A DNA stretch of 64,000 bases from Porphyromonas canoris. Lineage in GTDB: Bacteria; Bacteroidota; Bacteroidia; Bacteroidales; Porphyromonadaceae. The notes under the pieces are model-generated. The model saw only the letters and a list, made by a program, of their open reading frames with translations, had not been told where the DNA came from and did no database searches. The stretch covers positions 351,603 through 415,602 of the forward strand of contig NZ_JQZV01000013.1 in assembly GCF_000769115.1 (NCBI RefSeq), written 5' to 3'. A program made the position numbers and the translations under genes. Below, piece after piece: positions 1 through 64,000 of the stretch; positions within the stretch are counted from its first letter, which is position 1, and the number at the start of each line of letters is the position of its first letter.

Positions 1-793
1 CGCACATCTTTTGCATTCCTTTCACGCCACCCATTTCTTTGTACCACTTAAGGGTTTGAAGAGCAACATAGATAGGGAATACAGGAGGAGTATTGAACAT
101 AGACTCTTTGTCCACGTGAGTCTTATAGTTAAGCATTGTAGGAAGAGGTCTGTCCACCTTGCCAAGAGCATCAAGCTTAACCACTGCAAATGTAACACCG
201 GCAGGAGCAAGATTCTTTTGAGCACCACCATAGATAAGGTCATACTTAGACACATCCACCGGACGAGAGAAGATGTCGGAAGACATATCCGCAATAAGAG
301 GTACATTTACATCAAGGTCTTTGTGTAGCTGTGTACCATAGATAGTATTGTTGGAAGTAACGTGGAAGTAATCTACGTCAGAAGGTACGGTGTAGTCCTT
401 ACCAAGTTCAGGATACCAAGTGTAAGTATCAGCCTTAGAGCTTGCAAGCACTTCGACATCGCCCACAAGTTTTGCTTCCTTGATGGCGTTGCTTGCCCAT
501 GTACCTGTATCGATATAAGCAGCCTTTGTCTTCAAGAAGTTGAGAGGAGCCATGTAGAACTGCAAGCTTGCACCGCCACCAAGGAATACTACATCGTATC
601 CTGCCGGAGCTTCGATAAGTTCAAGGAACAGCTTGCGGCACTCTTCTATTACGGCAGTAAACTGTTTGCCACGGTGAGATACCTCGATAAGAGACAAACC
701 TGTGTCTGCAAAAGATCTTACTGCTTCTGCTGCATTCTCAATCACCTTCTCGTTCAAGATAGAAGGACCTGCTGAAAAGTTGTGAATTTTCAT
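1..793 (-). CDS. serC: Phosphoserine aminotransferase, C-terminus cut by window edge
   Basis: A cytosolic PLP enzyme that transfers the amino group of glutamate to 3-phosphohydroxypyruvate in serine synthesis; the same family also acts in the PLP pathway. The first 264 codons are visible and the frame is open to the left edge, so about a quarter of the usual 360 residues is missing. It opens with [10 protein letters not shown], the classic SerC start. It carries GGGASLQF near residue 72, the SSDIFSRP segment near 171, and [11 protein letters not shown], in which Lys193 should bind PLP. The start is fixed by the conserved N-terminus. It is transcribed away from rarA's stop with a short gap, so it may follow rarA or have its own promoter; no clear TAnnTTTG box was seen in the gap. 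The family assignment is secure. Confidence 0.97.
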
Positions 794-849
794 AACGTTT
801 TGTTTGTGTTATAAGTTTGTAAATGAATTATTGTTTTCTCTGTCAGATC

Positions 850-2121
850 TCAGTTAGTGGGTTGTTGAGCCACAAGACGTTGCTCATTAGCATTAGATCC
901 CGGTGTCCAAAACGGTCCGGCTTGTTCCACTTCGGGCGGAGCATAGCTGTCTTTATGAAATCCTCCCTCATAAGCATGCGGATAGTGATAACCCTTACCA
1001 TACCCTATCTCTTTCATCAGAGCCGTGGGGGCATTCCTCAGATGCATCGGCACCGGATGCGGTTCATGTGTGCGAACATACTCCAACGCGTTGTCTATCG
1101 CTACGTATGCGCTGTTGCTTTTAGGGCTTGTCGCAAGATATATGGTCGCTTCTGCAAGAGGGATTCTACCTTCGGGCCATCCTATCCTTTCCACTGCATC
1201 GAAAGCCGACTGTGCTATGAGCAGAGCATTCGGATTCGCCAACCCTATATCTTCTGCGGCTGCAATCACCAGCCTGCGAGCTATAAAGCGAGGATCTTCA
1301 CCCCCTTCTATCATCCGTGCAAGCCAATAAAGAGCGGCATTCGGTGCACTTCCTCTGATGCTTTTGATGTATGCCGAAATAATATCGTAGTGCAACTCTC
1401 CTCCCTTATCGTAGGCAGCCGGATTCTGTTGCAGATAAGAGGTAACGCGGTTATTGTCTATGACGATGACCTCATCCTCTTTCATCCCCGGCATGGTAGT
1501 AAAAAGCTCCAGAATATTCAAGAGCTTCCGTCCGTCTCCGGCGGCATAGGTGTGCAGGGCATCCCTTTCCCGTATATCGAAAGTGTGTTTCGCCATCTCC
1601 TTATCCTTGGTGATGGCTATATCTATGAGAGCATCCATGTCCTCTTTACCAAGAGGTTCCATGACAAACACCCTGCATCTGCTCAGCAGAGGTCTTATCA
1701 CTTCAAACGAAGGATTCTCGGTAGTGGCTCCGATAAGTGTGATCACACCGGTCTCCACCGCATGGAGCAGGGAGTCTTGCTGGCTTTTGCTGAAGCGGTG
1801 TATCTCATCTATGAACAGTATGGGAGTGCCTTTGGAAAAAAGGCCTCCGCTCTGACGCGCACACTCTACCACCTCCCGTACATCCTTCACGCCTGAAGAG
1901 GTTGCACTGAGTGTGTAGAAAGGCAGCCCCAATTCGTTTGCAACAATATTAGCCAAGGTTGTCTTACCCACTCCGGGAGGTCCCCACAAAATAAATGAAC
2001 GAAGACAACGCGCCTCCAACATCTCTTTTATAGGAGATCCCGGGGCTACAAGATGCTTCTGACCGACGTAGTCTTGCAGGTTTTTTGGACGGAGTCGCTC
2101 CGCCAAGGGGGCATTTGTCAT
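850..2121 (-). CDS. rarA: Replication-associated recombination ATPase RarA (MgsA)
   Basis: A cytosolic AAA+ ATPase of the clamp-loader branch that acts at stalled replication forks, related to E. coli RarA, yeast Mgs1 and WRNIP1. With the chosen ATG it has 423 residues, normal for the family. It starts [17 protein letters not shown], then Walker A GPPGVGKT (residues 47-54), Walker [11 protein letters not shown] (101-110), sensor 1 GATTENPS, an arginine-finger region (LLSRCRV), and the RarA C-terminal part with [17 protein letters not shown] and [11 protein letters not shown]. The frame stays open for 74 codons upstream, but that stretch is basic, low in complexity and unlike the family, so I start at the ATG just before PLAERLRPK. 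It lies divergent from the porin gene. Confidence 0.96.
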
Positions 2122-2394
2122 GTGGTCTTCGTCTTTAGGTAGTACGAATATAGGGGTTATTTTGATAATGCCCAAATTTTGTTTCATTTTGCGCTTTTTT
2201 GTCTCGAAGCCTCTTCGTAACACAGCTAATACAGAGGAATTGATAAGGAGAAGACAGACCCCGAAACACCCCTTTTTTGTTCCCGTTTTCACGCTCTCTT
2301 TTATCCGTTTTGCAACCGCTTTTAGAATAAAAAACAGAGACACGGAACAGCTTTGCGGAAAAGTCCTGTGGTTATACAGCTATCTCTTTCAGGA

Positions 2395-2432
2395 TTAACA
2401 TTTTTGTAACCATATCTTAGAGACTTTTTAAT
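2395..2432 (+). promoter_or_regulatory. Putative Pho box of the phosphate porin gene
   Basis: Four TTAAC-like pentamers recur every 11 bp: TTAAC (2395), GTAAC (2406), TTAGA (2417) and TTAAT (2428). The first two make TTAAC-N5-TGTAAC, which also occurs upstream of pstS. An 11-bp period of direct half-sites is the architecture known for PhoB/PhoP boxes. The last half-site starts 15 bp before the -7 box, as it does at pstS. Binding by the PhoB of this locus is inferred. Confidence 0.6.
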
Positions 2433-2442
2433 TTCATTGCCC

Positions 2443-2450
2443 TAACTTTG
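2443..2450 (+). promoter_or_regulatory. Promoter -7 box (TAACTTTG) of the porin gene
   Basis: TAACTTTG matches the Bacteroidetes sigma-ABfr -7 consensus TAnnTTTG. There is no good TTTG at -33; the 11-bp-phased repeats occupy that region instead, as expected for an activator-dependent promoter. Confidence 0.65.
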
Positions 2451-2486
2451 CGACGTGATCGAGGAAAAATAAAACCAATAACTAAG

Positions 2487-3749
2487 ATGAAAAAGATTTC
2501 TATTTTACTTGCCTGTTTGTCTCTATACTCCGTGAGTATGGCGCAGCAAGAAACGGAGCAGTCTCGCATAGCGAAAGTCGAACAAAAGATGCAGGAGCAG
2601 GAAGAAGCTCTTACACTTTTGAAGAAGCTGAAAGTAACAGGATATGTACAGACCCAATGGCAACACGGAGAGAAAGATGCCGCTCTAAAAGTGGGAGCCA
2701 AAAACGAACAGAAAGAAGATACATTCGATCGCATCGGAATACGTCGCGGTCGCATCAAGTTTGCATACGATACCGGGCTTACCTCTTCAGTATTTCAGCT
2801 CGATATTACGGAAAAGGGTGTCGGGGTCAAGGATGCCTATGTCAATCTCAAAGATCCTTGGATGAAGAGCAGCTCGTTGCGCTTCGGGGTTTTCGACCGT
2901 CCGTTTGGGGATGAGATCGGATACTCTTCCGCAAGGAGAGAGTCCCCGGAACGTTCGCTGATATTCAATACTCTCTTCCCGGACGGACGAGATTTGGGAG
3001 CCATGCTTACCCTGCAAGCTCCGAAGGGTTCTCCGCTTAGTTTCTTGAAGTTGGACGCCGGACTTTTTGCCGGGAATGGTCTTAAGCAGGAGACGGATAG
3101 CCGAAAAGACTTTATCGGACACCTCTCCATGATGAAAGATTTAGGCGATAACCTCCGTGTGGGATTAGGGGCATCCTACTACAATGGAGGTGTTTATCAA
3201 GGTACGGATAAGGTGTACACCTTTAAGAATGGAGCTTTTGAGCTGAACCAAAACAACACTAACAAAGGCAGATTTGCCAAGCGTGAATATTATGGTGTGG
3301 ATGGTCAGTTTCTCCTGCTTTCTCCGCTCGGAATGACGCATTTGCGTGCGGAGTATCTCATGGGAACACAGCCGGGCTCGGCATCAAGCTCGCAAAGTCC
3401 CAACTCCTCAACACTTCCAAGCCACGACACATTCATTAGAACATTCAGGGGCGGATACGCTGTGCTGGTACAGGATTTCGGTTCATTCCCTCTGTCGGCA
3501 GTGTTAAAGTACGAATGGTATGACCCTAACACCCGAATCTCCGGCAACGAAATAGGAAAAGGTAACAGCAGTCGGGCAGATCTTGCTTACACCACCTTTG
3601 GAGCCGGTCTGCTCTGGAAGATCACCGGCAATATCCGTATGCAGGCACACTACGATATGGTGAGCAACGAAGTGAGCAGTGCTCTCGCCGGGTACGAAAA
3701 GGATAGAAAAGACAACGTCTTTACGCTCAGACTGCAATATAAGTTTTGA
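2487..3749 (+). CDS. Phosphate/polyphosphate-selective porin (OprO/OprP family)
   Basis: An outer-membrane beta-barrel porin expected to admit phosphate or other anions. It has 420 residues, as usual for the Bacteroidetes family. The chosen ATG gives a clean signal peptide, MKKISILLACLSLYSVSMAQ. A short heptad-like stretch follows (about residues 22-48, rich in Q, E, K and L), the trimerising segment common in these porins. The rest is alternating beta-strand sequence ending in ...VFTLRLQYKF, with the terminal Phe needed for barrel assembly. Segments such as RFGVFDRPFG and ERSLIFNTLFPDGRDLG are family-like. It precedes pstS and shares its putative Pho box, so a role in phosphate uptake is well supported. 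It ends at a strong terminator and is a separate transcript. Confidence 0.9.
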   Translation: MKKISILLACLSLYSVSMAQQETEQSRIAKVEQKMQEQEEALTLLKKLKVTGYVQTQWQHGEKDAALKVGAKNEQKEDTFDRIGIRRGRIKFAYDTGLTSSVFQLDITEKGVGVKDAYVNLKDPWMKSSSLRFGVFDRPFGDEIGYSSARRESPERSLIFNTLFPDGRDLGAMLTLQAPKGSPLSFLKLDAGLFAGNGLKQETDSRKDFIGHLSMMKDLGDNLRVGLGASYYNGGVYQGTDKVYTFKNGAFELNQNNTNKGRFAKREYYGVDGQFLLLSPLGMTHLRAEYLMGTQPGSASSSQSPNSSTLPSHDTFIRTFRGGYAVLVQDFGSFPLSAVLKYEWYDPNTRISGNEIGKGNSSRADLAYTTFGAGLLWKITGNIRMQAHYDMVSNEVSSALAGYEKDRKDNVFTLRLQYKF

Positions 3750-3786
3750 TACCTCAGGGTCTTACGACCTTTGGTTTCATGCTCGA

Positions 3787-3827
3787 ACATCGGCAGCATA
3801 CATTCCGTATGCTGCCGATGTTTTTTA
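3787..3827 (+). terminator. Rho-independent terminator after the porin gene
   Basis: A perfect 15-bp stem (ACATCGGCAGCATAC with its complement), a 5-nt ATTCC loop and a T-run directly after the stem. It lies 37 bp past the porin stop. Confidence 0.93.
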
Positions 3828-3829
3828 TT

Positions 3830-4131
3830 CCCTCTTCTGAAACTTGGTGTAAACCTCTTTATAAGTTTTGTTCATCCTGTTCATATCTTTCTCCAAACGG
3901 CTTCAGAAATCTTTTTCAAGGCTTGCCCTGTAGAAATCACGCTTTGAGGTGTGGAAATCAAAGCTTGGTTTTCACACTTCAAGCCCTGATTCGGAATATT
4001 ATAAACGTTAAAAGAGACTTTTTAATCCGTTTAGAGGAAGATATAAACCTATTCAAATCTGTTTGTGATCGGCTCTTTTTCGGTTGCTGTCCGCTTTCCG
4101 TTTTTTGTCTCTTTACTCCATTCCGAACCGC
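3830..4131. other. Non-coding spacer with an imperfect hairpin
   Basis: About 300 bp between the porin terminator and the pstS Pho box with no credible gene. It contains an imperfect 15-16-bp inverted repeat (3942-3957 with 3969-3983) built on CTTTGAGGTGTGG and CACACTTCAAG. The wording (GTTAAAAG, GATATAAACCTATTCAAATC) loosely recalls the spacer near 16.3 kb. No function can be assigned. Confidence 0.4.
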
Positions 4132-4169
4132 TTAACCAAAATGTAACAGAAAGGCAGATGGTGCGTAAC
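4132..4169 (+). promoter_or_regulatory. Putative Pho box of the pst operon
   Basis: TTAAC (4132), GTAAC (4143) and GTAAC (4165) are in 11-bp phase; the half-site expected at 4154 is degenerate. The first pair, TTAAC-N5-TGTAAC, is identical in layout to the one before the porin gene. The distance from the last half-site to the -7 box is 15 bp in both cases. Confidence 0.62.
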
Positions 4170-4179
4170 ATTCGTTCGG

Positions 4180-4187
4180 TAGTTTTG
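4180..4187 (+). promoter_or_regulatory. Promoter -7 box (TAGTTTTG) of pstS
   Basis: TAGTTTTG fits TAnnTTTG and lies about 45 bp before the pstS ATG. No -33 TTTG lies at normal spacing, so activation through the Pho box just upstream is likely. Confidence 0.65.
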
Positions 4188-4232
4188 CAGTGAAAACAAT
4201 GAGATATATACAAATTCAAAAAACAGAGAGAC

Positions 4233-5048
4233 ATGAAAAAAACAATCTTAGCATCTCTTGCGCTTTTAGCGCTTTCATGGAGTGCCAATGCTCAACGAGT
4301 AAAAGGATCGGACACGGTACTTCCCCTATCCCAAAAGATAGCGGAACAATATATGAAGCAAAACAGATCTGCCACAATATCTGTAACCGGTGGAGGTAGC
4401 GGTGTGGGTATATCCGCTCTTCTTGCCGGTACTACGGAGATAGCACAAGCATCACGCAGGATTAAGTTTGATGAAAAACAAAAACTTCAAGAAGGGGGTA
4501 AGAGTGCAAAGGAGGTAATTATCGCTTATGATGCGCTTGCGGTGGTTGTTCATCCGGGCAATAAGGCGGACAGGCTCACTCGTGAACAGCTTGAAGGGAT
4601 ATTTACCGGAAAGATTAAAAACTGGAAAGAGGTCGGCGGAGAAGATCTGAAGATCGTGCCATACTCTCGTGAGACATCCTCCGGTACTTATGAGTTTTTC
4701 AAAGAGAGTGTTCTGAAAAACAAAAACTACATGAACGGCATCATGAGTATGCCCGCTACGGGAGCCATCGTACAGTCTGTAAGCCAGACCAAAGGAGCTA
4801 TCGGCTACATCGGGTTGGCTTATCTGAACAAGGATGTAAAACCGGTTCGGATCTCCTACGACAAGGGCAAGACATTCACCGCTCCCACGATAGAGAATGC
4901 CAAGAACAAGTCTTACCCAGTGGTGCGTCCGCTCTACTACTATTACGAAGCGAAGTCTACCACGGCATTGAAACCTTTTGTGGACTATGTGCTCTCTGCC
5001 GATGGACAGAAGATCGTATCCGAAGTGGGCTTCATCCCCGTAAAATAA
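4233..5048 (+). CDS. pstS: Phosphate ABC transporter, periplasmic phosphate-binding protein
   Basis: It binds inorganic phosphate in the periplasm and delivers it to the PstCAB transporter. It has 271 residues with a type I signal peptide (MKKTILASLALLALSWSANA) and no lipobox, so it should be soluble. The mature protein has the PstS pattern: KGSDTVLPL, TGGGSGVGI near residue 52 (first phosphate loop), REQLEGIFTGKIKNWKEVGG (117-136) and YSRETSSGTYEFF (144-156, second phosphate loop). It ends with the short C-terminal helix seen in compact PstS forms. It is the first gene of pstS-C-A-B-phoU, and the close spacing downstream supports one operon under Pho control. Confidence 0.96.
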   Translation: MKKTILASLALLALSWSANAQRVKGSDTVLPLSQKIAEQYMKQNRSATISVTGGGSGVGISALLAGTTEIAQASRRIKFDEKQKLQEGGKSAKEVIIAYDALAVVVHPGNKADRLTREQLEGIFTGKIKNWKEVGGEDLKIVPYSRETSSGTYEFFKESVLKNKNYMNGIMSMPATGAIVQSVSQTKGAIGYIGLAYLNKDVKPVRISYDKGKTFTAPTIENAKNKSYPVVRPLYYYYEAKSTTALKPFVDYVLSADGQKIVSEVGFIPVK

Positions 5049-5073
5049 GAGGCAAGATCGTATAGCTTACAGC

Positions 5074-6285
5074 ATGAATATGAAGCAACTGAGACGATTT
5101 TTTGAGAAAGTAACAGAGACAATACTGGCTTTTAGCAGTGCTATCACAAGCATCGCTATTGTGCTGATAGTGGTCTTTCTCTTCAAAGAGGGGTTGGGGC
5201 TGTTCTCCTCGCCCTCTGTGGAGAAAGGGTATGCGCTTTATCTTCACTCGTCCAACGGCGTAAAGGATCTTTCCGTAACGGACATAAAGAATATTTTCGA
5301 CTCCGAAGTGGTCTCCTGGGCAGAGTTGGGCGGTAGGGACGAAGAGATTATGATCTTCAGATTTGACGAAATATTTTCGCTCTATTCCGATGAAGAGCTG
5401 GGCGAAAACTACGAACATCTTCCAGACAAACTGGCTCAAGTGATCCGTGAGAACCCCAATATCATAGCTTTTCTTCCCGAAAAATATGCTCCCGTAAACG
5501 TGTCGGAGGTTAAAGCTCTACCCTATAAGAACATCTCTCTATCCGATTTCTTTGGCCGAAAAGAGTGGATGCCTACGGCAACTCCTGCGCCTCTGTTCGG
5601 TGTGCTACCGCTTTTGTTGGGAACGTTGCTCGTCAGTATCGTGGCTATTCTTATAGCTCTGCCTCTCGGACTTGGTGTGGCTATCTACCTTTCGGAGCTG
5701 GCAGGAGAACGAGTGCGAAAGCTTATGAAGCCGACCATAGAGCTGCTTGCCGGGATCCCTTCCGTAGTATATGGCTTCTTCGGATTGGTGGTTCTCGTTC
5801 CCATTGTACAGGATACGCTCAATCTTCCGGTGGGAGAAACCGCGCTTACGGGAAGCATCATCCTTGCCATTATGGCGCTTCCGACCATCATCACAGTGGC
5901 GGAAGATGCTCTGCGAAACACCCCCGGAGCGATGCGTGAAGCGAGTCTTGCTCTTGGGGCAACCCGCTGGCAGACCATCTACAAAGTGGTGGTGCCTTAC
6001 TCTGTATCGGGGATCTCCGCTGCGGTGGTGCTTGGTATCGGACGCGCAATAGGAGAAACCATGGCGGTACTGATGGTTACGGGCAATGCGGCGGTAATGC
6101 CTGCCTCTCTGTTGGAGTCGGTACGAACTATTCCGGCAACCATTGCGGCAGAGCTGGGAGAAGCGCCTGCCGGAGGGGCACACTACCGGTCGCTCTTTTT
6201 GTTAGGCTCTATTCTGTTTGTCATCACCATGATTATCAGTGTGGCAGCCGAAGTAATATCCAAGAAACAACATAAAAGCGTATGA
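5074..6285 (+). CDS. pstC: Phosphate ABC transporter permease PstC with a PstS-like periplasmic insert
   Basis: An inner-membrane permease subunit that pairs with PstA. At 403 residues it is about 100 longer than E. coli PstC. TM1 spans about residues 20-40. A roughly 120-residue periplasmic region follows, then the BPD permease core from about 170 onward with further membrane helices and the EAA loop (REASLALGATRWQTI). The extra region is not random. LSVTDIKNIFDSEVVSWAEL (67-86) lines up with LTREQLEGIFTGKIKNWKEV of the adjacent PstS and lacks its phosphate-binding SRETSSGT. It therefore looks like a degenerate half of a PstS lobe. It overlaps pstA by 4 bp (ATGA). An ATG two codons in is an alternative start. 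Confidence 0.93.
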   Translation: MNMKQLRRFFEKVTETILAFSSAITSIAIVLIVVFLFKEGLGLFSSPSVEKGYALYLHSSNGVKDLSVTDIKNIFDSEVVSWAELGGRDEEIMIFRFDEIFSLYSDEELGENYEHLPDKLAQVIRENPNIIAFLPEKYAPVNVSEVKALPYKNISLSDFFGRKEWMPTATPAPLFGVLPLLLGTLLVSIVAILIALPLGLGVAIYLSELAGERVRKLMKPTIELLAGIPSVVYGFFGLVVLVPIVQDTLNLPVGETALTGSIILAIMALPTIITVAEDALRNTPGAMREASLALGATRWQTIYKVVVPYSVSGISAAVVLGIGRAIGETMAVLMVTGNAAVMPASLLESVRTIPATIAAELGEAPAGGAHYRSLFLLGSILFVITMIISVAAEVISKKQHKSV

Positions 6286-7142
6286 GAATGGATAAGAAAC
6301 ATACGGAGCGTATAGCTTTTTTGATATTCAGACTGTTGGGATTGCTGGTGGTCTTCACCCTGTTTTGGATTCTCGGCTTTCTTGTTTACAACGGACTGGG
6401 AGTGATAAGCTGGGAGTTTCTGACCACTGCTCCTGCCGAGGGTATGACCGAAGGGGGCATCTTCCCGGCGATAGTGGGGACACTCTGTTTGGTGGTCGGG
6501 AGCATGATTTTCTCCTTTCCTCTCGGTGTGATGTCTGCGATATATACAACGGAGTATGCCGGAAACGGAATGGTGGTGAAGTTCATCCGGATCATGACCA
6601 ATAACCTTAGCAGTATTCCTTCCATCGTATTCGGTCTGTTCGGAATGTCTCTGTTCGTGAACACTCTCGGTTTCGGAGACTCCATTTTGGCAGGATCGCT
6701 TACGCTCGGACTGCTGGTACTGCCTTTGGTTATCCGCACTACGGAAGAGGCACTCAAGGCTGTTCCGCACTCTTATCGCACCGGTAGCCTTGCTTTAGGG
6801 GCAAGCAAACTCCAAACGATATGGAAGATTGTGCTTCCGGCTGCATTTCCCAATATCTCTACGGGGCTTATCCTCTCTATCGGAAGGGTGTCGGGAGAGA
6901 CTGCGCCCATACTTTTTACGGTGGCTGCGTACTTTCTTCCCAAGCTCCCGACCGGGATATTCGATCAGGTCATGGCACTGCCGTACCACCTGTATGTGAT
7001 AGCAACGAGCGGTACAGACCTTGAGGCTTCTCGCCCGATAGCTTATGGTACAGCTTTGGTGCTTATAGCGATAGTGGTGTGTATGAATCTCCTTGCCTCT
7101 TTCTTGAGAAGACATTTCGGGGCAAAAGTGAAAACGAACTAA
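6282..7142 (+). CDS. pstA: Phosphate ABC transporter permease PstA
   Basis: The second inner-membrane permease subunit of the Pst transporter. It has 286 residues, normal for the family, with about six hydrophobic helices. The EAA loop [21 protein letters not shown] contacts Pst[21 protein letters not shown] and [15 protein letters not shown] are typical PstA/PstC core motifs. The first ATG overlaps the pstC stop, giving translational coupling; a second ATG two codons in is possible. It has no insert like that of PstC. Confidence 0.95.
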
Positions 7143-7161
7143 AAGAAACAAGACAACAACG

Positions 7162-7908
7162 ATGATTGAAGCAAAAAACATAGACTTTTTCTACGGAGAC
7201 TTCCAGGCTCTTAAAGGGATAAGCATGAAGATGGAACCCAATACCGTAACCGCTTTTATAGGACCTTCGGGGTGTGGTAAATCTACTTTTCTTCGTCTTT
7301 TTAACCGCATGAACGACCTAATAGACGATACTCGCCTCACCGGCGAATGCCTTATAGATGGGAAGAATATATACGATAAGTCTCTGCCCATAGACGAGTT
7401 GAGAAAAAAAGTGGGCATGGTATTTCAGAAACCCAATCCGTTTCCGAAGTCTATCTTTGAGAATGTGGCATATGGGCTGAGGGTAAACAGCATGGGAGAT
7501 AAGAAGTTTATCGAACAGCGTGTAGAGGAGTCGCTCCGGGCTGCAGCCCTTTGGGACGAAGTGAAGGATAAACTCAAAAAGTCGGCTATGGAGCTATCGG
7601 GCGGACAGCAGCAGCGTCTCTGCATCGCAAGAGCCTTGGCGGTGTCGCCCTCTATCCTGCTTATGGATGAACCGGCATCGGCTTTGGACCCTATCTCTAC
7701 CTCAAAAATCGAAGAGCTTATACACTCTTTGAAGAGAGAGTACACGATAGTGATCGTAACGCACAATATGCAACAAGCCGCACGGGTAAGCGATATGACC
7801 GGCTTCTTCATGCTGGGCGAACTGATAGAGTACAGCGAGACAAAGAAGATGTTTCTAAGCCCTAAGGAACAGGCTACACAGAATTATATCACAGGTCGTT
7901 TTGGTTAA
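7162..7908 (+). CDS. pstB: Phosphate ABC transporter ATP-binding protein
   Basis: A cytosolic ATPase that powers Pst phosphate import. It has 248 residues. Walker A is GPSGCGKS (34-41), the PstB-specific FNRMNDLI follows, the Q-loop is [14 protein letters not shown], the signature is LSGGQQQR (near 146), Walker B is [13 protein letters not shown], and the switch is [11 protein letters not shown]. The protein ends [18 protein letters not shown], the normal PstB tail. It follows pstA by 19 bp and precedes phoU by 20 bp. Confidence 0.97.
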
Positions 7909-7928
7909 ACAAAAAGAGAATAACAACT

Positions 7929-8606
7929 ATGAAACATACCGAACAGGAGATGCTCGCCCTGAAAGAAGAGGTGAGGCAGATGTGGAGACTGACACTGTCG
8001 CAGCTCGAAAAGGCTAAAGAGGCATTCTTAAACAGTAATATCGAGACCGCTCTGGAGGTTATGAGCAGGGAGAAAAGGTTGGATGCGTTCGACCTGAAGA
8101 TAGACAGCGACTGCGAAAACTATATTGCTCTTTACAGTCCGGTCGCCATAGACCTTCGTCTTATACTCTCTCTGATAAAGATCAGCAATACTCTCGAACG
8201 CATAGGAGACTTTGCGGTGGGTATCGCAAAGCATGTCATAGATAATGATTGCAGTGATGTGGATCCGAAAATATTGGATGAACTGCAGGTGGAACAGATG
8301 TTTGACATTCTCATCGGCATGCTTAGCGACAGCTATGTAATACTGGAGTCCGAAAATACGAAGGTGTCCGGCAAAATTCTTGCTCAAGATGAGGCGGTGG
8401 ATACCATCTATCACAATGCTTTGGAAAGCCTTGCAGAGGAGATTCGGAAAAGACCCGACTTTGCCCGTTGCGGTCTCAAGCTCTTCCTGCTGATACGTAA
8501 AATGGAAAGAATAGGCGATCATTGCAGCAATATTGTCGAGGAACTCGTTTTCTATGTAGATGCAAAGGTGCTGAAACATAGCGGTCAAAGATTCTCGGAG
8601 GAGTGA
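7929..8606 (+). CDS. phoU: Phosphate signalling protein PhoU
   Basis: A cytosolic, peripheral membrane regulator that links Pst activity to the PhoR kinase and represses the Pho response when phosphate is plentiful. It has 225 residues made of two similar three-helix PhoU domains. Each has a metal-binding type motif: DLRLILSLIKISNTLERIGD (residues 76-95) and LKLFLLIRKMERIGDHCSNI (about 183-202). The position between pstB and phoBR is the usual one. The gap to phoB contains a separate -7 box, so phoBR can also be transcribed alone. Confidence 0.95.
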   Translation: MKHTEQEMLALKEEVRQMWRLTLSQLEKAKEAFLNSNIETALEVMSREKRLDAFDLKIDSDCENYIALYSPVAIDLRLILSLIKISNTLERIGDFAVGIAKHVIDNDCSDVDPKILDELQVEQMFDILIGMLSDSYVILESENTKVSGKILAQDEAVDTIYHNALESLAEEIRKRPDFARCGLKLFLLIRKMERIGDHCSNIVEELVFYVDAKVLKHSGQRFSEE

Positions 8607-8616
8607 TACAATCCGG

Positions 8617-8644
8617 TTTGTATAGCGGAAAAAGGCTAACTTTG
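8617..8644 (+). promoter_or_regulatory. Promoter of phoB-phoR
   Basis: TTTG (8617) and TAACTTTG (8637-8644) lie 16 bp apart, slightly tighter than the usual Bacteroidetes spacing, about 20 bp before the phoB ATG. No TTAAC-type Pho box was found here, which suggests basal rather than auto-activated expression. Confidence 0.5.
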
Positions 8645-8664
8645 AAAGGAGAAAAAAGCTATTT

Positions 8665-9363
8665 ATGACAGAGAAAATACTCGTAGTGGATGACGATAGA
8701 GACATCTGCGACATCCTTGAATTTAACATCAAAAGTGAAGGCTTTGGCGTGGAATGCGCTTACTCGGCAGAGGAGGCTCTGGAAAAGCTCGCCGATGGGA
8801 GCTGTTCGCTGATCCTTCTGGACGTGATGATGGGAGGAATGTCTGGCTTCAAGATGGCAGAGAAGCTACGATCCGAAGGCAATCCTATCCCTATCATATT
8901 CCTCACCGCAAAGGATACGGAGAACGATATGCTTACGGGCTTTTCTGTCGGTGGCGATGATTATATCTCCAAGCCATTCTCCATAAAAGAGGTGATAGCC
9001 CGTATAAAGGCAGTCTTCAAGCGTACTAAGGCAAAATCGGAAGCGACGGTTACGCAGAAGAATAAACTCTCTTTCGACCGGCTTGTAATAGATCTCGCCA
9101 CAAAAGAGGTCTCTATCGAGGGCGAAGCGGTATCGCTAACCAAGACGGAGTTTGAGATATTGGCTCTATTGGCGCAAAAGCCTGACAGACTCTTCTCAAG
9201 GGAGGATATCATAGATACTGTATGGCATGAAATGACTTACGTAACGGAGCGAACGGTGGATGTGCATATCACTCGGCTGAGAAAGAAGCTGGGGAAATAT
9301 GGTGCCGCAATAGTGAACCGCTCCGGATATGGATACCGATTCAATACCGGCGTTTTCTTATGA
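8665..9363 (+). CDS. phoB: Phosphate regulon response regulator, OmpR/PhoB family
   Basis: A DNA-binding response regulator expected to act on the TTAAC-type boxes before the porin and pstS. It has 232 residues. The receiver domain (about 1-120) has acidic DDD at 9-11, the phosphoacceptor Asp53 in LILLDVMM, the Thr of FLTAKD, and the Lys of SKPFS. The winged-helix domain (about 132-230) has LTKTEFEILALLAQKPDRLFSRE-like recognition structure and RTVDVHITRLRKKLG. It shares a 4-bp overlap (ATGA) with phoR. The PhoB name rests on context with pst and phoU; OmpR-family regulators are otherwise hard to tell apart by sequence. Confidence 0.88.
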   Translation: MTEKILVVDDDRDICDILEFNIKSEGFGVECAYSAEEALEKLADGSCSLILLDVMMGGMSGFKMAEKLRSEGNPIPIIFLTAKDTENDMLTGFSVGGDDYISKPFSIKEVIARIKAVFKRTKAKSEATVTQKNKLSFDRLVIDLATKEVSIEGEAVSLTKTEFEILALLAQKPDRLFSREDIIDTVWHEMTYVTERTVDVHITRLRKKLGKYGAAIVNRSGYGYRFNTGVFL

Positions 9364-11075
9364 AACTGACCTATAAACAGCGTCTGTTCTTCTACATATC
9401 CGTTCTTTTTCTTCTCTTTTCTGCGGGAGTGATTCTCTTTGAACAGGCACGAGACCGGAGGTTTAGAACGGAAGCGATGCAGGAGAGACTGCGTACCTAC
9501 ACGGAAATAGTCAATTCCGCTCTCGTGGCAGATGGCAACAACGATCTTCGCCGGCTCGATTCGCTGCTTGCTCTTTTCCCTCAAACCATTCGTCTCAGCC
9601 TGATAGACTCGGAGGGGACTCTCTTTTATGACAACTCCTTTCCGGATCTCTCCACACTGACAAACCACCTTTCCCGACCGGAGATAGCGCAGGCAAAAGA
9701 GAAAGGAACAGGTACGGATCTCCGCACTTCTGCCTCTAACAGCCGGAAGTATCTCTACTACGCCAAAAGGTTTGGCGATAGATACATCAGAGTGGCACTG
9801 CCTTACGACATCGAAGTGGAGCAGTTCATGCAGGCGGATCACACCTTTTTCTACTTCGTGTTGCTGCTTTTTGTCGTTACCCTTGTGGGGGTCAATATGG
9901 TGAGTAATCGCTTTGGGGCATCCATCCGTCGCCTAAGAGACTTCATGACGGAAAGCGATAAAGGTGCCGCTCCAAAGCTCAACTTCCCGGATGATGAACT
10001 TGGAGAGATCGGTAGTAAGATAACGGAAAACTACCGCCAACTGAGAGAGAGAAAGGAGATAATAGATTTGGAACGAAGCCGACTGCTTCAACACGTTTAC
10101 AGTTCAAAGGAAGGGATATGCTTTTTTACCCCTGCCAGGAAAGTGCAATTCTTTAACGGACTTTTCATCCAATACCTCAACATCCTGACGGATGAACCTA
10201 CGGGCGAACCATCCATCCTGTTTACGGCTCCGGAGTTTGCCGGAATGCAGAGCTTCTTGAATGAGAATCTTTCCGAAAACTACTTTGAACAGAAGCTCTC
10301 AAAACAGGGTAAAAGCTTTGCTCTGCGCCTTAACAGATTTGATGATGAAGGCTTTGAAGTGATACTGAATGACATAACCAAACAGGAGAAGACACGGCAA
10401 TTGAAGCAGGAGATGACCGCAAACATCGCTCACGAACTGCGTACTCCCGTTACAAGCATTCGGGGTTATCTGGAAACGGTAATGGAGCAAAACCCGAACG
10501 AGGAGAGGAGACACTACTTTATCTCTCGCGCTTTTGGGCAGGCGATGGTGCTGTCCGAACTGATTCAGGACATCAGTCTGATCACCAAAATGGAGGAAGC
10601 ACCGCAGCTCTTCAAGCAGGAAGAGGTGGATCTCAATCTCTTGTTGGAGAGGCTGCAGAGCGATTTGGCTTCTGCTCTGGAGCAGAAAAGAATGTCGGTG
10701 AAGCTGCTTTTGCCGGGAAAAATCTCCGTCTACGGCTCTCGAAATCTCCTCTATTCCATCTTCCGAAACCTGACCGATAATGCCATCAACTACGCAGGAG
10801 AAGAGACCACGATTATCATTTCTCTCTACAATGAGGACGATCGCTTCTACTACTTTTCGTTTTCGGACAATGGCTGCGGCATATCCAACGAAGAGCATCT
10901 TCCTCGTCTCTTCGATCGTTTTTACCGTATATCGGAGGGGCGAACACGAGATACGGGAGGCTCCGGACTCGGTCTCTCGATCGTGAAGAATGCCATAGCA
11001 TTTCACAAAGGAAGTATCACGGTGAAGAACAGAAAAGGTGGCGGACTGGAGTTTCTCTTCCAGCTGCAAAAATAA
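9360..11075 (+). CDS. phoR: Phosphate regulon sensor histidine kinase
   Basis: A membrane sensor kinase that is the cognate partner of the overlapping PhoB. It has 571 residues. TM1 spans about 9-29, a periplasmic sensor region of about 130 residues follows, TM2 spans about 163-185 (FYFVLLLFVVTLVGVNMV), then a HAMP-like linker and a PAS-like segment (SRLLQHVYSSKEGICFFTPARKV region). The DHp motif ANIAHELRTPVTSIRGYLE has phospho-acceptor His358. The HATPase has N-box NLTDNAINYA, G1 DNGCGI and G2 GGSGLGLSIVKNA. Unlike E. coli PhoR, it has a large periplasmic domain, as in Bacillus PhoR. It is convergent with the next gene, 18 bp away. Confidence 0.88.
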   Translation: MKLTYKQRLFFYISVLFLLFSAGVILFEQARDRRFRTEAMQERLRTYTEIVNSALVADGNNDLRRLDSLLALFPQTIRLSLIDSEGTLFYDNSFPDLSTLTNHLSRPEIAQAKEKGTGTDLRTSASNSRKYLYYAKRFGDRYIRVALPYDIEVEQFMQADHTFFYFVLLLFVVTLVGVNMVSNRFGASIRRLRDFMTESDKGAAPKLNFPDDELGEIGSKITENYRQLRERKEIIDLERSRLLQHVYSSKEGICFFTPARKVQFFNGLFIQYLNILTDEPTGEPSILFTAPEFAGMQSFLNENLSENYFEQKLSKQGKSFALRLNRFDDEGFEVILNDITKQEKTRQLKQEMTANIAHELRTPVTSIRGYLETVMEQNPNEERRHYFISRAFGQAMVLSELIQDISLITKMEEAPQLFKQEEVDLNLLLERLQSDLASALEQKRMSVKLLLPGKISVYGSRNLLYSIFRNLTDNAINYAGEETTIIISLYNEDDRFYYFSFSDNGCGISNEEHLPRLFDRFYRISEGRTRDTGGSGLGLSIVKNAIAFHKGSITVKNRKGGGLEFLFQLQK

Positions 11076-11093
11076 ATCCCTCCCGTAAGTTGC

Positions 11094-11876
11094 TTACTCC
11101 TCTTTTGCTGCTCTTACAATCTTCATCAGCTTGCTTCCCATACAGCTACTGATGTCTGTGGTAACAAACTTACCATTCCAATAGAGCGAGAATATGGTCG
11201 CAGGAGAAGGGGCATCTTGTGCTTCTTGAGGGGTATCGAGCTTGACGATTTTCAGCGGTATGCCCTCCTTTTTTGCCTCTTCCACCAGCACCGTACCCAC
11301 GTAATACTCGGTGAAAGGACAGCGATTGCTGTAATAGGCAACCAGTCCGGAGCGTTCGTCATCCGGCAATCCTCTCTTTACAGACTCTTTGAAGCAAGGA
11401 TCGGGAGCGGTATCATCCGTTTTCAAGACAAGGAGAGAGAATCCCTCCGGAAGTGTCTGCACTGTCTTAAAGCCCTGCTTGAGCAACCACTTTGTATCGC
11501 TCATGAAGTGATACTTTTTAGTTCCGACCACCGTTACCAATCCGTATTTGCCTTGCTTTCTTGCGTCATCTATTGCGGACTGAAGGAGTCTTTTGGCGTG
11601 TCCCTGCCCTTTGTACTGCCCCGATACCCACAGACAGTTTACCATGAGGTAGTTTTCTGCACTCACGGGTAACCATGCTTGCTCGGCAGGCACGTACTCT
11701 ATAAACACTTTGGCTCTGGCATCCAACTTCCTGAAGATATAGCCTCGTTCCAGCTCCTGTTCCAGCCACATCTTTTTCAGTCTGTACCCTTCTTCACACT
11801 TCTTATCGGAAAACGCGCAACAGATGTGTTCGGTGGGGAGATTTTCTTTGGTGATCGTAATGTAAGATGCTTCCAT
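11094..11876 (-). CDS. GNAT N-acetyltransferase with C-terminal YoaP domain
   Basis: It has 260 residues in two parts. The N-terminal half (about 1-150) is a GNAT acetyltransferase: strand 4 ends MVNCLWVSGQYKGQGHAKRL, where GQYKGQGHA is the acetyl-CoA pyrophosphate loop (Q/RxxGxG/A). The C-terminal half resembles the YoaP domain and includes SNRCPFTEYYVGTVLVEEAK, with a thioredoxin-fold-like Cys-Pro, and later PATIFSLYWNGKFVTTD. The substrate is unknown. It is convergent with phoR and has repeat copy A in its upstream spacer. Confidence 0.85.
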   Translation of the reverse strand: MEASYITITKENLPTEHICCAFSDKKCEEGYRLKKMWLEQELERGYIFRKLDARAKVFIEYVPAEQAWLPVSAENYLMVNCLWVSGQYKGQGHAKRLLQSAIDDARKQGKYGLVTVVGTKKYHFMSDTKWLLKQGFKTVQTLPEGFSLLVLKTDDTAPDPCFKESVKRGLPDDERSGLVAYYSNRCPFTEYYVGTVLVEEAKKEGIPLKIVKLDTPQEAQDAPSPATIFSLYWNGKFVTTDISSCMGSKLMKIVRAAKEE

Positions 11877-12073
11877 TATTTTAATTTATTTATGCTGTTT
11901 GGGAGAGGAGGGGACGGCTCTGCAGAACGTGGAAACATATTTCGGATTTTACCGTATATGCTTGCCTCTTTTCCCAAACTCTAAAAGTAATATTCTCCGA
12001 TAAAGGTAACCATTTTTCGTGGACGATCTTTTCTCTCTTTTTGCTCCCTTTTTTCGGGGCTCTCGGAAGAGTG

Positions 12074-12470
12074 TTTTTATATATTCCATCCCCAAAAATG
12101 CCCTCTTTTTTCTCTCTCTCTATTTTGATCGGAAGGGTCATTTTCAGAGCACGACCGAACTGTTAAATTCGCTCCATTTTATTAACACAAATTCCGATGT
12201 TCGTTAAGCCAAAACGCTAAACGAGCATATTTTGTCGGCTTAACGTGTTTAATTTTTCAATGAACACGTTTACTGATTTCATTAAACACGTTTACCGGAT
12301 TCGATTAACGTGTTTGGGAGGAGAAAAGTTCGGAAATTCGCGATTTCTCATAACTGCTTAATATATAGTAGGATAGAGGCTTTTCTGTTCGCCGAACATG
12401 GATGACAGGACAAAATCTCTCTTTGTCGGCAGCCGGTTTCACGGACTCCATTTTTATATAAAAGCTCCCA
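12074..12470 (+). repeat. Interspersed repeat, copy A (internally deleted, 397 bp)
   Basis: It begins with TTTTTATATATTCCATCC and ends with TTTTTATATAAAAGCTCCC, the same borders as the four full-length copies. It keeps the left half, with AACGTGTT/AACACGTT sites, and the far-right fragment TTCGCGATTTCTCATA. The middle block of about 150 bp, seen in the other copies between these parts, is absent. No coding sequence, transposase or terminal inverted repeat was found. Confidence 0.85.
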
Positions 12471-12519
12471 CCGGTAAGACCTGCATTTTCTCTCTTTTTC
12501 TCGTACCTTTTGGGGCTGA

Positions 12520-12559
12520 AAAATAAGAAGGTCTCAAAGGAAATTCCTCTGAGACCTTC
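12520..12559 (-). terminator. Terminator of the exb operon
   Basis: GAAGGTCTCA and TGAGACCTTC form a 10-bp stem extended by AGGAA/TTCCT. On the minus strand it is followed by TTATTTTTC. It lies 26 bp past the last exbD stop. Confidence 0.85.
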
Positions 12560-12584
12560 TCATCGTTTGTTCTATATTTCAGAA

Positions 12585-13052
12585 CTATTTTGTCTGCTGA
12601 ACGGTTGCGTAGATAATCTTACGCGCATCAGCCTCTCTTAGCTTTTGTTTTACCTCAGTTACGATACCCATCTTAGTAGACTCGTCTGTTTTCAAGACTG
12701 TCGTCATAAGGGCTGCATCCTCTTCGTTCTTTGCTGCTTTTTCTTGAGCAATAAAGTCGAAGATATCACTTGGAGAAGCAAACTCATCATTCAGCTGAAT
12801 TTGAGTTTCAGTACCGTACTTTGCTTGATACATAGACATAGGCTTACCCATGTAGATGTATGTTGCAAGCGACTTCTTCTCCAACTTTGTTATTTCTGTT
12901 GCAGCAGGTAGCTTTACCTGAACCATCATAGTTACTTCACGGATAGAAGTTACCATCATGATAAAGAATAGGAATGCAAATACCAAGTCAGGCAATGACG
13001 CAGTGTTCAATTCGGGCATTTCTCGCCCGCCACCTTTTAGAAATTTACTCAT
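12585..13052 (-). CDS. exbD: ExbD/TolR-type biopolymer transporter, second copy
   Basis: An inner-membrane, periplasm-facing stator protein. With ExbB it harvests the proton motive force for TonB-dependent receptors. It has 155 residues and one N-terminal helix (ASLPDLVFAFLFFIMMVTSI). The conserved acidic residue is the Asp in LPDLVFAF. A periplasmic ExbD domain follows, ending KIIYATVQQTK. Bacteroidetes often carry two ExbD paralogues in series, and this is the last gene of that operon, 11 bp after the first exbD. The two paralogues differ clearly, so they probably form a mixed stator. Confidence 0.9.
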   Translation of the reverse strand: MSKFLKGGGREMPELNTASLPDLVFAFLFFIMMVTSIREVTMMVQVKLPAATEITKLEKKSLATYIYMGKPMSMYQAKYGTETQIQLNDEFASPSDIFDFIAQEKAAKNEEDAALMTTVLKTDESTKMGIVTEVKQKLREADARKIIYATVQQTK

Positions 13053-13063
13053 AACTTAGATAT

Positions 13064-13651
13064 TTATTTTTTCTTGCCTCCGTACTCTTTCGGATTTGCT
13101 TCGGAGATTTTTTGTGGATAAAGTTCTACAAGAGCATCAAGCTGTTCCGGAGAAAGCTCTTCAAGTGTCTTGCCCCACTTGTTACGGGCAAAGTCTGCAC
13201 GCAACTCGTTATAGGCTCTCACAAGAATATTCTGAACAGTGATGTAGTCCGCATACTTTGTGTCCACATTATTAGTTACCGATATCACATGACTCTTGGT
13301 TACTTTCATAACGCCAAGCAATGGAATCTCCTTGTCTTCTCTTTCAGGAAGAGTAGGATCATCATTGACGTTAAGGACGAACTCTTTTACCTTTTCTCCC
13401 AAACGGCTAAGCTCGATCTCTTCACCGTTACAGAGAACACGTCCGTCTGTGTTCACCAATACTTTAAGCATATTCCTTCTGTTGATGTCCAACTCTATAT
13501 CTTTTTGATCAGGGGGGAGCGCAGGCGGAAGCGAACGCAAGATCCCTTTATCCGATCCCATAGATGTTGTTACCAGGAAGAATATAAGTAACATGAAAGC
13601 GATGTCGGCGGAAGAAGATCCGTTAATTCCGGGAGTTTTTCTTTTTGCCAT
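13064..13651 (-). CDS. exbD: ExbD/TolR-type biopolymer transporter, first copy
   Basis: An inner-membrane ExbD stator of the TonB energy system. It has 195 residues, longer than its downstream paralogue. It starts MAKRKTPGINGSSSADIAFMLLIFFLVTTSM, in which the Asp of SSADIAF is the proton-pathway aspartate at the top of the single helix. The periplasmic domain includes VLVNTDGRVLCNGEEI. A charged C-terminal extension (about 160-195, GKTLEELSPEQLDALVELYP) is typical of the Bacteroidetes type. Confidence 0.9.
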   Translation of the reverse strand: MAKRKTPGINGSSSADIAFMLLIFFLVTTSMGSDKGILRSLPPALPPDQKDIELDINRRNMLKVLVNTDGRVLCNGEEIELSRLGEKVKEFVLNVNDDPTLPEREDKEIPLLGVMKVTKSHVISVTNNVDTKYADYITVQNILVRAYNELRADFARNKWGKTLEELSPEQLDALVELYPQKISEANPKEYGGKKK

Positions 13652-13677
13652 AATTATTCTGCTTTATATGTTACGTC

Positions 13678-14151
13678 TTACTTCTTTATGAATAGGTTCT
13701 TGATAGCACCAAATAATACTCCGAGGATAGAGAGGCAGATAAGTGCATACGTAGAGTATAGAAGCATATCGGTTCTCTTCAACCAAGTCGGAATGTTATA
13801 CTGTTGGAAGTCTTGACTCAAAGGAAGCGGATCTGCACTACCTACTGCATAAGTGATACCCAATAGCGCTGCAAAGAGTACCAATATAACTACTGTGCGT
13901 ATTGCTTTCTTGGGTGAGTTTTTGAAACTGCTAAAGAACGCTGCTAACCCGAATAGTAGTGTTGCAAGCACGGCAATGATAGCCAACGCGTATGTCCAAT
14001 ACAGCAAAGCTCCGGTATAGACGGGCTCCGGTTTGGCAGCCGCAGGGTCAACATATCCACCGAAGTAGAATAGCCCCATGACTATCACCGAGATAGCTGC
14101 CACTACAAGGAGAGTTATGCTCGATGTTTTTCTTATTTTAGTTACTGCCAT
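13678..14151 (-). CDS. Conserved integral membrane protein of the exb operon
   Basis: No named family is recognised. It has 157 residues with three or four hydrophobic helices (about 12-32, 45-72, 84-104 and 128-152) separated by short loops. It ends GAIKNLFIKK, and the first 10 residues are basic. It lies between exbB and the first exbD with gaps of 14 and 26 bp, the position held by a similar small membrane protein in other Bacteroidales exb operons as I remember them. It may be an accessory part of the stator complex, which is inferred from position only. Confidence 0.75.
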   Translation of the reverse strand: MAVTKIRKTSSITLLVVAAISVIVMGLFYFGGYVDPAAAKPEPVYTGALLYWTYALAIIAVLATLLFGLAAFFSSFKNSPKKAIRTVVILVLFAALLGITYAVGSADPLPLSQDFQQYNIPTWLKRTDMLLYSTYALICLSILGVLFGAIKNLFIKK

Positions 14152-14165
14152 GACGGTCTATTATA

Positions 14166-14969
14166 TTATCTCTTAAACTTTAGGTTATACTTCACGATGA
14201 AGTCAACAATACGGATAGAAGCATCTTCCATCTTGTTTACAATGCCTTCAAACTTAGAAAGAAGGTAGTTGTAGAATACTTGAAGGATAAGAGCTACTAC
14301 AAGACCACCGATAGTGGTGATAAGAGCAATCTTCATACCGGAAGCTACAACTGTCGGAGAGATGTCACCGGCCTTAGCGATGTCGTCGAATGCTTGAACC
14401 ATACCAACCACTGTACCCAAGAATCCAAGAGATGGAGCCATTGCGATGAAGAGTGTAATCCAAGAAAGGTTCTTTTCCAAAAGACCTGCTTGTACACCAC
14501 CGTAAGAAACGATAGAACGTTCTACTACGTCCAAACCTTGGTCGATACGAAGAAGTGCTTGATATGCAATAGATGCAACAGGACCGCGAGTGTCGCGAGC
14601 AATATTTTTAGCTGCTTCTACATCTCCTTTATCTAGAGCCGATTCAACCTCTGCAAGGAATTTGTCATTGTTTGTGTCGGCAAGATTGAGATAGATGATT
14701 CTTTCCAATACAAATGCCAAACCGAGGATAAGAGTGATGATTACCAATGACATAAATGCAGGACCACCCTCAATGAACTTTGTCTTAAGCTCTTGGTGAA
14801 ATCCGCCTTCTACCATTTCTGCTTCAAGAGTAGCAGGAGCGGCATCTTCTGTTGGAGTATCCACAGTTTGAGTGGTTTCCTGTGCTACTTGATCTTGGGC
14901 ACTTACTACCTGAGGTAGGGCTAGAGTAAAGAAACCCATCAATGCGATACTAGCTAAAAATCTTTTCAT
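14166..14969 (-). CDS. exbB: MotA/TolQ/ExbB proton channel protein
   Basis: The inner-membrane proton-channel subunit that, with ExbD, energises TonB-dependent outer-membrane transport. It has 267 residues. The N-terminus is a signal-like helix (MKRFLASIALMGFFTLALPQVVSAQ) and a polar Q/T/E/A-rich spacer to about residue 60. TM1 follows (AFMSLVIITLILGLAFVLERII), then a cytoplasmic domain, then TM2 and TM3 around WITLFIAMAPSLGFLGTVVGMVQAF and MKIALITTIGGLVVALILQVF. These hold the conserved LGLLGTV-like and TT residues. It is the first gene of a four-gene operon ending at a strong terminator. Confidence 0.93.
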   Translation of the reverse strand: MKRFLASIALMGFFTLALPQVVSAQDQVAQETTQTVDTPTEDAAPATLEAEMVEGGFHQELKTKFIEGGPAFMSLVIITLILGLAFVLERIIYLNLADTNNDKFLAEVESALDKGDVEAAKNIARDTRGPVASIAYQALLRIDQGLDVVERSIVSYGGVQAGLLEKNLSWITLFIAMAPSLGFLGTVVGMVQAFDDIAKAGDISPTVVASGMKIALITTIGGLVVALILQVFYNYLLSKFEGIVNKMEDASIRIVDFIVKYNLKFKR

Positions 14970-15054
14970 TGTGCGTTTGTTTTTAGATTAGAGATTTAAA
15001 TTATTTGTTGTTTATTCCTTTATTTCACTGTGGGTTTACTCATTCAACCCTTTG

Positions 15055-15140
15055 CGGAGAGAAAGGGATTCGAACCCTTGATACGTTTTGCGTATACACG
15101 CTTTCCAGGCGTGCCTCTTCAGCCACTCGAGCACCTCTCC
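15055..15140 (-). tRNA. tRNA-Ser (anticodon GGA)
   Basis: On the minus strand the gene begins GGAGAGGTGCTCGAGTGG. It has anticodon loop CTGGAAA (anticodon GGA, reading UCC/UCU) and a long class II variable arm (GCGTGTATACGCAAAACGTATC region). The T-arm is GGTTCGAATCC and the acceptor 3' strand ends CTCTCC, followed by discriminator G as expected for tRNA-Ser. CCA is not encoded. Confidence 0.96.
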
Positions 15141-15277
15141 TTGTTATCTGTGTGATGTCTCACACCATACAGAGTACAAATCTATGTTTTTTAATTGACA
15201 TACGCACTATTTTGGGCTATTATTTCTTTCACTTCTGAAGAGGAAGTGTTAAACAAGTCCAAATCAAAATAGTGTTG

Positions 15278-16075
15278 TCAAGTCTCTAAGTTAAATAATT
15301 TAACCGAATTGACCAATAATTGTGCGGATACTTCTGCTTCCGGTTTTCGGTATATTATTGATAACTCACTGATAATCCGATGCAAGTATGAAGGCTCATT
15401 TCGTTTGCCTCTGAACGGAACGGGAGAAAGATATGGCGCATCCGTTTCTATTACCACTCTTTCGAGCGGAATGGAGCGAGAGAGAAAGTCGCGCAGGTCG
15501 GAGTTTTTGAATGTTACCACTCCGCTTATTCCGACAAAGGCATTGGTCTCGCTGTCTATCCGTTTCAGCTCTCCGGCAGTTCCGGTAAAGCTGTGAAACA
15601 CACCGGTGCATCTCCCTTCTCCTGCCTCTTTATAAATATCTATGGCGTCTTCCACCGCACTTCGGGTATGGATACTGAGGGGCAGGTTGTACTCCTTAGC
15701 CCATTCGATCTGTGTGGCAAACGCTTCCTGTTGATGCTGTTTGAAGGTGGTGTCCCAATAGTAATCGAGCCCCACTTCGCCCACTCCGTAGTAGCGGGAC
15801 AGGGTTGGAGCTTGAAGCTCTGCCCGGACAAACGCCAGCTCTTCTTTGTAGTTTTCATCCACAGATGTGGGATGAAGCCCCATCATCGGCAGTAAAACCT
15901 CCGGGAACTGCCTTACAGACTCTTCGAGTTCGGGGAATGAACTTCTATCTATATTAGGAAGAAGCATCCGGCTGATGCCCGACCGCATCGCTCGCTCTAC
16001 GACATCGGGAAGATCCTCTTTGAATGCTTCTCCGTAGAGATGCGTGTGTGTATCTATTATGCGAGATGATTGCAT
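15278..16075 (-). CDS. tatD: TatD family metal-dependent hydrolase (DNase)
   Basis: A cytosolic TIM-barrel metallo-hydrolase of the TatD family, linked to 3'-5' DNase activity. It has 265 residues, the usual length. Metal ligands are visible: DTHTHLYG (8-15), GEVGLDYYW (about 117, Glu), LSIHTR (His), VFHSFTG (His) and IETDAPYL (Asp). The start ATG lies at the conserved beginning SSRIIDTHTH. It follows a non-coding spacer with hairpins and is followed by the tRNA-Ser gene in the same direction. Confidence 0.92.
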   Translation of the reverse strand: MQSSRIIDTHTHLYGEAFKEDLPDVVERAMRSGISRMLLPNIDRSSFPELEESVRQFPEVLLPMMGLHPTSVDENYKEELAFVRAELQAPTLSRYYGVGEVGLDYYWDTTFKQHQQEAFATQIEWAKEYNLPLSIHTRSAVEDAIDIYKEAGEGRCTGVFHSFTGTAGELKRIDSETNAFVGISGVVTFKNSDLRDFLSRSIPLERVVIETDAPYLSPVPFRGKRNEPSYLHRIISELSIIYRKPEAEVSAQLLVNSVKLFNLET

Positions 16076-16199
16076 TGTTATATCTATGTTTTTGCTGAGT
16101 CTTGGTGCAGGGTGTTCATTGGTAATGAGGCATCTGTTTTCTTCTCAAAAGATGAGGCTCCGGAACATCTGCCGAACCTGTTTATTTCTACCTCTGAAC

Positions 16200-16400
16200 G
16201 TTGATAAAAGCTGCACCGAACGGGTTAAAAAGTTGTATTCAAAGTTTGAATCCTGAAAAACAAGTGCTGAATTTTGCAAATCAAAGCCCGATTTCGGGAA
16301 ATCGAATCTTGATTGCAAAATTTTTTTATGTTTAAGAGAAGATTTGAACAGGTTAAAAAGAAGATTTGAACCTGTTCAGATCCGGTTTCGGGCTTATGGA
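16200..16400. repeat. Spacer with nested hairpins
   Basis: A non-coding stretch between the polyprenyl synthase stop and tatD. It contains a large hairpin (TTTTGCAAATCAAAG at 16272 with CTTGATTGCAAAA at 16308) followed on the plus strand by seven T. It also contains a second inverted repeat (GAACAGGTT at 16346, AACCTGTTC at 16369) and a direct repeat of AGAAGATTTGAAC. Both flanking genes run leftward, so the plus-strand terminator look has no gene to serve. Confidence 0.5.
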
Positions 16401-16472
16401 GGAAAGTGCGTTGTCGTTCTCTCTGTCTCGACGGATTCCCGATGGTGTTCATTCGGAGGCTCTCCAAGAGGA

Positions 16473-17456
16473 TCAGTGATTTCTCTCCGAAAGCGATCGG
16501 ATCATCTTTATCAATTCATCAAGAGGTGCTCTGTTGGGTACATCAAGCTCTTCGGAGAGAGAGACTGCCTGCTTGGAGAGCCCTTGTATCATGTCTCGGA
16601 TCAGCTTGTCTACCTCATAACGCACATAAAATTCCTTTACACGCTCTATCCGTTTGCTCTTATCTTCGGTTGCAAGAGCAGCTTCCCATGCTTTGGTTTC
16701 TCCTCTCGACTCTGCGATTTTTGCCGTCTGAATCATCAAGAACGTCTTTTTGCGCTCTATGATGTCTCCACCTATCGGTTTGCCGAATGTTGCTTCGTCT
16801 CCGAAAGTGTCCAGATAGTCGTCTTGGAGCTGGAAGGCAAGGCCGGTGGTTACTCCTATTTGATAAAGAAGCCGGGTATCTTCTTCGGATGCTCCGGCGG
16901 CTATTGCACCCAAGCCGAGTGCGCCTCCCAAGAGGACGGATGTTTTAAGCCGGATCATCTCCATGTATTCGTCTACACCTACTTCGGTTGCGTCTCTTCT
17001 CTCAAAGTCCATATCGTACTGCTGACCCATGCACACCTCTCTGGCTGTCCGGGAAAACATCTCCTGCAAACGGCGGAAGTCGGATGCTTGAGAGCGGGCT
17101 AAGATTTCGTATGCCAATACCAACATGGCATCCCCGGAGAGGATCGCGGTGTTGGCATCCCACTTTTTCCAGACGGTTTGTCTGTGTCTTCGTGTGGCGG
17201 CATCGTCCATCAGGTCATCGTGCAGGAGGGTAAAGTTGTGAAACACTTCCACTGCTGCTGCCACGGGATAGGCTTCCGTGTCCGGTTTTTTGCCGCCCAT
17301 CATTTCGTAGGCTTGCAGTACAAGTCTCGGACGGATGCGTTTTCCGGGTACTTCCAGAGTGTATGAGATGGGGAGGAAGAGGGTTTGAGGTTCTTCTTCA
17401 GGGATCAGACTTAGCAGATATTCCTCGAAAGGGATTTGGGAAATTGAAGATGTCAT
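16473..17456 (-). CDS. Polyprenyl (geranylgeranyl/octaprenyl-type) diphosphate synthase
   Basis: A cytosolic trans-prenyltransferase that condenses isopentenyl diphosphate with allylic diphosphates to make precursors of quinones or other prenyl lipids. It has 327 residues. The first Asp-rich motif is LLHDDLMDDAATRR (about 76-89) and the second is QLQDDYLDTFGDEATFGKPIGGD (about 208-230). GKRIRPRLVL at the N-terminus and RKKTFLMIQTA are also typical. The chain length of the product cannot be read reliably. It is 12 bp downstream of the cardiolipin synthase gene, in a leftward run of lipid and housekeeping genes. Confidence 0.9.
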   Translation of the reverse strand: MTSSISQIPFEEYLLSLIPEEEPQTLFLPISYTLEVPGKRIRPRLVLQAYEMMGGKKPDTEAYPVAAAVEVFHNFTLLHDDLMDDAATRRHRQTVWKKWDANTAILSGDAMLVLAYEILARSQASDFRRLQEMFSRTAREVCMGQQYDMDFERRDATEVGVDEYMEMIRLKTSVLLGGALGLGAIAAGASEEDTRLLYQIGVTTGLAFQLQDDYLDTFGDEATFGKPIGGDIIERKKTFLMIQTAKIAESRGETKAWEAALATEDKSKRIERVKEFYVRYEVDKLIRDMIQGLSKQAVSLSEELDVPNRAPLDELIKMIRSLSERNH

Positions 17457-17468
17457 AAGTAGTGAATA

Positions 17469-18929
17469 TTATAGTTGTGGGGCAATGAGCCTGCAGACAG
17501 AACACCACATCTTTCTGAATATAGAGAGTTGGCTCCATCTGTTTAGAGGCTCTTTATGGGCAGTCTTCATATCTCTCTCTATATCCGCCACGAGAGACGA
17601 GGCAAGATCGGAGTTGTATATGATACCTGTTATTTCAAAGTTGTGTTCAAGGCTTCTGGCATCCAGGTTGGCAGAACCGACGATGCATATCTCTTGGTCT
17701 ATTACCATAATCTTGGAGTGGTTGAAACCCTTTGTGTATCTCATGATTTTGATGCCGGACTTGACCATTTCTTCCGTATAGGAGAGCATTGCAGGCGTAA
17801 CAAAGCGTACATCCGCAATGTCCGGTATAAGGATCTTTACCTCTACGCCGGCAAGAGCCGCTCCTATGAGTGCTCTGTTGAGAGGCTCCGGAGGAAGGAG
17901 ATATGGCGTTACGATGTGTATGCTTCTCTTTGCCGTCAGAAGTGCTTTTGTCATTACTTGTTGCAAGATGAACCACTGATCGGTGGGAGAAGAGGGGAAG
18001 AAGAGAGCCGGAATGCTTGGAACGGAAGCCGATGAGTCCGTTTGTGTTTCTGTGTCGTAGATGCTTTTCGGGAGGAGTCGCCGTGTTGCGATGTACCAGT
18101 CTACCATGAAAGCATTCTCCAGAAGCTTTACACCGTCTCCCTCTATCCTGAAATGGGAGTCTTTCCACACGCCCGATTTTGTGCCGTGTATATATCTGTC
18201 AGCAACGTTCATCCCTCCCAAGTAGCCTGTTTTACCGTCTATCACCACTATCTTTCTATGGTTGCGGTAGTTGGCTTTATTGGTTAAGAAGGGGAAGACT
18301 ACGGGTAAGAACGCTCCCACTTCCACGCCTCCCTGTTTCAATTCTTTCCAAAAAGCTCTTTTGGTTTTAAGGCTTCCGAGGTGGTCGTAAAGGACTCGCA
18401 CCATGACGCCTTCGGCTGCTTTCGCAATGAGAGCCTCCTTGAGACGATGTCCGATATTGTCATCCACAATGATGTAGTACTGCATATGGATGTGGTGTTT
18501 GGCTTCTTTGATGTCCTGCAGAAGTGCTTCGTACTTGTTTTTTGCCTGAGTGAAAAACTTAATATCCGAAATGGTCGTGAGAGGTACACCCAACTGCTTC
18601 TCCGGAATAGAGAAGATACTTTTGTAGGAGTCGTTGTCTACTTCTACCTGCGGAGGGAGTTCCCCTCTTCCGGGGTAGTCCATAGACATTATTCTTTGGA
18701 AGCGACGAAGCGGAATGAGAGGCTTTCCCCTGAATTCTATTCCAAAAAAGAAGTAGAGAAAAAGACCTACGGGAGGAACGAGTATGAGCACAAGAATCCA
18801 GTTTACCGCCTTTAACGGCTGGCGGTTTTGGCTGATGATGACAAGAATGACGCCGAGAACCAGAAAAAAATAGAACAGCTGCCAAAATAGATCCAACGAA
18901 CTATTCGTATCAAATAAAAAGTAACTCAT
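17469..18929 (-). CDS. cls: Cardiolipin synthase
   Basis: An inner-membrane phospholipase-D-family enzyme that makes cardiolipin from two phosphatidylglycerols. It has 486 residues. Two N-terminal helices (about 9-29 and 39-62) anchor it. Two HKD motifs form the active site: HRKIVVIDGKTGYLGGMNVAD (about 226-246) and HSKIMVIDQEICIVGSANLDARS (about 405-427). The hallmark WILVLILVPPVGLFLYFFFG membrane segment is present. It ends with a basic tail. It is adjacent to the polyprenyl synthase (12 bp) and follows rsmD (20 bp). Confidence 0.95.
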   Translation of the reverse strand: MSYFLFDTNSSLDLFWQLFYFFLVLGVILVIISQNRQPLKAVNWILVLILVPPVGLFLYFFFGIEFRGKPLIPLRRFQRIMSMDYPGRGELPPQVEVDNDSYKSIFSIPEKQLGVPLTTISDIKFFTQAKNKYEALLQDIKEAKHHIHMQYYIIVDDNIGHRLKEALIAKAAEGVMVRVLYDHLGSLKTKRAFWKELKQGGVEVGAFLPVVFPFLTNKANYRNHRKIVVIDGKTGYLGGMNVADRYIHGTKSGVWKDSHFRIEGDGVKLLENAFMVDWYIATRRLLPKSIYDTETQTDSSASVPSIPALFFPSSPTDQWFILQQVMTKALLTAKRSIHIVTPYLLPPEPLNRALIGAALAGVEVKILIPDIADVRFVTPAMLSYTEEMVKSGIKIMRYTKGFNHSKIMVIDQEICIVGSANLDARSLEHNFEITGIIYNSDLASSLVADIERDMKTAHKEPLNRWSQLSIFRKMWCSVCRLIAPQL

Positions 18930-18949
18930 ACGCGCTCTACTCTGTTATT

Positions 18950-19486
18950 TCATGGGACAAACAGTATGCTGAAATTGACCGACCCGTACACCTTATGGCT
19001 GTAAAAGCAGGGATGAGAAGAGAAAGAGATTGTACCCGGATGCTCTATAATAATGGTACTGCCACTGTGCACTGTCCCGTGCTTTATCAACAGGTCCGGT
19101 ATCTCCTCTATATTGTCAAGAGCATAAGGCGGATCGGCAAAGACGATGTCGAAACTCCCTCTTCTGCTCTCGATGAAGCGGAAAGCATCGGACAGTATCG
19201 GGCGATACGCAGGGTCTTTCAGGGTATCGGCGAGCTTCTGAAGGAAGAGATAGTGTCGCTTATCCTTTTCGACCGCCACCACGGAGCGGCATCCTCTCGA
19301 CAGGAATTCCAATCCGATGCTCCCCGTACCTGCAAAGAGATCCAAAACACTCTTTCCATCCCAATCGAAGATATTTTCCAGAACATTGAACAAATTCTCT
19401 TTGGCAAAGTCCGTTGTAGGACGAGCTTTGAACCCGGAAGGTACTTCAAAGCGACGTTTGCCATATTTTCCGCGTATTATTCTCAT
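18950..19486 (-). CDS. rsmD: 16S rRNA (guanine(966)-N2)-methyltransferase RsmD
   Basis: A SAM-dependent methyltransferase that modifies G966 of 16S rRNA. It has 178 residues, as usual. It starts MRIIRGKYGKRRFEVPSG and TRPTTD-like RPTTDFAKENLFNVL. The SAM loop is LDLFAGTGSIGLEFLSRG (about 49-66) and the catalytic motif is DIVFADPPYAL (about 112-122), the DPPY expected for N2/N6 methylation. It follows the DUF3822 gene by 4 bp, a pairing common in Bacteroidetes. Confidence 0.95.
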   Translation of the reverse strand: MRIIRGKYGKRRFEVPSGFKARPTTDFAKENLFNVLENIFDWDGKSVLDLFAGTGSIGLEFLSRGCRSVVAVEKDKRHYLFLQKLADTLKDPAYRPILSDAFRFIESRRGSFDIVFADPPYALDNIEEIPDLLIKHGTVHSGSTIIIEHPGTISFSSHPCFYSHKVYGSVNFSILFVP

Positions 19487-19490
19487 GTTC

Positions 19491-20279
19491 TTATTGCAGA
19501 TAAAGGTGGCATATCTCTTCGGGAGAGGTGTATGCCGTGTACTCTTTTATCCTTTCGCCGAAGTAGAGAGAAAGGGTCGGGCTATCCGCTCCTTCTGCCC
19601 AAAGTGTCAGCGAATCGTTATGTGCATTCATTCCCAAGCCTCTCCAGATTCGTGTCAGATGGTATATGGCATCTTCTGCATGGGGAGCAATGACACTGTT
19701 TCCAAGTAGCAACTTCCCCTGTTCCGCGGCTGCAACGTTCAGACTACCGCCGGAAAAAGCGGCGTGTACCACCTTAGAACCGGTCGTCAGAGAGGCTTCC
19801 ACCGATTGTCGGATAAGCTCCGCAAGGATATGATGATAGCTTGGATTGGAAAAAGAGCGCAGTCCGAGGCTGTAAAGAGGTTCGTCCATGGAGAAGCTCA
19901 TCGCCATTCCGCCGTTGTGCGGTATGCGTAAGATCAGCTCTTTTTTCTCTTCTGCGTCTTCCGTCAGAGCGTGTTGAGTAAAGCCCAAAGTGCTTTTCTG
20001 AGACAGCTCTTCCGGCATCAGCATTACCTCTAAAGGCTCCACGAAGATTTTTGTGGAGTGGAAAGGCAGTGAGAGGGGAGTGTGCAGGAACAGCACTTCC
20101 TTTACTTGCTCCGAAAGAGAGAGCGATAGCGTGCTTTCGGGAAAAGGAGTGCTGAAAGAGACCAAAAGAGCCGAGCTCTCTTTGTCTCTCGCATAAAAAG
20201 AAAGTCCATCCGTTGTGATGCGGATGGACGTATGAAGTTGTTGAGACTTTTGTGGATGTATATCCGCTAACTCTACCAT
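19491..20279 (-). CDS. DUF3822 family protein
   Basis: A Bacteroidetes-specific family with no known role, often encoded beside rsmD. With the ATG before VELADIHPQ it has 262 residues. An earlier frame-open start would run into the upstream gene, so this start is preferred. The protein has an actin/hexokinase-like alternation of strands and helices, including HAAFSGGSLNVAAAEQGKLLLGNS and AEDAIYHLTRIWRGLGMN. The last is a weak resemblance to ASKHA-fold proteins, which I infer and cannot confirm. There is no signal peptide or membrane helix. Confidence 0.8.
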   Translation of the reverse strand: MVELADIHPQKSQQLHTSIRITTDGLSFYARDKESSALLVSFSTPFPESTLSLSLSEQVKEVLFLHTPLSLPFHSTKIFVEPLEVMLMPEELSQKSTLGFTQHALTEDAEEKKELILRIPHNGGMAMSFSMDEPLYSLGLRSFSNPSYHHILAELIRQSVEASLTTGSKVVHAAFSGGSLNVAAAEQGKLLLGNSVIAPHAEDAIYHLTRIWRGLGMNAHNDSLTLWAEGADSPTLSLYFGERIKEYTAYTSPEEICHLYLQ

Positions 20280-20307
20280 ATACCAATGTATGTGATAAGC
20301 AATCTCA

Positions 20308-21012
20308 TTAGAATTCTTTTTCCCAGTTTCCTGCGTAGTTGTTGACTTCAACAAGAGAACCAACCTTTAGACCGGGGAACTTTTCCAACTTTTCAGTTCT
20401 GTCTTTAAGGTTCTTAAGCTGATGCTTATCGAGGTCTCCCAAGTATACATCGTAGTCCACAGAGGCTTCAAAGATACGGATGTCGAAACCGGAAGCGGTC
20501 TTAACACTTGCAGTATCCATTTTGAAGCTGGCGTTTGTTCCCGGAACTATGCCGATGGAAGAGACGTCAAAATTTTCTCCGAAAAGAGCAAGCTTCGCAT
20601 TAGCCCAAGTGGTATCACGAAGGAAATACTTGTTTTCTCCGTACACAAGACCTTTTTCTGTTGCTTCTTTCCAGTTTCCTGTTGCACGAGCTTTGGCTGT
20701 GATGGCGGCTGCAGATGCTTCTGTAAGACCGTCTTCACGTTGTTTTTCTGTAAGTTCACCCTCTTTCAAAACAGTAGGAATACGTCCATTGTTCAGGAAG
20801 TCTTCCAGCTCCGCAAAATTAGCGGCATGTCTGTTGTATTGTGTCTTAAAAGAGATCTGTGCTGTACGAATGTCTATCAGTCTCTCGATAATAGGTTTCT
20901 CACGTTCGGTCTTTTTCTTTTTGAAGTTGATAGGCGTGAGAATACTCATAGCAGACACGTAAGCCAAGCCAACGATGGCGGCTACCAATAAAATTTTGAC
21001 TATTACTTTCAT
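20308..21012 (-). CDS. Conserved anchored protein of unknown function
   Basis: No named family is recognised. With the ATG before KVIVKILLVAA it has 234 residues; the longer open frame upstream encodes a basic, unstructured stretch and overlaps the divergent promoter region, so it was rejected. One N-terminal helix (about 3-25) is followed by a basic patch (NFKKKKTEREK) and a helical region with KPIIERLIDIRTAQISFKTQ, similar to the pilin-like layout of an anchored, periplasmic or extracytoplasmic domain. It is the first gene of a run with DUF3822 and rsmD, and divergent from the RecD-like helicase. Confidence 0.75.
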   Translation of the reverse strand: MKVIVKILLVAAIVGLAYVSAMSILTPINFKKKKTEREKPIIERLIDIRTAQISFKTQYNRHAANFAELEDFLNNGRIPTVLKEGELTEKQREDGLTEASAAAITAKARATGNWKEATEKGLVYGENKYFLRDTTWANAKLALFGENFDVSSIGIVPGTNASFKMDTASVKTASGFDIRIFEASVDYDVYLGDLDKHQLKNLKDRTEKLEKFPGLKVGSLVEVNNYAGNWEKEF

Positions 21013-21132
21013 GCGGCGTGTATATTGTTTATTTTTGTTCTTTCCGAAGAGTCTCTTTTTTTGACATCCAAAGACAAAAGTAGTAAACTTATTCCAATCC
21101 TTAAAGGGTCTTGAATTAAAAAATAGTATCCT

Positions 21133-22620
21133 ATGATTTTGCCTTCCGGTTTTGGCTTCCAATTTAACCATTTTTTTGGACATGAGATGTCTTCTTCTCA
21201 AAAAAAGGCTCTTTCCTCACTGCTTTCCTATTTTGAGGATGCACCGGATGGAGCTCTTTTTGTTCTCAAAGGGTATGCGGGGACAGGTAAGTCGAGTCTT
21301 GTGGGAGCCCTTTGCAGGACGCTGCTTTTCTACCATAAACCGGTGGTTTTACTGGCTCCGACGGGTCGGGCGGCAAAGGTGCTCGGAGGATATTGCTCTG
21401 CATCGGCATACACCATTCACAGGGTTATATACAGGCAGAAAAGGGTTTCGTTTTTGGAAGAAAGGTTTGACAAAGACAGAAACAGCTATCCGGAGGGAAC
21501 GGTGTTTATCGTGGACGAAGCTTCGATGATAGGGAACGAAGAGGACATATCCGGGATGTTCGGATCGGGCAGACTGCTTGAGGATCTTCTGGATTTTGTA
21601 TTCTCCACATCCGGTTCAAAGGTTGTCTTTATCGGAGATGATGCTCAGCTACCTCCGGTGGGTACTACCATCAGTCCGGCTTTGGATGTCGAATTTTTGA
21701 AGGCTTACTGTTCGGAGATTCACTCCGCCGTGCTTACGGACATCGTTCGTCAGGCTGAGCAGAGCGATATTGTCCGTTTGGGCGCACTGCTTAGAGATCA
21801 CATCCTGCTGTTGCAACAGGAGCTTTCGGCTACGGGAAGCACGGAACACGTTTCGCCACTCTCGCCTATACCATTCGTTCCACAGAAAGATGGAGATGTG
21901 TCGATACTTAGAGGGGAGGAGCTGCCTGAGGCTCTGGATCGCTCCATGAGGGATCATTCGGTGGACGATGTAGTGGTCGTTACTCGCTCCAATAAGGATG
22001 CCGAAGCGTTTAATGTAGAGATACGTCGCCGGCAGTTCGACTATGAGACGGCTCTTGTTCAAGGTGAGCGTCTCATGGTGGTGCGGAACAACTACTTCTA
22101 TTTTCCCGGATGCGAAGAGGAAAAACAGAGACGAACCCCCACCCGATTCTCTGCAAATGGAGAGGTGCTTACCGTAAAACGGCTGGGCAAAGTGCGAGAA
22201 CTCTACAACTTTACCTTTGCAGACGTGACGCTCGAAACCGAAATGGAGGAGCAGTTTGAAGCTAAAGTGATCATGGACAGCCTGCTCAATGCTTCTCCCG
22301 CACTCTCTCCGGAACAGCGACAGGAGCTGTTCGATGAAGTGCGGCAAGACTATCCGGAGCTGACCACTAAGGCACAACTCTATCCGGTGATGCGACAACA
22401 CCCCTATCTGAACGCACTGCAAGTGAAGTATGCCTATGCCATGACGTGCCACAAATCGCAGGGAGGGCAGTGGAGGGATGTCTATGTCTACATCGGTTAT
22501 CTCACGGAGGAGATGATGTCGCTGGATTTCTATCGTTGGCTCTATACGGCTGTAACGAGAGCTACGGGGCATCTCTACTTTGTCAATCCGAGTAAGCTGC
22601 TGTTCGAGATAGAGGAGTAA
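21133..22620 (+). CDS. RecD-like/PIF1-type ATP-dependent DNA helicase
   Basis: A superfamily 1 DNA helicase without a visible nuclease domain. It has 495 residues. Walker A is GYAGTGKSS (47-55), and motif Ia is VLLAPTGRAAKVL. Walker B is VFIVDEASMIG, and motif III is VVFIGDDAQLPPVG. A UvrD-C-like end has YAMTCHKSQGGQWRDVYVYIG and WLYTAVTRA. I start at the first ATG because the short N-terminal segment before SSSQKKALSSLL resembles the same segment in related proteins. It probably acts in DNA repair or recombination, but its exact role is unknown. Confidence 0.88.
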   Translation: MILPSGFGFQFNHFFGHEMSSSQKKALSSLLSYFEDAPDGALFVLKGYAGTGKSSLVGALCRTLLFYHKPVVLLAPTGRAAKVLGGYCSASAYTIHRVIYRQKRVSFLEERFDKDRNSYPEGTVFIVDEASMIGNEEDISGMFGSGRLLEDLLDFVFSTSGSKVVFIGDDAQLPPVGTTISPALDVEFLKAYCSEIHSAVLTDIVRQAEQSDIVRLGALLRDHILLLQQELSATGSTEHVSPLSPIPFVPQKDGDVSILRGEELPEALDRSMRDHSVDDVVVVTRSNKDAEAFNVEIRRRQFDYETALVQGERLMVVRNNYFYFPGCEEEKQRRTPTRFSANGEVLTVKRLGKVRELYNFTFADVTLETEMEEQFEAKVIMDSLLNASPALSPEQRQELFDEVRQDYPELTTKAQLYPVMRQHPYLNALQVKYAYAMTCHKSQGGQWRDVYVYIGYLTEEMMSLDFYRWLYTAVTRATGHLYFVNPSKLLFEIEE

Positions 22621-22745
22621 GTGTTGTCAGACTCGCTTCGTCGGAGAGGAAGATGTGGGGGATAAAATGCTTCTCCGGATTGGGAAAATTTTCCAAAAGA
22701 AAAGAGCAGAAATATTGTTCCGGATAGAGGGCGAACGGCTCTCTA

Positions 22746-23291
22746 TTTTTATATATTCCATCCCGAAAAATGCCCACTTTTTTCTTGCTCTCTATTTTGA
22801 TCGGAGAGGTCATTTTCAGAGCACGACCGAACTGTTAAATTTGGGTTGTTTTATTAACACAAATTCCGATACTTGTTAAGCCAAAACGCTAAACAAGCAT
22901 ATTTTGTCGGCTTAACGTGTTTAATTTTTCAACGAACACGTTTAGTGATTTCATTAAACACGTTTACCGGATTCGATTAACGTGTTTAACCAAAATCGTT
23001 AAGGCTCTAATAATCAGTATTCTATCTGTTTTTGCTCTAAAAAGCACCTAAAAAGGCAGATTTCTCTATTAAGAAATATTTGCGATCGTGAGTATTAAAA
23101 TTCACACCAATTAATGCGAAAAAGCCCCATGAAATGGACTGAGAAAAATTTTTTCTCAAATTCGGGCTCATTTGTACCGATTTGTTTTGTAGTGTTTTAT
23201 GGCTAAAAGAGGAATTATTTCTGTTTTTAAGTCATCTCTGAGAGGTTCAAATCTCTATTTTGGAGTAGCTCTATTTTTATATAAAACATCC
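22746..23291 (+). repeat. Interspersed repeat, copy B (full length, 546 bp)
   Basis: Left border TTTTTATATATTCCATCC, right border TTTTTATATAAAACATCC. All internal blocks are present: the CAGAGCACGACCGAACTG block, the TTAAGCC/GGCTTAA hairpin, four ACGT-centred sites at 22915, 22938, 22960 and 22980, and the AAATTCACACC...GCCCCATGAAA block. It lies between a rightward helicase gene and the tandem array. Confidence 0.9.
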
Positions 23292-23910
23292 TCTTCTGCC
23301 CCCTTTTATTCTTGTGAAAAAAGTGCCTATATGGTACGGTTGAGGAGTGATTATATGGGGTTGCGTAACCGGCTGTGAAAGCATGATATTTTTGATTCCA
23401 AGAGGGAAGAGCCGAGAGGTGTAAAGAGAGGGCTTTTTTGTGTTAATCGACCCTGCTTGAGGTGCTATCGAGATATAGGAGAGAGGGAGGCTTTGCTGTT
23501 GATAGCAGTATCTTAAAAGATTGGAGGGAATAGACGGATATTGAGAGGTGCAAGGCCTTGACGCTGCTTACAAAGCTTCACAAGATTGAAAGCGACAGTC
23601 CGGGTATCGAGATGTGCGAAACGACTCTCTTTTTTCGTCTCGTTTGGAGATTTTGAGATGGCTTTCCCAAGAAACAGATCTGGTCGGGGCACCATTCTTG
23701 GCTTTTAAGAGGAGGCTCAATAATGGTAGTGCAGTGCGCTAAAAGGGGAGATTGCAATGGATTTTTCACAAGTCAATATCTCCCTTAATGTGTTGTGTTT
23801 ATCACCGGTTTGGGGTTATTTGTTCTGCTCTTCGGTAACATTTTACTCTTTAACAAGGTTGCTCTCCATCGGCTGAGGCTTCTCCATTTTTCTTTACGAT
23901 AATGCTTTCT
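23292..23910. other. Unassigned non-coding stretch
   Basis: About 600 bp with no ORF that reads like a protein, no recognised RNA and no repeat shared with the rest of the window. The last part (from about 23,830) begins to resemble the 132-bp unit next door, in degraded form. Confidence 0.4.
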
Positions 23911-24705
23911 TCTTTGATAGATGCTCTTTTGTCTTGAGTAAAGGCTTACACTCTTCTCTCTTTAGCTCTGTTTTATCTTTTGATGGTAGATTTCTCGTAT
24001 TTGGTTAAGGGCTGTCCGTTTCTGTTTTCGGTTGTGTTTTCTTCTTTGATGGAGACTCCTTTGTCTTACCCTAATGATTGCACTCTTCTCTCTTTAGCTC
24101 TGTTTTATCTTTTAATGGTAGATTTTGTATGTTGGGTTAAGGGTTGTTCATTTCTGTTCTCGGTTGTCTCTTTTTCTTTGATAGATGCTCTTTTATCTTG
24201 AACTAATGATTGCGCTCTTCTCCCTTTAGCTCTGTTTTACCTTTTCATGATAGATTCTGTGTGTTGGGTTAAGGGCTGTCCGCTTCTGTTCTCGGTTGTT
24301 TTTCTCCTTTGATTAGATGTTCTATTGTCTTGGACTAATGATTACGCTCTTCTCCCTTTAGCTCTGTTTTATCTTTTGATGGTAGATTTTGTGTGTTTGG
24401 TTAAGGGTTGTCCGCTTCTGTTTTCGGTTGTCTCTTTTCCTTTGATAGATGCTCTTTTGTCTTGGACTAATGATTACGCTCTTCTCTCTTTAGCTCTGCT
24501 TTGCCTTTCAATGGTAGATTTTGTATGTTGGGTTAAGGGTTGTCCGTTTCTGTCCTCGGTAGTCTCTTTTCCTTTGATAGAGACTCTTTTGTCTTGGACT
24601 AATGATTACGCTCTTCTCTCTTTAGCTCTGTTTTGCCTTTCAATGGTAGATTTTGTATGTTGGGTTAAGGGTTGTCTGCTTCTTTTCTCGGTTCTCTCTT
24701 GTCTT
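23911..24705. repeat. Tandem array, six units of 132 bp
   Basis: The anchor TTTAGCTCTG recurs at 23961, 24093, 24225, 24357, 24489 and 24621, exactly 132 bp apart each time. Units share blocks such as GGTTAAGGGTTGTCC and ACTAATGATTACGCTCTTCT. Units differ by substitutions, with one compensated pair of indels. 132 is 44 codons; one plus-strand frame reads as a hydrophobic 44-residue repeat but is broken by TGA in several units. The plus strand is T-rich. Confidence 0.93.
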
Positions 24706-24841
24706 TATAGTAGTGTTCTCTTTTTTGTTCGATTGCGAAATGCCTATTCTTATTTTCAGTTGTTTCCTATGCTTTAACGGCAGAATTTTTATAAATATGG
24801 GAGAACGCGAGTCTGTTCTATGCGTGTCGGAGGATATATAA

Positions 24842-24882
24842 AAAAGAGGAACGGCGGTAAGTGAAACCACTTACCGCCGTTC
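24842..24882 (-). terminator. Terminator of the OmpA porin gene
   Basis: GAACGGCGGTAAGTG, loop AAAC, and its exact complement form a 15-bp stem. On the minus strand it is followed by CTCTTTTTT. It lies 32 bp past the porin stop. Confidence 0.93.
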
Positions 24883-24914
24883 GTTTTATTTACTTAGTCG
24901 GGATCGAAGAAGTA

Positions 24915-26264
24915 TTAGTTCTTCACCTCAACTCTTCTTGCCTTGATAGAAAGAGCGTCCTTGCCAGTAAGAACAGGGTCTTTACCTTGACCTGCAGTAG
25001 TGATACGAGATACATCTACACCTTGTTTAGCAAGATATGATTTAAGGGCTTCTGCACGGTTGATAGCAAGTTTGTTGTTAAGAGCTTCAGTACCTGTGTG
25101 GTCGCAGAAACCTGTGATAACAAATTCTACAGTTGGGTTTTCCTTCAATGTAGATACGATTGTTGCCAATTCGTTCTTGTACTTTCTAACATCGATTCTG
25201 TGTGAACCTCTGTTGAAGTGTACTGTTGGAAGGTCAAACTTAACTGCTGCAAGAGCTGCCAAACGAGCTTCTTCTTCTGCCTTTCTGCGAGCAGCTTCTT
25301 CTTCAGCTCTCTTACGAGCAGCTGCTTCAGCTTCTGCCTTTTCGCGAGCCAAACGTTCAGCTTCTGCTTTTTCGCGAGCGATGCGCTCAGCTTCAAGACG
25401 TTCGTTCACTCTGTCTGTAGCCATCTTCTTGATAGCTGAACCAACAGGAGCGTAAAGGATATTGTCTTCCTTGTTTGTGTTGCCAATCTTGTAAACAACG
25501 CCAAGAGCCACTTGACCTACAACACCATAACGAAGCTTGGTACCTGTATTGTCGATACCGTCGAAGTTGTTGTTGTTTTGGATCCAAGCAGTACCTGCCT
25601 TAAGCATTACGTCTACATGCTTGCTTGCGCGAACACGGAAGTCAAGATCTCCACCAAGAGCTAGAGTGAGGTCGTTCTTGAGATCCGAAGTGTTGAACTT
25701 CGCATTGTCGCTAACCTTGTGAAGTGTAGGAGAAAACTTGTAAGCATAAACAGCAGGGCTTAGGATAAGAGCCACCTTGCGGTTTGCACCAGGAGCGAAT
25801 AGAGGAGCCACGTTGAAGTCGAAGTGCAAACCTCCACCCATGTGTACGATCTTAGAATAAACATCCTTGAAAAGCATAGACTCAGCAGGAGCTTTGCTCA
25901 TATCGCCATAGAATGTCTGACCGTTAGGCATTACTCTGTATTGCATTTCTTCTTTCTTTGCGCCTGCAGGAGCGTTTCCGTACTGACCTGTAAGGCTAAG
26001 ACCGAAGAATGGATTGAATTGGTAACCCAATTGCAAGCCACCCATGTAACCAAAGTGGATTTTGTCATGAGCAAGTGTTGCCATATCTCCACCTTGAGTA
26101 AATGGTAAACCACCATAGATACCTATACTCCAGTTAGAGTAGTTTTGCTTAATCTCTTTTTTAATCTTTAGAGCTTCTTCCTTAATAAGTTCTTCTTTTG
26201 TCTGTGCTTGAGCACCTACTGCTAAAAACAACGGAAGAGCAAGATAAAGTCCAATCTTTCTCAT
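24915..26264 (-). CDS. OmpA-family outer membrane protein with A/E/R-rich linker
   Basis: A structural outer-membrane protein that links the membrane to peptidoglycan. It has 449 residues. A signal peptide (MRKIGLYLALPLFLAVGAQA) and a short coiled helix are followed by a beta-barrel domain (about 45-270). A long charged helix follows (about 280-345) made of repeats such as AERIAREKAEAERLAREKAE. The OmpA C-terminal domain (about 345-449) has VEFVITGFCDHTGTEALNNKLAINRAEALKSYL. The pattern matches the two-gene OmpA pair known in Porphyromonas, but only one such gene is present here. A TATCTTTG box lies 140 bp upstream. Confidence 0.92.
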   Translation of the reverse strand: MRKIGLYLALPLFLAVGAQAQTKEELIKEEALKIKKEIKQNYSNWSIGIYGGLPFTQGGDMATLAHDKIHFGYMGGLQLGYQFNPFFGLSLTGQYGNAPAGAKKEEMQYRVMPNGQTFYGDMSKAPAESMLFKDVYSKIVHMGGGLHFDFNVAPLFAPGANRKVALILSPAVYAYKFSPTLHKVSDNAKFNTSDLKNDLTLALGGDLDFRVRASKHVDVMLKAGTAWIQNNNNFDGIDNTGTKLRYGVVGQVALGVVYKIGNTNKEDNILYAPVGSAIKKMATDRVNERLEAERIAREKAEAERLAREKAEAEAAARKRAEEEAARRKAEEEARLAALAAVKFDLPTVHFNRGSHRIDVRKYKNELATIVSTLKENPTVEFVITGFCDHTGTEALNNKLAINRAEALKSYLAKQGVDVSRITTAGQGKDPVLTGKDALSIKARRVEVKN

Positions 26265-26402
26265 TACTTTGTGATGTTAAAAAGTTATTGTTTGTTTGTT
26301 ACCTTCTTATCTATTTTTAGGCGATAATATATTCTGCATTTTCCTAACGGATATAGGCAAAATCATTGTCCATCTTAGGTTTGAAAATGCCATACTTTGA
26401 CG

Positions 26403-26410
26403 CAAAGATA
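26403..26410 (-). promoter_or_regulatory. Promoter -7 box (TATCTTTG) of the OmpA porin gene
   Basis: On the minus strand TATCTTTG matches TAnnTTTG about 140 bp before the start codon, implying a long 5' leader, as is common for abundant Bacteroidetes outer-membrane proteins. The -33 element is not clear. Confidence 0.55.
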
Positions 26411-26755
26411 ATAATTACTTCTTAAACTCAGTCTAATGTTATAAAAATAATGCCTTTAGCCCACTTCTTTTTGTCTTTTCGGGACTATTTCAAGGGTATT
26501 CGAGGGTGTCCCGGAGTATTTTTGTCGCTCCGTTCTTTCGGACTGTCGCTTTGTCTGCTCTTGGAGAAACTTTTCGGTGGAGATACTCTCCTATTTATAT
26601 ATTGGTGTTCGGAGTGTTAAAGATTGTTTGCTTGTAATCTCTGCTCAATATAGAAATCATTTGTAACGTTTTTACTAATAGTATTTTGGGGTGGTTTATT
26701 TTATTTTGGGCGTCCCCTTTTGTCGTGTTAAATAATGATTTTTGGAGCGGAATTG
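26411..26755. other. Divergent spacer between OmpA porin and M23 peptidase genes
   Basis: AT-rich non-coding DNA upstream of two divergent genes. Apart from the promoter boxes at its two ends I see no ORF, repeat copy or strong hairpin here. Confidence 0.4.
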
Positions 26756-26787
26756 TTTGATTCTTTTGCAGTTAAAAGGTATATTTG
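26756..26787 (+). promoter_or_regulatory. Promoter of the M23 peptidase gene
   Basis: TTTG (26756-26759), a 20-bp spacer, then TATATTTG (26780-26787). Both elements match the Bacteroidetes consensus at the usual spacing, about 100 bp before the ATG. Confidence 0.7.
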
Positions 26788-26888
26788 TCGGAAAAGTAGT
26801 GCTTTTGAAGTCGGTTAAAGTAAGGACATGGCTGAAAATAGCTCTGCTTTCGTGGTTATAAATAGATGGTTTAACAGCACAAATTTAT

Positions 26889-27908
26889 ATGCGACATTTG
26901 AATTACCGATGTCTCCTTACAGCCGTGGCATGGCTTTCATTCCATGGACTTGTGTCGGCTCAAGCGCCACCGGGAGGAAATAAGGTTAATCAGGATCCGA
27001 TAAAATCTATCGAGACTGCCATTCAAAAGCAGATGGGAAAAGACTCTCTCGCAATGGCAGATAACCTTAAAACTAAAGACATTAGAAGAACAAAAGAGCT
27101 CAATAAAGCCATAGAGGAATCTATCGCGATGGAGCTAGAGAGAGAGAGACTCGATTTTCCCGCAATGGATATTTACGGTGAAAACTCTTGGCACTCGAAG
27201 TCTGTAAATCCAATAATCGGAACGGCCATTACGGCAATTCCCGATACGTACGACATAGATTGTACCCAATTCACTTCTCCTTTAGGAAACGAAAGTATGC
27301 GTGTAACTTCACGCTACGGATATCGTAAAAGATACCGCCGTATGCATTACGGAATAGATATTGGTCTCAGTATTGGAGACTCTGTTCGTGTTGCATTCGA
27401 TGGAAAGGTTCGCATGGTGAACTATGAAAGGAAAGGATACGGACACTACGTTGTGGTAAGACACCCTAATGGCTTGGAAACTGTGTATGGACACCTTTCT
27501 CGTGCCATTGTAACGGAAGACCAGGTGGTGAAAGCTGGAGATGTGATAGCTCTTGGAGGCAATACCGGAAGAAGTTCAGGTCCTCACTTGCACTTTGAAA
27601 CACGTTTCATGGGTATTCCTATCAATCCGGAGCTTATCATAGACTTCTCAACGGGAATCCCTCATAGTGATGTCTTTACTTTTGTAAAAGGAAGACATAA
27701 AGCGGGAGGTAATGCTTTGGCTTCATCTCGAAAGTCTTCGGCATCCTCTACAAGCAAGAATATTGTCGTACACCGAGTGAGAAACGGAGATACTTTATCC
27801 GAGATAGCCTCCAGGTACGGCACGTCAGTAAATAAAATTTGTAGGCTTAACGGTATAACGCCAAAAACAACTCTCAAGATTGGTAGAGCGTTGCGTATTA
27901 CGGCGTAA
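26889..27908 (+). CDS. M23 family metallopeptidase with C-terminal LysM domain
   Basis: A secreted peptidoglycan endopeptidase of the LytM/NlpD type that acts in the periplasm on cell-wall crosslinks. It has 339 residues with a signal peptide ending SAQA. A helical region of about 80 residues follows. The M23 domain (about 138-250) has zinc-site residues in HYGIDIGLS (H-x3-D) and GPHLHFETRF (HxH). After a Ser-rich linker comes one LysM domain (HRVRNGDTLSEIASRYGTSV). All zinc ligands are present, so it should be an active enzyme rather than a regulatory EnvC/NlpD-like form. Confidence 0.93.
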   Translation: MRHLNYRCLLTAVAWLSFHGLVSAQAPPGGNKVNQDPIKSIETAIQKQMGKDSLAMADNLKTKDIRRTKELNKAIEESIAMELERERLDFPAMDIYGENSWHSKSVNPIIGTAITAIPDTYDIDCTQFTSPLGNESMRVTSRYGYRKRYRRMHYGIDIGLSIGDSVRVAFDGKVRMVNYERKGYGHYVVVRHPNGLETVYGHLSRAIVTEDQVVKAGDVIALGGNTGRSSGPHLHFETRFMGIPINPELIIDFSTGIPHSDVFTFVKGRHKAGGNALASSRKSSASSTSKNIVVHRVRNGDTLSEIASRYGTSVNKICRLNGITPKTTLKIGRALRITA

Positions 27909-28001
27909 GTACCTGTTTGAAGCGACATTTGTTATATATAGAGCAATACCATTTAAGTTAACAAGGTTGAGTCTTTACTGAAAAGATTTCTACCTGAAAA
28001 G

Positions 28002-28049
28002 AAGAGCTACGGTTGCAATCTCTAAGATTGCTTAGCTGTAGCTCTTTTT
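28002..28049 (+). terminator. Terminator after the M23 peptidase gene
   Basis: AAGAGCTAC pairs with GTAGCTCTT, with inner complementarity GCAATCT/AGATTGC, and is followed by TTTTTG. The stem ends 15 bp before the aroK ATG, so a GTG that would start inside the terminator was rejected as the aroK start. Confidence 0.85.
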
Positions 28050-28064
28050 GTGAAGAATAGCGCT

Positions 28065-28649
28065 ATGGCAAAGTATGTTTCGGAAGAGAAAGGATATCAA
28101 CCACTTCCGCCATTGATCCTTGTCGGATTTATGGCAGTAGGCAAGAGTACATTGGGTCGGGTCTTAGCAGAAAAGCTCTCTTACCGATTTATGGATACGG
28201 ATCTTCTTTTGGAGAATCGCTTTCGGACAACCATTTCAGACCTCATAACCTCCCATGGAGAAACTTATTTCAGAGAGAGAGAATACGCCATCGTGCAGGA
28301 AGTGATGGCGCATGAGTGTTCTGTGATAGCGACCGGGGGAGGAGCTCCCTGCTATAAGGACTGCATGAAACAGCTAATGGACAACGGAGTGGTGGTTTAT
28401 CTGGAGTGTCCTTTGGATATTCTTTCTGCCCGTCTGTATCGTTATCGCCATACCCGACCCGCGGTGGCACTCAAAACTGCCGAGGAGATTGCTCTGTTTG
28501 TGAAAGAAAAACTTGCACTTCGAGAGCCTGCCTATCTGCAGGCAAAGTATCGGGTGGATGTCGGCAAGCTGGAAACGGCAGAAGAGGTTCAGGAATGTGC
28601 CGAGCAGATATTGAAGTTGTATCACCGGGAGATTGCGAATAGAGAGTAG
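28065..28649 (+). CDS. aroK: Shikimate kinase
   Basis: It phosphorylates shikimate with ATP in the pathway to aromatic amino acids. It has 194 residues from the chosen ATG. The P-loop is GFMAVGKSTLGR (about 21-32). The shikimate-binding DTD is in FMDTDLLLE, and the second motif is ATGGGAPC, the GGG of the family. The adenine-binding/lid Arg is in YRYRHTRPAV. The frame-open GTG five codons upstream lies at the end of a terminator hairpin, so ATG is preferred. The MATE gene starts directly after its stop. Confidence 0.94.
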   Translation: MAKYVSEEKGYQPLPPLILVGFMAVGKSTLGRVLAEKLSYRFMDTDLLLENRFRTTISDLITSHGETYFREREYAIVQEVMAHECSVIATGGGAPCYKDCMKQLMDNGVVVYLECPLDILSARLYRYRHTRPAVALKTAEEIALFVKEKLALREPAYLQAKYRVDVGKLETAEEVQECAEQILKLYHREIANRE

Positions 28650-29990
28650 ATGGCATCCGTAAAGCATATTCTGAAAATAGCATCCCCCGTATTTGTATCC
28701 CTCATTGCGCAAAATATTGTAGGGATAACCGATACTGCATTTATGGGGCGAATAGGCGAAGTGGCTATGGGTGGATCCGCCATGGCAGTCATGGCATATT
28801 ATTGCGTATTCACTTTGGGCTTCGGACTTGGAGCCGGAACACAGATTTTGGTATCCAAGCGATTCGGAGAAGGTCGGCGGGACGAGATAGGAAGAGTATT
28901 CGGACAAAGCTCCCTTTTGCTTCTTATTGCTGCTCAGCTTTCCTTCTTTATCTGTTACATCTTTGGGGAGTCCATGTTTTATGCGCTCCTTAAAAGTCCG
29001 GACGTTGCAGACGTTGCCACCGAATATTGGCAGTGGCGCATTTGGGGCTTTGTCCTTGCTTTTCAGTCCACCACCTATCGTGCATTTTATATAGGTATAG
29101 GGAAAACGAAAGTGCTTACCTATAATGCCTTCATCATGGCAGTGGTAAACATCGTGCTCGATTACGTCCTTATCTTCGGACACTTTGGTGCTCCGGCATT
29201 GGGTGTAAAGGGGGCTGCTTTGGCAAGTGTCATCGCTGAGGGCTCATCTCTGCTGTTTTACTATTTCTATTCAAGGCTGAGCGGTCATACGGGGGAGTAT
29301 TCTCTCCACTACACCGCCATACGTCTGAACATAAAGCTGATCCGGCAGATTTTCAGACTATCCTTTTATCTCATGTTGCAAGGACTCGTCAGCCTCATGG
29401 TCTGGGCGGTTTTCTTCATCTTCATAGAGAAGTTGGGAGAGCGAGCATTGGCTGTTGCGGCTGTCGCAAGGAGTATCTACATCTTCCTGTATATACCGAT
29501 AAGTTCATATTCTACCGCTGTCCACACCATCGTGGGGCAGACCATCGGACGGAAAGAGGAGGATAAAGTTCCGGGTCAGGTCTTCAAGATTGCAAGGCTT
29601 TCCCTGCTTACGATGAGTGTGTTTGTCGTCATCATCAACCTCTTTCCGCATATCGTCACGGAGATCTTTACGGACGATCTCTCTCTTATCGCGGATGCAG
29701 TCCCGACCCTAAGAGTGATTACCATAGCACTGCTCGGCAGTTCCGTTGCCAATATGTTCTTTGCCGCCGTCTCCGCTACGGGTGCAACCAAGAAAGCGAT
29801 GCAGATAGAGATGGCAACCATCCTTATCTATCTCGGGATGGCCTGGGTATTGACCTACTACTTGAATGCTCCGGTTCACTGGTGTTTTACCGTAGAGGTC
29901 GTATACTATATTATAATAGGAGTCTTCAGTTCGCTTTTTATTATACGGGAGAGGTGGAGACACCCAAAATGGCGAATGTTTCTGGAATAG
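28650..29990 (+). CDS. MATE family efflux transporter
   Basis: An inner-membrane multidrug/toxin exporter driven by H+ or Na+. It has 446 residues and twelve hydrophobic helices in two halves. It starts with the MATE pattern ASPVFVSLIAQNIVGITDTAFMGRIG. The second-half counterpart is around RQIFRLSFYLMLQGLVSLMVWAVFF. The start codon abuts the aroK stop (TAG ATG), so the two are translationally coupled. The substrate is unknown. Confidence 0.93.
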   Translation: MASVKHILKIASPVFVSLIAQNIVGITDTAFMGRIGEVAMGGSAMAVMAYYCVFTLGFGLGAGTQILVSKRFGEGRRDEIGRVFGQSSLLLLIAAQLSFFICYIFGESMFYALLKSPDVADVATEYWQWRIWGFVLAFQSTTYRAFYIGIGKTKVLTYNAFIMAVVNIVLDYVLIFGHFGAPALGVKGAALASVIAEGSSLLFYYFYSRLSGHTGEYSLHYTAIRLNIKLIRQIFRLSFYLMLQGLVSLMVWAVFFIFIEKLGERALAVAAVARSIYIFLYIPISSYSTAVHTIVGQTIGRKEEDKVPGQVFKIARLSLLTMSVFVVIINLFPHIVTEIFTDDLSLIADAVPTLRVITIALLGSSVANMFFAAVSATGATKKAMQIEMATILIYLGMAWVLTYYLNAPVHWCFTVEVVYYIIIGVFSSLFIIRERWRHPKWRMFLE

Positions 29991-30011
29991 CATTTGTCTG
30001 CTTTCGTAGAA

Positions 30012-30042
30012 TTTCTTAACCCGAAACTTTTTTGTATATTTG
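30012..30042 (+). promoter_or_regulatory. Promoter of the YtxH-type gene
   Basis: TATATTTG (30035-30042) with a weak TTTC 19 bp upstream. The ATG follows about 75 bp downstream. Confidence 0.55.
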
Positions 30043-30115
30043 TAATGAGGGGATGTGGAGAACTCTTCTCAGATGAGAAAGTAATGTTATTAACTAACTT
30101 AAATACTACATTAGC

Positions 30116-30406
30116 ATGAAAGGCAATGGTGGAATGAAATTCCTTATCGGTTTTGCAATTGGAGCAGCAGTAGGTGCTGCCGCTGCATATTTTTCTGATG
30201 AAAAGAAACGTAATGACTTTATAGATGATGTATCCGACTTTTCAGACTCTGTAAAGAGTGGAGTAAAGGATGCTTACTACGGAGCTCGCATAAGAGGAAG
30301 AAAGGCTTCTCGTGATCTTCAACGCTACTTGGCAGATGTGAAGGACTCTGCAGAAGGAATGTATGAAGAGGTAAAAGACAAGGCTCTCCGTGCTATGAAG
30401 TCTTAA
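30116..30406 (+). CDS. YtxH-type small membrane protein
   Basis: A small general-stress-type membrane protein of the YtxH family. It has 96 residues. One N-terminal glycine-rich helix (FLIGFAIGAAVGAAAAYFSD) is followed by a long amphipathic, charged helix with DDVSDFSDSVKSGVKDAYYGARIRGRK. An ATG five codons in is possible. The three-gene layout (YtxH-like, holin-superfamily-III-like, small basic protein) is a recurring set in Bacteroidetes and Proteobacteria (compare E. coli YqjD-YqjE-YqjK). Confidence 0.82.
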   Translation: MKGNGGMKFLIGFAIGAAVGAAAAYFSDEKKRNDFIDDVSDFSDSVKSGVKDAYYGARIRGRKASRDLQRYLADVKDSAEGMYEEVKDKALRAMKS

Positions 30407-30650
30407 CTTCCGGCATATACGGAAGATATTTTCAGATCCGATAAATCTCGGATCGTCGGGTAGGTCTTCAATGATCTGCGTTATGTGTGGCTTTGAGATG
30501 AGGTGTGGTCATCGTGTTGTTGCGGAGAGCTTAGAGGCTCTGCGCTCGTCTTGATGGGGCAGATCTTTTCAAAGCCATATTTTTTTAGGTCTGTACTTTC
30601 CGGGGGATAGGGGCAGGTCTTCAGTTATAAATTTGTCCAGTTATACAGAA
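30407..30650. other. Spacer with two hairpins
   Basis: CTTCCG/CGGAAG (30407-30425) follows the stop and may be a weak terminator. GATCCGA/TCGGATC (30435-30454) is a perfect 7-bp inverted repeat with no T-run. No gene was seen. Confidence 0.4.
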
Positions 30651-31082
30651 ATGCAAAAAACATTCTTACAGATCATAGAGGAAACAAAAGAGGACTTCTT
30701 GGCTCTGATCTTTTCTCGCATAGAGCTTATGAAGCTGTCGGCTGTGGAGAAAGGAGTGCCTGTGGGTGTCATTGCCGTTTACGCCACTATCGTGCTCACA
30801 CTGCTCCTTGTGTCCACCACGCTTTATCTGGCTGCGGCCTCTTTTGCACTGAGTCTGCTCTTCACGGAGCTTTATGCCGAGCTGCTCAAAGCACTTTCTC
30901 TTGGCTTCACCATCTCAGGTACGATATTCCTCATACCGGCTCTTTACATGGCTTTTCGGTGGAGACACTACACGGATAGATATTCCGAGAAGTATATCCA
31001 TGTCGTTCTGGATCATTTGGATGAGCAGAATGCCCAAGATGCCATCAAGGATGCCATAGAGGAGAAAGGAGGTAAGGCATGA
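30651..31082 (+). CDS. Phage-holin superfamily III/YqjE-like membrane protein
   Basis: A small inner-membrane protein with 143 residues from the ATG before QKTFLQIIEET; a TTG six codons upstream is an alternative start. It has a cytoplasmic helix, then two long hydrophobic helices (about 39-70 and 78-104, VYATIVLTLLLVSTTLYLAA and ALSLGFTISGTIFLIPALYM), and a charged tail. Despite the Pfam-style holin name, the chromosomal context beside YtxH and a small basic protein suggests a stress/ribosome-membrane tethering role as in YqjE, not lysis. It overlaps the next gene by 4 bp. Confidence 0.78.
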   Translation: MQKTFLQIIEETKEDFLALIFSRIELMKLSAVEKGVPVGVIAVYATIVLTLLLVSTTLYLAAASFALSLLFTELYAELLKALSLGFTISGTIFLIPALYMAFRWRHYTDRYSEKYIHVVLDHLDEQNAQDAIKDAIEEKGGKA

Positions 31083-31528
31083 ACCGTAGCCGTCCGATAC
31101 AAGTCTCTTCCGCAGAAAGGCTGCGAATCAAAAGAGGATTTTACAAGAATGAAATTCGTTCTGCCGAGATGCGTCTCCAGAATAATATAGGCTATCTTTC
31201 CCAAAACATTGGATGGATGCTCTTTGAAGAGCTCAAAGGAGTAGTAGCCGAGAGAGTCCCGGGAGGTGGCAAGCTGCTCGGCTTCCTTGGATTGTTCGAC
31301 CGTTCGAGAGAGAAAACCAGCATACGGACCATAGATCCCGATGCTCGGCAAGAGGAGCAGCAACAACCCTCTGCACTCTCTTCGCTTCTTTCCGGAGTGG
31401 TCAGCAGTCCGATGCTAAGTGCTATCCTTCCTCTGGCAGCCGGTTACATACAGGGTCGGGCTTTCAATCTGGGATTGAAAGCCGTACGCAAAATTCTTTC
31501 TCTTCCTTTTGGTCGCAAAAAGAAGTAG
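31079..31528 (+). CDS. Small basic protein of the YtxH/YqjE cluster
   Basis: Not recognised as a named family. It has 149 residues and is basic at both ends (MNRSRPIQ..., ...LPFGRKKK). An amphipathic middle (LQNNIGYLSQNIGWMLFEEL) is followed by a small hydrophobic patch (SSPMLSAILPLAAGYIQGRAFNLGL). It overlaps the preceding holin-like gene (ATGA), so the two are coupled. It holds the position of YqjK-type proteins, though I see no clear sequence match. Confidence 0.7.
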   Translation: MNRSRPIQVSSAERLRIKRGFYKNEIRSAEMRLQNNIGYLSQNIGWMLFEELKGVVAERVPGGGKLLGFLGLFDRSREKTSIRTIDPDARQEEQQQPSALSSLLSGVVSSPMLSAILPLAAGYIQGRAFNLGLKAVRKILSLPFGRKKK

Positions 31529-31580
31529 TTCAAGCAGATATTGGAGACCATAGAGGGAGTATGGATTGGAAAAATATTCA

Positions 31581-31588
31581 TATATTTG
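31581..31588 (+). promoter_or_regulatory. Promoter -7 box (TATATTTG) of gapA
   Basis: TATATTTG fits TAnnTTTG. It leaves a leader of about 100 nt that contains a small hairpin (GAGACTCC...GGGTCTC, 31601-31623). Confidence 0.6.
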
Positions 31589-31687
31589 TATTGCCTTAGA
31601 CGAGAGACTCCAATAGTGGGTCTCCGTTATTGTAATGCAGATATATGAGGTTTTAATAGATTTTTTTACATTCAAAAAATACGATAA

Positions 31688-32707
<1,020 letters not shown>

Positions 32708-32739
32708 AAAGATGTCGAGACGACATTGATGCTTTGATT

Positions 32740-32940
32740 TTAATCATAAATTAGAGAAGGGGCTGTGCCGGCATTTGTTTGGCATAGCCCCTTTTCGCAT
32801 ACATTAAAATGCGTAGAGTTCAAGGCGATAGGGGTGAGGCTCGACAGAGCATACCGGAGTACCTGACCGATGCCGAATATCGCAAGCAACGCAGTGATCT
32901 GTACCTTATAATACTCTATGTTTTTCTCTCTATTCATCAT
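32740..32940 (-). CDS. Possible small membrane protein (doubtful ORF)
   Basis: A 66-codon minus-strand ORF that reads through the gapA terminator. Its middle is an even hydrophobic segment (VQITALLAIFGIGQVLRYAL) followed by SSLTPIAL, which looks more protein-like than chance. I have the impression that similar short reading frames recur in Bacteroidales genomes, but I cannot check it. The C-terminal third simply translates the terminator. It could be a relic or part of a non-coding repeat. It is listed as a candidate only. Confidence 0.25.
   Translation of the reverse strand: MMNREKNIEYYKVQITALLAIFGIGQVLRYALSSLTPIALNSTHFNVCEKGLCQTNAGTAPSLIYD
32757..32797 (+). terminator. Terminator of gapA
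   Basis: AAGGGGCTGTGCC and GGCATAGCCCCTT form a 13-bp stem with one G-T pair and are followed by TTTTC. It lies 50 bp past the gapA stop. Confidence 0.88.
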
Positions 32941-33107
32941 GACACCCCTTCCGGATGCTCTCCAAAGTGTCGCCGGTGCATTTGAGCCAGAAGCGCTTCC
33001 TTATGGTCTGCTTCTCTTTTCTTTTTCTTCCCCGAAAGGTGTCGGATTCATGGGATAAAAATGTTATTCTCTCGGCTCCGACAGCCCTTGTTTTTGACCC
33101 GTTTTTT

Positions 33108-33655
33108 GGGGATGTTTTATATAAAAACAGAGCGGTAAGATTCTCTCTCCATGCCGATGATTTTCTCTTCTGTTTTGTGTCATTCCAAATTTGTGAGCCT
33201 TTAATTTGTTTGTTATCAGACGAGTATGAGAAATCGCAAATTTGGAAAAAATTTTTTCTCAGTCCGTTTGATGGGGCTTTTTCGAGTTAATAGGTGTGAA
33301 TTTTAACGCCCATGTCTGTAAACGTTTCCTAATAAAGAAATCTTCCTTTTTAGGTGTATTTTAGGAGAAAAATGCTTAATCTTCTGATAGTTAGTGCTTT
33401 GATGGTTTTGGCTAAACACGTTAATCGAATTCGGTAAACGTGTTTAATGAAATCGGTAAACGTGTTCATTGAAAAATTAAACACGTTAAGCCGAAAGAAT
33501 ATGCTCGTTTAGCATTTTGGCTTAACGAGTATCGGAATTTGTGTTAATAAACCGGGGTAGATTTAACAGTTCGGTCGTGCTCTGAAAACGACCCCTCCGA
33601 GCAAAATAGAGAGCAGGAAAAAAGTGGGCATTTTTCGGGATGGAATATATAAAAA
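33108..33655 (-). repeat. Interspersed repeat, copy C (full length, 548 bp)
   Basis: The same element in reverse orientation: on the plus strand it starts GGGATGTTTTATATAAAAAC and ends GGGATGGAATATATAAAAA. All blocks are present and all four ACGT-centred sites are intact. It lies between gapA and the lpd operon. Confidence 0.9.
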
Positions 33656-33786
33656 CAGAGCTTGAAAATGGGGTGAAAAAGCGGTGAAATCTTTCCCGAT
33701 ACATTTTTGTGGTTTCTGTTTTTCTTGTATAAGATGTTTTGTTGATGGATTTTTCTGTTATGGAAATATATAAATAATACTTGATT

Positions 33787-33851
33787 ATGGTTAGATAAAC
33801 CATTTTCTTCTCCGTTTTTAAGTGGAATGATATACTCAATAATGGTTAGAT
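33787..33851 (+). promoter_or_regulatory. Paired dyads upstream of the lpd operon
   Basis: ATGGTTAGAT occurs at 33787 and again at 33842. Each lies in a dyad (TGGTTAGATAAACCA and TGGTTAGATCTACCT). The centres are 55 bp apart, about five helical turns. The second ends about 25 bp before TACTTTTA (33877), a possible -7 box. This is an operator-like layout; the binding protein is unknown. Confidence 0.45.
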
Positions 33852-33929
33852 CTACCTCTATATCAAATATTTGTTGTACTTTTAGAGAGAAAAAGGAGAA
33901 AAGTATAACGAATAAATCTTATATAATAA

Positions 33930-35282
33930 ATGAACTTTGACATAGCAATAATTGGTGGTGGTCCTGCCGGTTACAATGCCGCTGCGAAGGCTTCCGCCGG
34001 AGGTCTCAAGACCGTACTCTTTGAGAAGAGTGAGCTTGGAGGCGTTTGCCTTAACGAGGGTTGCATCCCGACCAAAACACTTCTCTACTCCGCAAAGACA
34101 CTGGAAAGCGCAAAGTCTGCTCTCAAGTACGGCATCAAGATAGACGGAGAAATCTCTTTCGATTATAAGCGAATCATCGCTCGTAAAAACAAGGTCGTGA
34201 AGAAGCTTACAGCCGGTGTGGCGTTCAAGATGAGCTCTTCGGGCGTTGAGGTTGTAAAGGAGTTGGCTACCATTGCAGGGGAGTCGGGCGATGAGTTTAT
34301 CATCAAAAGCGAAAGCGGACAGGAGTATCACGCAAAGTATCTGTTGCTTTGTACGGGTTCGGATACCTTTATCCCTCCCATTCCGGGCTTGGATGGCGTG
34401 GAGTATTGGACCAGCAGAGAGGCTCTCGAGTCCAAAGAACAGCCTCGTTCCATCGTGATCATCGGTGGCGGTGTCATCGGTATGGAGTTCGCTTCATTCT
34501 TCAACAGCATGGGTTCCGAAGTGTCTGTCGTGGAGATGATGCCAGAGATACTTGGAGCAATGGACAAGGAGACTTCGGCAATGTTGCGCGATGAGTATGC
34601 CAAGAGAGGTGTCAGCTTCCACTTGAATACGAAAGTTGTCGAAGTGTTTGACGGAGGTGTCAAAGTAGAAAAAGATGGAGAGACTTTCACCATAGAGGGC
34701 GAAAAGATTCTTGTAAGCGTGGGACGCAAAGCCCGTTTGCAAGGCTTCGGTCTCGAAAATATATCGGTGGAGACCAACCGTGGCGGTGTTGCCGTGAACG
34801 AGTATATGCAGACCTCTCATCCGAGAGTGTATGCAGCCGGAGACGTTACAGGCTTCTCTTTGTTGGCACATACTGCCATACGCGAGGGAGAAGTGGCAAT
34901 AGGACATATCCTCGGAGAGAATGTTCCGATGTCCTACAAGGCTATTCCGGGCGTTGTATATACCAATCCCGAAATCGTCGGAGTGGGCAAGACCGAAGAG
35001 GAGCTTCGTGAGAGCGGAACCTATTTCCGTGTATTGAAGCTGCCTATGGCTTATTCCGGTCGCTTTGTGGCAGAAAACGAGACCGGAAACGGACTTTGCA
35101 AGGTGTTGGTAGACGAGAATGAGACCATACTCGGATGCCATATGCTTGGTAACCCGGCATCGGAAATCATCTTCGGTATGGGCATTGCCATCGAAAACGG
35201 AGAGACTCTCTCTTCTCTCGGAAAGCATGTCTATCCGCACCCGACCGTTGCCGAGATTATCCACGAAGTGCTGCACGACTAA
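33930..35282 (+). CDS. lpdA: Dihydrolipoyl dehydrogenase (E3)
   Basis: A cytosolic FAD enzyme that reoxidises the dihydrolipoyl arm of 2-oxo acid dehydrogenase complexes, passing electrons to NAD. It has 450 residues. The FAD-binding start is IAIIGGGPAGYNAAAKA. The redox disulfide is in GGVCLNEGCIPTK (Cys40, Cys45). The NAD loop is IVIIGGGVIGMEFASFF. A second FAD motif is VYAAGDVTGFSLLAHTAIREGEVA. The C-terminal His-Glu pair is in YPHPTVAEIIHEVLHD. It is the first gene of an operon with lipoate ligase, E2, E1 and flavodoxin, which fits a dedicated E3. Confidence 0.96.
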   Translation: MNFDIAIIGGGPAGYNAAAKASAGGLKTVLFEKSELGGVCLNEGCIPTKTLLYSAKTLESAKSALKYGIKIDGEISFDYKRIIARKNKVVKKLTAGVAFKMSSSGVEVVKELATIAGESGDEFIIKSESGQEYHAKYLLLCTGSDTFIPPIPGLDGVEYWTSREALESKEQPRSIVIIGGGVIGMEFASFFNSMGSEVSVVEMMPEILGAMDKETSAMLRDEYAKRGVSFHLNTKVVEVFDGGVKVEKDGETFTIEGEKILVSVGRKARLQGFGLENISVETNRGGVAVNEYMQTSHPRVYAAGDVTGFSLLAHTAIREGEVAIGHILGENVPMSYKAIPGVVYTNPEIVGVGKTEEELRESGTYFRVLKLPMAYSGRFVAENETGNGLCKVLVDENETILGCHMLGNPASEIIFGMGIAIENGETLSSLGKHVYPHPTVAEIIHEVLHD

Positions 35283-35308
35283 GATAAGAGGAGTCAGATC
35301 GCACACGG

Positions 35309-36079
35309 ATGCCTCACAAGTTTTCCCGTTTTCAGTTTGCACTGCTGCGCGGATCAGAGCCGTCGCTCATTCTTGCTCTGGAAGAGTGGTTGGTGAAGCA
35401 TTCGGAGATCGACATCATACTGCTTTGGCAGACTCACCCTTCTGTTGTGCTCGGAAAGTATCAGAGCGTAGAGAGGGAGACTCGAAAGGCTATCCTCGAC
35501 AGCCGAGGGGTGAGTCTGTACAGAAGATTTACGGGAGGTGGAGCGGTTTTTACCGACGAGGGCAATGTGAACATCAGCGTTATAGGGTCGTGCGAGACCT
35601 TTACCTTTGATGACGCGGTGCTCCTTCAGCTCTCTTTTTTGCACCGTCTCGGCGTGGATGCCAAGGCAGATAACAGAAGAAGTCTGCTTATCGAAGACCG
35701 TAAAATATCGGGCTCGGCGCAGGCTGTATATAAGCAGAGGCAGATTTTTCATGCTACTCTTCTGGTCGAGACAGACCTTTGCAAGCTGGAAGAGATGCTT
35801 CGCCCTGAAAACACAAGCACGGAAAGCGACCTGCCCCTAAGTGTCCGGAGCCATCGCTCTCCCGTCACAAATATCTATACCAACTCCGGAAAAAGCTATA
35901 CGATAACGGAGGTTGAAACACAATACCGGGTGTTCTTGTCGGATCTTGGCTGTAAAGAGACAGACCTGAGCACTCTGTTAAAAAAATCCGACCTGCTGGC
36001 ACTCGAAAGAGAAAAGTATCAAGACCGCTCTTGGGTCATGTTCGGGACAAAAGATCAAAGCAGAACCAAAAACAGATAA
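35309..36079 (+). CDS. lplA: Lipoate-protein ligase A family
   Basis: It attaches lipoate to the lipoyl domain of E2 proteins, here probably that of the next gene. It has 256 residues. The ligase core is seen in LYRRFTGGGAVFTDEGNVNIS (about 71-91), the lipoyl-AMP-binding RRxxGGGAV. The substrate Lys is in RKISGSAQAVYKQRQIFHATLLV (about 132-154). It is shorter than E. coli LplA and lacks most of its C-terminal accessory domain. Placement between lpdA and E2 makes a salvage role for this complex likely. Confidence 0.9.
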   Translation: MPHKFSRFQFALLRGSEPSLILALEEWLVKHSEIDIILLWQTHPSVVLGKYQSVERETRKAILDSRGVSLYRRFTGGGAVFTDEGNVNISVIGSCETFTFDDAVLLQLSFLHRLGVDAKADNRRSLLIEDRKISGSAQAVYKQRQIFHATLLVETDLCKLEEMLRPENTSTESDLPLSVRSHRSPVTNIYTNSGKSYTITEVETQYRVFLSDLGCKETDLSTLLKKSDLLALEREKYQDRSWVMFGTKDQSRTKNR

Positions 36080-36113
36080 GCAAATTATATTAACACTCAA
36101 AACTCAATTTATT

Positions 36114-37406
36114 ATGTCTCTATTTGATATAAAAATGCCCAAGTTGGGCGAAAGTATCACAGAGGGTACTATTCTCACTTGGAATGTGAAAGTGGGCGAC
36201 ACCGTGGAGGAAGACGATATCCTCTTTGAGGTGAACACTGCAAAAGTAAGTGCCGAAATCCCTTCTCCCGTAGCCGGAGTAGTAAAAGAGATTCTTCATG
36301 TAGAGGGCGATACCGTGGCGGTAGGTAATATCGTGGCACGTATAGACCTTTCGGGCGAAGCCGTAGTGGGAGAAGAGAGCAAAGCTGCCGCTCCTGCAGA
36401 AGAGGCAAAGTCCGCATCTTCTCAGTCCGAAAGCCCGAAAGCCGAAAAGCCTGCCAAGAAGAGCGGAGATCGTTGGTACTCTCCTGTTGTGCTTCAAAAG
36501 GCAAAAGAGGGTAAGGTATCTGCCGAAGAGCTGGACGCTATTCAGGGAACAGGATTCGAAGGCAGAGTGTCCAAGCATGATATCATTGCCTTCATAGAGA
36601 AGAAGAAAGGCGCACCGGCTCCTTCTCTTACCAAGCCCTCAACTCCTGCCGCTCCTGTTGCCGCCGCTCCGCAAAAGGCAGCACCATCTGTTCCGGTAGT
36701 GGCAGGCCCGGAAGATACCGTTATCCCTATGGATCCTGTACGTCGTATCATTGCGGACAGAATGACCGAATCCAAGCACATATCTCCGCACGTTACCAAC
36801 GTTATAGAGGTCGATGTTACCAACCTGGTACGTTGGAGAGATAGGGAGAAAGAGGCATTCAAGAAGAGAGAAGGTATCAGCCTTACATTTATGGCACCTA
36901 TACTCGAAGCTACAGCCAAGGCTTTGAAAGACTATCCACGTGTCAACTCTTCCGTGGATGGCTATAACATCATCGAGCGTAAGTCTATCAACATCGGTAT
37001 GGCGGTATCTCTTCCGGACGGAAACCTTATCGTGCCGGTGATTAAGAATGCAGACCGTATGAGCATCTCCGGCTTGGCGAACGAAGTGTCCGCTTTGGCA
37101 AACAAAGCGAGAGCCAATAAGCTCGGAATGGATGAGATTCAAGGTGGAACATTTACCATTTCCAACTTCGGATCTTTCAAGAGTCTCTTCGGAACGCCAA
37201 TCATTAACCAACCCGAAGTAGCCATACTCGGCGTGGGAACGATAGAGAAGAAACCTTCCATTTTGGAGACTCCGGACGGTCCGGTAATGGCAATCAGAGA
37301 CAAGATGTATCTTGCTCTCTCTTACGATCATAGAGTAATAGACGGTATGCTCGGAGGTAATTTCCTTTACCGCATAGGGCAATACCTTGAAGAGTGGAAC
37401 GCATAA
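36114..37406 (+). CDS. Dihydrolipoyl acyltransferase (E2) of a 2-oxo acid dehydrogenase complex
   Basis: The core of the complex: it carries acyl groups on a lipoyl arm and passes them to CoA. It has 430 residues. The lipoyl domain (1-77) has attachment Lys44 in VNTAKVSAEIPSP; the usual Asp before this Lys is Ala, as in other Bacteroidetes E2 sequences I recall. A mobile A/P/E/K linker is followed by the peripheral E1/E3-binding domain (about 121-160, WYSPVVLQKAKEGKVSAEEL). A second Pro/Ala linker leads to the catalytic domain (about 200-430) with active-site SYDHRVIDGMLGG. The acyl substrate (branched-chain or pyruvate) cannot be told from sequence alone. Confidence 0.93.
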   Translation: MSLFDIKMPKLGESITEGTILTWNVKVGDTVEEDDILFEVNTAKVSAEIPSPVAGVVKEILHVEGDTVAVGNIVARIDLSGEAVVGEESKAAAPAEEAKSASSQSESPKAEKPAKKSGDRWYSPVVLQKAKEGKVSAEELDAIQGTGFEGRVSKHDIIAFIEKKKGAPAPSLTKPSTPAAPVAAAPQKAAPSVPVVAGPEDTVIPMDPVRRIIADRMTESKHISPHVTNVIEVDVTNLVRWRDREKEAFKKREGISLTFMAPILEATAKALKDYPRVNSSVDGYNIIERKSINIGMAVSLPDGNLIVPVIKNADRMSISGLANEVSALANKARANKLGMDEIQGGTFTISNFGSFKSLFGTPIINQPEVAILGVGTIEKKPSILETPDGPVMAIRDKMYLALSYDHRVIDGMLGGNFLYRIGQYLEEWNA

Positions 37407-37418
37407 CAGATCATAACC

Positions 37419-39458
37419 ATGAAGAAATATTTTACTATAACCAATACTGATAAAGAGCTTCTAAAGAAGTGGTATCACCTCCTGATGCTGGGTCGCGCTT
37501 TGGACGATAAAGCTCCAAGCTACCTTTTGCAGTCGCTCGGCTGGTCTTACCATGCGCCTTACGCCGGACACGATGGCATTCAACTTGCCATGGGACAAGT
37601 GTTCGACAAAGAGAAGGACTTCTTTTTCCCCTATTACCGAGATATGCTCTCCGCTCTTTCCGCAGGTATGACAGCGGAAGAGATTATCCTGAACGGGATT
37701 TCCAAGGCTACGGATCCGAGCAGCGGCGGAAGGCATATGTCCAATCACTTTGCCAAGCCGGAGTGGAACATCCAAAACACTTCTTCTGCCGTTGCAAACC
37801 ATGACCTTCATGCCGTAGGTGTGGCAAGAGCGATGAAGTACTACGGACAGAAAGGTGTGGCATTCACTTCTCATGGTGACTCTTCCACTTCCGAAGGTTA
37901 CGTTTATGAGGCTATCAATGGAGCTTCAAGGGAGCAACTCCCAGTCGTATTCGTTATTCAGGACAACGGCTATGGCATATCTGTTCCGAAGAAAGATCAG
38001 ACTGCCAACAGAAAAGTAGCGGATAACTTCACCGGCATGAAGCACCTTCGCATCATTCACTGCAACGGTAAAGACATCTTCGATTCCATGAATGCCATGA
38101 CAGAGGCAAAGAATCATGCACTCGAAACAAGCTGTCCGGTGATTGTGCAAGCCAACTGTGTACGAATCGGTGCACACTCTAACTCTGACAAGCATACACT
38201 ATACCGCGATGAAGATGAGCTTGAATACGTAAAGGCGGCAGACCCTATACAGAAGTTCAGACGCATGCTCCTTAGATATAAGAGAGTGTCCGAAGAGGAG
38301 CTGTTGGAGATTGAAGAGCAGGTAAAAAAGGATGTAAAGGAAGCCAACAAAAAGGCTCTCCGTGCTCCCGATCCCGATCCGGCATCCATCCATGACTTTG
38401 TACTGCCTCCTGCATACGAGTCCGAAAAATACCCCGAAGGTCTTCACAACAGCACGGAAGGCGAGCCGATCAACCTTGTTACCGCACTCAACCAGACCCT
38501 TAAAGCAGAGTTCCGCCACAATCCGGATACGTTCCTTTTCGGGCAGGATATGGCCAACAAAGACAAGGGAGGCGTATTCAACGTATCCAAGGGTATGCAG
38601 CAGGAGTTTGGCGAAGAGCGTGTATTCAACGCTCCCATCTGCGAAGACTTTATCGTCGGAACGGCTAACGGCATGAGCCGTTTCCGTAAAGACATCCGTG
38701 TGGTTATCGAAGGAGCAGAGTTTGCAGACTATTTCTGGCCTGCAATGGAGCAGTTTGTGGACACCACTCACGACTATTGGAGAAGCAACGGAAAGTTCTC
38801 CCCGAACGTTACCATACGCCTTGCCTCCGGAGGATATATCGGTGGAGGTATCTACCACTCCCAGAACATCGAAGGTGCTCTATCCACTCTTCCGGGAACG
38901 CGAATCGTTTATCCGACATTTGCGGACGATGCTGCCGGACTTTTGCGTACCTCCATGCGCTCCGAAGGGTTGACTGTCTTCATGGAGCCTAAAGCGCAGT
39001 ACAACTCTGTAGAAGCACAGGCACACGTGCCGGAAGACTTTGAAGTGCCGTTCGGTAAAGGGCGTATCCGTCACGAAGGAAAGGATCTCACCATCGTTAC
39101 TTACGGCAACACTCTTCTTCTCTCTCTGCAAGCAGCCAAGAGACTAAAGGAGGAAGGTGTCGGAACTGTCGAGGTGATAGACCTTCGTTCTCTTGTTCCT
39201 TGGGACAAAGAGATGGTTCGCAAGTCCATAGAGAAGACCGGCAAAGTCCTCATCGTACACGAAGACAAGGTCTTCTCAGGCTTTGGAGCTGAGATCGCGG
39301 CTACTATTGCATCCGAGATGTTCACGCTGTTGGATGCTCCGGTATCTCGTTTGGGTTCTACGTTTACACCGGTTGGCTTCAACCCTATTTTGGAGAGAGC
39401 CGTTCTGCCTAATGCGGATGGCATCTATCGTGAAGCTAAGCGTCTCATTGAATTTTAA
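37419..39458 (+). CDS. 2-oxo acid dehydrogenase E1, fused alpha and beta subunits
   Basis: A thiamine-diphosphate-dependent decarboxylase/dehydrogenase that loads acyl groups on the E2 lipoyl arm. It has 679 residues, an alpha-type half (about 1-330) joined to a beta-type half (about 345-679). The ThDP motif is HGDSSTSEGYVYEAINGASREQLPVVFVIQDNGYGIS (about 150-186, GDG-like and N). SSGGRHMSNHF is typical of alpha subunits. The beta half has VFNAPICEDFIVGTANGMS, FADYFWPAMEQFVD and EDKVFSGFGAEIAA. Such fusions are typical of branched-chain or acetoin-type E1 in Bacteroidetes. The substrate is not certain. Confidence 0.92.
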   Translation: MKKYFTITNTDKELLKKWYHLLMLGRALDDKAPSYLLQSLGWSYHAPYAGHDGIQLAMGQVFDKEKDFFFPYYRDMLSALSAGMTAEEIILNGISKATDPSSGGRHMSNHFAKPEWNIQNTSSAVANHDLHAVGVARAMKYYGQKGVAFTSHGDSSTSEGYVYEAINGASREQLPVVFVIQDNGYGISVPKKDQTANRKVADNFTGMKHLRIIHCNGKDIFDSMNAMTEAKNHALETSCPVIVQANCVRIGAHSNSDKHTLYRDEDELEYVKAADPIQKFRRMLLRYKRVSEEELLEIEEQVKKDVKEANKKALRAPDPDPASIHDFVLPPAYESEKYPEGLHNSTEGEPINLVTALNQTLKAEFRHNPDTFLFGQDMANKDKGGVFNVSKGMQQEFGEERVFNAPICEDFIVGTANGMSRFRKDIRVVIEGAEFADYFWPAMEQFVDTTHDYWRSNGKFSPNVTIRLASGGYIGGGIYHSQNIEGALSTLPGTRIVYPTFADDAAGLLRTSMRSEGLTVFMEPKAQYNSVEAQAHVPEDFEVPFGKGRIRHEGKDLTIVTYGNTLLLSLQAAKRLKEEGVGTVEVIDLRSLVPWDKEMVRKSIEKTGKVLIVHEDKVFSGFGAEIAATIASEMFTLLDAPVSRLGSTFTPVGFNPILERAVLPNADGIYREAKRLIEF

Positions 39459-39472
39459 TACAGAAACAAGTT

Positions 39473-39982
39473 ATGGAAAAGATAGGATTATTTTACGGAA
39501 AGAGTGCCAGAAAGACCTCCAAGGTAGCTGAGATATTGGCAGAAAAGATAGGAAAAGACAAGGTAGACCTTGTCCCTGTGGAGACTGCAAGCAAAGAAGA
39601 CCTCAACCCATACAAGTATCTCATCATGGGAGGTGCTACATGGTTCGATGGCGAACTTCCATCTTACTGGGACGAAATCCTGCCGGACGTGGAGACACTC
39701 TCCATGAAAGGAAAAAAGGTGGCTATCTATGGTCTTGGAGATCAGGCGAGCTATCCGGAAAACTTTGTGGACAGCATCGGTCTGCTTGCAAATCTTGTCA
39801 AGCATTGCGGTGGTGAGATCGTAGGTTATACCTCTACGGAGGGTTACGAGTACGAGCGTTCGCAAGCAGAAGAAGAGGGTCAGTTCATGGGCTTGGCTCT
39901 CGATTTTGAAAACCAGGAAGCTCTCAACGAAAAGCGCATCTCGGACTGGGTGGCTCAGATCCTCAAAGAGTTCGGCATCTGA
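39473..39982 (+). CDS. fldA: Flavodoxin
   Basis: A small FMN electron carrier, cytosolic. It has 169 residues. The fold is clear: MEKIGLFYGKSARKTSKVAE, IMGGATWFDGELPSYWDEIL, GLGDQASYPENFVDSIGLL and WVAQILKEF. The FMN phosphate loop is GKSARKTSK rather than the usual STGNTE, an odd change. It is 14 bp after the E1 gene, last in the operon, and ends at a strong terminator. The link with a 2-oxo acid dehydrogenase suggests an electron outlet or partner, which is inferred. Confidence 0.92.
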   Translation: MEKIGLFYGKSARKTSKVAEILAEKIGKDKVDLVPVETASKEDLNPYKYLIMGGATWFDGELPSYWDEILPDVETLSMKGKKVAIYGLGDQASYPENFVDSIGLLANLVKHCGGEIVGYTSTEGYEYERSQAEEEGQFMGLALDFENQEALNEKRISDWVAQILKEFGI

Positions 39983-40109
39983 TAGAGACCCCGACAGCGA
40001 AGAGCCCCTTTCGGACATCGCTTTTGAGCAAGGCTCTCTCCCAAGAAAGCCGCTTACGGAGCTTAGGCGATCTTGCCGATGCTTCACGACATAAAGGCTT
40101 ATAACAGAC

Positions 40110-40153
40110 ACAGACACTGCAACACGAAATGGTTGCGGTGTCTGTCTTTTTTT
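40110..40153 (+). terminator. Terminator of the lpd-lplA-E2-E1-fld operon
   Basis: ACAGACACTGCAAC and GTTGCGGTGTCTGT form a 14-bp stem with one wobble pair, followed directly by CTTTTTTTC. It lies 127 bp past the flavodoxin stop. Confidence 0.92.
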
Positions 40154-40207
40154 CAGACTGTTTTGCCAATATTTGGGAGACCGAAATCGGCTCTGCCGGA
40201 AGAGCCG

Positions 40208-40753
40208 TTTTTATATATTCCATCCCGAAAAATGCTCACTTTTTTTCGGCTCTCTATTTTGATCGAAGGGGGTGTTTTCAGAGGGGTGCCGAATTTGTTA
40301 AATCAGCCCATTTTATTAACACCATTTTTGATACCTGTTAAGCAAAAACGCTAAACGAGCATATTCTTTCGGCTTAACGTGTTTAATTTTTCAGTAAACA
40401 CGTTTACCGATTTCAATGAACACGTTTACCGGATTCGATTAACGTGTTTAGCCAAAATCATCAAACTGCTAAATATCAACAGATTACCTATTCCCCCAAA
40501 AAATGCCCTTGAAAAGGTGAATTTCTTTATTAGGAAATATTTACAGACAGAGGTGTTAAAATTCACACCAATTAACGCGAAAAAGCCCCATGAAACGGAC
40601 TGAGAAAAAATTTTTTCCAAATTCGCGATTTCTCATATTTGTCTGTTGTCTAATGGGTTATAAGAATAGAAAAAATTATCCGGACTGAATCGGAAGAAAA
40701 AAGTTGGCAATTGAGGGGGCAGACCGACCGGCTGTTTTTATATAAAAGTTCCC
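40208..40753 (+). repeat. Interspersed repeat, copy D (full length, 546 bp)
   Basis: Borders TTTTTATATATTCCATCC and TTTTTATATAAAAGTTCCC. The four ACGT-centred sites start at 40377, 40400, 40422 and 40442. The left block is more diverged than in copies A-C. The right end lies about 60 bp before the guaB promoter. Confidence 0.9.
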
Positions 40754-40811
40754 GCCAAATGGGTTCGAGAAGAGCCTGCTCCGGGAAGAGAGATACTCTT
40801 TTCGTCTCTCC

Positions 40812-40843
40812 TTTGGATAGCTGTACGGAAAACGTTATTTTTG
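40812..40843 (+). promoter_or_regulatory. Promoter of guaB
   Basis: TTTG (40812-40815), 20 bp, TATTTTTG (40836-40843). It is a near-ideal Bacteroidetes promoter 32 bp before the guaB ATG. Confidence 0.75.
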
Positions 40844-40875
40844 TACCCAAATACAGTAACCTATATCATATCGTT

Positions 40876-42363
40876 ATGGCTATTATACACCAAGAAGTTT
40901 CTCGCACGTTTGGCGAATATCTGCTTATCCCCGGATTGACGGAAAAAACCTGTACACCGGACAACGTATCCCTGCGTACTCCTCTTGTGAAATATCGGAA
41001 AGAGGATGGAGAGAGCAAGATTAACCTGAACATCCCATTCGTTTCGGCTATCATGCAGTCTGTCTCCAACGATACGCTTGCCATTGAGTTGGCTCGCAAC
41101 GGAGGGCTCTCTTTCATCTTCGGTTCCCAACCGATAGAGTCTCAAGCGGAAATGGTGAGAAAGGTAAAGAAGTTTAAGGCAGGATTCGTTACCAGCGACT
41201 CCAACCTTACACCCGATCACACCCTGCAAGATGTCTTGAACCTGATAGCCAAAACAGGACACTCTACCATCGGGATCACTCATGACGGCACGCCCAATGG
41301 TATCCTCAAAGGTATTGTAACCAGCAGAGATTACAGACTTTCGGTGGATCCGAGAGACAAGAAAGTGGCAGACTTCATGACGCCATTCTCTCAGCTTACC
41401 GTGGGAAAGCTCGGTATCACGCTCTCCGATGCCAATAACATCATCTGGGGACACAAGCTCAATACGCTTCCTATCATAGATGACGAGGACAGACTCTGCT
41501 ACTTCGTCTTCCGCAAAGACTACGATAACCATCATCAAAATCCTAATGAACTCTCCGACAAACAAGATAAAACACTTCTTGTGGGTGCCGGTATCAACAC
41601 TCGCGACTACCAAGAGAGAGTGCCTGCACTGGTAGAAGCCGGAGTGGATGTGCTGTGTATCGACTCGTCCGACGGCTACTCCGAATGGCAGAAAGAGTGT
41701 CTGGAGTGGATCAAGAGCAGATACGATGTGCCGGTAGGTGCCGGAAACATCGTGGATAAAGAGGGTTTCCTCTATCTCGTGGAAGCAGGTGCGGACTTTA
41801 TCAAGGTCGGTATCGGTGGCGGATCCATCTGTATCACTCGCGAACAAAAGGGTATAGGTATGGGGCAAGCCACAGCCGTGATGAACGTGGCTGAGGCAAG
41901 AGACGAATATTTTGCTTCCAAAGGCATCTATGTTCCCATTTGCAGCGACGGCGGTATCGTACACGACTATCACATGACACTTGCTCTTGCAATGGGTGCG
42001 GACTTTATGATGATGGGAAGATACTTTGCCCGCTTCGATGAGAGCCCTACCAAAGTGCTCAAGGTGGGTAACAACTTCGTGAAAGAGTACTGGGGAGAGG
42101 GTTCCAACAGAGCTAAAAACTGGCAGCGTTATGACGCCGGCGGTGATGAAAATCTTAAGTTTGAAGAGGGCGTGGACAGCTATGTGCCTTATGCCGGTAA
42201 GATGAAGAGCAATCTGGATAAGACTCTTGCCAAGATGAAAGCCACGATGTGCAGCTGTGGATCCACTACCATCAAGCACCTTCAACACCATGCCAAGATT
42301 ACGCTGGTATCTTCTACTTCGATAGTGGAAGGCGGTGCGCACGATGTGATACTGAAAGAGTAA
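40876..42363 (+). CDS. guaB: IMP dehydrogenase
   Basis: It oxidises IMP to XMP, the first step to GMP, in the cytosol. It has 495 residues from the ATG before AIIHQEVSR; the longer open frame reads through the promoter. The N-terminal barrel part and two CBS domains (about 100-225) are present. The catalytic loop is [23 protein letters not shown] with the active Cys; the usual GPGSICTTR is GGGSICITR here. The flap region is [24 protein letters not shown]. The sequence belongs to the longer, divergent IMPDH branch seen in some anaerobes rather than the E. coli GuaB branch. It precedes ribE and a nitroreductase gene with short gaps. Confidence 0.93.
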
Positions 42364-42397
42364 GTGAAACAATTATACAGAGAGACAAAGAGAAAAG

Positions 42398-43006
42398 ATG
42401 TTTTCAGGAATAGTAGAAGAGGCGGGACGCATCGTTGATATTGTCCATGAAGCAGGTACAGAGAATGTACACCTCACCATAGCGTGTTCTTTCGTAAACG
42501 AACTGAAGATAGACCAGAGCATTGCCCACAACGGCGTTTGCCTTACGGTGGTGGAGCTTACGGATGAGACCTATACGGTAACAGCCATAAGCGAGACACT
42601 CAAACGGAGCAATCTGGGCGATCTTCGTCCCGGAGACTTGGTAAACTTGGAGAGATCCATGCTGATGAACGGACGTCTTGACGGACACATCGTACAAGGA
42701 CACGTAGATACCACCGGACTTTGCAGTGCAGTGGAAGAGGCAGACGGCAGTACTTATTATACCATAACATACAGCGTACCCAAAGATATGGCTCTTCAAG
42801 GCTACATGACGGTAGAGAAGGGTTCGGTGTGCGTCAATGGCGTTTCGCTGACAGTGTGCGACTCTACTCCGAACTCGTTCCGTGTAGCCATCATCCCTTA
42901 TACCAAGGAGCATACCAACTTCTGCACCCTTGCCGAAGGGCATAGAGTGAATCTGGAGTTCGACATCATCGGAAAGTATTTGGCAAGACTGCGCTCTCTG
43001 GAGTAG
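42398..43006 (+). CDS. ribE: Riboflavin synthase, alpha subunit
   Basis: It forms riboflavin from two lumazine molecules. It has 202 residues made of two similar lumazine-binding domains. The start is MFSGIVEEAG, the standard beginning. Domain 1 has SIAHNGVCLTV and DLVNLERSMLMNGRLDGHIVQGHVD. Domain 2 has KGSVCVNGVSLTV and VNLEFDIIGKYLAR. The paired GxxLTV motifs bind the substrate. There is no FMN riboswitch upstream; it probably shares a transcript with guaB, 34 bp away. Confidence 0.95.
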   Translation: MFSGIVEEAGRIVDIVHEAGTENVHLTIACSFVNELKIDQSIAHNGVCLTVVELTDETYTVTAISETLKRSNLGDLRPGDLVNLERSMLMNGRLDGHIVQGHVDTTGLCSAVEEADGSTYYTITYSVPKDMALQGYMTVEKGSVCVNGVSLTVCDSTPNSFRVAIIPYTKEHTNFCTLAEGHRVNLEFDIIGKYLARLRSLE

Positions 43007-43020
43007 TATCCCCCGACAGT

Positions 43021-43581
43021 ATGAGTAAAGATATTTATACCCTCATTCGGGAACGGAAGAGTCATAGAAAGTATGACCCCGAATTTGAGATCCCCGATGA
43101 GGTGCTTGGCAGAATCGTTGAGGCAGGACGGCTTTCCCCTTCTGCCTGCAACGGACAGCCTTGGCACTTTGTCGTTGTCAAGGATCGGGAGTTGAGGAAA
43201 AGCGTCAGCGACGCCCTGCGGACACCTCTCGCTCCGGGTATGAATAAGTTTACCACGGACTGTTCTGCCTTTATCGTCGTGGTACAAGAGCGTACCAACA
43301 TCGCAGCCGGTATAGGTGCCGTGATCAAGAACACGGATTACAGCTCTTTCGATATAGGAATAGCCGTGGGCTTTCTCACCTTGGCAGCAGAGCATGAAGG
43401 CTTGGGAAGCTGTATCATAGGCTGGTTGGATAAAGGCAAACTAAGGCGTCTGTTGAATGTCCCAAAAGGAAAAGATATTCCCCTTGTAGTGGCTCTGGGG
43501 AAAAGTAATGATAAACTCTCACAAAGAAAAAGGAAGCCGGAGCAAGAGGTGATCTCTTGGGACACATATAAGAAGAAGTAA
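43021..43581 (+). CDS. Nitroreductase family flavoprotein
   Basis: An FMN-dependent NAD(P)H oxidoreductase, cytosolic. It has 186 residues. Typical features are [44 protein letters not shown] at the N-terminus (FMN-binding Arg/Ser/Asn residues) and [26 protein letters not shown] in the middle. The physiological substrate is unknown. It starts 14 bp after ribE, so a flavin supply link is possible. Confidence 0.9.
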
Positions 43582-43681
43582 ACGGCTTTCGTTGTTTCGG
43601 CTAAAAGTAGAAGATTCAATTATTTCTTGTAACTTAATAAGCGGTAAGCAAGAAATAGATATTATCACTAAATGTATTACT

Positions 43682-45328
43682 ATGGCAGTTCCAGAATTTA
43701 AGTATCAGGCGATGTTCCCACTCGGACCTGAGAAAACCGAGTATTATAAACTGACAGATCAGTACGTGCAAGAGGTAGATTTTGAAGGCACAAAGATGCT
43801 GAAGGTAGATCCGGAAGCTCTTACACTCTTGGCACAACAGGCTTTCCATGATGTTTCGTTCTTTTTACGCCCGGAGCATCAAGAGAGTGTTGCCTCTATT
43901 CTTTCGGATCCGGAGGCTTCGGAGAACGATAAGTTTGTCGCTCTTACATTCCTTCGCAATGCAGAAGTAAGTGCCAAAGGGCAGCTTCCATTCTGTCAAG
44001 ATACAGGTACAGCCGTAATCCTCGGCAAGAAAGGACAGAATGTCTTTACCGGTGTATGCGATGAGGAGTATCTTTCTCGCGGTGTGTATAATACCTATAC
44101 CCAAGATAATCTTCGCTATTCCCAAAATGCGCCGTTGGATATGTACAAAGAGGTCAATACCGGATGCAATTTGCCGGCTCAGATAGACCTTATGGCAACG
44201 GAAGGCGGAGAGTATAAATTCCTTTGTATAGCCAAGGGTGGCGGTTCTGCTAATAAGACATACCTCTATCAAGAGACCAAGGCTCTTCTCAATCCGGATA
44301 CGCTTGTGAAGTTTCTTGTAGATAAGATGAAGAGTTTGGGTACAGCTGCTTGTCCTCCTTATCATATAGCTTTCGTGATTGGCGGAACATCGGCAGAAAC
44401 CAACCTTAAAACCGTCAAGCTGGCAAGTGCAAAGTATTATGACGAGCTTCCGACTAGCGGAAACGAAGGCGGTAGAGCTTTTCGCGACATAGAGTTGGAG
44501 AAGACTTTGCTGCAAGAAGCATATAAACTCGGCTTGGGAGCGCAGTTCGGCGGAAAATATTTCGCGCATGATATTCGTGTCATAAGGCTTCCACGTCACG
44601 GTGCATCCTGCCCTGTAGGAATGGGTGTAAGCTGTTCGGCAGACCGCAATATCAAGGCAAAGATCAATCGTGAAGGTATTTGGATCGAAAAGTTGGAGAC
44701 TCATCCGGAACGTCTTATCCCGGCAGAGATGCGCGAAGGACACGAAGGAGAAGTGGTGAAAATAGATTTGAACAGACCGATGGCAGAGATCCTGAAAGAG
44801 CTTAGCCGTTATCCGGTCTCCACAAGACTCTCTTTATCGGGTACCATCATCGTGGGTCGGGACATCGCTCATGCGAAGTTGAAAGAGCGCATAGACAGCG
44901 GTCTAGGATTGCCCGAATATGTCAAGAACCATCCGATATACTATGCAGGACCGGCAAAGACCCCGAAAGGAATGCCTTCCGGATCTTTCGGACCTACAAC
45001 GGCAGGGCGTATGGACTCTTATGTGGATCTCTTCCAGAGTCATGGCGGAAGCCTTATCATGATTGCGAAAGGTAACCGTAGCCAACAGGTTACAGATGCT
45101 TGTCATAAGTACGGAGGCTTTTATCTCGGCAGTATTGGCGGTCCTGCTGCAATCTTGGCACAGGATAGCATCAAGAAAGTAGAGTGTTTGGAGTATCCGG
45201 AATTGGGTATGGAGGCGATCTGGAAGATAGAAGTAGAAGACTTTCCGGCCTTTATTCTCGTGGACGACAAAGGCAACGACTTTTTCAAAGTGATCTCTCA
45301 AAAGTGTGAGGGTTGCGCTTTGAAGTAA
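43682..45328 (+). CDS. fumB: Fumarate hydratase, class I
   Basis: An oxygen-sensitive [4Fe-4S] enzyme that interconverts fumarate and malate, used in the reductive branch to succinate in Bacteroidales. It has 548 residues from the ATG before AVPEFKYQ. Cluster and catalytic segments are PFCQDTGTA (Cys), [17 protein letters not shown] and [19 protein letters not shown]. The C-terminal beta-domain has [21 protein letters not shown] and [21 protein letters not shown]. The E. coli symbol fumB is used for the class only. The 100-bp gap upstream may hold a promoter, but no clean box was seen. Confidence 0.95.
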
Positions 45329-45341
45329 ACCTTATACCTCG

Positions 45342-48300
45342 TTGAACGATCGCATAGATAGCAGATACCATGATGCCGTCAGGGCATTGTTGGGAGAGTT
45401 ATCGGGCGATGTTTCAAGAGAGATCTCCGTTAAGGATTGGCTGTTGTGCCTGTCCGGGTTTTTGGAGATCGCCACTATCGACAGCGGTCTGACCTTTGAA
45501 GGGCATTACGCAAGGCTTGTATACCTTCGTCATGACCCGGTATTTAAGGGCTGTTTACAGCTTTGCAGACGCATCGTGAACAGGTATATCAATTTTTTGA
45601 AAAGAGATCCGTCCGAACTTGTTGAAGATACGGAGCGACGTGCATTAGCTGCTTTCATAGGGCACTATTGCGGAGAGACTGCTCTCGGAACGGGTTTTAT
45701 GGATAAGGAAGCGAACTCGCAGGAAGTACCTGGTGTACTTCCTTCGGGTTCGCTTCCCTCTTTTTTATATCTGGTAGTAGAAGAGATCGGAGAGACGAGT
45801 GTGAATGGCTGGGCGTATGGAGAGCATAAAGGAGTGTGGGAAGAGTATTATCTCACCTTTCTCTTCCGCCATATTTACCAGCATGGAGCTTATGACCGTT
45901 TGGGCGCACAGGTAGAAAGAGGCAGTGTGATACATCTTTACGACATTCGGGAAACGGCGGAGGGGTTGGTACCACTGTTTATAGTCGTAAGACCGGATAT
46001 TATTCTGGATGTAACTTCCATAGCCGAATGTTTCGTCTCACACGACTTCTCCGATCCTATGCTCTTCTTGCTTGCAAGGCTCAAACCGCAAAGCCACTCG
46101 TGGTATCTGCTTCGGGGAGCTGTGGCGAATAAGTTTCTCGATGATCTTGCGACCTCTTCGGAGAGTGTCTCATTCACTTCTTCTTTTCACGCTGCATTCT
46201 GTGCAAATGCGCTCGGATTTGCTTATGCCCGGCTTCCCGTAACATTTGGTGAAGAGGCACAAAGCCAATACGACAACATCCGTAAGAGCATCCGGCTTCT
46301 GCGGAAAGAGCAGTTTGAAAGCGTTGCTTTGGAAGCAGAGATTCATGCACCCCTTTTCGGAATGAGGGGACGTATAGATATGCTCTCAAGAGACGGCAGC
46401 AGGCTGCTGGAGTTAAAGAGCGGAAAGCCCGGAAGGGGAGGGCATCCCCAACCGCCTCATGCCATTCAGACCATCCTCTATAACCTCATGAGCGAAAAGG
46501 CATTCGACTTTCCTCCGGAGCAGAGACAGAGTTACCTTTTGTACGCCACTACGGGCGATCTGTTCCCGATACCGGCTACCCGAAAGAGTGCAATCCTTGC
46601 AATGGGACTTCGTAATAAGATGGTCGGCATCCTGCTTCTCGGTTCAAAAGATCAAACAGGCGGGCAAAAACTTTGGGAGATATTGGAGCAATACCTTCGT
46701 TTGAATACCGACTCCTCGGAAAATCCTCCCTATGTCCGGGACGAATGCAGAGGTTTGTTGCTTTCCATGGGAGGCAGTCGGGATCCGCTTTTACACGCCT
46801 ATCAGAGAGCTTATTTCGGTTTTTTGATGCGGGAAGAGATGGCTGCTTACACCAATCAACACAGCAATATGCTTCCCGACGGCACACACACGCCCCCTCA
46901 CTCGCTTCCGCAGTGGTGGAATGAAAGGGAAGGAGAAGCGTGGACTAACCTTATATTGATGAAGAACAGCTGTACGGATGCCGATCATCCTCTGCTTATC
47001 TTCTCGTGGGGCGGCGATAAAGGGACAATGCCGGAGGTTGTACCGGAAGCAGGAGAGCTTCTAAGGCTCTATCCCGTATCTTCCGGAGCGGAGGCTTATC
47101 CCTGTTTGCGTTGCAGTGTTGCCGATACTTCGCCGGAAGGATTGACGGTAAGACTGTTGTACGCTCAACCCGATGCCGAACTTCTGCAACTGCGAGAAGG
47201 AAACAGCTATCACTTGGAACGCATCGGAGGTCAAAATATCGGAGTGGCGCACCAGTACAGAGCAATAATGGCTTTGGGGCGCACCACCTCACGGCGCAGA
47301 GACCTTATCCTTACTCGTGCAGCAGGTTTGGGACGGAGCACGGAGCCGTCTGCCTGTAAAAACGACTTGGACAGAATCGTACAGAAAGCACTTCGGGCAG
47401 AAGAGTACTTCCTGCTTGTCGGACCTCCCGGTACGGGAAAGACCTCTCATGCACTGCGGACGATGGTCGAAAGATTGCTTGCCGAAGGTAAACGGATAGT
47501 GCTGACAGCCTATACCAACAGAGCGGTGGACGAAATCTGTTTTGCCTTAGAGGAGATACCGCAAGCGGCAGGATACATCAAGGTGGGTAGGGAAAGCATC
47601 ACGCCTCAATCCGTAAAACCGCATCTTCTTTCCGAGCGTACGGCTCACTGCCGATCCCGAAAAGAGATTCTCGATATTACGGAAAGTTGCCCCGTTTTTG
47701 TGGGCACGACGCTCTCTCTTCTGGGACACGCTCTGCTGTGGAGCAGGAAACCGTTCGATGTGCTTATCGTCGATGAAGCTGCCCAACTATTGGAACCTCA
47801 ACTTTTGGGTCTGCTTACCGCCACTGTCGATGAGGATGGAGAGAGAAGAGAAGCGTTCAAAAAGTTCATTCTCATCGGGGATCACAAGCAGCTCCCTGCG
47901 GTAGTGGCGCAGGACAATGAAGGGCTTACAAGCATAGATCCACTACTGAAAGAGCACCGGATGGAGCAGCTCTCTCATTCGCTTTTTCAGAGACTTCTGG
48001 AGCATGCCAAGCGCAACAACCATACCCATCTGTACGATGCCTTGACCCTTCAAGGGAGGATGCACCCGAAGATAGAGGCTTATCCCTCATCCGCTTTTTA
48101 CGACTCTCTGCTGAAACCATTGGGGTTGCCACACCAGCGAGAAGCACTGCTGCCGTTTGCTCTGTCGGAAGAGGAGGAGAGCCTCACCGCCATACTGAAA
48201 AGGGAGAGAGTACTCTATCTCGACACTCCGAGAGAACAGCACTCGGAACATAAGGAGAACCGGGCAGAGGCGGAGCAGGTCAAAAATCTGGTACAGACGC

Positions 48301-48794
48301 TTCTTGTCATGGCTCACACGGCAGGTAGGCGCATTGTCCCTACTCATCCCAAAGAGGCTACCGATCGGCTTTTGAGCCTTGGCATCATCACGCCATACCG
48401 CCGTCAGATCCTGACCATCAGACAGACGCTTCGTTCGCTTTCGGATGATGCGTTGCTGGTTTCGATGGTAGGTAAAGACTCTTTGCAGTATCTGCTCGAT
48501 CATCTTGTGATAGATACGGTGGAGCGTTTTCAAGGCTCGCAAAGAGACATCATTCTATACTCTGTCTGCACCAATCAACCGTTTCAGATCTCTTTCCTTT
48601 CCGCCTCTTCGTTTCGGGATGAAGCCGGAAAAGAGATAGACCGCAAGCTCAATGTGGCACTCACAAGAGCCAGACATCAGATGATTTTGCTGGGAAACAG
48701 AGAGATACTGTCGCTTAGCAGAGGTTACAGCGGATATATCGAAAGAGCGGCGGAGGTACCCCTCGAAGCACTCTCAAAACAGGTGAAAAAGTAG
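45342..48794 (+). CDS. Dna2-like nuclease-helicase (PD-(D/E)XK plus SF1B helicase)
   Basis: A 1150-residue DNA repair/replication enzyme, cytosolic. The middle part has a PD-(D/E)XK nuclease signature: GMRGRIDMLSRDGSRLLELKSGK (about residues 340-363; Asp346 and the ELK). The helicase core starts with Walker A GPPGTGKTS (about 694), then DVLIVDEAAQLLEPQLLGL (about 808), ILIGDHKQLPAVV, LSLGIITPYRRQ and NVALTRARHQMILLG. There is no ATG near the beginning, so TTG at 45342, 13 bp after the fumarase stop, is taken as the start. Codons about 122-139 consist of a 51-bp palindrome with a T-run behind it, an unusual insert. Such proteins are common in Bacteroidetes and poorly studied. Confidence 0.88.
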   Translation: MNDRIDSRYHDAVRALLGELSGDVSREISVKDWLLCLSGFLEIATIDSGLTFEGHYARLVYLRHDPVFKGCLQLCRRIVNRYINFLKRDPSELVEDTERRALAAFIGHYCGETALGTGFMDKEANSQEVPGVLPSGSLPSFLYLVVEEIGETSVNGWAYGEHKGVWEEYYLTFLFRHIYQHGAYDRLGAQVERGSVIHLYDIRETAEGLVPLFIVVRPDIILDVTSIAECFVSHDFSDPMLFLLARLKPQSHSWYLLRGAVANKFLDDLATSSESVSFTSSFHAAFCANALGFAYARLPVTFGEEAQSQYDNIRKSIRLLRKEQFESVALEAEIHAPLFGMRGRIDMLSRDGSRLLELKSGKPGRGGHPQPPHAIQTILYNLMSEKAFDFPPEQRQSYLLYATTGDLFPIPATRKSAILAMGLRNKMVGILLLGSKDQTGGQKLWEILEQYLRLNTDSSENPPYVRDECRGLLLSMGGSRDPLLHAYQRAYFGFLMREEMAAYTNQHSNMLPDGTHTPPHSLPQWWNEREGEAWTNLILMKNSCTDADHPLLIFSWGGDKGTMPEVVPEAGELLRLYPVSSGAEAYPCLRCSVADTSPEGLTVRLLYAQPDAELLQLREGNSYHLERIGGQNIGVAHQYRAIMALGRTTSRRRDLILTRAAGLGRSTEPSACKNDLDRIVQKALRAEEYFLLVGPPGTGKTSHALRTMVERLLAEGKRIVLTAYTNRAVDEICFALEEIPQAAGYIKVGRESITPQSVKPHLLSERTAHCRSRKEILDITESCPVFVGTTLSLLGHALLWSRKPFDVLIVDEAAQLLEPQLLGLLTATVDEDGERREAFKKFILIGDHKQLPAVVAQDNEGLTSIDPLLKEHRMEQLSHSLFQRLLEHAKRNNHTHLYDALTLQGRMHPKIEAYPSSAFYDSLLKPLGLPHQREALLPFALSEEEESLTAILKRERVLYLDTPREQHSEHKENRAEAEQVKNLVQTLLVMAHTAGRRIVPTHPKEATDRLLSLGIITPYRRQILTIRQTLRSLSDDALLVSMVGKDSLQYLLDHLVIDTVERFQGSQRDIILYSVCTNQPFQISFLSASSFRDEAGKEIDRKLNVALTRARHQMILLGNREILSLSRGYSGYIERAAEVPLEALSKQVKK
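45707..45767 (+). repeat. Two-tier palindrome with T-run inside the nuclease-helicase ORF
   Basis: GGAAGCGAAC (45707) pairs with GTTCGCTTCC (45748), and inside it GGAAGTAC (45722) pairs exactly with GTACTTCC (45735) around a 5-nt loop. The two stems are separated by symmetric 5-nt interior loops. CTCTTTTTTAT follows. It looks like an intrinsic terminator yet keeps the reading frame open. Confidence 0.85.
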
Positions 48795-48802
48795 CTCTTT
48801 TC

Positions 48803-49350
48803 GGGAGCTTTTATATAAAAACGGTCGGACGATCTGCCGCCGAAATCGCTCTCTTTTTTCTTCCGATTTTGTCCGGATAATTTTCTCTATTCTTCTAATC
48901 GGCTCTATAATAGTCATATATGAGAAATCGCGAATTTGGAAAAAATTTTTTCTCAGTCCGTTTCATGGGGCTTTTTCGCGTTAATAGGTGTGAATTTTAA
49001 CGCCAACATCTGTAAACATTTTCTAATAGAGAAATCTGCTTTTTTAGGGATATTTTAAGGCGAAAATACTTAATTGGCTGATATTAAGTATTTTAGTGTT
49101 TTTGGCTAAACACTTTAATCGAATCCGGTAAACGTATTAAATGAAATCGGTAAACGTGTTCATTGAAAAATTAAACACGTTAAGCCGAAACAATATGCTC
49201 GTTTAGCGTTTTGGGTGAACAGGTATCGGAATTTGTGTTAATAAAATGACCTGAATTTAACAATTCGGTCGTGCTCTCAGAACGACACCTTTGATCCAAA
49301 TAGAGAGAGGGAAAAACGGAAGGTATCCATCGGTATGGAATATATAAAAA
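48803..49350 (-). repeat. Interspersed repeat, copy E (full length, 548 bp)
   Basis: Reverse orientation: on the plus strand it starts GGGAGCTTTTATATAAAAAC and ends GGAATATATAAAAA. The right-half block (AAATTCACACC, GCCCCATGAAA) is well kept. Two of the four ACGT-centred sites have decayed. It lies between the nuclease-helicase and the fucosidase genes. Confidence 0.9.
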
Positions 49351-49436
49351 TGCCTCTCTGTCAGGAAGCTATTATTTCTTCTTTTTTGCCGGTTCCCATT
49401 AGGGGTCTGCTTCCCGGCTATCCGGAAAAATATTAG

Positions 49437-49444
49437 TATCTTTA
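49437..49444 (+). promoter_or_regulatory. Possible -7 box (TATCTTTA) of the fucosidase gene
   Basis: One mismatch from TAnnTTTG, 24 bp before the ATG. No clear -33 element was seen. Confidence 0.4.
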
Positions 49445-49467
49445 CCCATTATTTATAGATAATTGAG

Positions 49468-51900
49468 ATGACGGTTATTACAAGACTATCCGGAAAAATA
49501 TTGCTGTGTCTGCTCTTCTCGTTTGGAGTGATAAGCGGGGTGGATGCAGCTTCTAAGAACTACTACTATTTCACTTCACCTGCAAAAGTATGGGAGGAAC
49601 AGCTGCCACTGGGTAACGGACGGATCGGACTCATGACCGATTCTCGCCTCAGCCATGAGACTATCACGCTGAACGAGATTTCGATGTGGTCCGGCTCTAA
49701 AGAGAATACGGATAACCCCAAAGCGTTGGAGTCGTTGGAAGAGATTCGTCGTCTGCTCTTTGCAGGGGAGAATAAGAAAGCCGAAGAACTCGTTTATCGC
49801 ACCTTTGTTTGCGGAGGAAAGGGGAGCAATTACGGGAGAGGAGATATTGCCCCATACGGATCTTATCAGCTCTTTGGACGTCTGCATCTGAGCCACTACG
49901 GGATAGAACCCCAAGTGACAGACTACAAGAGAGCACTGGACATAGACAACGCACTGGCTGAAACCACCTTCTCCTCCGGAGGAGTGCAGTACAGCAGAAA
50001 ATACTATACCTCTTTTGCAGACGATGTTGCAGTCATCGAACTGACGGCATCGGAGTCGGGCAAGCTCTCTTTCGACCTCGCCTGGAGCCGTCCACAGCAT
50101 GCTCATTTCCGTCTTACCAAGAGTGGTGCCGTGATAGAAGGGGTACTCCCGGATGGTACAGGCGGCTATGGTAACAGATTTTTTGGAGAAGCACGTGTCG
50201 TTTTGCCCGAAGGCGGATCCATCTTCCCCAACAACGGCTCTTTGGAAGTACGTCAAGCCACTTCCGTACTCATCCTCATTGCAATGAACACCTCTTATGG
50301 TGGAGTGAACGAAAAGGAGAGGGTCACCAAGAGACTGGATGAAGTGGCAGCAAAAGCCTCGCTCGACTTTCTCAGAGAAGCGCATACGAAAGCATTCGGA
50401 GAGAAGTTCGGACAGACGGCAGACCTGTCTCTCGGAGAGCATCCCAACGAACAACTTCCGATGCCGGAGAGATTAAGACTGTTCCATGAAAACCATGAAG
50501 ACCTTCCACTGGTTGCGTTGTATCAGAAGTTCGGACTCTATCTTTTGGTCTCTTCGACACGTGAAGGCGGTTTGCCGCCCAACTTACAAGGACTTTGGGC
50601 AAGCACCATAGCAACGCCTTGGAACGGAGACTACCATTTGAATATTAACCTGCAGATGAACTACTGGCCGGCAGAAACAGGCAATCTTTCTCCGCTTCAC
50701 CGGACTCTTTCGGACTGGACACTGGATCAGGTAGAGAGTGGAAAGCGGACTGCAAAAGTGTTCTACGGAGCAAAGGGATGGGTTACTCACATTCTTGGCA
50801 ACGTATGGCAGTTTACCGCACCGGGAGAACACCCTTCATGGGGTGCCACAAACACATCTGCGGCATGGCTCTGCCAACACTTGTTCAGACATTACAGATA
50901 CAACCTCGATAAGGCTTATCTGAGAGAGGTATTCCCTGCAATGCTCGAAGCATCGCGCTTCTTTGTGGATATGTTGGTGAAAGATCCTCGCAACGGCTAC
51001 CTTGTAACAGCCCCCACAACCTCTCCGGAAAATTCATACTACACACCGAAAGGGGAGGTCGTACACATATCTGCCGGATCCACAATGGACAACCAAATCA
51101 TACGCGAGCTGTTCGGGAATACCATAGAGGCGGCTCGGATACTCGGTATCAAAGATCCGCTGCTGAAAACAATGGCTCAGAAGAGAGACAGCTTGATGCC
51201 TACGACAATAGGTGAAGACGGCAGAATACTCGAATGGCTTGAGCCATACAGAGAGGCAGAGCCGCATCACCGCCACGTCTCACACCTTTACGGACTCTAT
51301 CCGGGCAGTGAAATCAGCTTGGAACACACACCGGATCTGGCGGCAGCCGCAAAGAAAAGCCTTGATGCACGTGGTGATGTGAGCACGAGTTGGTCTATGG
51401 CGTGGAAGATAAACTTCTGGGCAAGACTGCACGAGGGAGATAGGGCATTCAAGCTCATTACCGAACTTCTTCGCCCTTGCAGTGTGCAGGGTATGGACTA
51501 TAAGGGGTACAGAAGCGGAACACTGCCTAATCTTTTCAGTGCGCATCCGCCTTTCCAGATAGACGGAAACTTCGGAGGTGCTGCCGGTATCATGGAGATG
51601 CTGTTGCAGAGCGAGTCCGGTGTGATAGAGGTAATACCTGCACTCCCTTCTTCTTGGCGTAAGAGCGGAAGCTTCCGCAACATTAAAGTAGTGGGAGATG
51701 CTCTTATCTCTGCCGAGTGGAAGGATGCCAAGATCGTTGCTTTTACACTGACGGCTTCTGCTCCTTATACTCATAAGCTGAAAGCGGACAAGGGATTGGA
51801 GACACTCCGACTGCAAGTGAAAGGAAAAGGTTCGGCTAAACGCCAAGGCGGTTACTGGATACTGAACCTCAAACCGGGCGATACGGTCTCTGCCCGTTAA
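49468..51900 (+). CDS. Glycoside hydrolase family 95, alpha-L-fucosidase type
   Basis: A secreted or periplasmic glycosidase expected to remove alpha-1,2-linked fucose from host or milk/mucin-type glycans. It has 810 residues, as usual for GH95. A signal peptide (KILLCLLFSFGVISGVDAA) is followed by the GH95 start PAKVWEEQLPLGNGRIGLM. The catalytic (alpha/alpha)6 region has NLQGLWASTIATPWNGDYHLNINLQMNYWPAE, TSPENSYY with the putative acid Glu, and FQIDGNFGGAAGIMEML with the conserved Asp. A C-terminal beta domain follows. No SusC/SusD genes are nearby, so it is not in a typical polysaccharide locus. trmB follows 14 bp downstream. Confidence 0.93.
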   Translation: MTVITRLSGKILLCLLFSFGVISGVDAASKNYYYFTSPAKVWEEQLPLGNGRIGLMTDSRLSHETITLNEISMWSGSKENTDNPKALESLEEIRRLLFAGENKKAEELVYRTFVCGGKGSNYGRGDIAPYGSYQLFGRLHLSHYGIEPQVTDYKRALDIDNALAETTFSSGGVQYSRKYYTSFADDVAVIELTASESGKLSFDLAWSRPQHAHFRLTKSGAVIEGVLPDGTGGYGNRFFGEARVVLPEGGSIFPNNGSLEVRQATSVLILIAMNTSYGGVNEKERVTKRLDEVAAKASLDFLREAHTKAFGEKFGQTADLSLGEHPNEQLPMPERLRLFHENHEDLPLVALYQKFGLYLLVSSTREGGLPPNLQGLWASTIATPWNGDYHLNINLQMNYWPAETGNLSPLHRTLSDWTLDQVESGKRTAKVFYGAKGWVTHILGNVWQFTAPGEHPSWGATNTSAAWLCQHLFRHYRYNLDKAYLREVFPAMLEASRFFVDMLVKDPRNGYLVTAPTTSPENSYYTPKGEVVHISAGSTMDNQIIRELFGNTIEAARILGIKDPLLKTMAQKRDSLMPTTIGEDGRILEWLEPYREAEPHHRHVSHLYGLYPGSEISLEHTPDLAAAAKKSLDARGDVSTSWSMAWKINFWARLHEGDRAFKLITELLRPCSVQGMDYKGYRSGTLPNLFSAHPPFQIDGNFGGAAGIMEMLLQSESGVIEVIPALPSSWRKSGSFRNIKVVGDALISAEWKDAKIVAFTLTASAPYTHKLKADKGLETLRLQVKGKGSAKRQGGYWILNLKPGDTVSAR

Positions 51901-51914
51901 AGATATAGAAGAGA

Positions 51915-52688
51915 ATGGGAAAGAATAAGCTTGCCAAGTTTGCCGATATGGCTGCTCTGCCCAATGTGTACGAATATCCTTTCGGAGTGCTTCGTACCGG
52001 GGTGCAGTTCCCTTTCCGTGGAGAGTGGAGAGCCAAAGTGTTTGAGAATGATGCTCCCATTGTTTTGGAATTGGGCTGTGGCAGAGGCGAATATACTGTG
52101 GAAATGGGACGGATGTTTCCGGATAAGAACTTTATCGGAGTGGATATCAAGGGAAATCGTATGTGGACGGGAGCAACCACAGCCCATAGAGAGGAGCTTT
52201 CCAATGTGGCTTTCCTCCGGACAGAGATAGAGTTTATCGAGACATTTTTTGCTCCCGGAGAGGTGGATGAGATATGGATCACGTTCCCTGATCCGCAGAT
52301 GAAAAAGGTGCGGAAAAGACTTACCTCTGTCCGGTTTATGCAGATGTACAAGAGAATCCTTGCTTCCAACGGAGTGGTACACCTGAAGACGGACAGCCCG
52401 TTTCTCTATACATTCACATCCGCAATGGCTCGGCACAACGGCTTGGAAGTGATCCGTTCCATAGAAGACATAGACAAAGAGGTGGACGAAGAAGATCCGT
52501 TGAGAAAGATTCGTACCTACTACGAAAGCCAATGGAGAGAACGAGGATTGACGATAAAGTATATCGTACTCTCTCCGGCACTGCTCACCGATCACTCCGA
52601 AGACCCTGACATAGAAATAGAGCCGGATAGTTACCGTAGCTTTAACCGGGAAAGAAGAGGCTCTCTTAACTTAAAATCGAATATATGA
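51915..52688 (+). CDS. trmB: tRNA (guanine-N7)-methyltransferase
   Basis: It methylates G46 of tRNAs with SAM. It has 257 residues. The SAM loop is [15 protein letters not shown] (about 51-65). The substrate site has [15 protein letters not shown] and [19 protein letters not shown] (TrmB FPDPWxKxRH-like), and [13 protein letters not shown]. An N-terminal extension of about 45 residues precedes the domain, common in Bacteroidetes. It overlaps mrp by 4 bp (ATGA). Confidence 0.94.
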
Positions 52689-53803
52689 CACTTAAATTAT
52701 ACCCCAATCTAATATTGGATGCCTTGCGGAATGTCCGCTATCCGGGCAAGAGCGAAGATATTGTCAGCGCAGGAATGGTACAGGCTGACAGCATACACAT
52801 AGCTGGCAATAAGGTTTCGTTTGAAATACATTTCCCGAAAGAGAATGACCCTTTTGCAAAGTCTCTTGTTCGGGCAGCAGAAACAGCCGTCAATACTTAT
52901 ATCTCTCCGGATGTAGAGGTAAAAGGAAATGTAACAGCCGTTTTCCCTAAAGTGGTGAAAGAGGAGAAACCTCAACTTCTTCCCGGTGTGAAGAATATCG
53001 TTGCCATATCTTCCGGTAAGGGAGGAGTGGGGAAAAGTACGGTTACAGCCAATCTGGCTGTTGCCCTTGCCGCTTCGGGCTATAAGGTGGGCGTGTTGGA
53101 TGCAGATATATTCGGTCCAAGCATGCCTAAGATGTTTTGCTGCGAAGAGGCAAGACCCTGCTTGGAGAATATCAATGGTAAGGATCTTATCATCCCCGAA
53201 GAGAGTCATGGCGTCAAACTGCTCTCGATAGGATTTTTTGTTAATAAAGATGCTCCGGTACTTTGGCGCGGAAGCATGGCATGTAATGCCCTGAATCAAC
53301 TTATAACAGAAGCGCATTGGGGAGAGTTGGATTACTTTCTCATCGACCTTCCTCCCGGTACCAGCGATATTCATTTGACACTTATACAGACTCTCGGCAT
53401 CACGGGCGCAATAGTGGTTACCACGCCTCAGGATGTGGCTCTTGCGGATGCACGAAAAGGGGTGAATATGTTTTTGGATGAAAAAGTCAATGTTCCGCTC
53501 TTGGGTTTGGTAGAGAACATGGCATGGTTTACACCCGAAGAGCTGCCGGAGAATAAGTATTACATCTTCGGTAAAGAGGGAGGTAAACGCTTGGCAGAAG
53601 AGGTCGGAACCCATCTTCTTGGACAGATACCTCTCGTTCAAAGCATTCGTGAGGGGGGGGACAGCGGTGTACCCATCGCTGCCAATCCCGATAGCATTGT
53701 CGGACAGGCGTTCCGCGAATTGGCTGCCAAGGTAATCAAGAGCGTAGAGGAACGTAACACGACTCTCCCTCCAACGAAGAAAGTTGAAGTGACGCGCAAG
53801 TAA
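52685..53803 (+). CDS. mrp: Mrp/ApbC-type P-loop Fe-S cluster carrier
   Basis: A cytosolic ATPase that carries and delivers Fe-S clusters. It has 372 residues. The N-terminal MIP18/DUF59 domain (1-90) precedes the deviant Walker [22 protein letters not shown] (about 108-128), then [15 protein letters not shown] and [20 protein letters not shown]. The usual CPxC pair after VENM is absent: here the text is [21 protein letters not shown], as in other Bacteroidetes Mrp. Another Cys pair may serve (CCEEARPC, about 154-161). It is coupled to trmB and followed by nhaA. Confidence 0.92.
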
Positions 53804-53829
53804 TAACACAAACACAAATACTTATCGCA

Positions 53830-55176
53830 ATGCAACAAGAACAAGCACAATTCCGGATAAGTAAGGTGGTGCAGAGTATCAATCCCTCCTTGCTTCTCTT
53901 TTTGGCGGCTTTGGCTGCTATCATTTTTGCCAACTCTCCCTGGCAAGCACAGTATTTCAACTTTCTCAATAATCCGATCAAAGTAAATATCGGAGATTAC
54001 GGACTCTTTGAACATCACGGGAGACCGATGACGCTGCAAGAGTTCGTGAACGATGCTCTTATGGCTATATTCTTCTTCGTAATAGGCCTGGAGATTAAGA
54101 TGGAGCTTCTTATAGGACAGCTCTCAAGCGTTAGAAAAGCGATGCTTCCGGTGGTTGCGGCCATAGGAGGAATGATAATACCGGTACTTGTTTTCTACGC
54201 ATTTGTTCACGATGGAGGTATGGCAATGAGAGGTGCAGCCATACCTATGGCAACGGATATAGCTTTTGCTTTGGCTGTTTTAGCGGCAGTCGGCAAGCAT
54301 GTCCCTCCTTGTCTGAAAGTCTTTTTGATGTCTTTGGCTGTTGTGGATGATATTGGCGGTATCATCATTATCGCTCTTTTTTACAGCGGACAGATACATC
54401 TAACCTCTCTGTTGATAGGGCTTGGTCTCTTGGTGGTAACTTACATCTTGGGACGTAAAGGGATGGACAAGGCGTACATCTACTATTTCATCGGTTTTAT
54501 TGTCTGGACATTCTTCCTGCACAGCGGTATTCACACCACCATTTCCGGAGTATTGTTGGCGCTTACCATACCTTCTAAGTGTACAGTTCGCCTGCCTCAA
54601 CTCAAGGAGAGTCTATCGGACTTTATCGGAGATTTCAATGGTAAGTACGAGATTGAAGCAGATAAAGCACAGAAACTTTCTCACCGTCAGCTGGTTCGTT
54701 TGCGTCTTTTGGAAAAAAAAGTGGAGCGTTCTATCTCTCCGCTTCAGTTCATTGAGCACGATTTAAGTCCGGTGGTAAGCTATATTATTTTACCTTTATT
54801 TGCTTTTGTCAATGCCGGTGTAACATTTGGAGGAGTTACGATGTCGGATCTTTTGGGACTGCCTATTGCAATATTCTGCGGGCTTTTTATCGGAAAGATG
54901 TTGGGTATCTCTCTCTTTACTTATATACCGAACAAGATTGGGATATTGAAATATCCTGAGGGAATGACGACACGAAATCTTATCGCTATATCTATTTTTG
55001 GAGGCATCGGCTTTACGGTTTCGCTCTTTATAGCCTCTCTTTCTTACTCTCCCGAAACAGCAGAAGGTGTAAATCTTCTAAACCAAGCAAAGATCGGAGT
55101 ATTTTCCGGTACCATAGTTTCCGCTCTTGTCGGATTTTTTGCCTTAAACTTTGCTACGAGGCATCTGAAGAAATAA
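53830..55176 (+). CDS. nhaA: Na+/H+ antiporter NhaA
   Basis: An inner-membrane electrogenic antiporter that exports Na+ for pH and salt balance. It has 448 residues, longer than E. coli NhaA (388) because of a loop around residues 255-300. The family motifs are clear: NDALMAIFFFVIGLEIKMEL, ATDIAFALAVLAAVG, and LAVVDDIGGIIIIALFYS with the two essential Asp residues, plus FGGIGFTVSLFIASL. It ends at a bidirectional terminator shared with the convergent gene. Confidence 0.96.
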   Translation: MQQEQAQFRISKVVQSINPSLLLFLAALAAIIFANSPWQAQYFNFLNNPIKVNIGDYGLFEHHGRPMTLQEFVNDALMAIFFFVIGLEIKMELLIGQLSSVRKAMLPVVAAIGGMIIPVLVFYAFVHDGGMAMRGAAIPMATDIAFALAVLAAVGKHVPPCLKVFLMSLAVVDDIGGIIIIALFYSGQIHLTSLLIGLGLLVVTYILGRKGMDKAYIYYFIGFIVWTFFLHSGIHTTISGVLLALTIPSKCTVRLPQLKESLSDFIGDFNGKYEIEADKAQKLSHRQLVRLRLLEKKVERSISPLQFIEHDLSPVVSYIILPLFAFVNAGVTFGGVTMSDLLGLPIAIFCGLFIGKMLGISLFTYIPNKIGILKYPEGMTTRNLIAISIFGGIGFTVSLFIASLSYSPETAEGVNLLNQAKIGVFSGTIVSALVGFFALNFATRHLKK

Positions 55177-55178
55177 AG

Positions 55179-55217
55179 AAAATCCCCGATTTGAATCCAA
55201 ATCGGGGATTTTTTATT
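55179..55217 (+). terminator. Bidirectional terminator between nhaA and the deacetylase gene
   Basis: AAAATCCCCGATTTG, loop AATC, and its complement form a 15-bp stem. A T-run follows on the plus strand (TTTTTTAT) and on the minus strand (TTTTCTTT), fitting convergent genes. Confidence 0.93.
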
Positions 55218-55241
55218 TATGGCAATGTGTTGCAGCGTATT

Positions 55242-56021
55242 CTAAAAGACCTTTTCGAGCATCTCTCTACATCTGCCAAACTGTGCATTCTGTCTTTTCA
55301 GACGATCTATCAGAGCAGATAGCCTGAACAATGCCTCTTCTCCGGTATTTTGTCTCATATAAAATGGTAGCTTAATCAGAGGATCCGATGGCAGGTGTAC
55401 AAATTCCCAAGGATGGAAATAGATATTGAAGTACTGTTTGTCTCTGTACGTGTAGATGCAGAGATCGTTGAATATATCCATCGGGAGATTGTGAAAACAG
55501 AGCCAAAAGAGAGGAAAACGTACTATTGGTGTAACGGATGCAGGCAGAACCAACAGCTGTTCGGGTGAGATAAACGGACGTGTCGGTTTACCTAAGTTGT
55601 TGTACCGTCCCGGCATCCACGTCGGATTCAGAGAGGAATCGTACTTATAACCTGCATTTTTGAGCGCATACCCCGATACATTCTGCATACGAGGCATACG
55701 GAATCCTACCACATCGTATCCGGTAATCTCTTGCAGCTTTAAGCGGGACGAGAGAAGATCATCTACATGGAAAGAGGAGTGATAATAGCCGTGTGAAGCT
55801 AGCTCGTGTCCTTCTTCCGTGATGCGTTGAACCAGATTCGGACGTTCCATTGCAAACGTTGCCGTACAAAAGAATGTTGCTTTTACATCCTTCTCTTTTA
55901 GTAGAGAAAGGATAGCTTCAGTACCGCGAGCCGATATTTCTATCTGCTTTTCAAATGGTATCGGATGACCAAACTCTACGGGAGCATCGAACTCCTCTAT
56001 ATCGAAACTTAAGAAAACCAT
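55242..56021 (-). CDS. Polysaccharide deacetylase family protein
   Basis: A NodB-type metal-dependent deacetylase acting on N-acetyl sugars in a glycan or lipid-linked sugar. It has 259 residues. The fold is clear: VFLSFDIEEFDAP with the metal Asp, ATFFCTATF, and GHELASHGYYHSSF (HxxxH metal site). YFNIYFHPWEF is the C-terminal His motif. There is no signal peptide or membrane helix, so it acts in the cytosol, perhaps on an undecaprenyl-linked sugar. It overlaps the upstream GT2 gene by 13 bp. Length and motifs point to the subfamily of sugar-lipid deacetylases rather than chitin deacetylases. Confidence 0.88.
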   Translation of the reverse strand: MVFLSFDIEEFDAPVEFGHPIPFEKQIEISARGTEAILSLLKEKDVKATFFCTATFAMERPNLVQRITEEGHELASHGYYHSSFHVDDLLSSRLKLQEITGYDVVGFRMPRMQNVSGYALKNAGYKYDSSLNPTWMPGRYNNLGKPTRPFISPEQLLVLPASVTPIVRFPLFWLCFHNLPMDIFNDLCIYTYRDKQYFNIYFHPWEFVHLPSDPLIKLPFYMRQNTGEEALFRLSALIDRLKRQNAQFGRCREMLEKVF

Positions 56022-56728
56022 CTTGATTGGAATACTTTAGGAAGGACACGAAGCTCCTTAAGAAGGACTTTCATGCCCATTCGGGATAAAACTACTTCAT
56101 CTCTTACCTTTGCCGGAACGCCTTCCACTTTCAGGCGTTTTTTCACAGCTATCGAGATGAACTGTGTATCGAAGAGGAAAGAGTCTATATTCGTTTCCAG
56201 AAAAGCCTCTTTCCCTTTCCGGTTGAATCCTTTCAGACCGCCTTGTGTGTCTGTATATGGAAGACCGAGCAGTACTCTATTGACCAGATGAGAACCGTAT
56301 GAGAGCAGTTTTCTCAAGGCAGGCAGACGATGCTGATAGCTTTTCCGCCTGATGGCAATCACCGCATCAGCTCCCGAAAGAAGGCTTTCGATAACATTGG
56401 TATAAGAAAACGACTCGAAAGGGAAGTCATAATCTGTGTACAGGATCAGGTCTGAGTCCGACATTTCTACACCTGAACGGAGAGCAAAACCTTTACCCCT
56501 GTTGACCTCGTAAGAGACATACCGCACGGCCCAAGGCAGATCGGCAATCTGTTGTTTCACCTCTTCGCTGTAATAAGAAAACGATCCATCCGGAGATATA
56601 ATAAGAGAGATCTCCAACCTGTCCGAGTATTGCTCGGAGATAGAAGAGAGTTGCGTGTGCACTGCTTTCACCCACTCTCCTTTCGGTTTATATGCCGGGA
56701 GAATGATGTCTAACGTCTGTTTTTGCAT
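56009..56728 (-). CDS. Family 2 glycosyltransferase (dolichyl-phosphate-sugar synthase type)
   Basis: It transfers a sugar from a nucleotide sugar, probably to a polyprenyl phosphate. It has 239 residues and lacks membrane helices. The GT-A start is LDIILPAYKPKGEW. The donor and metal site is YTDYDFPFES (DxD). RGKGFALRSGVE and TQGGLKGFNRKGKEAFLE are typical of dolichol-phosphate-mannose synthases. It overlaps both neighbours, so three genes form a tight operon. Its product may be the donor for the GT87-like integral membrane transferase encoded upstream in the same operon. Confidence 0.88.
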   Translation of the reverse strand: MQKQTLDIILPAYKPKGEWVKAVHTQLSSISEQYSDRLEISLIISPDGSFSYYSEEVKQQIADLPWAVRYVSYEVNRGKGFALRSGVEMSDSDLILYTDYDFPFESFSYTNVIESLLSGADAVIAIRRKSYQHRLPALRKLLSYGSHLVNRVLLGLPYTDTQGGLKGFNRKGKEAFLETNIDSFLFDTQFISIAVKKRLKVEGVPAKVRDEVVLSRMGMKVLLKELRVLPKVFQSRWFS

Positions 56729-57900
56729 ATCAAAAGTGGCTCAAGGGTCATTCTTGCCCATAGGATGAGGGCAAAGATAACTCCAAGATTATTGTGGTCA
56801 AGTATTATTCTTCGGATTTTTACGGGACATATCACATCTATGGGGCAGATGACATAGAAGAAGAAAAAGAGAGCTGTGAATATCTTATCCGTTTTGGACA
56901 TGTATCCTTTGGCATACACCCAAAGAAGATACCCCGTCATACCTATTATATAGGTGTGTCTTTCGGTGGAGTTCCCCCACACCATCAGCGTCATCATTAC
57001 CGTTCCGAGCAGCATTGCTCCCAGCATCGGGCGCAGGCTGTCTCTTCTCTCCCTCTCTTTTGTCTGCATCAGACAGAGAGCTATACAGACTGTCGGTAAG
57101 AGTGTAGCAACAATGAGTATCGGTAGTGTATATTCGTAGATCTCCGGTAGTCCGGCTTTAGCAATGAAGCGGTAGGCTACTTCAAAACGTTCGGGAGCTT
57201 CCCGTATGGAGATTGCCTCAAACCATGAGCGGTAGTAAGGCAGAAGTCCGTCCACTCCAACCTTTAGAGCAGGAAGAAGTAACGCTATCACCGAAAATAC
57301 TATTGCGTGTCCGATGTTTTTCCAAAAACGAGGATAGAAAAAGAGTAGTACTCCGGCAAAGCCGATATACACTTTTGTGAAAGCCCCTATGACTAACAGA
57401 AGTACCGCCGGAAGGTATCGTCTCTCTTCCATCCATTTGTAAATAAAGAGAAACATAGCAGTGGTGAGAAGGTTGAACTGGAACGACATGATGGATGAAA
57501 CCATAATTCCCACAAGCAGGAAGAAGACTACGGCAAGTCGCTTACTATTCCAAACTTTACAGCTATACAAGGAGTAGAAGAATGCCGAATAGCTTGTGAG
57601 ATTCCAGAGAGAAGCTCCCAGCCACCAAGGAAGGAAGGCAAACGGAGTGAAAAGCATCGAGAAGAGCGGACCGTACAAGTATCTGTCGAGCCCGTTTCCG
57701 GCAACCCCGGTATGATCCCAACCGGAATAGGGATTGATGCCTGCCCAGAAATCTTTAGACCCATAGGCAAATATCTGAAAGTTGTTTGCCTTTAGGGAGA
57801 CCAGCTCGGTAGTGGAGAAAATCAAGGTAAGCAGTAATCCGAAGAAGAAGATGCTCTGCGGCTGCAAGAGTAGAGTCTTGACGCTCTTTTTCTGTGTCAT
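56710..57900 (-). CDS. GT87-like integral membrane glycosyltransferase (DUF2029 type)
   Basis: A multi-span inner-membrane protein that uses a polyprenyl-phosphate sugar donor to glycosylate a lipid or glycan outside the cytosolic leaflet. It has 396 residues and about ten hydrophobic helices. The first periplasmic loop has DFWAGINPYSGWDHTG and DRYLYGPLFSMLFTPFAFLP, typical of GT87. It overlaps the GT2 gene by 19 bp, and both precede a deacetylase gene; this looks like a small pathway for decorating a lipid-linked or envelope sugar. The final product is unknown. Confidence 0.82.
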   Translation of the reverse strand: MTQKKSVKTLLLQPQSIFFFGLLLTLIFSTTELVSLKANNFQIFAYGSKDFWAGINPYSGWDHTGVAGNGLDRYLYGPLFSMLFTPFAFLPWWLGASLWNLTSYSAFFYSLYSCKVWNSKRLAVVFFLLVGIMVSSIMSFQFNLLTTAMFLFIYKWMEERRYLPAVLLLVIGAFTKVYIGFAGVLLFFYPRFWKNIGHAIVFSVIALLLPALKVGVDGLLPYYRSWFEAISIREAPERFEVAYRFIAKAGLPEIYEYTLPILIVATLLPTVCIALCLMQTKERERRDSLRPMLGAMLLGTVMMTLMVWGNSTERHTYIIGMTGYLLWVYAKGYMSKTDKIFTALFFFFYVICPIDVICPVKIRRIILDHNNLGVIFALILWARMTLEPLLICKNRR

Positions 57901-57997
57901 TTGTTATCAAATGGTCATTAGAGTTCTCACAAAGATACCATTTCCGCTCGAAATTGTGTTTTCACTCCTGCCTTCGCTCATGAAAGGAGAACTAATG

Positions 57998-58034
57998 AAA
58001 ACGGAGATGTGTTGCGCAAACACACCTCCGTTTT
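57998..58034 (-). terminator. Terminator of the collagen-like/OmpA operon
   Basis: AAAACGGAG pairs with CTCCGTTTT, extended by TGTGTT/AACACA, giving a long stem that ends in TTTT on the minus strand. It lies 28 bp past the OmpA stop. Confidence 0.8.
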
Positions 58035-58061
58035 GAGTTATAACACATCAGGGACGAACAA

Positions 58062-59153
58062 TTATAGAGAGCTCCAATAGTCGTCGGACTCTATAATTTC
58101 GATCATGATTTTTCTATCCTGCTTACGAGTGCTGTCCGGCTTCTCCTTCGGAGCCAATGCCACTCTCTTACCAAGCCCTCTGTACTTCAGTTTATCTTGA
58201 GGAACACCTCTGGAGATAAGGGCATTGACAACAGCTTTCGCTCTTTCATTGGAAAGTTTATCGTTGTACTCATCGCTACCCACATTATCGGTGAACCCGG
58301 ATATAAGGAATCGTTTATTGTTATTCTGGAGCATGAAAGCCGCCGTTTGATCCAAAGACTGCTTAGAAGTATCGTCTATAACACTGCTGTTAAATGCAAA
58401 GAAGATTCCTTCCAGAAGCATAGGGATAGAGGTTGAAGGGAGAGATGCCGGAGCAACTTTTACTTCTTTTTCGACGATTTTCTCTATCACTTTTTCCACG
58501 TATCTTATCTCCGTTTTGGGCTGCATTATCTTAGGCTCTCCACCGATACGCATCTTTATACCTACACGAGCATACCAAAGTCCGGATCTGTCCATGTGTT
58601 CAAATGCCTGATAACCGCCTTCCATATTTAGCCCCCAATGATCGTTAAACCAAAGATTGATACCCACACCTCCGTGTATGGGTATAAGATGTTTTCTTTG
58701 TATCTGATGAGGAGTCTTGTATTCAACACTTTTTCCATCAATTTGAATCTTTGGGTTTCCCTTAGAAAAACCATTGTAGAAGTATCCTGTCCCTATTGTC
58801 AGATAAGGATCAAATAGTGGATTCGAACGAAAATATTCTCCGAGCCTATAGCGTATTCCCAAATTGGTCAGGAATGCAAACTCTTTGTCATAACTTACCG
58901 ACTGGGTAAGATCCACAGCCCAATGGCGCCCAAGCTCTTTTCCGATGCCTATATGTCCTCCGAAGAGCACGCTCCTCTTATCCATAGAGATAAAGTAGTG
59001 ATGAGCTTTTTTGGAAGCTTCTGCAATATCTATTCTGGAAAGTCCGAGAGCATTACCCCCAAGGGAGATTTCCCATGCTTTCTTTACGGATTGCTGTGCG
59101 TAACCTCCACTCACGATAAGGGTAAAAAGAAGTATCCGTAGTATTGTCTTCAT
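58062..59153 (-). CDS. OmpA-family protein, partner of a collagen-like lipoprotein
   Basis: An outer-membrane protein with a peptidoglycan-binding end. It has 363 residues. A signal peptide (MKTILRILLFTLIVSGGYAQ) is followed by an eight-strand-type barrel (about 25-205) and a Lys/Glu/Val linker (VEKVIEKIVEKEVKVAPA). The OmpA C-terminal domain (about 245-360) has FLISGFTDNVGSDEYNDKLSNERAKAVVNALISRGV. It lies 2 bp after the collagen-like lipoprotein gene, so the pair is one operon and may form a surface complex. Confidence 0.9.
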   Translation of the reverse strand: MKTILRILLFTLIVSGGYAQQSVKKAWEISLGGNALGLSRIDIAEASKKAHHYFISMDKRSVLFGGHIGIGKELGRHWAVDLTQSVSYDKEFAFLTNLGIRYRLGEYFRSNPLFDPYLTIGTGYFYNGFSKGNPKIQIDGKSVEYKTPHQIQRKHLIPIHGGVGINLWFNDHWGLNMEGGYQAFEHMDRSGLWYARVGIKMRIGGEPKIMQPKTEIRYVEKVIEKIVEKEVKVAPASLPSTSIPMLLEGIFFAFNSSVIDDTSKQSLDQTAAFMLQNNNKRFLISGFTDNVGSDEYNDKLSNERAKAVVNALISRGVPQDKLKYRGLGKRVALAPKEKPDSTRKQDRKIMIEIIESDDYWSSL

Positions 59154-59155
59154 GA

Positions 59156-61555
59156 TTATTCTTCGCTATAAGTTACTTCGATCGGAGCCACTTTCCCCTC
59201 ATATAGAGGGTTAATCTTTAGTTTGTATTGACCCGGGTGAGCTGGATCTTCAATAAGCTCTCTGTGTATGTTGTCCAAGCCATTCCAAGCTATGTTTCCA
59301 CTTTTGCCGGAAGAAACAGACCAGTTGTATGAGACATATATTCTGGATCCTAACCGGACATTCTTTAGCTCAAATGTTGGTGCACCAAGAGTCGGATGTT
59401 TTTCGGATGTGTCTGCATAATCTTCCCCTCCATAATTGGCTTTGACGAAGAGTACTGTTTGTGCTTTTGCTTCTTCTTGTGTGAATGGCGGATAAAGTAC
59501 GGTCATTCTTTCCGGTTTAATGGCTACCTTTCTCTTGCTTTGAGGGAATATAGCATCAAGATTTATGGTACTCGTATCAAGCTCTCCTGTTACTCTTTCA
59601 AACAATACGGTATCATCATCTTGTACGATCTTTTTATGCAATACAAGTTTTTTTATCTGAGGAAGATTTTGTACCGGCGGCACTTCAACGATAATTATTC
59701 CCTCCAAAACTCCCAAATACTTACCTAAGTCAAAGTCTACGGTGTAATACTCTCTCTCTCCTCCCCAAAGGTTACTCTTGTCGAGGATAAGATCCGAGTC
59801 TACTATTTTCTTCTTAATGGTAAAGTTGCCAAACATCTGATCTATGGTAAATGGTACCGAAATCTTATGTCCACCACCATCTAAAATAAATGAAGTCGGA
59901 TCTTCAGGATTCGATATTCTGTATCCGGTAGCATAGTTGCCAAATCGTGGTCGACTATCGTCTATGAGATGAGCCGGAACGGGTTCCCAAGGAGAGCCAG
60001 GCTTGCGATGGATTTCTATAGCAGAATTGATTTGAAGAATATTATGTCCCATAACATAAAAAATGGAACGAAGCCTAACCCTTGCATGAATTCTGTTTGG
60101 AACAAAAGTGTTTCTAGCAGCTCTTCTTGTTTTACCTTTATATTTAACAAATGGAGCCCCAAATGATGCCATGTCTTTGAATGGCAACAGGTTCAGAGGT
60201 ATGCGAAACTCTCCGTTGGTATCTGCCACAAAAGCTAAAGCCGGATCTAATCCGGGCATTCCCGTGACAATACTTCCCGGAGCCAACTCTCCATTTTTAT
60301 CATAGACCTTATAAAGAACCCCATCGGGATGACTGTATTCACTGAAGTTTGCAAGAGAAAATTGTGCAATAACGTTGAACATATTGTCTATAATGGGAGT
60401 CTCTGCTCCGGGAGTTCCTGGTACAGGAGGTACGAAGTCGGTATTGCCACACTCACAAGAAGCACTTATGAACTCGTAAAAGTCGTCAAGAGAGTTCTTT
60501 TCGCAATCCCACGGCTCGTTTGTGTTTCTGTTTCTGATAGGATTTGTCGTTCCACATCTTTTCGCAAGATCTTCTTTCCAAAGCTCATAGGTAGAAAGAC
60601 CATTGTTTCCATTTTGTCCATTCTCCCCGTCTTTTCCATCATTCCCATCCTTACCATTGGATCCATTTTCTCCTTTAGCTCCCATTAGGAAAGCCCAAAA
60701 GTCTGCCTCTGAATTGGCTTCAGGTGGCCATTTTTCTCCCGGTTTATGTGGATGCGGTACATTGCCGGAAGAGATGAACTTCTTCCAGACTTCATAAGCA
60801 GAGTCTCCGTTATTACCTTTTGCACCATCCTTGCCATCTTTACCATCCTTTCCTTTAGCAGGAATACCTGTGTCTTTGTCTCCTATCCACCAGTTCCCGT
60901 TTTCGCCAATGTGTGGAGAGATACCGTTTTGTCCATTCTCTCCATTCTCTCCATCCTTACCGTCTTTACCTTTGGCTGGGACACCGGTGTCCTTGTCTCC
61001 TATCCACCAGTTTCCGTTTTTGCCAATGTGCGGAGAGATACCATCTTGTCCATTCTCTCCATCTTTGCCATCCTTACCATCCTTACCGTCTTCACCTTTG
61101 GCAGGGACACCGGTGTCCTTGTCTCCTATCCACCAATTGCCGTTCGAGCCTATGTGTGGAGAGACACCATCTTGTCCGTTTTCTCCATCTTTGCCATTGT
61201 TACCGTCTTTACCATCTTTACCTCTGGCAGGAATGCCCGTATCTTTGCTACCAATCCACCAGTTACCATTTGTGCCGATGTGTGGAGAGACTCCATCTTT
61301 ACCATCTTTCCCGTCTTTGCCTTTTAGGTAGAGAAAGAAGTCGGGAATATTTGTACCTCCATTCCATATAATAATCTTTTTTTCTACCTGTCGCTTCCAT
61401 ATTTCGTAAGCTGATAACCCTGCCTCTCCTTGAGGCCCTCTTTCTCCTTGAGGTCCTTCGGGAAGTATAAAGTCTACTTTTTCACATGCTGTTAATCCTA
61501 CAATTAGCAGCAACAAAAGAAATAATCCCTTGAAGAGAAAACGGTTTTTACTCAT
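59156..61555 (-). CDS. Collagen-like repeat surface lipoprotein
   Basis: A secreted lipoprotein, 799 residues, with lipobox LTAC (Cys24) after a hydrophobic signal. Gly-X-Y runs (GPQGERGPQGEAG, GKDGKDGKDG) alternate with two kinds of short module. SPHIGxNGNWWIGDKDTGxPAKG occurs four times (about residues 88-250) and resembles the spacer modules of other Bacteroidetes collagen-like proteins. S(A/T)YE(I/V/L)WK followed by a small helical region occurs three times (about 48, 262 and 335). The C-terminal half (about 390-799) is a large beta-rich region of unknown fold. The repeats make it prone to length change. It is co-transcribed with an OmpA gene. Confidence 0.85.
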   Translation of the reverse strand: MSKNRFLFKGLFLLLLLIVGLTACEKVDFILPEGPQGERGPQGEAGLSAYEIWKRQVEKKIIIWNGGTNIPDFFLYLKGKDGKDGKDGVSPHIGTNGNWWIGSKDTGIPARGKDGKDGNNGKDGENGQDGVSPHIGSNGNWWIGDKDTGVPAKGEDGKDGKDGKDGENGQDGISPHIGKNGNWWIGDKDTGVPAKGKDGKDGENGENGQNGISPHIGENGNWWIGDKDTGIPAKGKDGKDGKDGAKGNNGDSAYEVWKKFISSGNVPHPHKPGEKWPPEANSEADFWAFLMGAKGENGSNGKDGNDGKDGENGQNGNNGLSTYELWKEDLAKRCGTTNPIRNRNTNEPWDCEKNSLDDFYEFISASCECGNTDFVPPVPGTPGAETPIIDNMFNVIAQFSLANFSEYSHPDGVLYKVYDKNGELAPGSIVTGMPGLDPALAFVADTNGEFRIPLNLLPFKDMASFGAPFVKYKGKTRRAARNTFVPNRIHARVRLRSIFYVMGHNILQINSAIEIHRKPGSPWEPVPAHLIDDSRPRFGNYATGYRISNPEDPTSFILDGGGHKISVPFTIDQMFGNFTIKKKIVDSDLILDKSNLWGGEREYYTVDFDLGKYLGVLEGIIIVEVPPVQNLPQIKKLVLHKKIVQDDDTVLFERVTGELDTSTINLDAIFPQSKRKVAIKPERMTVLYPPFTQEEAKAQTVLFVKANYGGEDYADTSEKHPTLGAPTFELKNVRLGSRIYVSYNWSVSSGKSGNIAWNGLDNIHRELIEDPAHPGQYKLKINPLYEGKVAPIEVTYSEE

Positions 61556-61920
61556 AGTTGTAAATCAAATGATTCATTTTTGTGTGTTTGTATTTTCTAT
61601 TTATGATAAAAATCGCTTACTGTTATTCTATCTTTAACGAGTCGTATCGGTAACTAAAAGATATACATCTCATAGTAACAGGCTCTTAAATATTTCTTTT
61701 CAACCCACAATTTTAGCAATAAATGGTTTGGAAACCAAATTATTTATCAAAATAGTTGAGATTTTTTATTTTGAGTGTGAGTGTAAATATAATTTCTCGT
61801 TGATATTTTCTTGCATCATGATACTTCGTTTTGTGATAAAGAGGAGAGGCTGATTTAGTTTAAAAACAAGTTCTAAAGACGATTTTATAGGCATCTATTG
61901 GTAGGTTCAAACAAATTACA
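61556..61920. other. AT-rich divergent spacer
   Basis: About 365 bp between the start of the collagen-like lipoprotein gene and the candidate RNA promoter. It should hold the lipoprotein promoter; TATCTTTT on the minus strand near 61,660 is a weak candidate. No ORF or repeat copy was seen. Confidence 0.4.
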
Positions 61921-61928
61921 TATTTTTG
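61921..61928 (+). promoter_or_regulatory. Promoter -7 box (TATTTTTG) of a candidate small RNA or leader
   Basis: TATTTTTG matches TAnnTTTG. A weak TTGG lies 18 bp upstream. Transcription would start near 61,935. Confidence 0.55.
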
Positions 61929-61934
61929 TAGCGA

Positions 61935-62089
61935 AATAGAATAACATTTTCAAACACTACAACAAAAAACTACATGTGATATGCACTCTCAAGGAATATG
62001 CAAGAGAGTATCGGTGCTTATAGCACTAAAGATTCCATGTCAGATTGGCACAAATTGACACTTAGAGTTACGACTTTAAGTGGTTTTTT
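61935..62089 (+). ncRNA. Candidate structured small RNA or 5' leader
   Basis: A putative transcript of about 155 nt. A closing helix ACATG/CATGT (61972 and 62036) surrounds two hairpins, ACTCTC/GAGAGT (61985 and 62004) and GTGCT/AGCAC (62014 and 62022), giving a three-way junction. A terminator hairpin follows. ATATGCA occurs twice (61979 and 61996). I could not match it to a known riboswitch or to 6S RNA. It could be free-standing or an attenuator for the dehydratase gene. Confidence 0.45.
62059..62089 (+). terminator. Terminator hairpin of the candidate RNA
   Basis: CACTTA-G-AGT, loop TACG, ACT-T-TAAGTG, then GTTTTTT. The stem is interrupted by one 1x1 mismatch. It lies 320 bp before the dehydratase ATG. 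Confidence 0.6.
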
Positions 62090-62408
62090 CGTGCAATCTT
62101 TTGAGAGCCATATCCGGAACAGAAAACTATATTACTAACATTATAAAAATAGATTCAGAAAGAGAGTTTTTGACACTTGTCAAGTTCCTGCCAAAGTAAA
62201 AAGCCTCTATGATTTTTGTTGAATACATGAGGTGAGACGAATTGAAATACTTTTTAGCAGGATATATGTATGGCAAAGCAAAAAACACATGGAAGATATC
62301 TTTTATGGGACTACTGCCTATAGTCATACTTACTAAACAAGATAAAGGAGCTTTCTTTCTCTGCTACGAAAACTAATGTTTTATCACTTATAAAACTCAA
62401 TACAGCTT
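62090..62408. other. AT-rich leader region of the dehydratase gene
   Basis: Non-coding, with no clean TAnnTTTG box near the gene. A 66-codon minus-strand ORF here has no family-like features and was rejected. The gene may be read from the promoter near 61.93 kb through the terminator, or from an unseen promoter. Confidence 0.35.
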
Positions 62409-63869
62409 ATGATGACCAGCGAACAGTATGTAGAAAGTCTGAGAAAAATGAATCTTCAGGTCTATTTTATGGGAGAAAAGATCGATAATCCTGTGGATCA
62501 CCCAATGATAAGACCTTCGATGAACTCAGTAGCAATGACTTACAAACTGGCAGAAATGGAGGAGTACAAGGATCTCATGACTGCCACAAGTAATCTTACA
62601 GGCAAGCGAATAAATAGATTTTGCCACCTTCACCAAAGTACAGAAGACCTTAAGAATAAGGTGAAAATGCAACGCCTCTTGGGACAGAAGACAGCTTCTT
62701 GCTTCCAACGTTGTGTGGGTATGGATGCATTCAATGCAATCTATTCTACAACGTTTGAAATGGATAGAGAGCTGGGAACAGAGTACCACAAGCGTTTTGT
62801 GAAGTACATGGAGTTTGTGCAAGAGAATGACCTTGTGGTGGATGGTGCTATGACTGACCCTAAGGGTGATAGAAGTCTGTCTCCTTCTCAGCAACCCGAT
62901 CCGGATCTCTATGTACACATTACAGAAGTGCGTCCGGATGGTATTGTGGTAAGAGGTGCTAAGGCTCACCAAACAGGGGCCGTGAACTCTCACGAACACT
63001 TGATTATGCCTACTATCGCAATGAAAGCAGAAGATTCGGATTACGCAGTCTCTTTTGCTGTGCCAAGTGATGCCGAAGGTGTGATAATGATATACGGACG
63101 TCAATCTTGTGATACAAGAAAAATGGAGCCGGGAGCAGAGATTGATCTAGGAAACTCTGAGTTCGGCGGACACGAAGCTCTTGTTGTCTTTGATGATGTA
63201 TTTGTACCGAACGAACGCGTATTCATGTGTAAGGAGTACAAGTATGCTGGTATGATGGTAGAAAGATTTGCCGGTTACCACAGACAGTCTTATGGTGGTT
63301 GTAAGGTAGGAGTAGGGGATGTCCTCATCGGTGCTGCTGCTCTCGCTGCGGACTATAATGGCGTGCCTAAAGCAACACACATCAAAGACAAACTGATAGA
63401 GATGATTCACTTGAATGAAACTCTATATTCTTGTGGTATAGCTTGCTCATCCGAAGGAACTCAAATGGATGCAGGCAACTATATGATAGATCTTCTTCTT
63501 GCAAATGTATGTAAACAAAATATCACAAGATTACCATACGAAATAGCGCGTCTTGCCGAAGATATTGCAGGAGGTCTTATGGTTACGATGCCTTCTGAAC
63601 AGGATCTCCGTCATCCGGAACTTGGTCCTATCGTTAAGAAGTATCTTGTGGGAGCAACAGGTAAGGATACAGAGAATCGCATGAGAATACTACGCCTTAT
63701 AGAGAATATCACTCTTGGTACTGCAGCAGTAGGATATCGTACAGAGTCTATGCACGGAGCCGGATCTCCTCAAGCTCAACGCATCATGATTGCAAGACAA
63801 GGAGACTTGGAGGCCAAGAAAGAGTTGGCTCGTGCTATAGCCAAAGTGGATGTCTCTAAAGACAAGTAA
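62409..63869 (+). CDS. abfD: 4-hydroxybutyryl-CoA dehydratase / vinylacetyl-CoA isomerase
   Basis: A flavin and [4Fe-4S] enzyme that converts 4-hydroxybutyryl-CoA to crotonyl-CoA, used in butyrate formation from succinate or 4-aminobutyrate. It has 486 residues, normal. The cluster ligands fit the Clostridium aminobutyricum enzyme: CFQRC (Cys98, Cys102) and HRQSYGGC (H-x6-C). The start MMTSEQYVESLRKMN matches the family N-terminus; either of the two ATGs is possible. HGAGSPQAQRIMI near the end is typical. The NifU-type gene that follows may help build the cluster. Confidence 0.96.
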   Translation: MMTSEQYVESLRKMNLQVYFMGEKIDNPVDHPMIRPSMNSVAMTYKLAEMEEYKDLMTATSNLTGKRINRFCHLHQSTEDLKNKVKMQRLLGQKTASCFQRCVGMDAFNAIYSTTFEMDRELGTEYHKRFVKYMEFVQENDLVVDGAMTDPKGDRSLSPSQQPDPDLYVHITEVRPDGIVVRGAKAHQTGAVNSHEHLIMPTIAMKAEDSDYAVSFAVPSDAEGVIMIYGRQSCDTRKMEPGAEIDLGNSEFGGHEALVVFDDVFVPNERVFMCKEYKYAGMMVERFAGYHRQSYGGCKVGVGDVLIGAAALAADYNGVPKATHIKDKLIEMIHLNETLYSCGIACSSEGTQMDAGNYMIDLLLANVCKQNITRLPYEIARLAEDIAGGLMVTMPSEQDLRHPELGPIVKKYLVGATGKDTENRMRILRLIENITLGTAAVGYRTESMHGAGSPQAQRIMIARQGDLEAKKELARAIAKVDVSKDK

Positions 63870-63891
63870 GCGATATCCTTTATATTTATAA

Positions 63892-64000
63892 ATGGTAGAG
63901 ACACTTTTGGCAGAAGAGATTGAACCCATACTACGCGACAAGGTAAGTCCGTTGTTGCGTAGTCATGGGGGCGATTTGCAGCTTGTAAAGATAGATGATC
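63892..64000 (+). CDS. NifU-type Fe-S scaffold domain protein, cut by window edge
   Basis: The first 36 codons are visible: MVETLLAEEIEPILRDKV, then SPLLRSHGGDLQLVKID. The L(R)xHGGDLxLV pattern is the start of the NifU C-terminal domain, a small cytosolic scaffold or carrier whose CxxC lies just beyond the edge. It lies 22 bp after the dehydratase gene, so co-transcription is likely. Confidence 0.8.
   Translation, partial: MVETLLAEEIEPILRDKVSPLLRSHGGDLQLVKIDD

Follow-up and report, generated by a model that had tools for sequence, protein, structure and literature searches.

The window analysed here is a 64,000-nucleotide stretch of Porphyromonas canoris DNA within contig C5 of the genome assembly (2.197 Mb, 14 contigs, 99.9% complete). 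A sequence-only reading had reported five copies of an intergenic repeat in it; all five proved to lie where they had been placed and can be aligned with one another. The copies, the parts of copy D and a tRNA gene are listed below; orthologues are from the sister species Porphyromonas sp. MAG S15M_Sa_21.

12074-12470, + strand: copy A, a short form with about 150 bp deleted between operators and right arm; the orthologue is full-length
15055-15140, - strand: tRNA gene, the sole Rfam match of the whole window
22746-23291, + strand: copy B, full-length
33108-33655, - strand: copy C, full-length; orthologue at L150:1458-2007
40150-40207, no strand: outer left arm of copy D, with A/T waves of about 11 bp (family average) and no sequence consensus
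40208-40753, + strand: copy D, full-length; orthologue at L150:8551-9101, both flanks aligned
40208-40221, + strand: left end TTTTTATATATTCC of copy D, near-universal among copies and marked by low divergence between orthologues; proposed wrap centre 1
40374-40385, + strand: operator P1 of copy D, TTAACGTGTTTA
40395-40406, + strand: operator P2 of copy D, TAAACACGTTTA
40417-40428, + strand: operator P3 of copy D, TGAACACGTTTA
40439-40450, + strand: operator P4 of copy D, TTAACGTGTTTA
40571-40584, + strand: conserved box (A/T)ATTAACGCGAAAA of copy D, a second box given for the family as TATTAACGCGAAAA and usually 165-167 bp 5' of the right end
40648-40734, + strand: inner right arm of copy D, about 85 bp of near-fixed length with an in-phase 10.5-bp A/T wave
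40735-40747, + strand: right end TTTTTATATAAAA of copy D, followed by GYTCCC and marked by low divergence between orthologues; proposed wrap centre 2
40754-40815, no strand: outer right arm of copy D, with A/T waves of about 11 bp (family average)
48803-49350, - strand: copy E, full-length; the orthologous flanks stop at element pieces on L128 and L150

The two ends of each element are direct and not inverted repeats, as had been described, with the consensus TTTTTATATATTCCATMCCG on the left and TCCR-TTTTTATATAAAAGYTCCC on the right. The right end is palindromic in itself (TTTTATATAAAA) and the left end is not its inverse. Direct ends bear out the earlier view that the element is not an inverted-end MITE, and we rejected that class on this ground. 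Both ends share the core TTTTTATATA, of which the window would be expected to hold 0.12 occurrences and holds 11; ten of these occurrences are the ten element ends and the other lies alone at 24835-24844 (-). The bases shared before both ends (YTYYR) belong to the element consensus and are not a duplication made at each site, so they lend no support to target-site duplication. Four operators lie in the middle of each element, 21-22 bp apart, with the pattern TTAAC-NN-GTTTA (form T-N-AAC-NN-GTTTA), and across 96 copies two A's and two T's per operator never vary, or almost never do. Conservation is confined mostly to the left ~440 bp, within which positions 1-250 are the best conserved part of the element, and to the last ~20 bp; the ~85 bp between them are nearly unconserved. 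A hairpin-like GC stem lies 5' of some left ends, for example that of copy D.

We searched the genome with copies B and D and with both ends, which yielded 80 copies that were fetched with their flanks; an 81st, truncated on the left, was detected through its operators. The P. canoris genome therefore holds about 81 copies (37 per Mb). The left end has about 75 matches genome-wide at two or fewer mismatches, against 1-2 for a reversed control, and the right end has 73 against 10 for its control, so the family is neither limited to the five copies of the window nor drifting at its ends. The exact operator TTAACGTGTTTA occurs 121 times in the genome against none for the control, and all 100 of the 100 matches listed lie inside elements; from their placement the operators look dedicated to the elements. 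All copies are intergenic as far as seen, dispersed, present in both orientations and divisible into sub-families. At least 63 copies, counted by left ends, were found in S15M_Sa_21. A nucleotide search found the family to be absent from 36 other genomes of the family (10 of the same genus and 26 of a second genus). Among 84,980 species genomes, in which the P. canoris genome itself is possibly hidden, a 23-base core pattern occurred only in S15M_Sa_21 contigs, and neither this pattern nor the element was found in the viral contigs, plasmids or phages searched. At the locus of copy D, the other Porphyromonas with matches share 68-73% identity in one flanking gene but are not syntenic, which makes them unsuitable for reading empty sites. 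A literature search found no match to the element, and a study of P. gingivalis genomic repeats (PMC5771137) likewise gave none.

A copy is present at the matching place in P. canoris for 44 of 51 tested S15M_Sa_21 copies (43 directly and one, L153/L089, after checking). These copies were sampled without regard to P. canoris, but their DNA was fetched around S15M_Sa_21's own elements, so the sample is not fully random, and the assembly, a MAG, is fragmented, with contigs that end at the repeats. Because so many copies share their place, most of them predate the split of the two species, and the suggestion that the element moves as a unit found no support for recent time. The other seven S15M_Sa_21 copies were unmatched at P. 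canoris element loci. For five of these at least one flank was located in P. canoris, with no element or remnant, mostly at rearranged or replaced loci that are not clean empty sites. Since the flanks of copies found only in S15M_Sa_21 carry no element in P. canoris, the element set does turn over slowly. Several such copies (L166:13504-14057, L185:7373-7925, L187:5831-6383 and L160:985-1537) lie at rearrangement junctions. At L153:14762-16943 in S15M_Sa_21, an AAA/SMC-type ATPase-like gene lies between an element and an otherwise conserved neighbour gene.

The ends have been kept while the adjoining DNA has changed. Across 23 orthologous full-length pairs, the left core diverges by 3.1% against 41% in the next columns, and the right core by 2.2% against 52% in the right arm that precedes it. 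Conserved ends beside diverged DNA at orthologous loci are the mark of selection in place. The right arm follows the locus and not the species (orthologue identity exceeds that of non-orthologues by 0.15-0.17), and gene conversion is therefore hard to invoke for the right end that adjoins it. Over positions 58-238, orthologues are no closer than random between-species pairs, and the P. canoris copies are homogeneous. The operator centres are GT/AC almost throughout in P. canoris, and GG/CC, CT/AG and others in S15M_Sa_21. The pattern of positions 58-238 is that of either concerted evolution or a changed preference of a putative binding protein. A test for selection based on A/T-preserving substitutions in the arms had an ambiguous outcome.

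The length of the element is held closely. Lengths were taken as net distances between landmarks, since the aligner placed too many gaps in free-end alignments for their indel counts to be used. The spacing from the start of one end to the start of the other is 526-531 bp in most full copies of both species (25 at 528, 30 at 529 and 16 at 530). From box to right end, 16 of 23 orthologous pairs show no net difference in length and the rest differ by no more than 3, at an arm divergence of about 50%, while at these loci several unaligned flank stretches differ by 20 to more than 200 bp. The earlier observation that length stays constant despite divergence is real, but the constancy is not simply a sign of youth, since it is held in orthologues that are about half-diverged in the right arm. 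Together with the direct ends and their conservation at orthologous loci, the fixed length supports the claim that the whole unit is functional. Small departures are mostly close to one helical turn or two (518, 540 and 550 against 529, and for the left spacer 34-35 or 56 bp against 45-46): in total length there are variants of -11 (three copies), +11 (five copies) and +21 (one copy), some of them orthologous pairs that count as a single event. Variants of +16 (two copies) and +26 (one copy), that is three copies of 545-555 bp, are not whole-turn changes. Five short copies, with 348-432 bp between ends (377 bp in copy A), are likewise not whole-turn variants. Internal deletions have removed DNA between the operators and the right arm, and both ends and most or all operators are retained. 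In L078, L107, L111 and L106 there are internal tandem duplications (about +83 to +101 bp), which extend the operator array in at least three of them. L051 (C1:142059-142404 of P. canoris) is a short copy that carries another left-type end, TTTTTATATATTCCATCC, in place of its right end.

The weakly conserved arms carry A/T content in a common helical phase. In the inner right arm the phase coherence across 49 copies is R = 0.81-0.84 at 10.5 bp, against 0.13 expected at random. The outer right arm has R = 0.64-0.65 at 10.5-11 bp and the outer left arm R = 0.53 at 11 bp (window -100 to -20). Outer A/T peaks lie at -45, -35, -23 and -12 on the left and at +24, +35, +46 and +56 from the right end, and S15M_Sa_21 has peaks at matching offsets. 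The inner arms carry the same wave as the outer arms. Phasing runs about 60-80 bp outside the ends and is mostly at the random level beyond about 80 bp; since phased DNA reaches this far, the functional unit probably extends beyond 547 bp, to about 650 bp with its arms. The wave at the right end is mirrored around a position close to the TTTTTATATA core (best correlation 0.77, with a centre one turn away fitting similarly), and the symmetry at the left end is weaker (0.47). A/T power over the entire element is marginal, and the clear signal appears only as phase coherence across copies in the arms; sequence information along the element has no periodicity at 10-11.5 bp. The left half (alignment positions 1-250) has an unexplained A/T period of 7.3 bp. 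Phased A/T content that is free in sequence, combined with fixed length, is the expected product of selection by a protein that would wrap or strongly bend the DNA. The outer-arm phasing could in part be a record of an old insertion-target preference.

We propose, with a probability of about 0.5, that the element is a vertically inherited, non-coding nucleoprotein site of the chromosome that would act on DNA topology. The two direct-repeat ends, 528-530 bp or about 50 helical turns apart, would each centre a complex that wraps some 120-130 bp without reading its sequence. The four near-palindromic operators, spaced two turns apart, would be bound on one face of the helix by a dedicated dimeric protein that joins or orders both wraps. 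The most likely job of such sites would be to set or hold supercoiling or loops at some 80 places along the chromosome, and the family must have spread once by copying, before the two species split.

The bending signals do not name the protein. We know of no gyrase cleavage consensus that the fixed core TTTTTATATA would represent. The most likely wrapping partner may be DNA gyrase, which is weakly suggested by a similarity in layout and dimensions between the E. coli gyrase motif and the arms of the element. That motif has a centre of about 35 bp (-16:19) between arms of about 47 bp (-63:-17 and 20:66); the G/C content of the arms is phased, which is attributed to DNA wrapping around the C-terminal domains of GyrA (PMC6379681). 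The A/T peaks of the element at about 18, 29, 41 and 52 bp from each centre match these arms, clearly on the right and more weakly on the left.

Several known systems share parts of this organisation. The matS and parS sites are dedicated sites with many copies per chromosome and almost none elsewhere, kept by selection, and are single sites of about 13-16 bp. The element likewise has many copies on the chromosome and would be a dedicated site of this kind, but it is a composite of about 650 bp. ColE1 cer has a rigid architecture with wrapped DNA of low sequence conservation, a recombinase core and one site per plasmid; the rigid layout around putatively wrapped, poorly conserved DNA is common to both, whereas the element has no recognised recombinase core and about 81 chromosomal copies. 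Strong gyrase sites include the BIME-2 repeats (PMC6379681) and the Mu SGS. The BIME-2/REP elements of E. coli, to which gyrase binds, are dispersed and intergenic like the element, and the layout around each of its ends is like that of the gyrase motif. In contrast, the element has no recognised REP palindrome; its invariant TTTTTATATA centres form pairs spaced by about 529 bp, with an array of four operators, and a gyrase role for it is putative. The BrickBuilt MITEs of P. gingivalis consist of tandem 23-nt repeats of variable number with leader, tail and inverted terminal repeats, and have 19 copies of 84-991 nt (PMC4596501). They too are intergenic, non-coding and dispersed in the same genus, with a period of 23 nt against the 21-22 bp operator spacing here, but by their description they are set apart from an element of fixed length with direct ends, four operators without a tandem array and about 81 copies.

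The element may instead be a non-autonomous transposable element that spread in an ancestor and is now fixed, with ends, operators and arms as assembly sites for a transposase or recombinase and outer arms that reflect a preference for bent targets. We hold this to be a rather unlikely but serious alternative. The family must have multiplied once, and its dispersal between genes in both orientations, its sub-families, its restriction to two sister species and the rearrangement junctions at which some S15M_Sa_21-only copies lie would all be natural for such an element. A fixed relic should decay, however, and the ends are still conserved locus by locus in copies of which most are older than the split; moreover, no inverted ends and no plasmid or phage matches were found, and target preference does not explain why the arms inside the ends are phased as well.

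A role in the transcription of neighbouring genes, as regulator operators, a promoter or insulator, or a terminator, is improbable. The intergenic position, the operator array and the stem before some left ends would fit it, but crude ORF calls place the copies between divergent (23), convergent (20) and tandem (35) genes with no orientation rule, on which ground a cis-regulatory leader was rejected. The confinement of the exact operator to elements among the matches listed also argues against it, and a unit of 650 bp with two identical centres is far larger than a terminator or operator has to be. A further reading, to which we give very little credence, is that of a structured non-coding RNA, or of a single-stranded DNA element, with base-paired stems that set its length; it would fit a length that stays fixed while the sequence diverges. 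The central dinucleotides of neighbouring operators do agree beyond shuffles in S15M_Sa_21 (P about 0.007-0.009, uncorrected for relatedness), but two operators fitted to a single protein would be expected to agree just as well. The co-varying stems that the sequence-only reading had proposed to look for were not there: the RNAalifold consensus of 96 copies has an energy of -0.74 kcal/mol, with double changes in 2 of 21 pairs. Rfam gave no match to the element at gathering score either, and RNA structure was rejected on these two results.

Returning to the nucleoprotein site, we tentatively suggest, with some doubt, that the family could represent a new class of chromosome element: some 80 composite scaffolds, each with paired wrap centres about 50 turns apart that four operators bridge, which would have been amplified in one lineage and then selected as a chromosome-wide system of topology or folding. 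Interspersed repeats of bacteria are mostly regarded as mobile debris. The wrapping of DNA under the guidance of its sequence is discussed mainly for nucleosomes and single gyrase sites. The present family indicates that interspersed non-coding repeats can be selected in place. Two species, with about 80 natural copies in each genome, allow fixed and free bases to be told apart, and length and helical phase persist even where the bases are free, which makes the set a ready source of data on how a protein reads bendability. It would also be a lineage-specific system open to deletion, footprinting or mapping.

Along the chromosome, regular spacing of the elements was not significant (CV 0.82, P = 0.14 against random). 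Contig C8 holds 5 elements where 13.0 are expected (P = 0.011), and the last 208 kb of C5, which carries dnaA at C5:957657, hold 3 against 7.7 expected (P = 0.053), in a set of contigs without a fixed order. This scarcity on C8 and near dnaA hints at a possible pattern of chromosomal domains.
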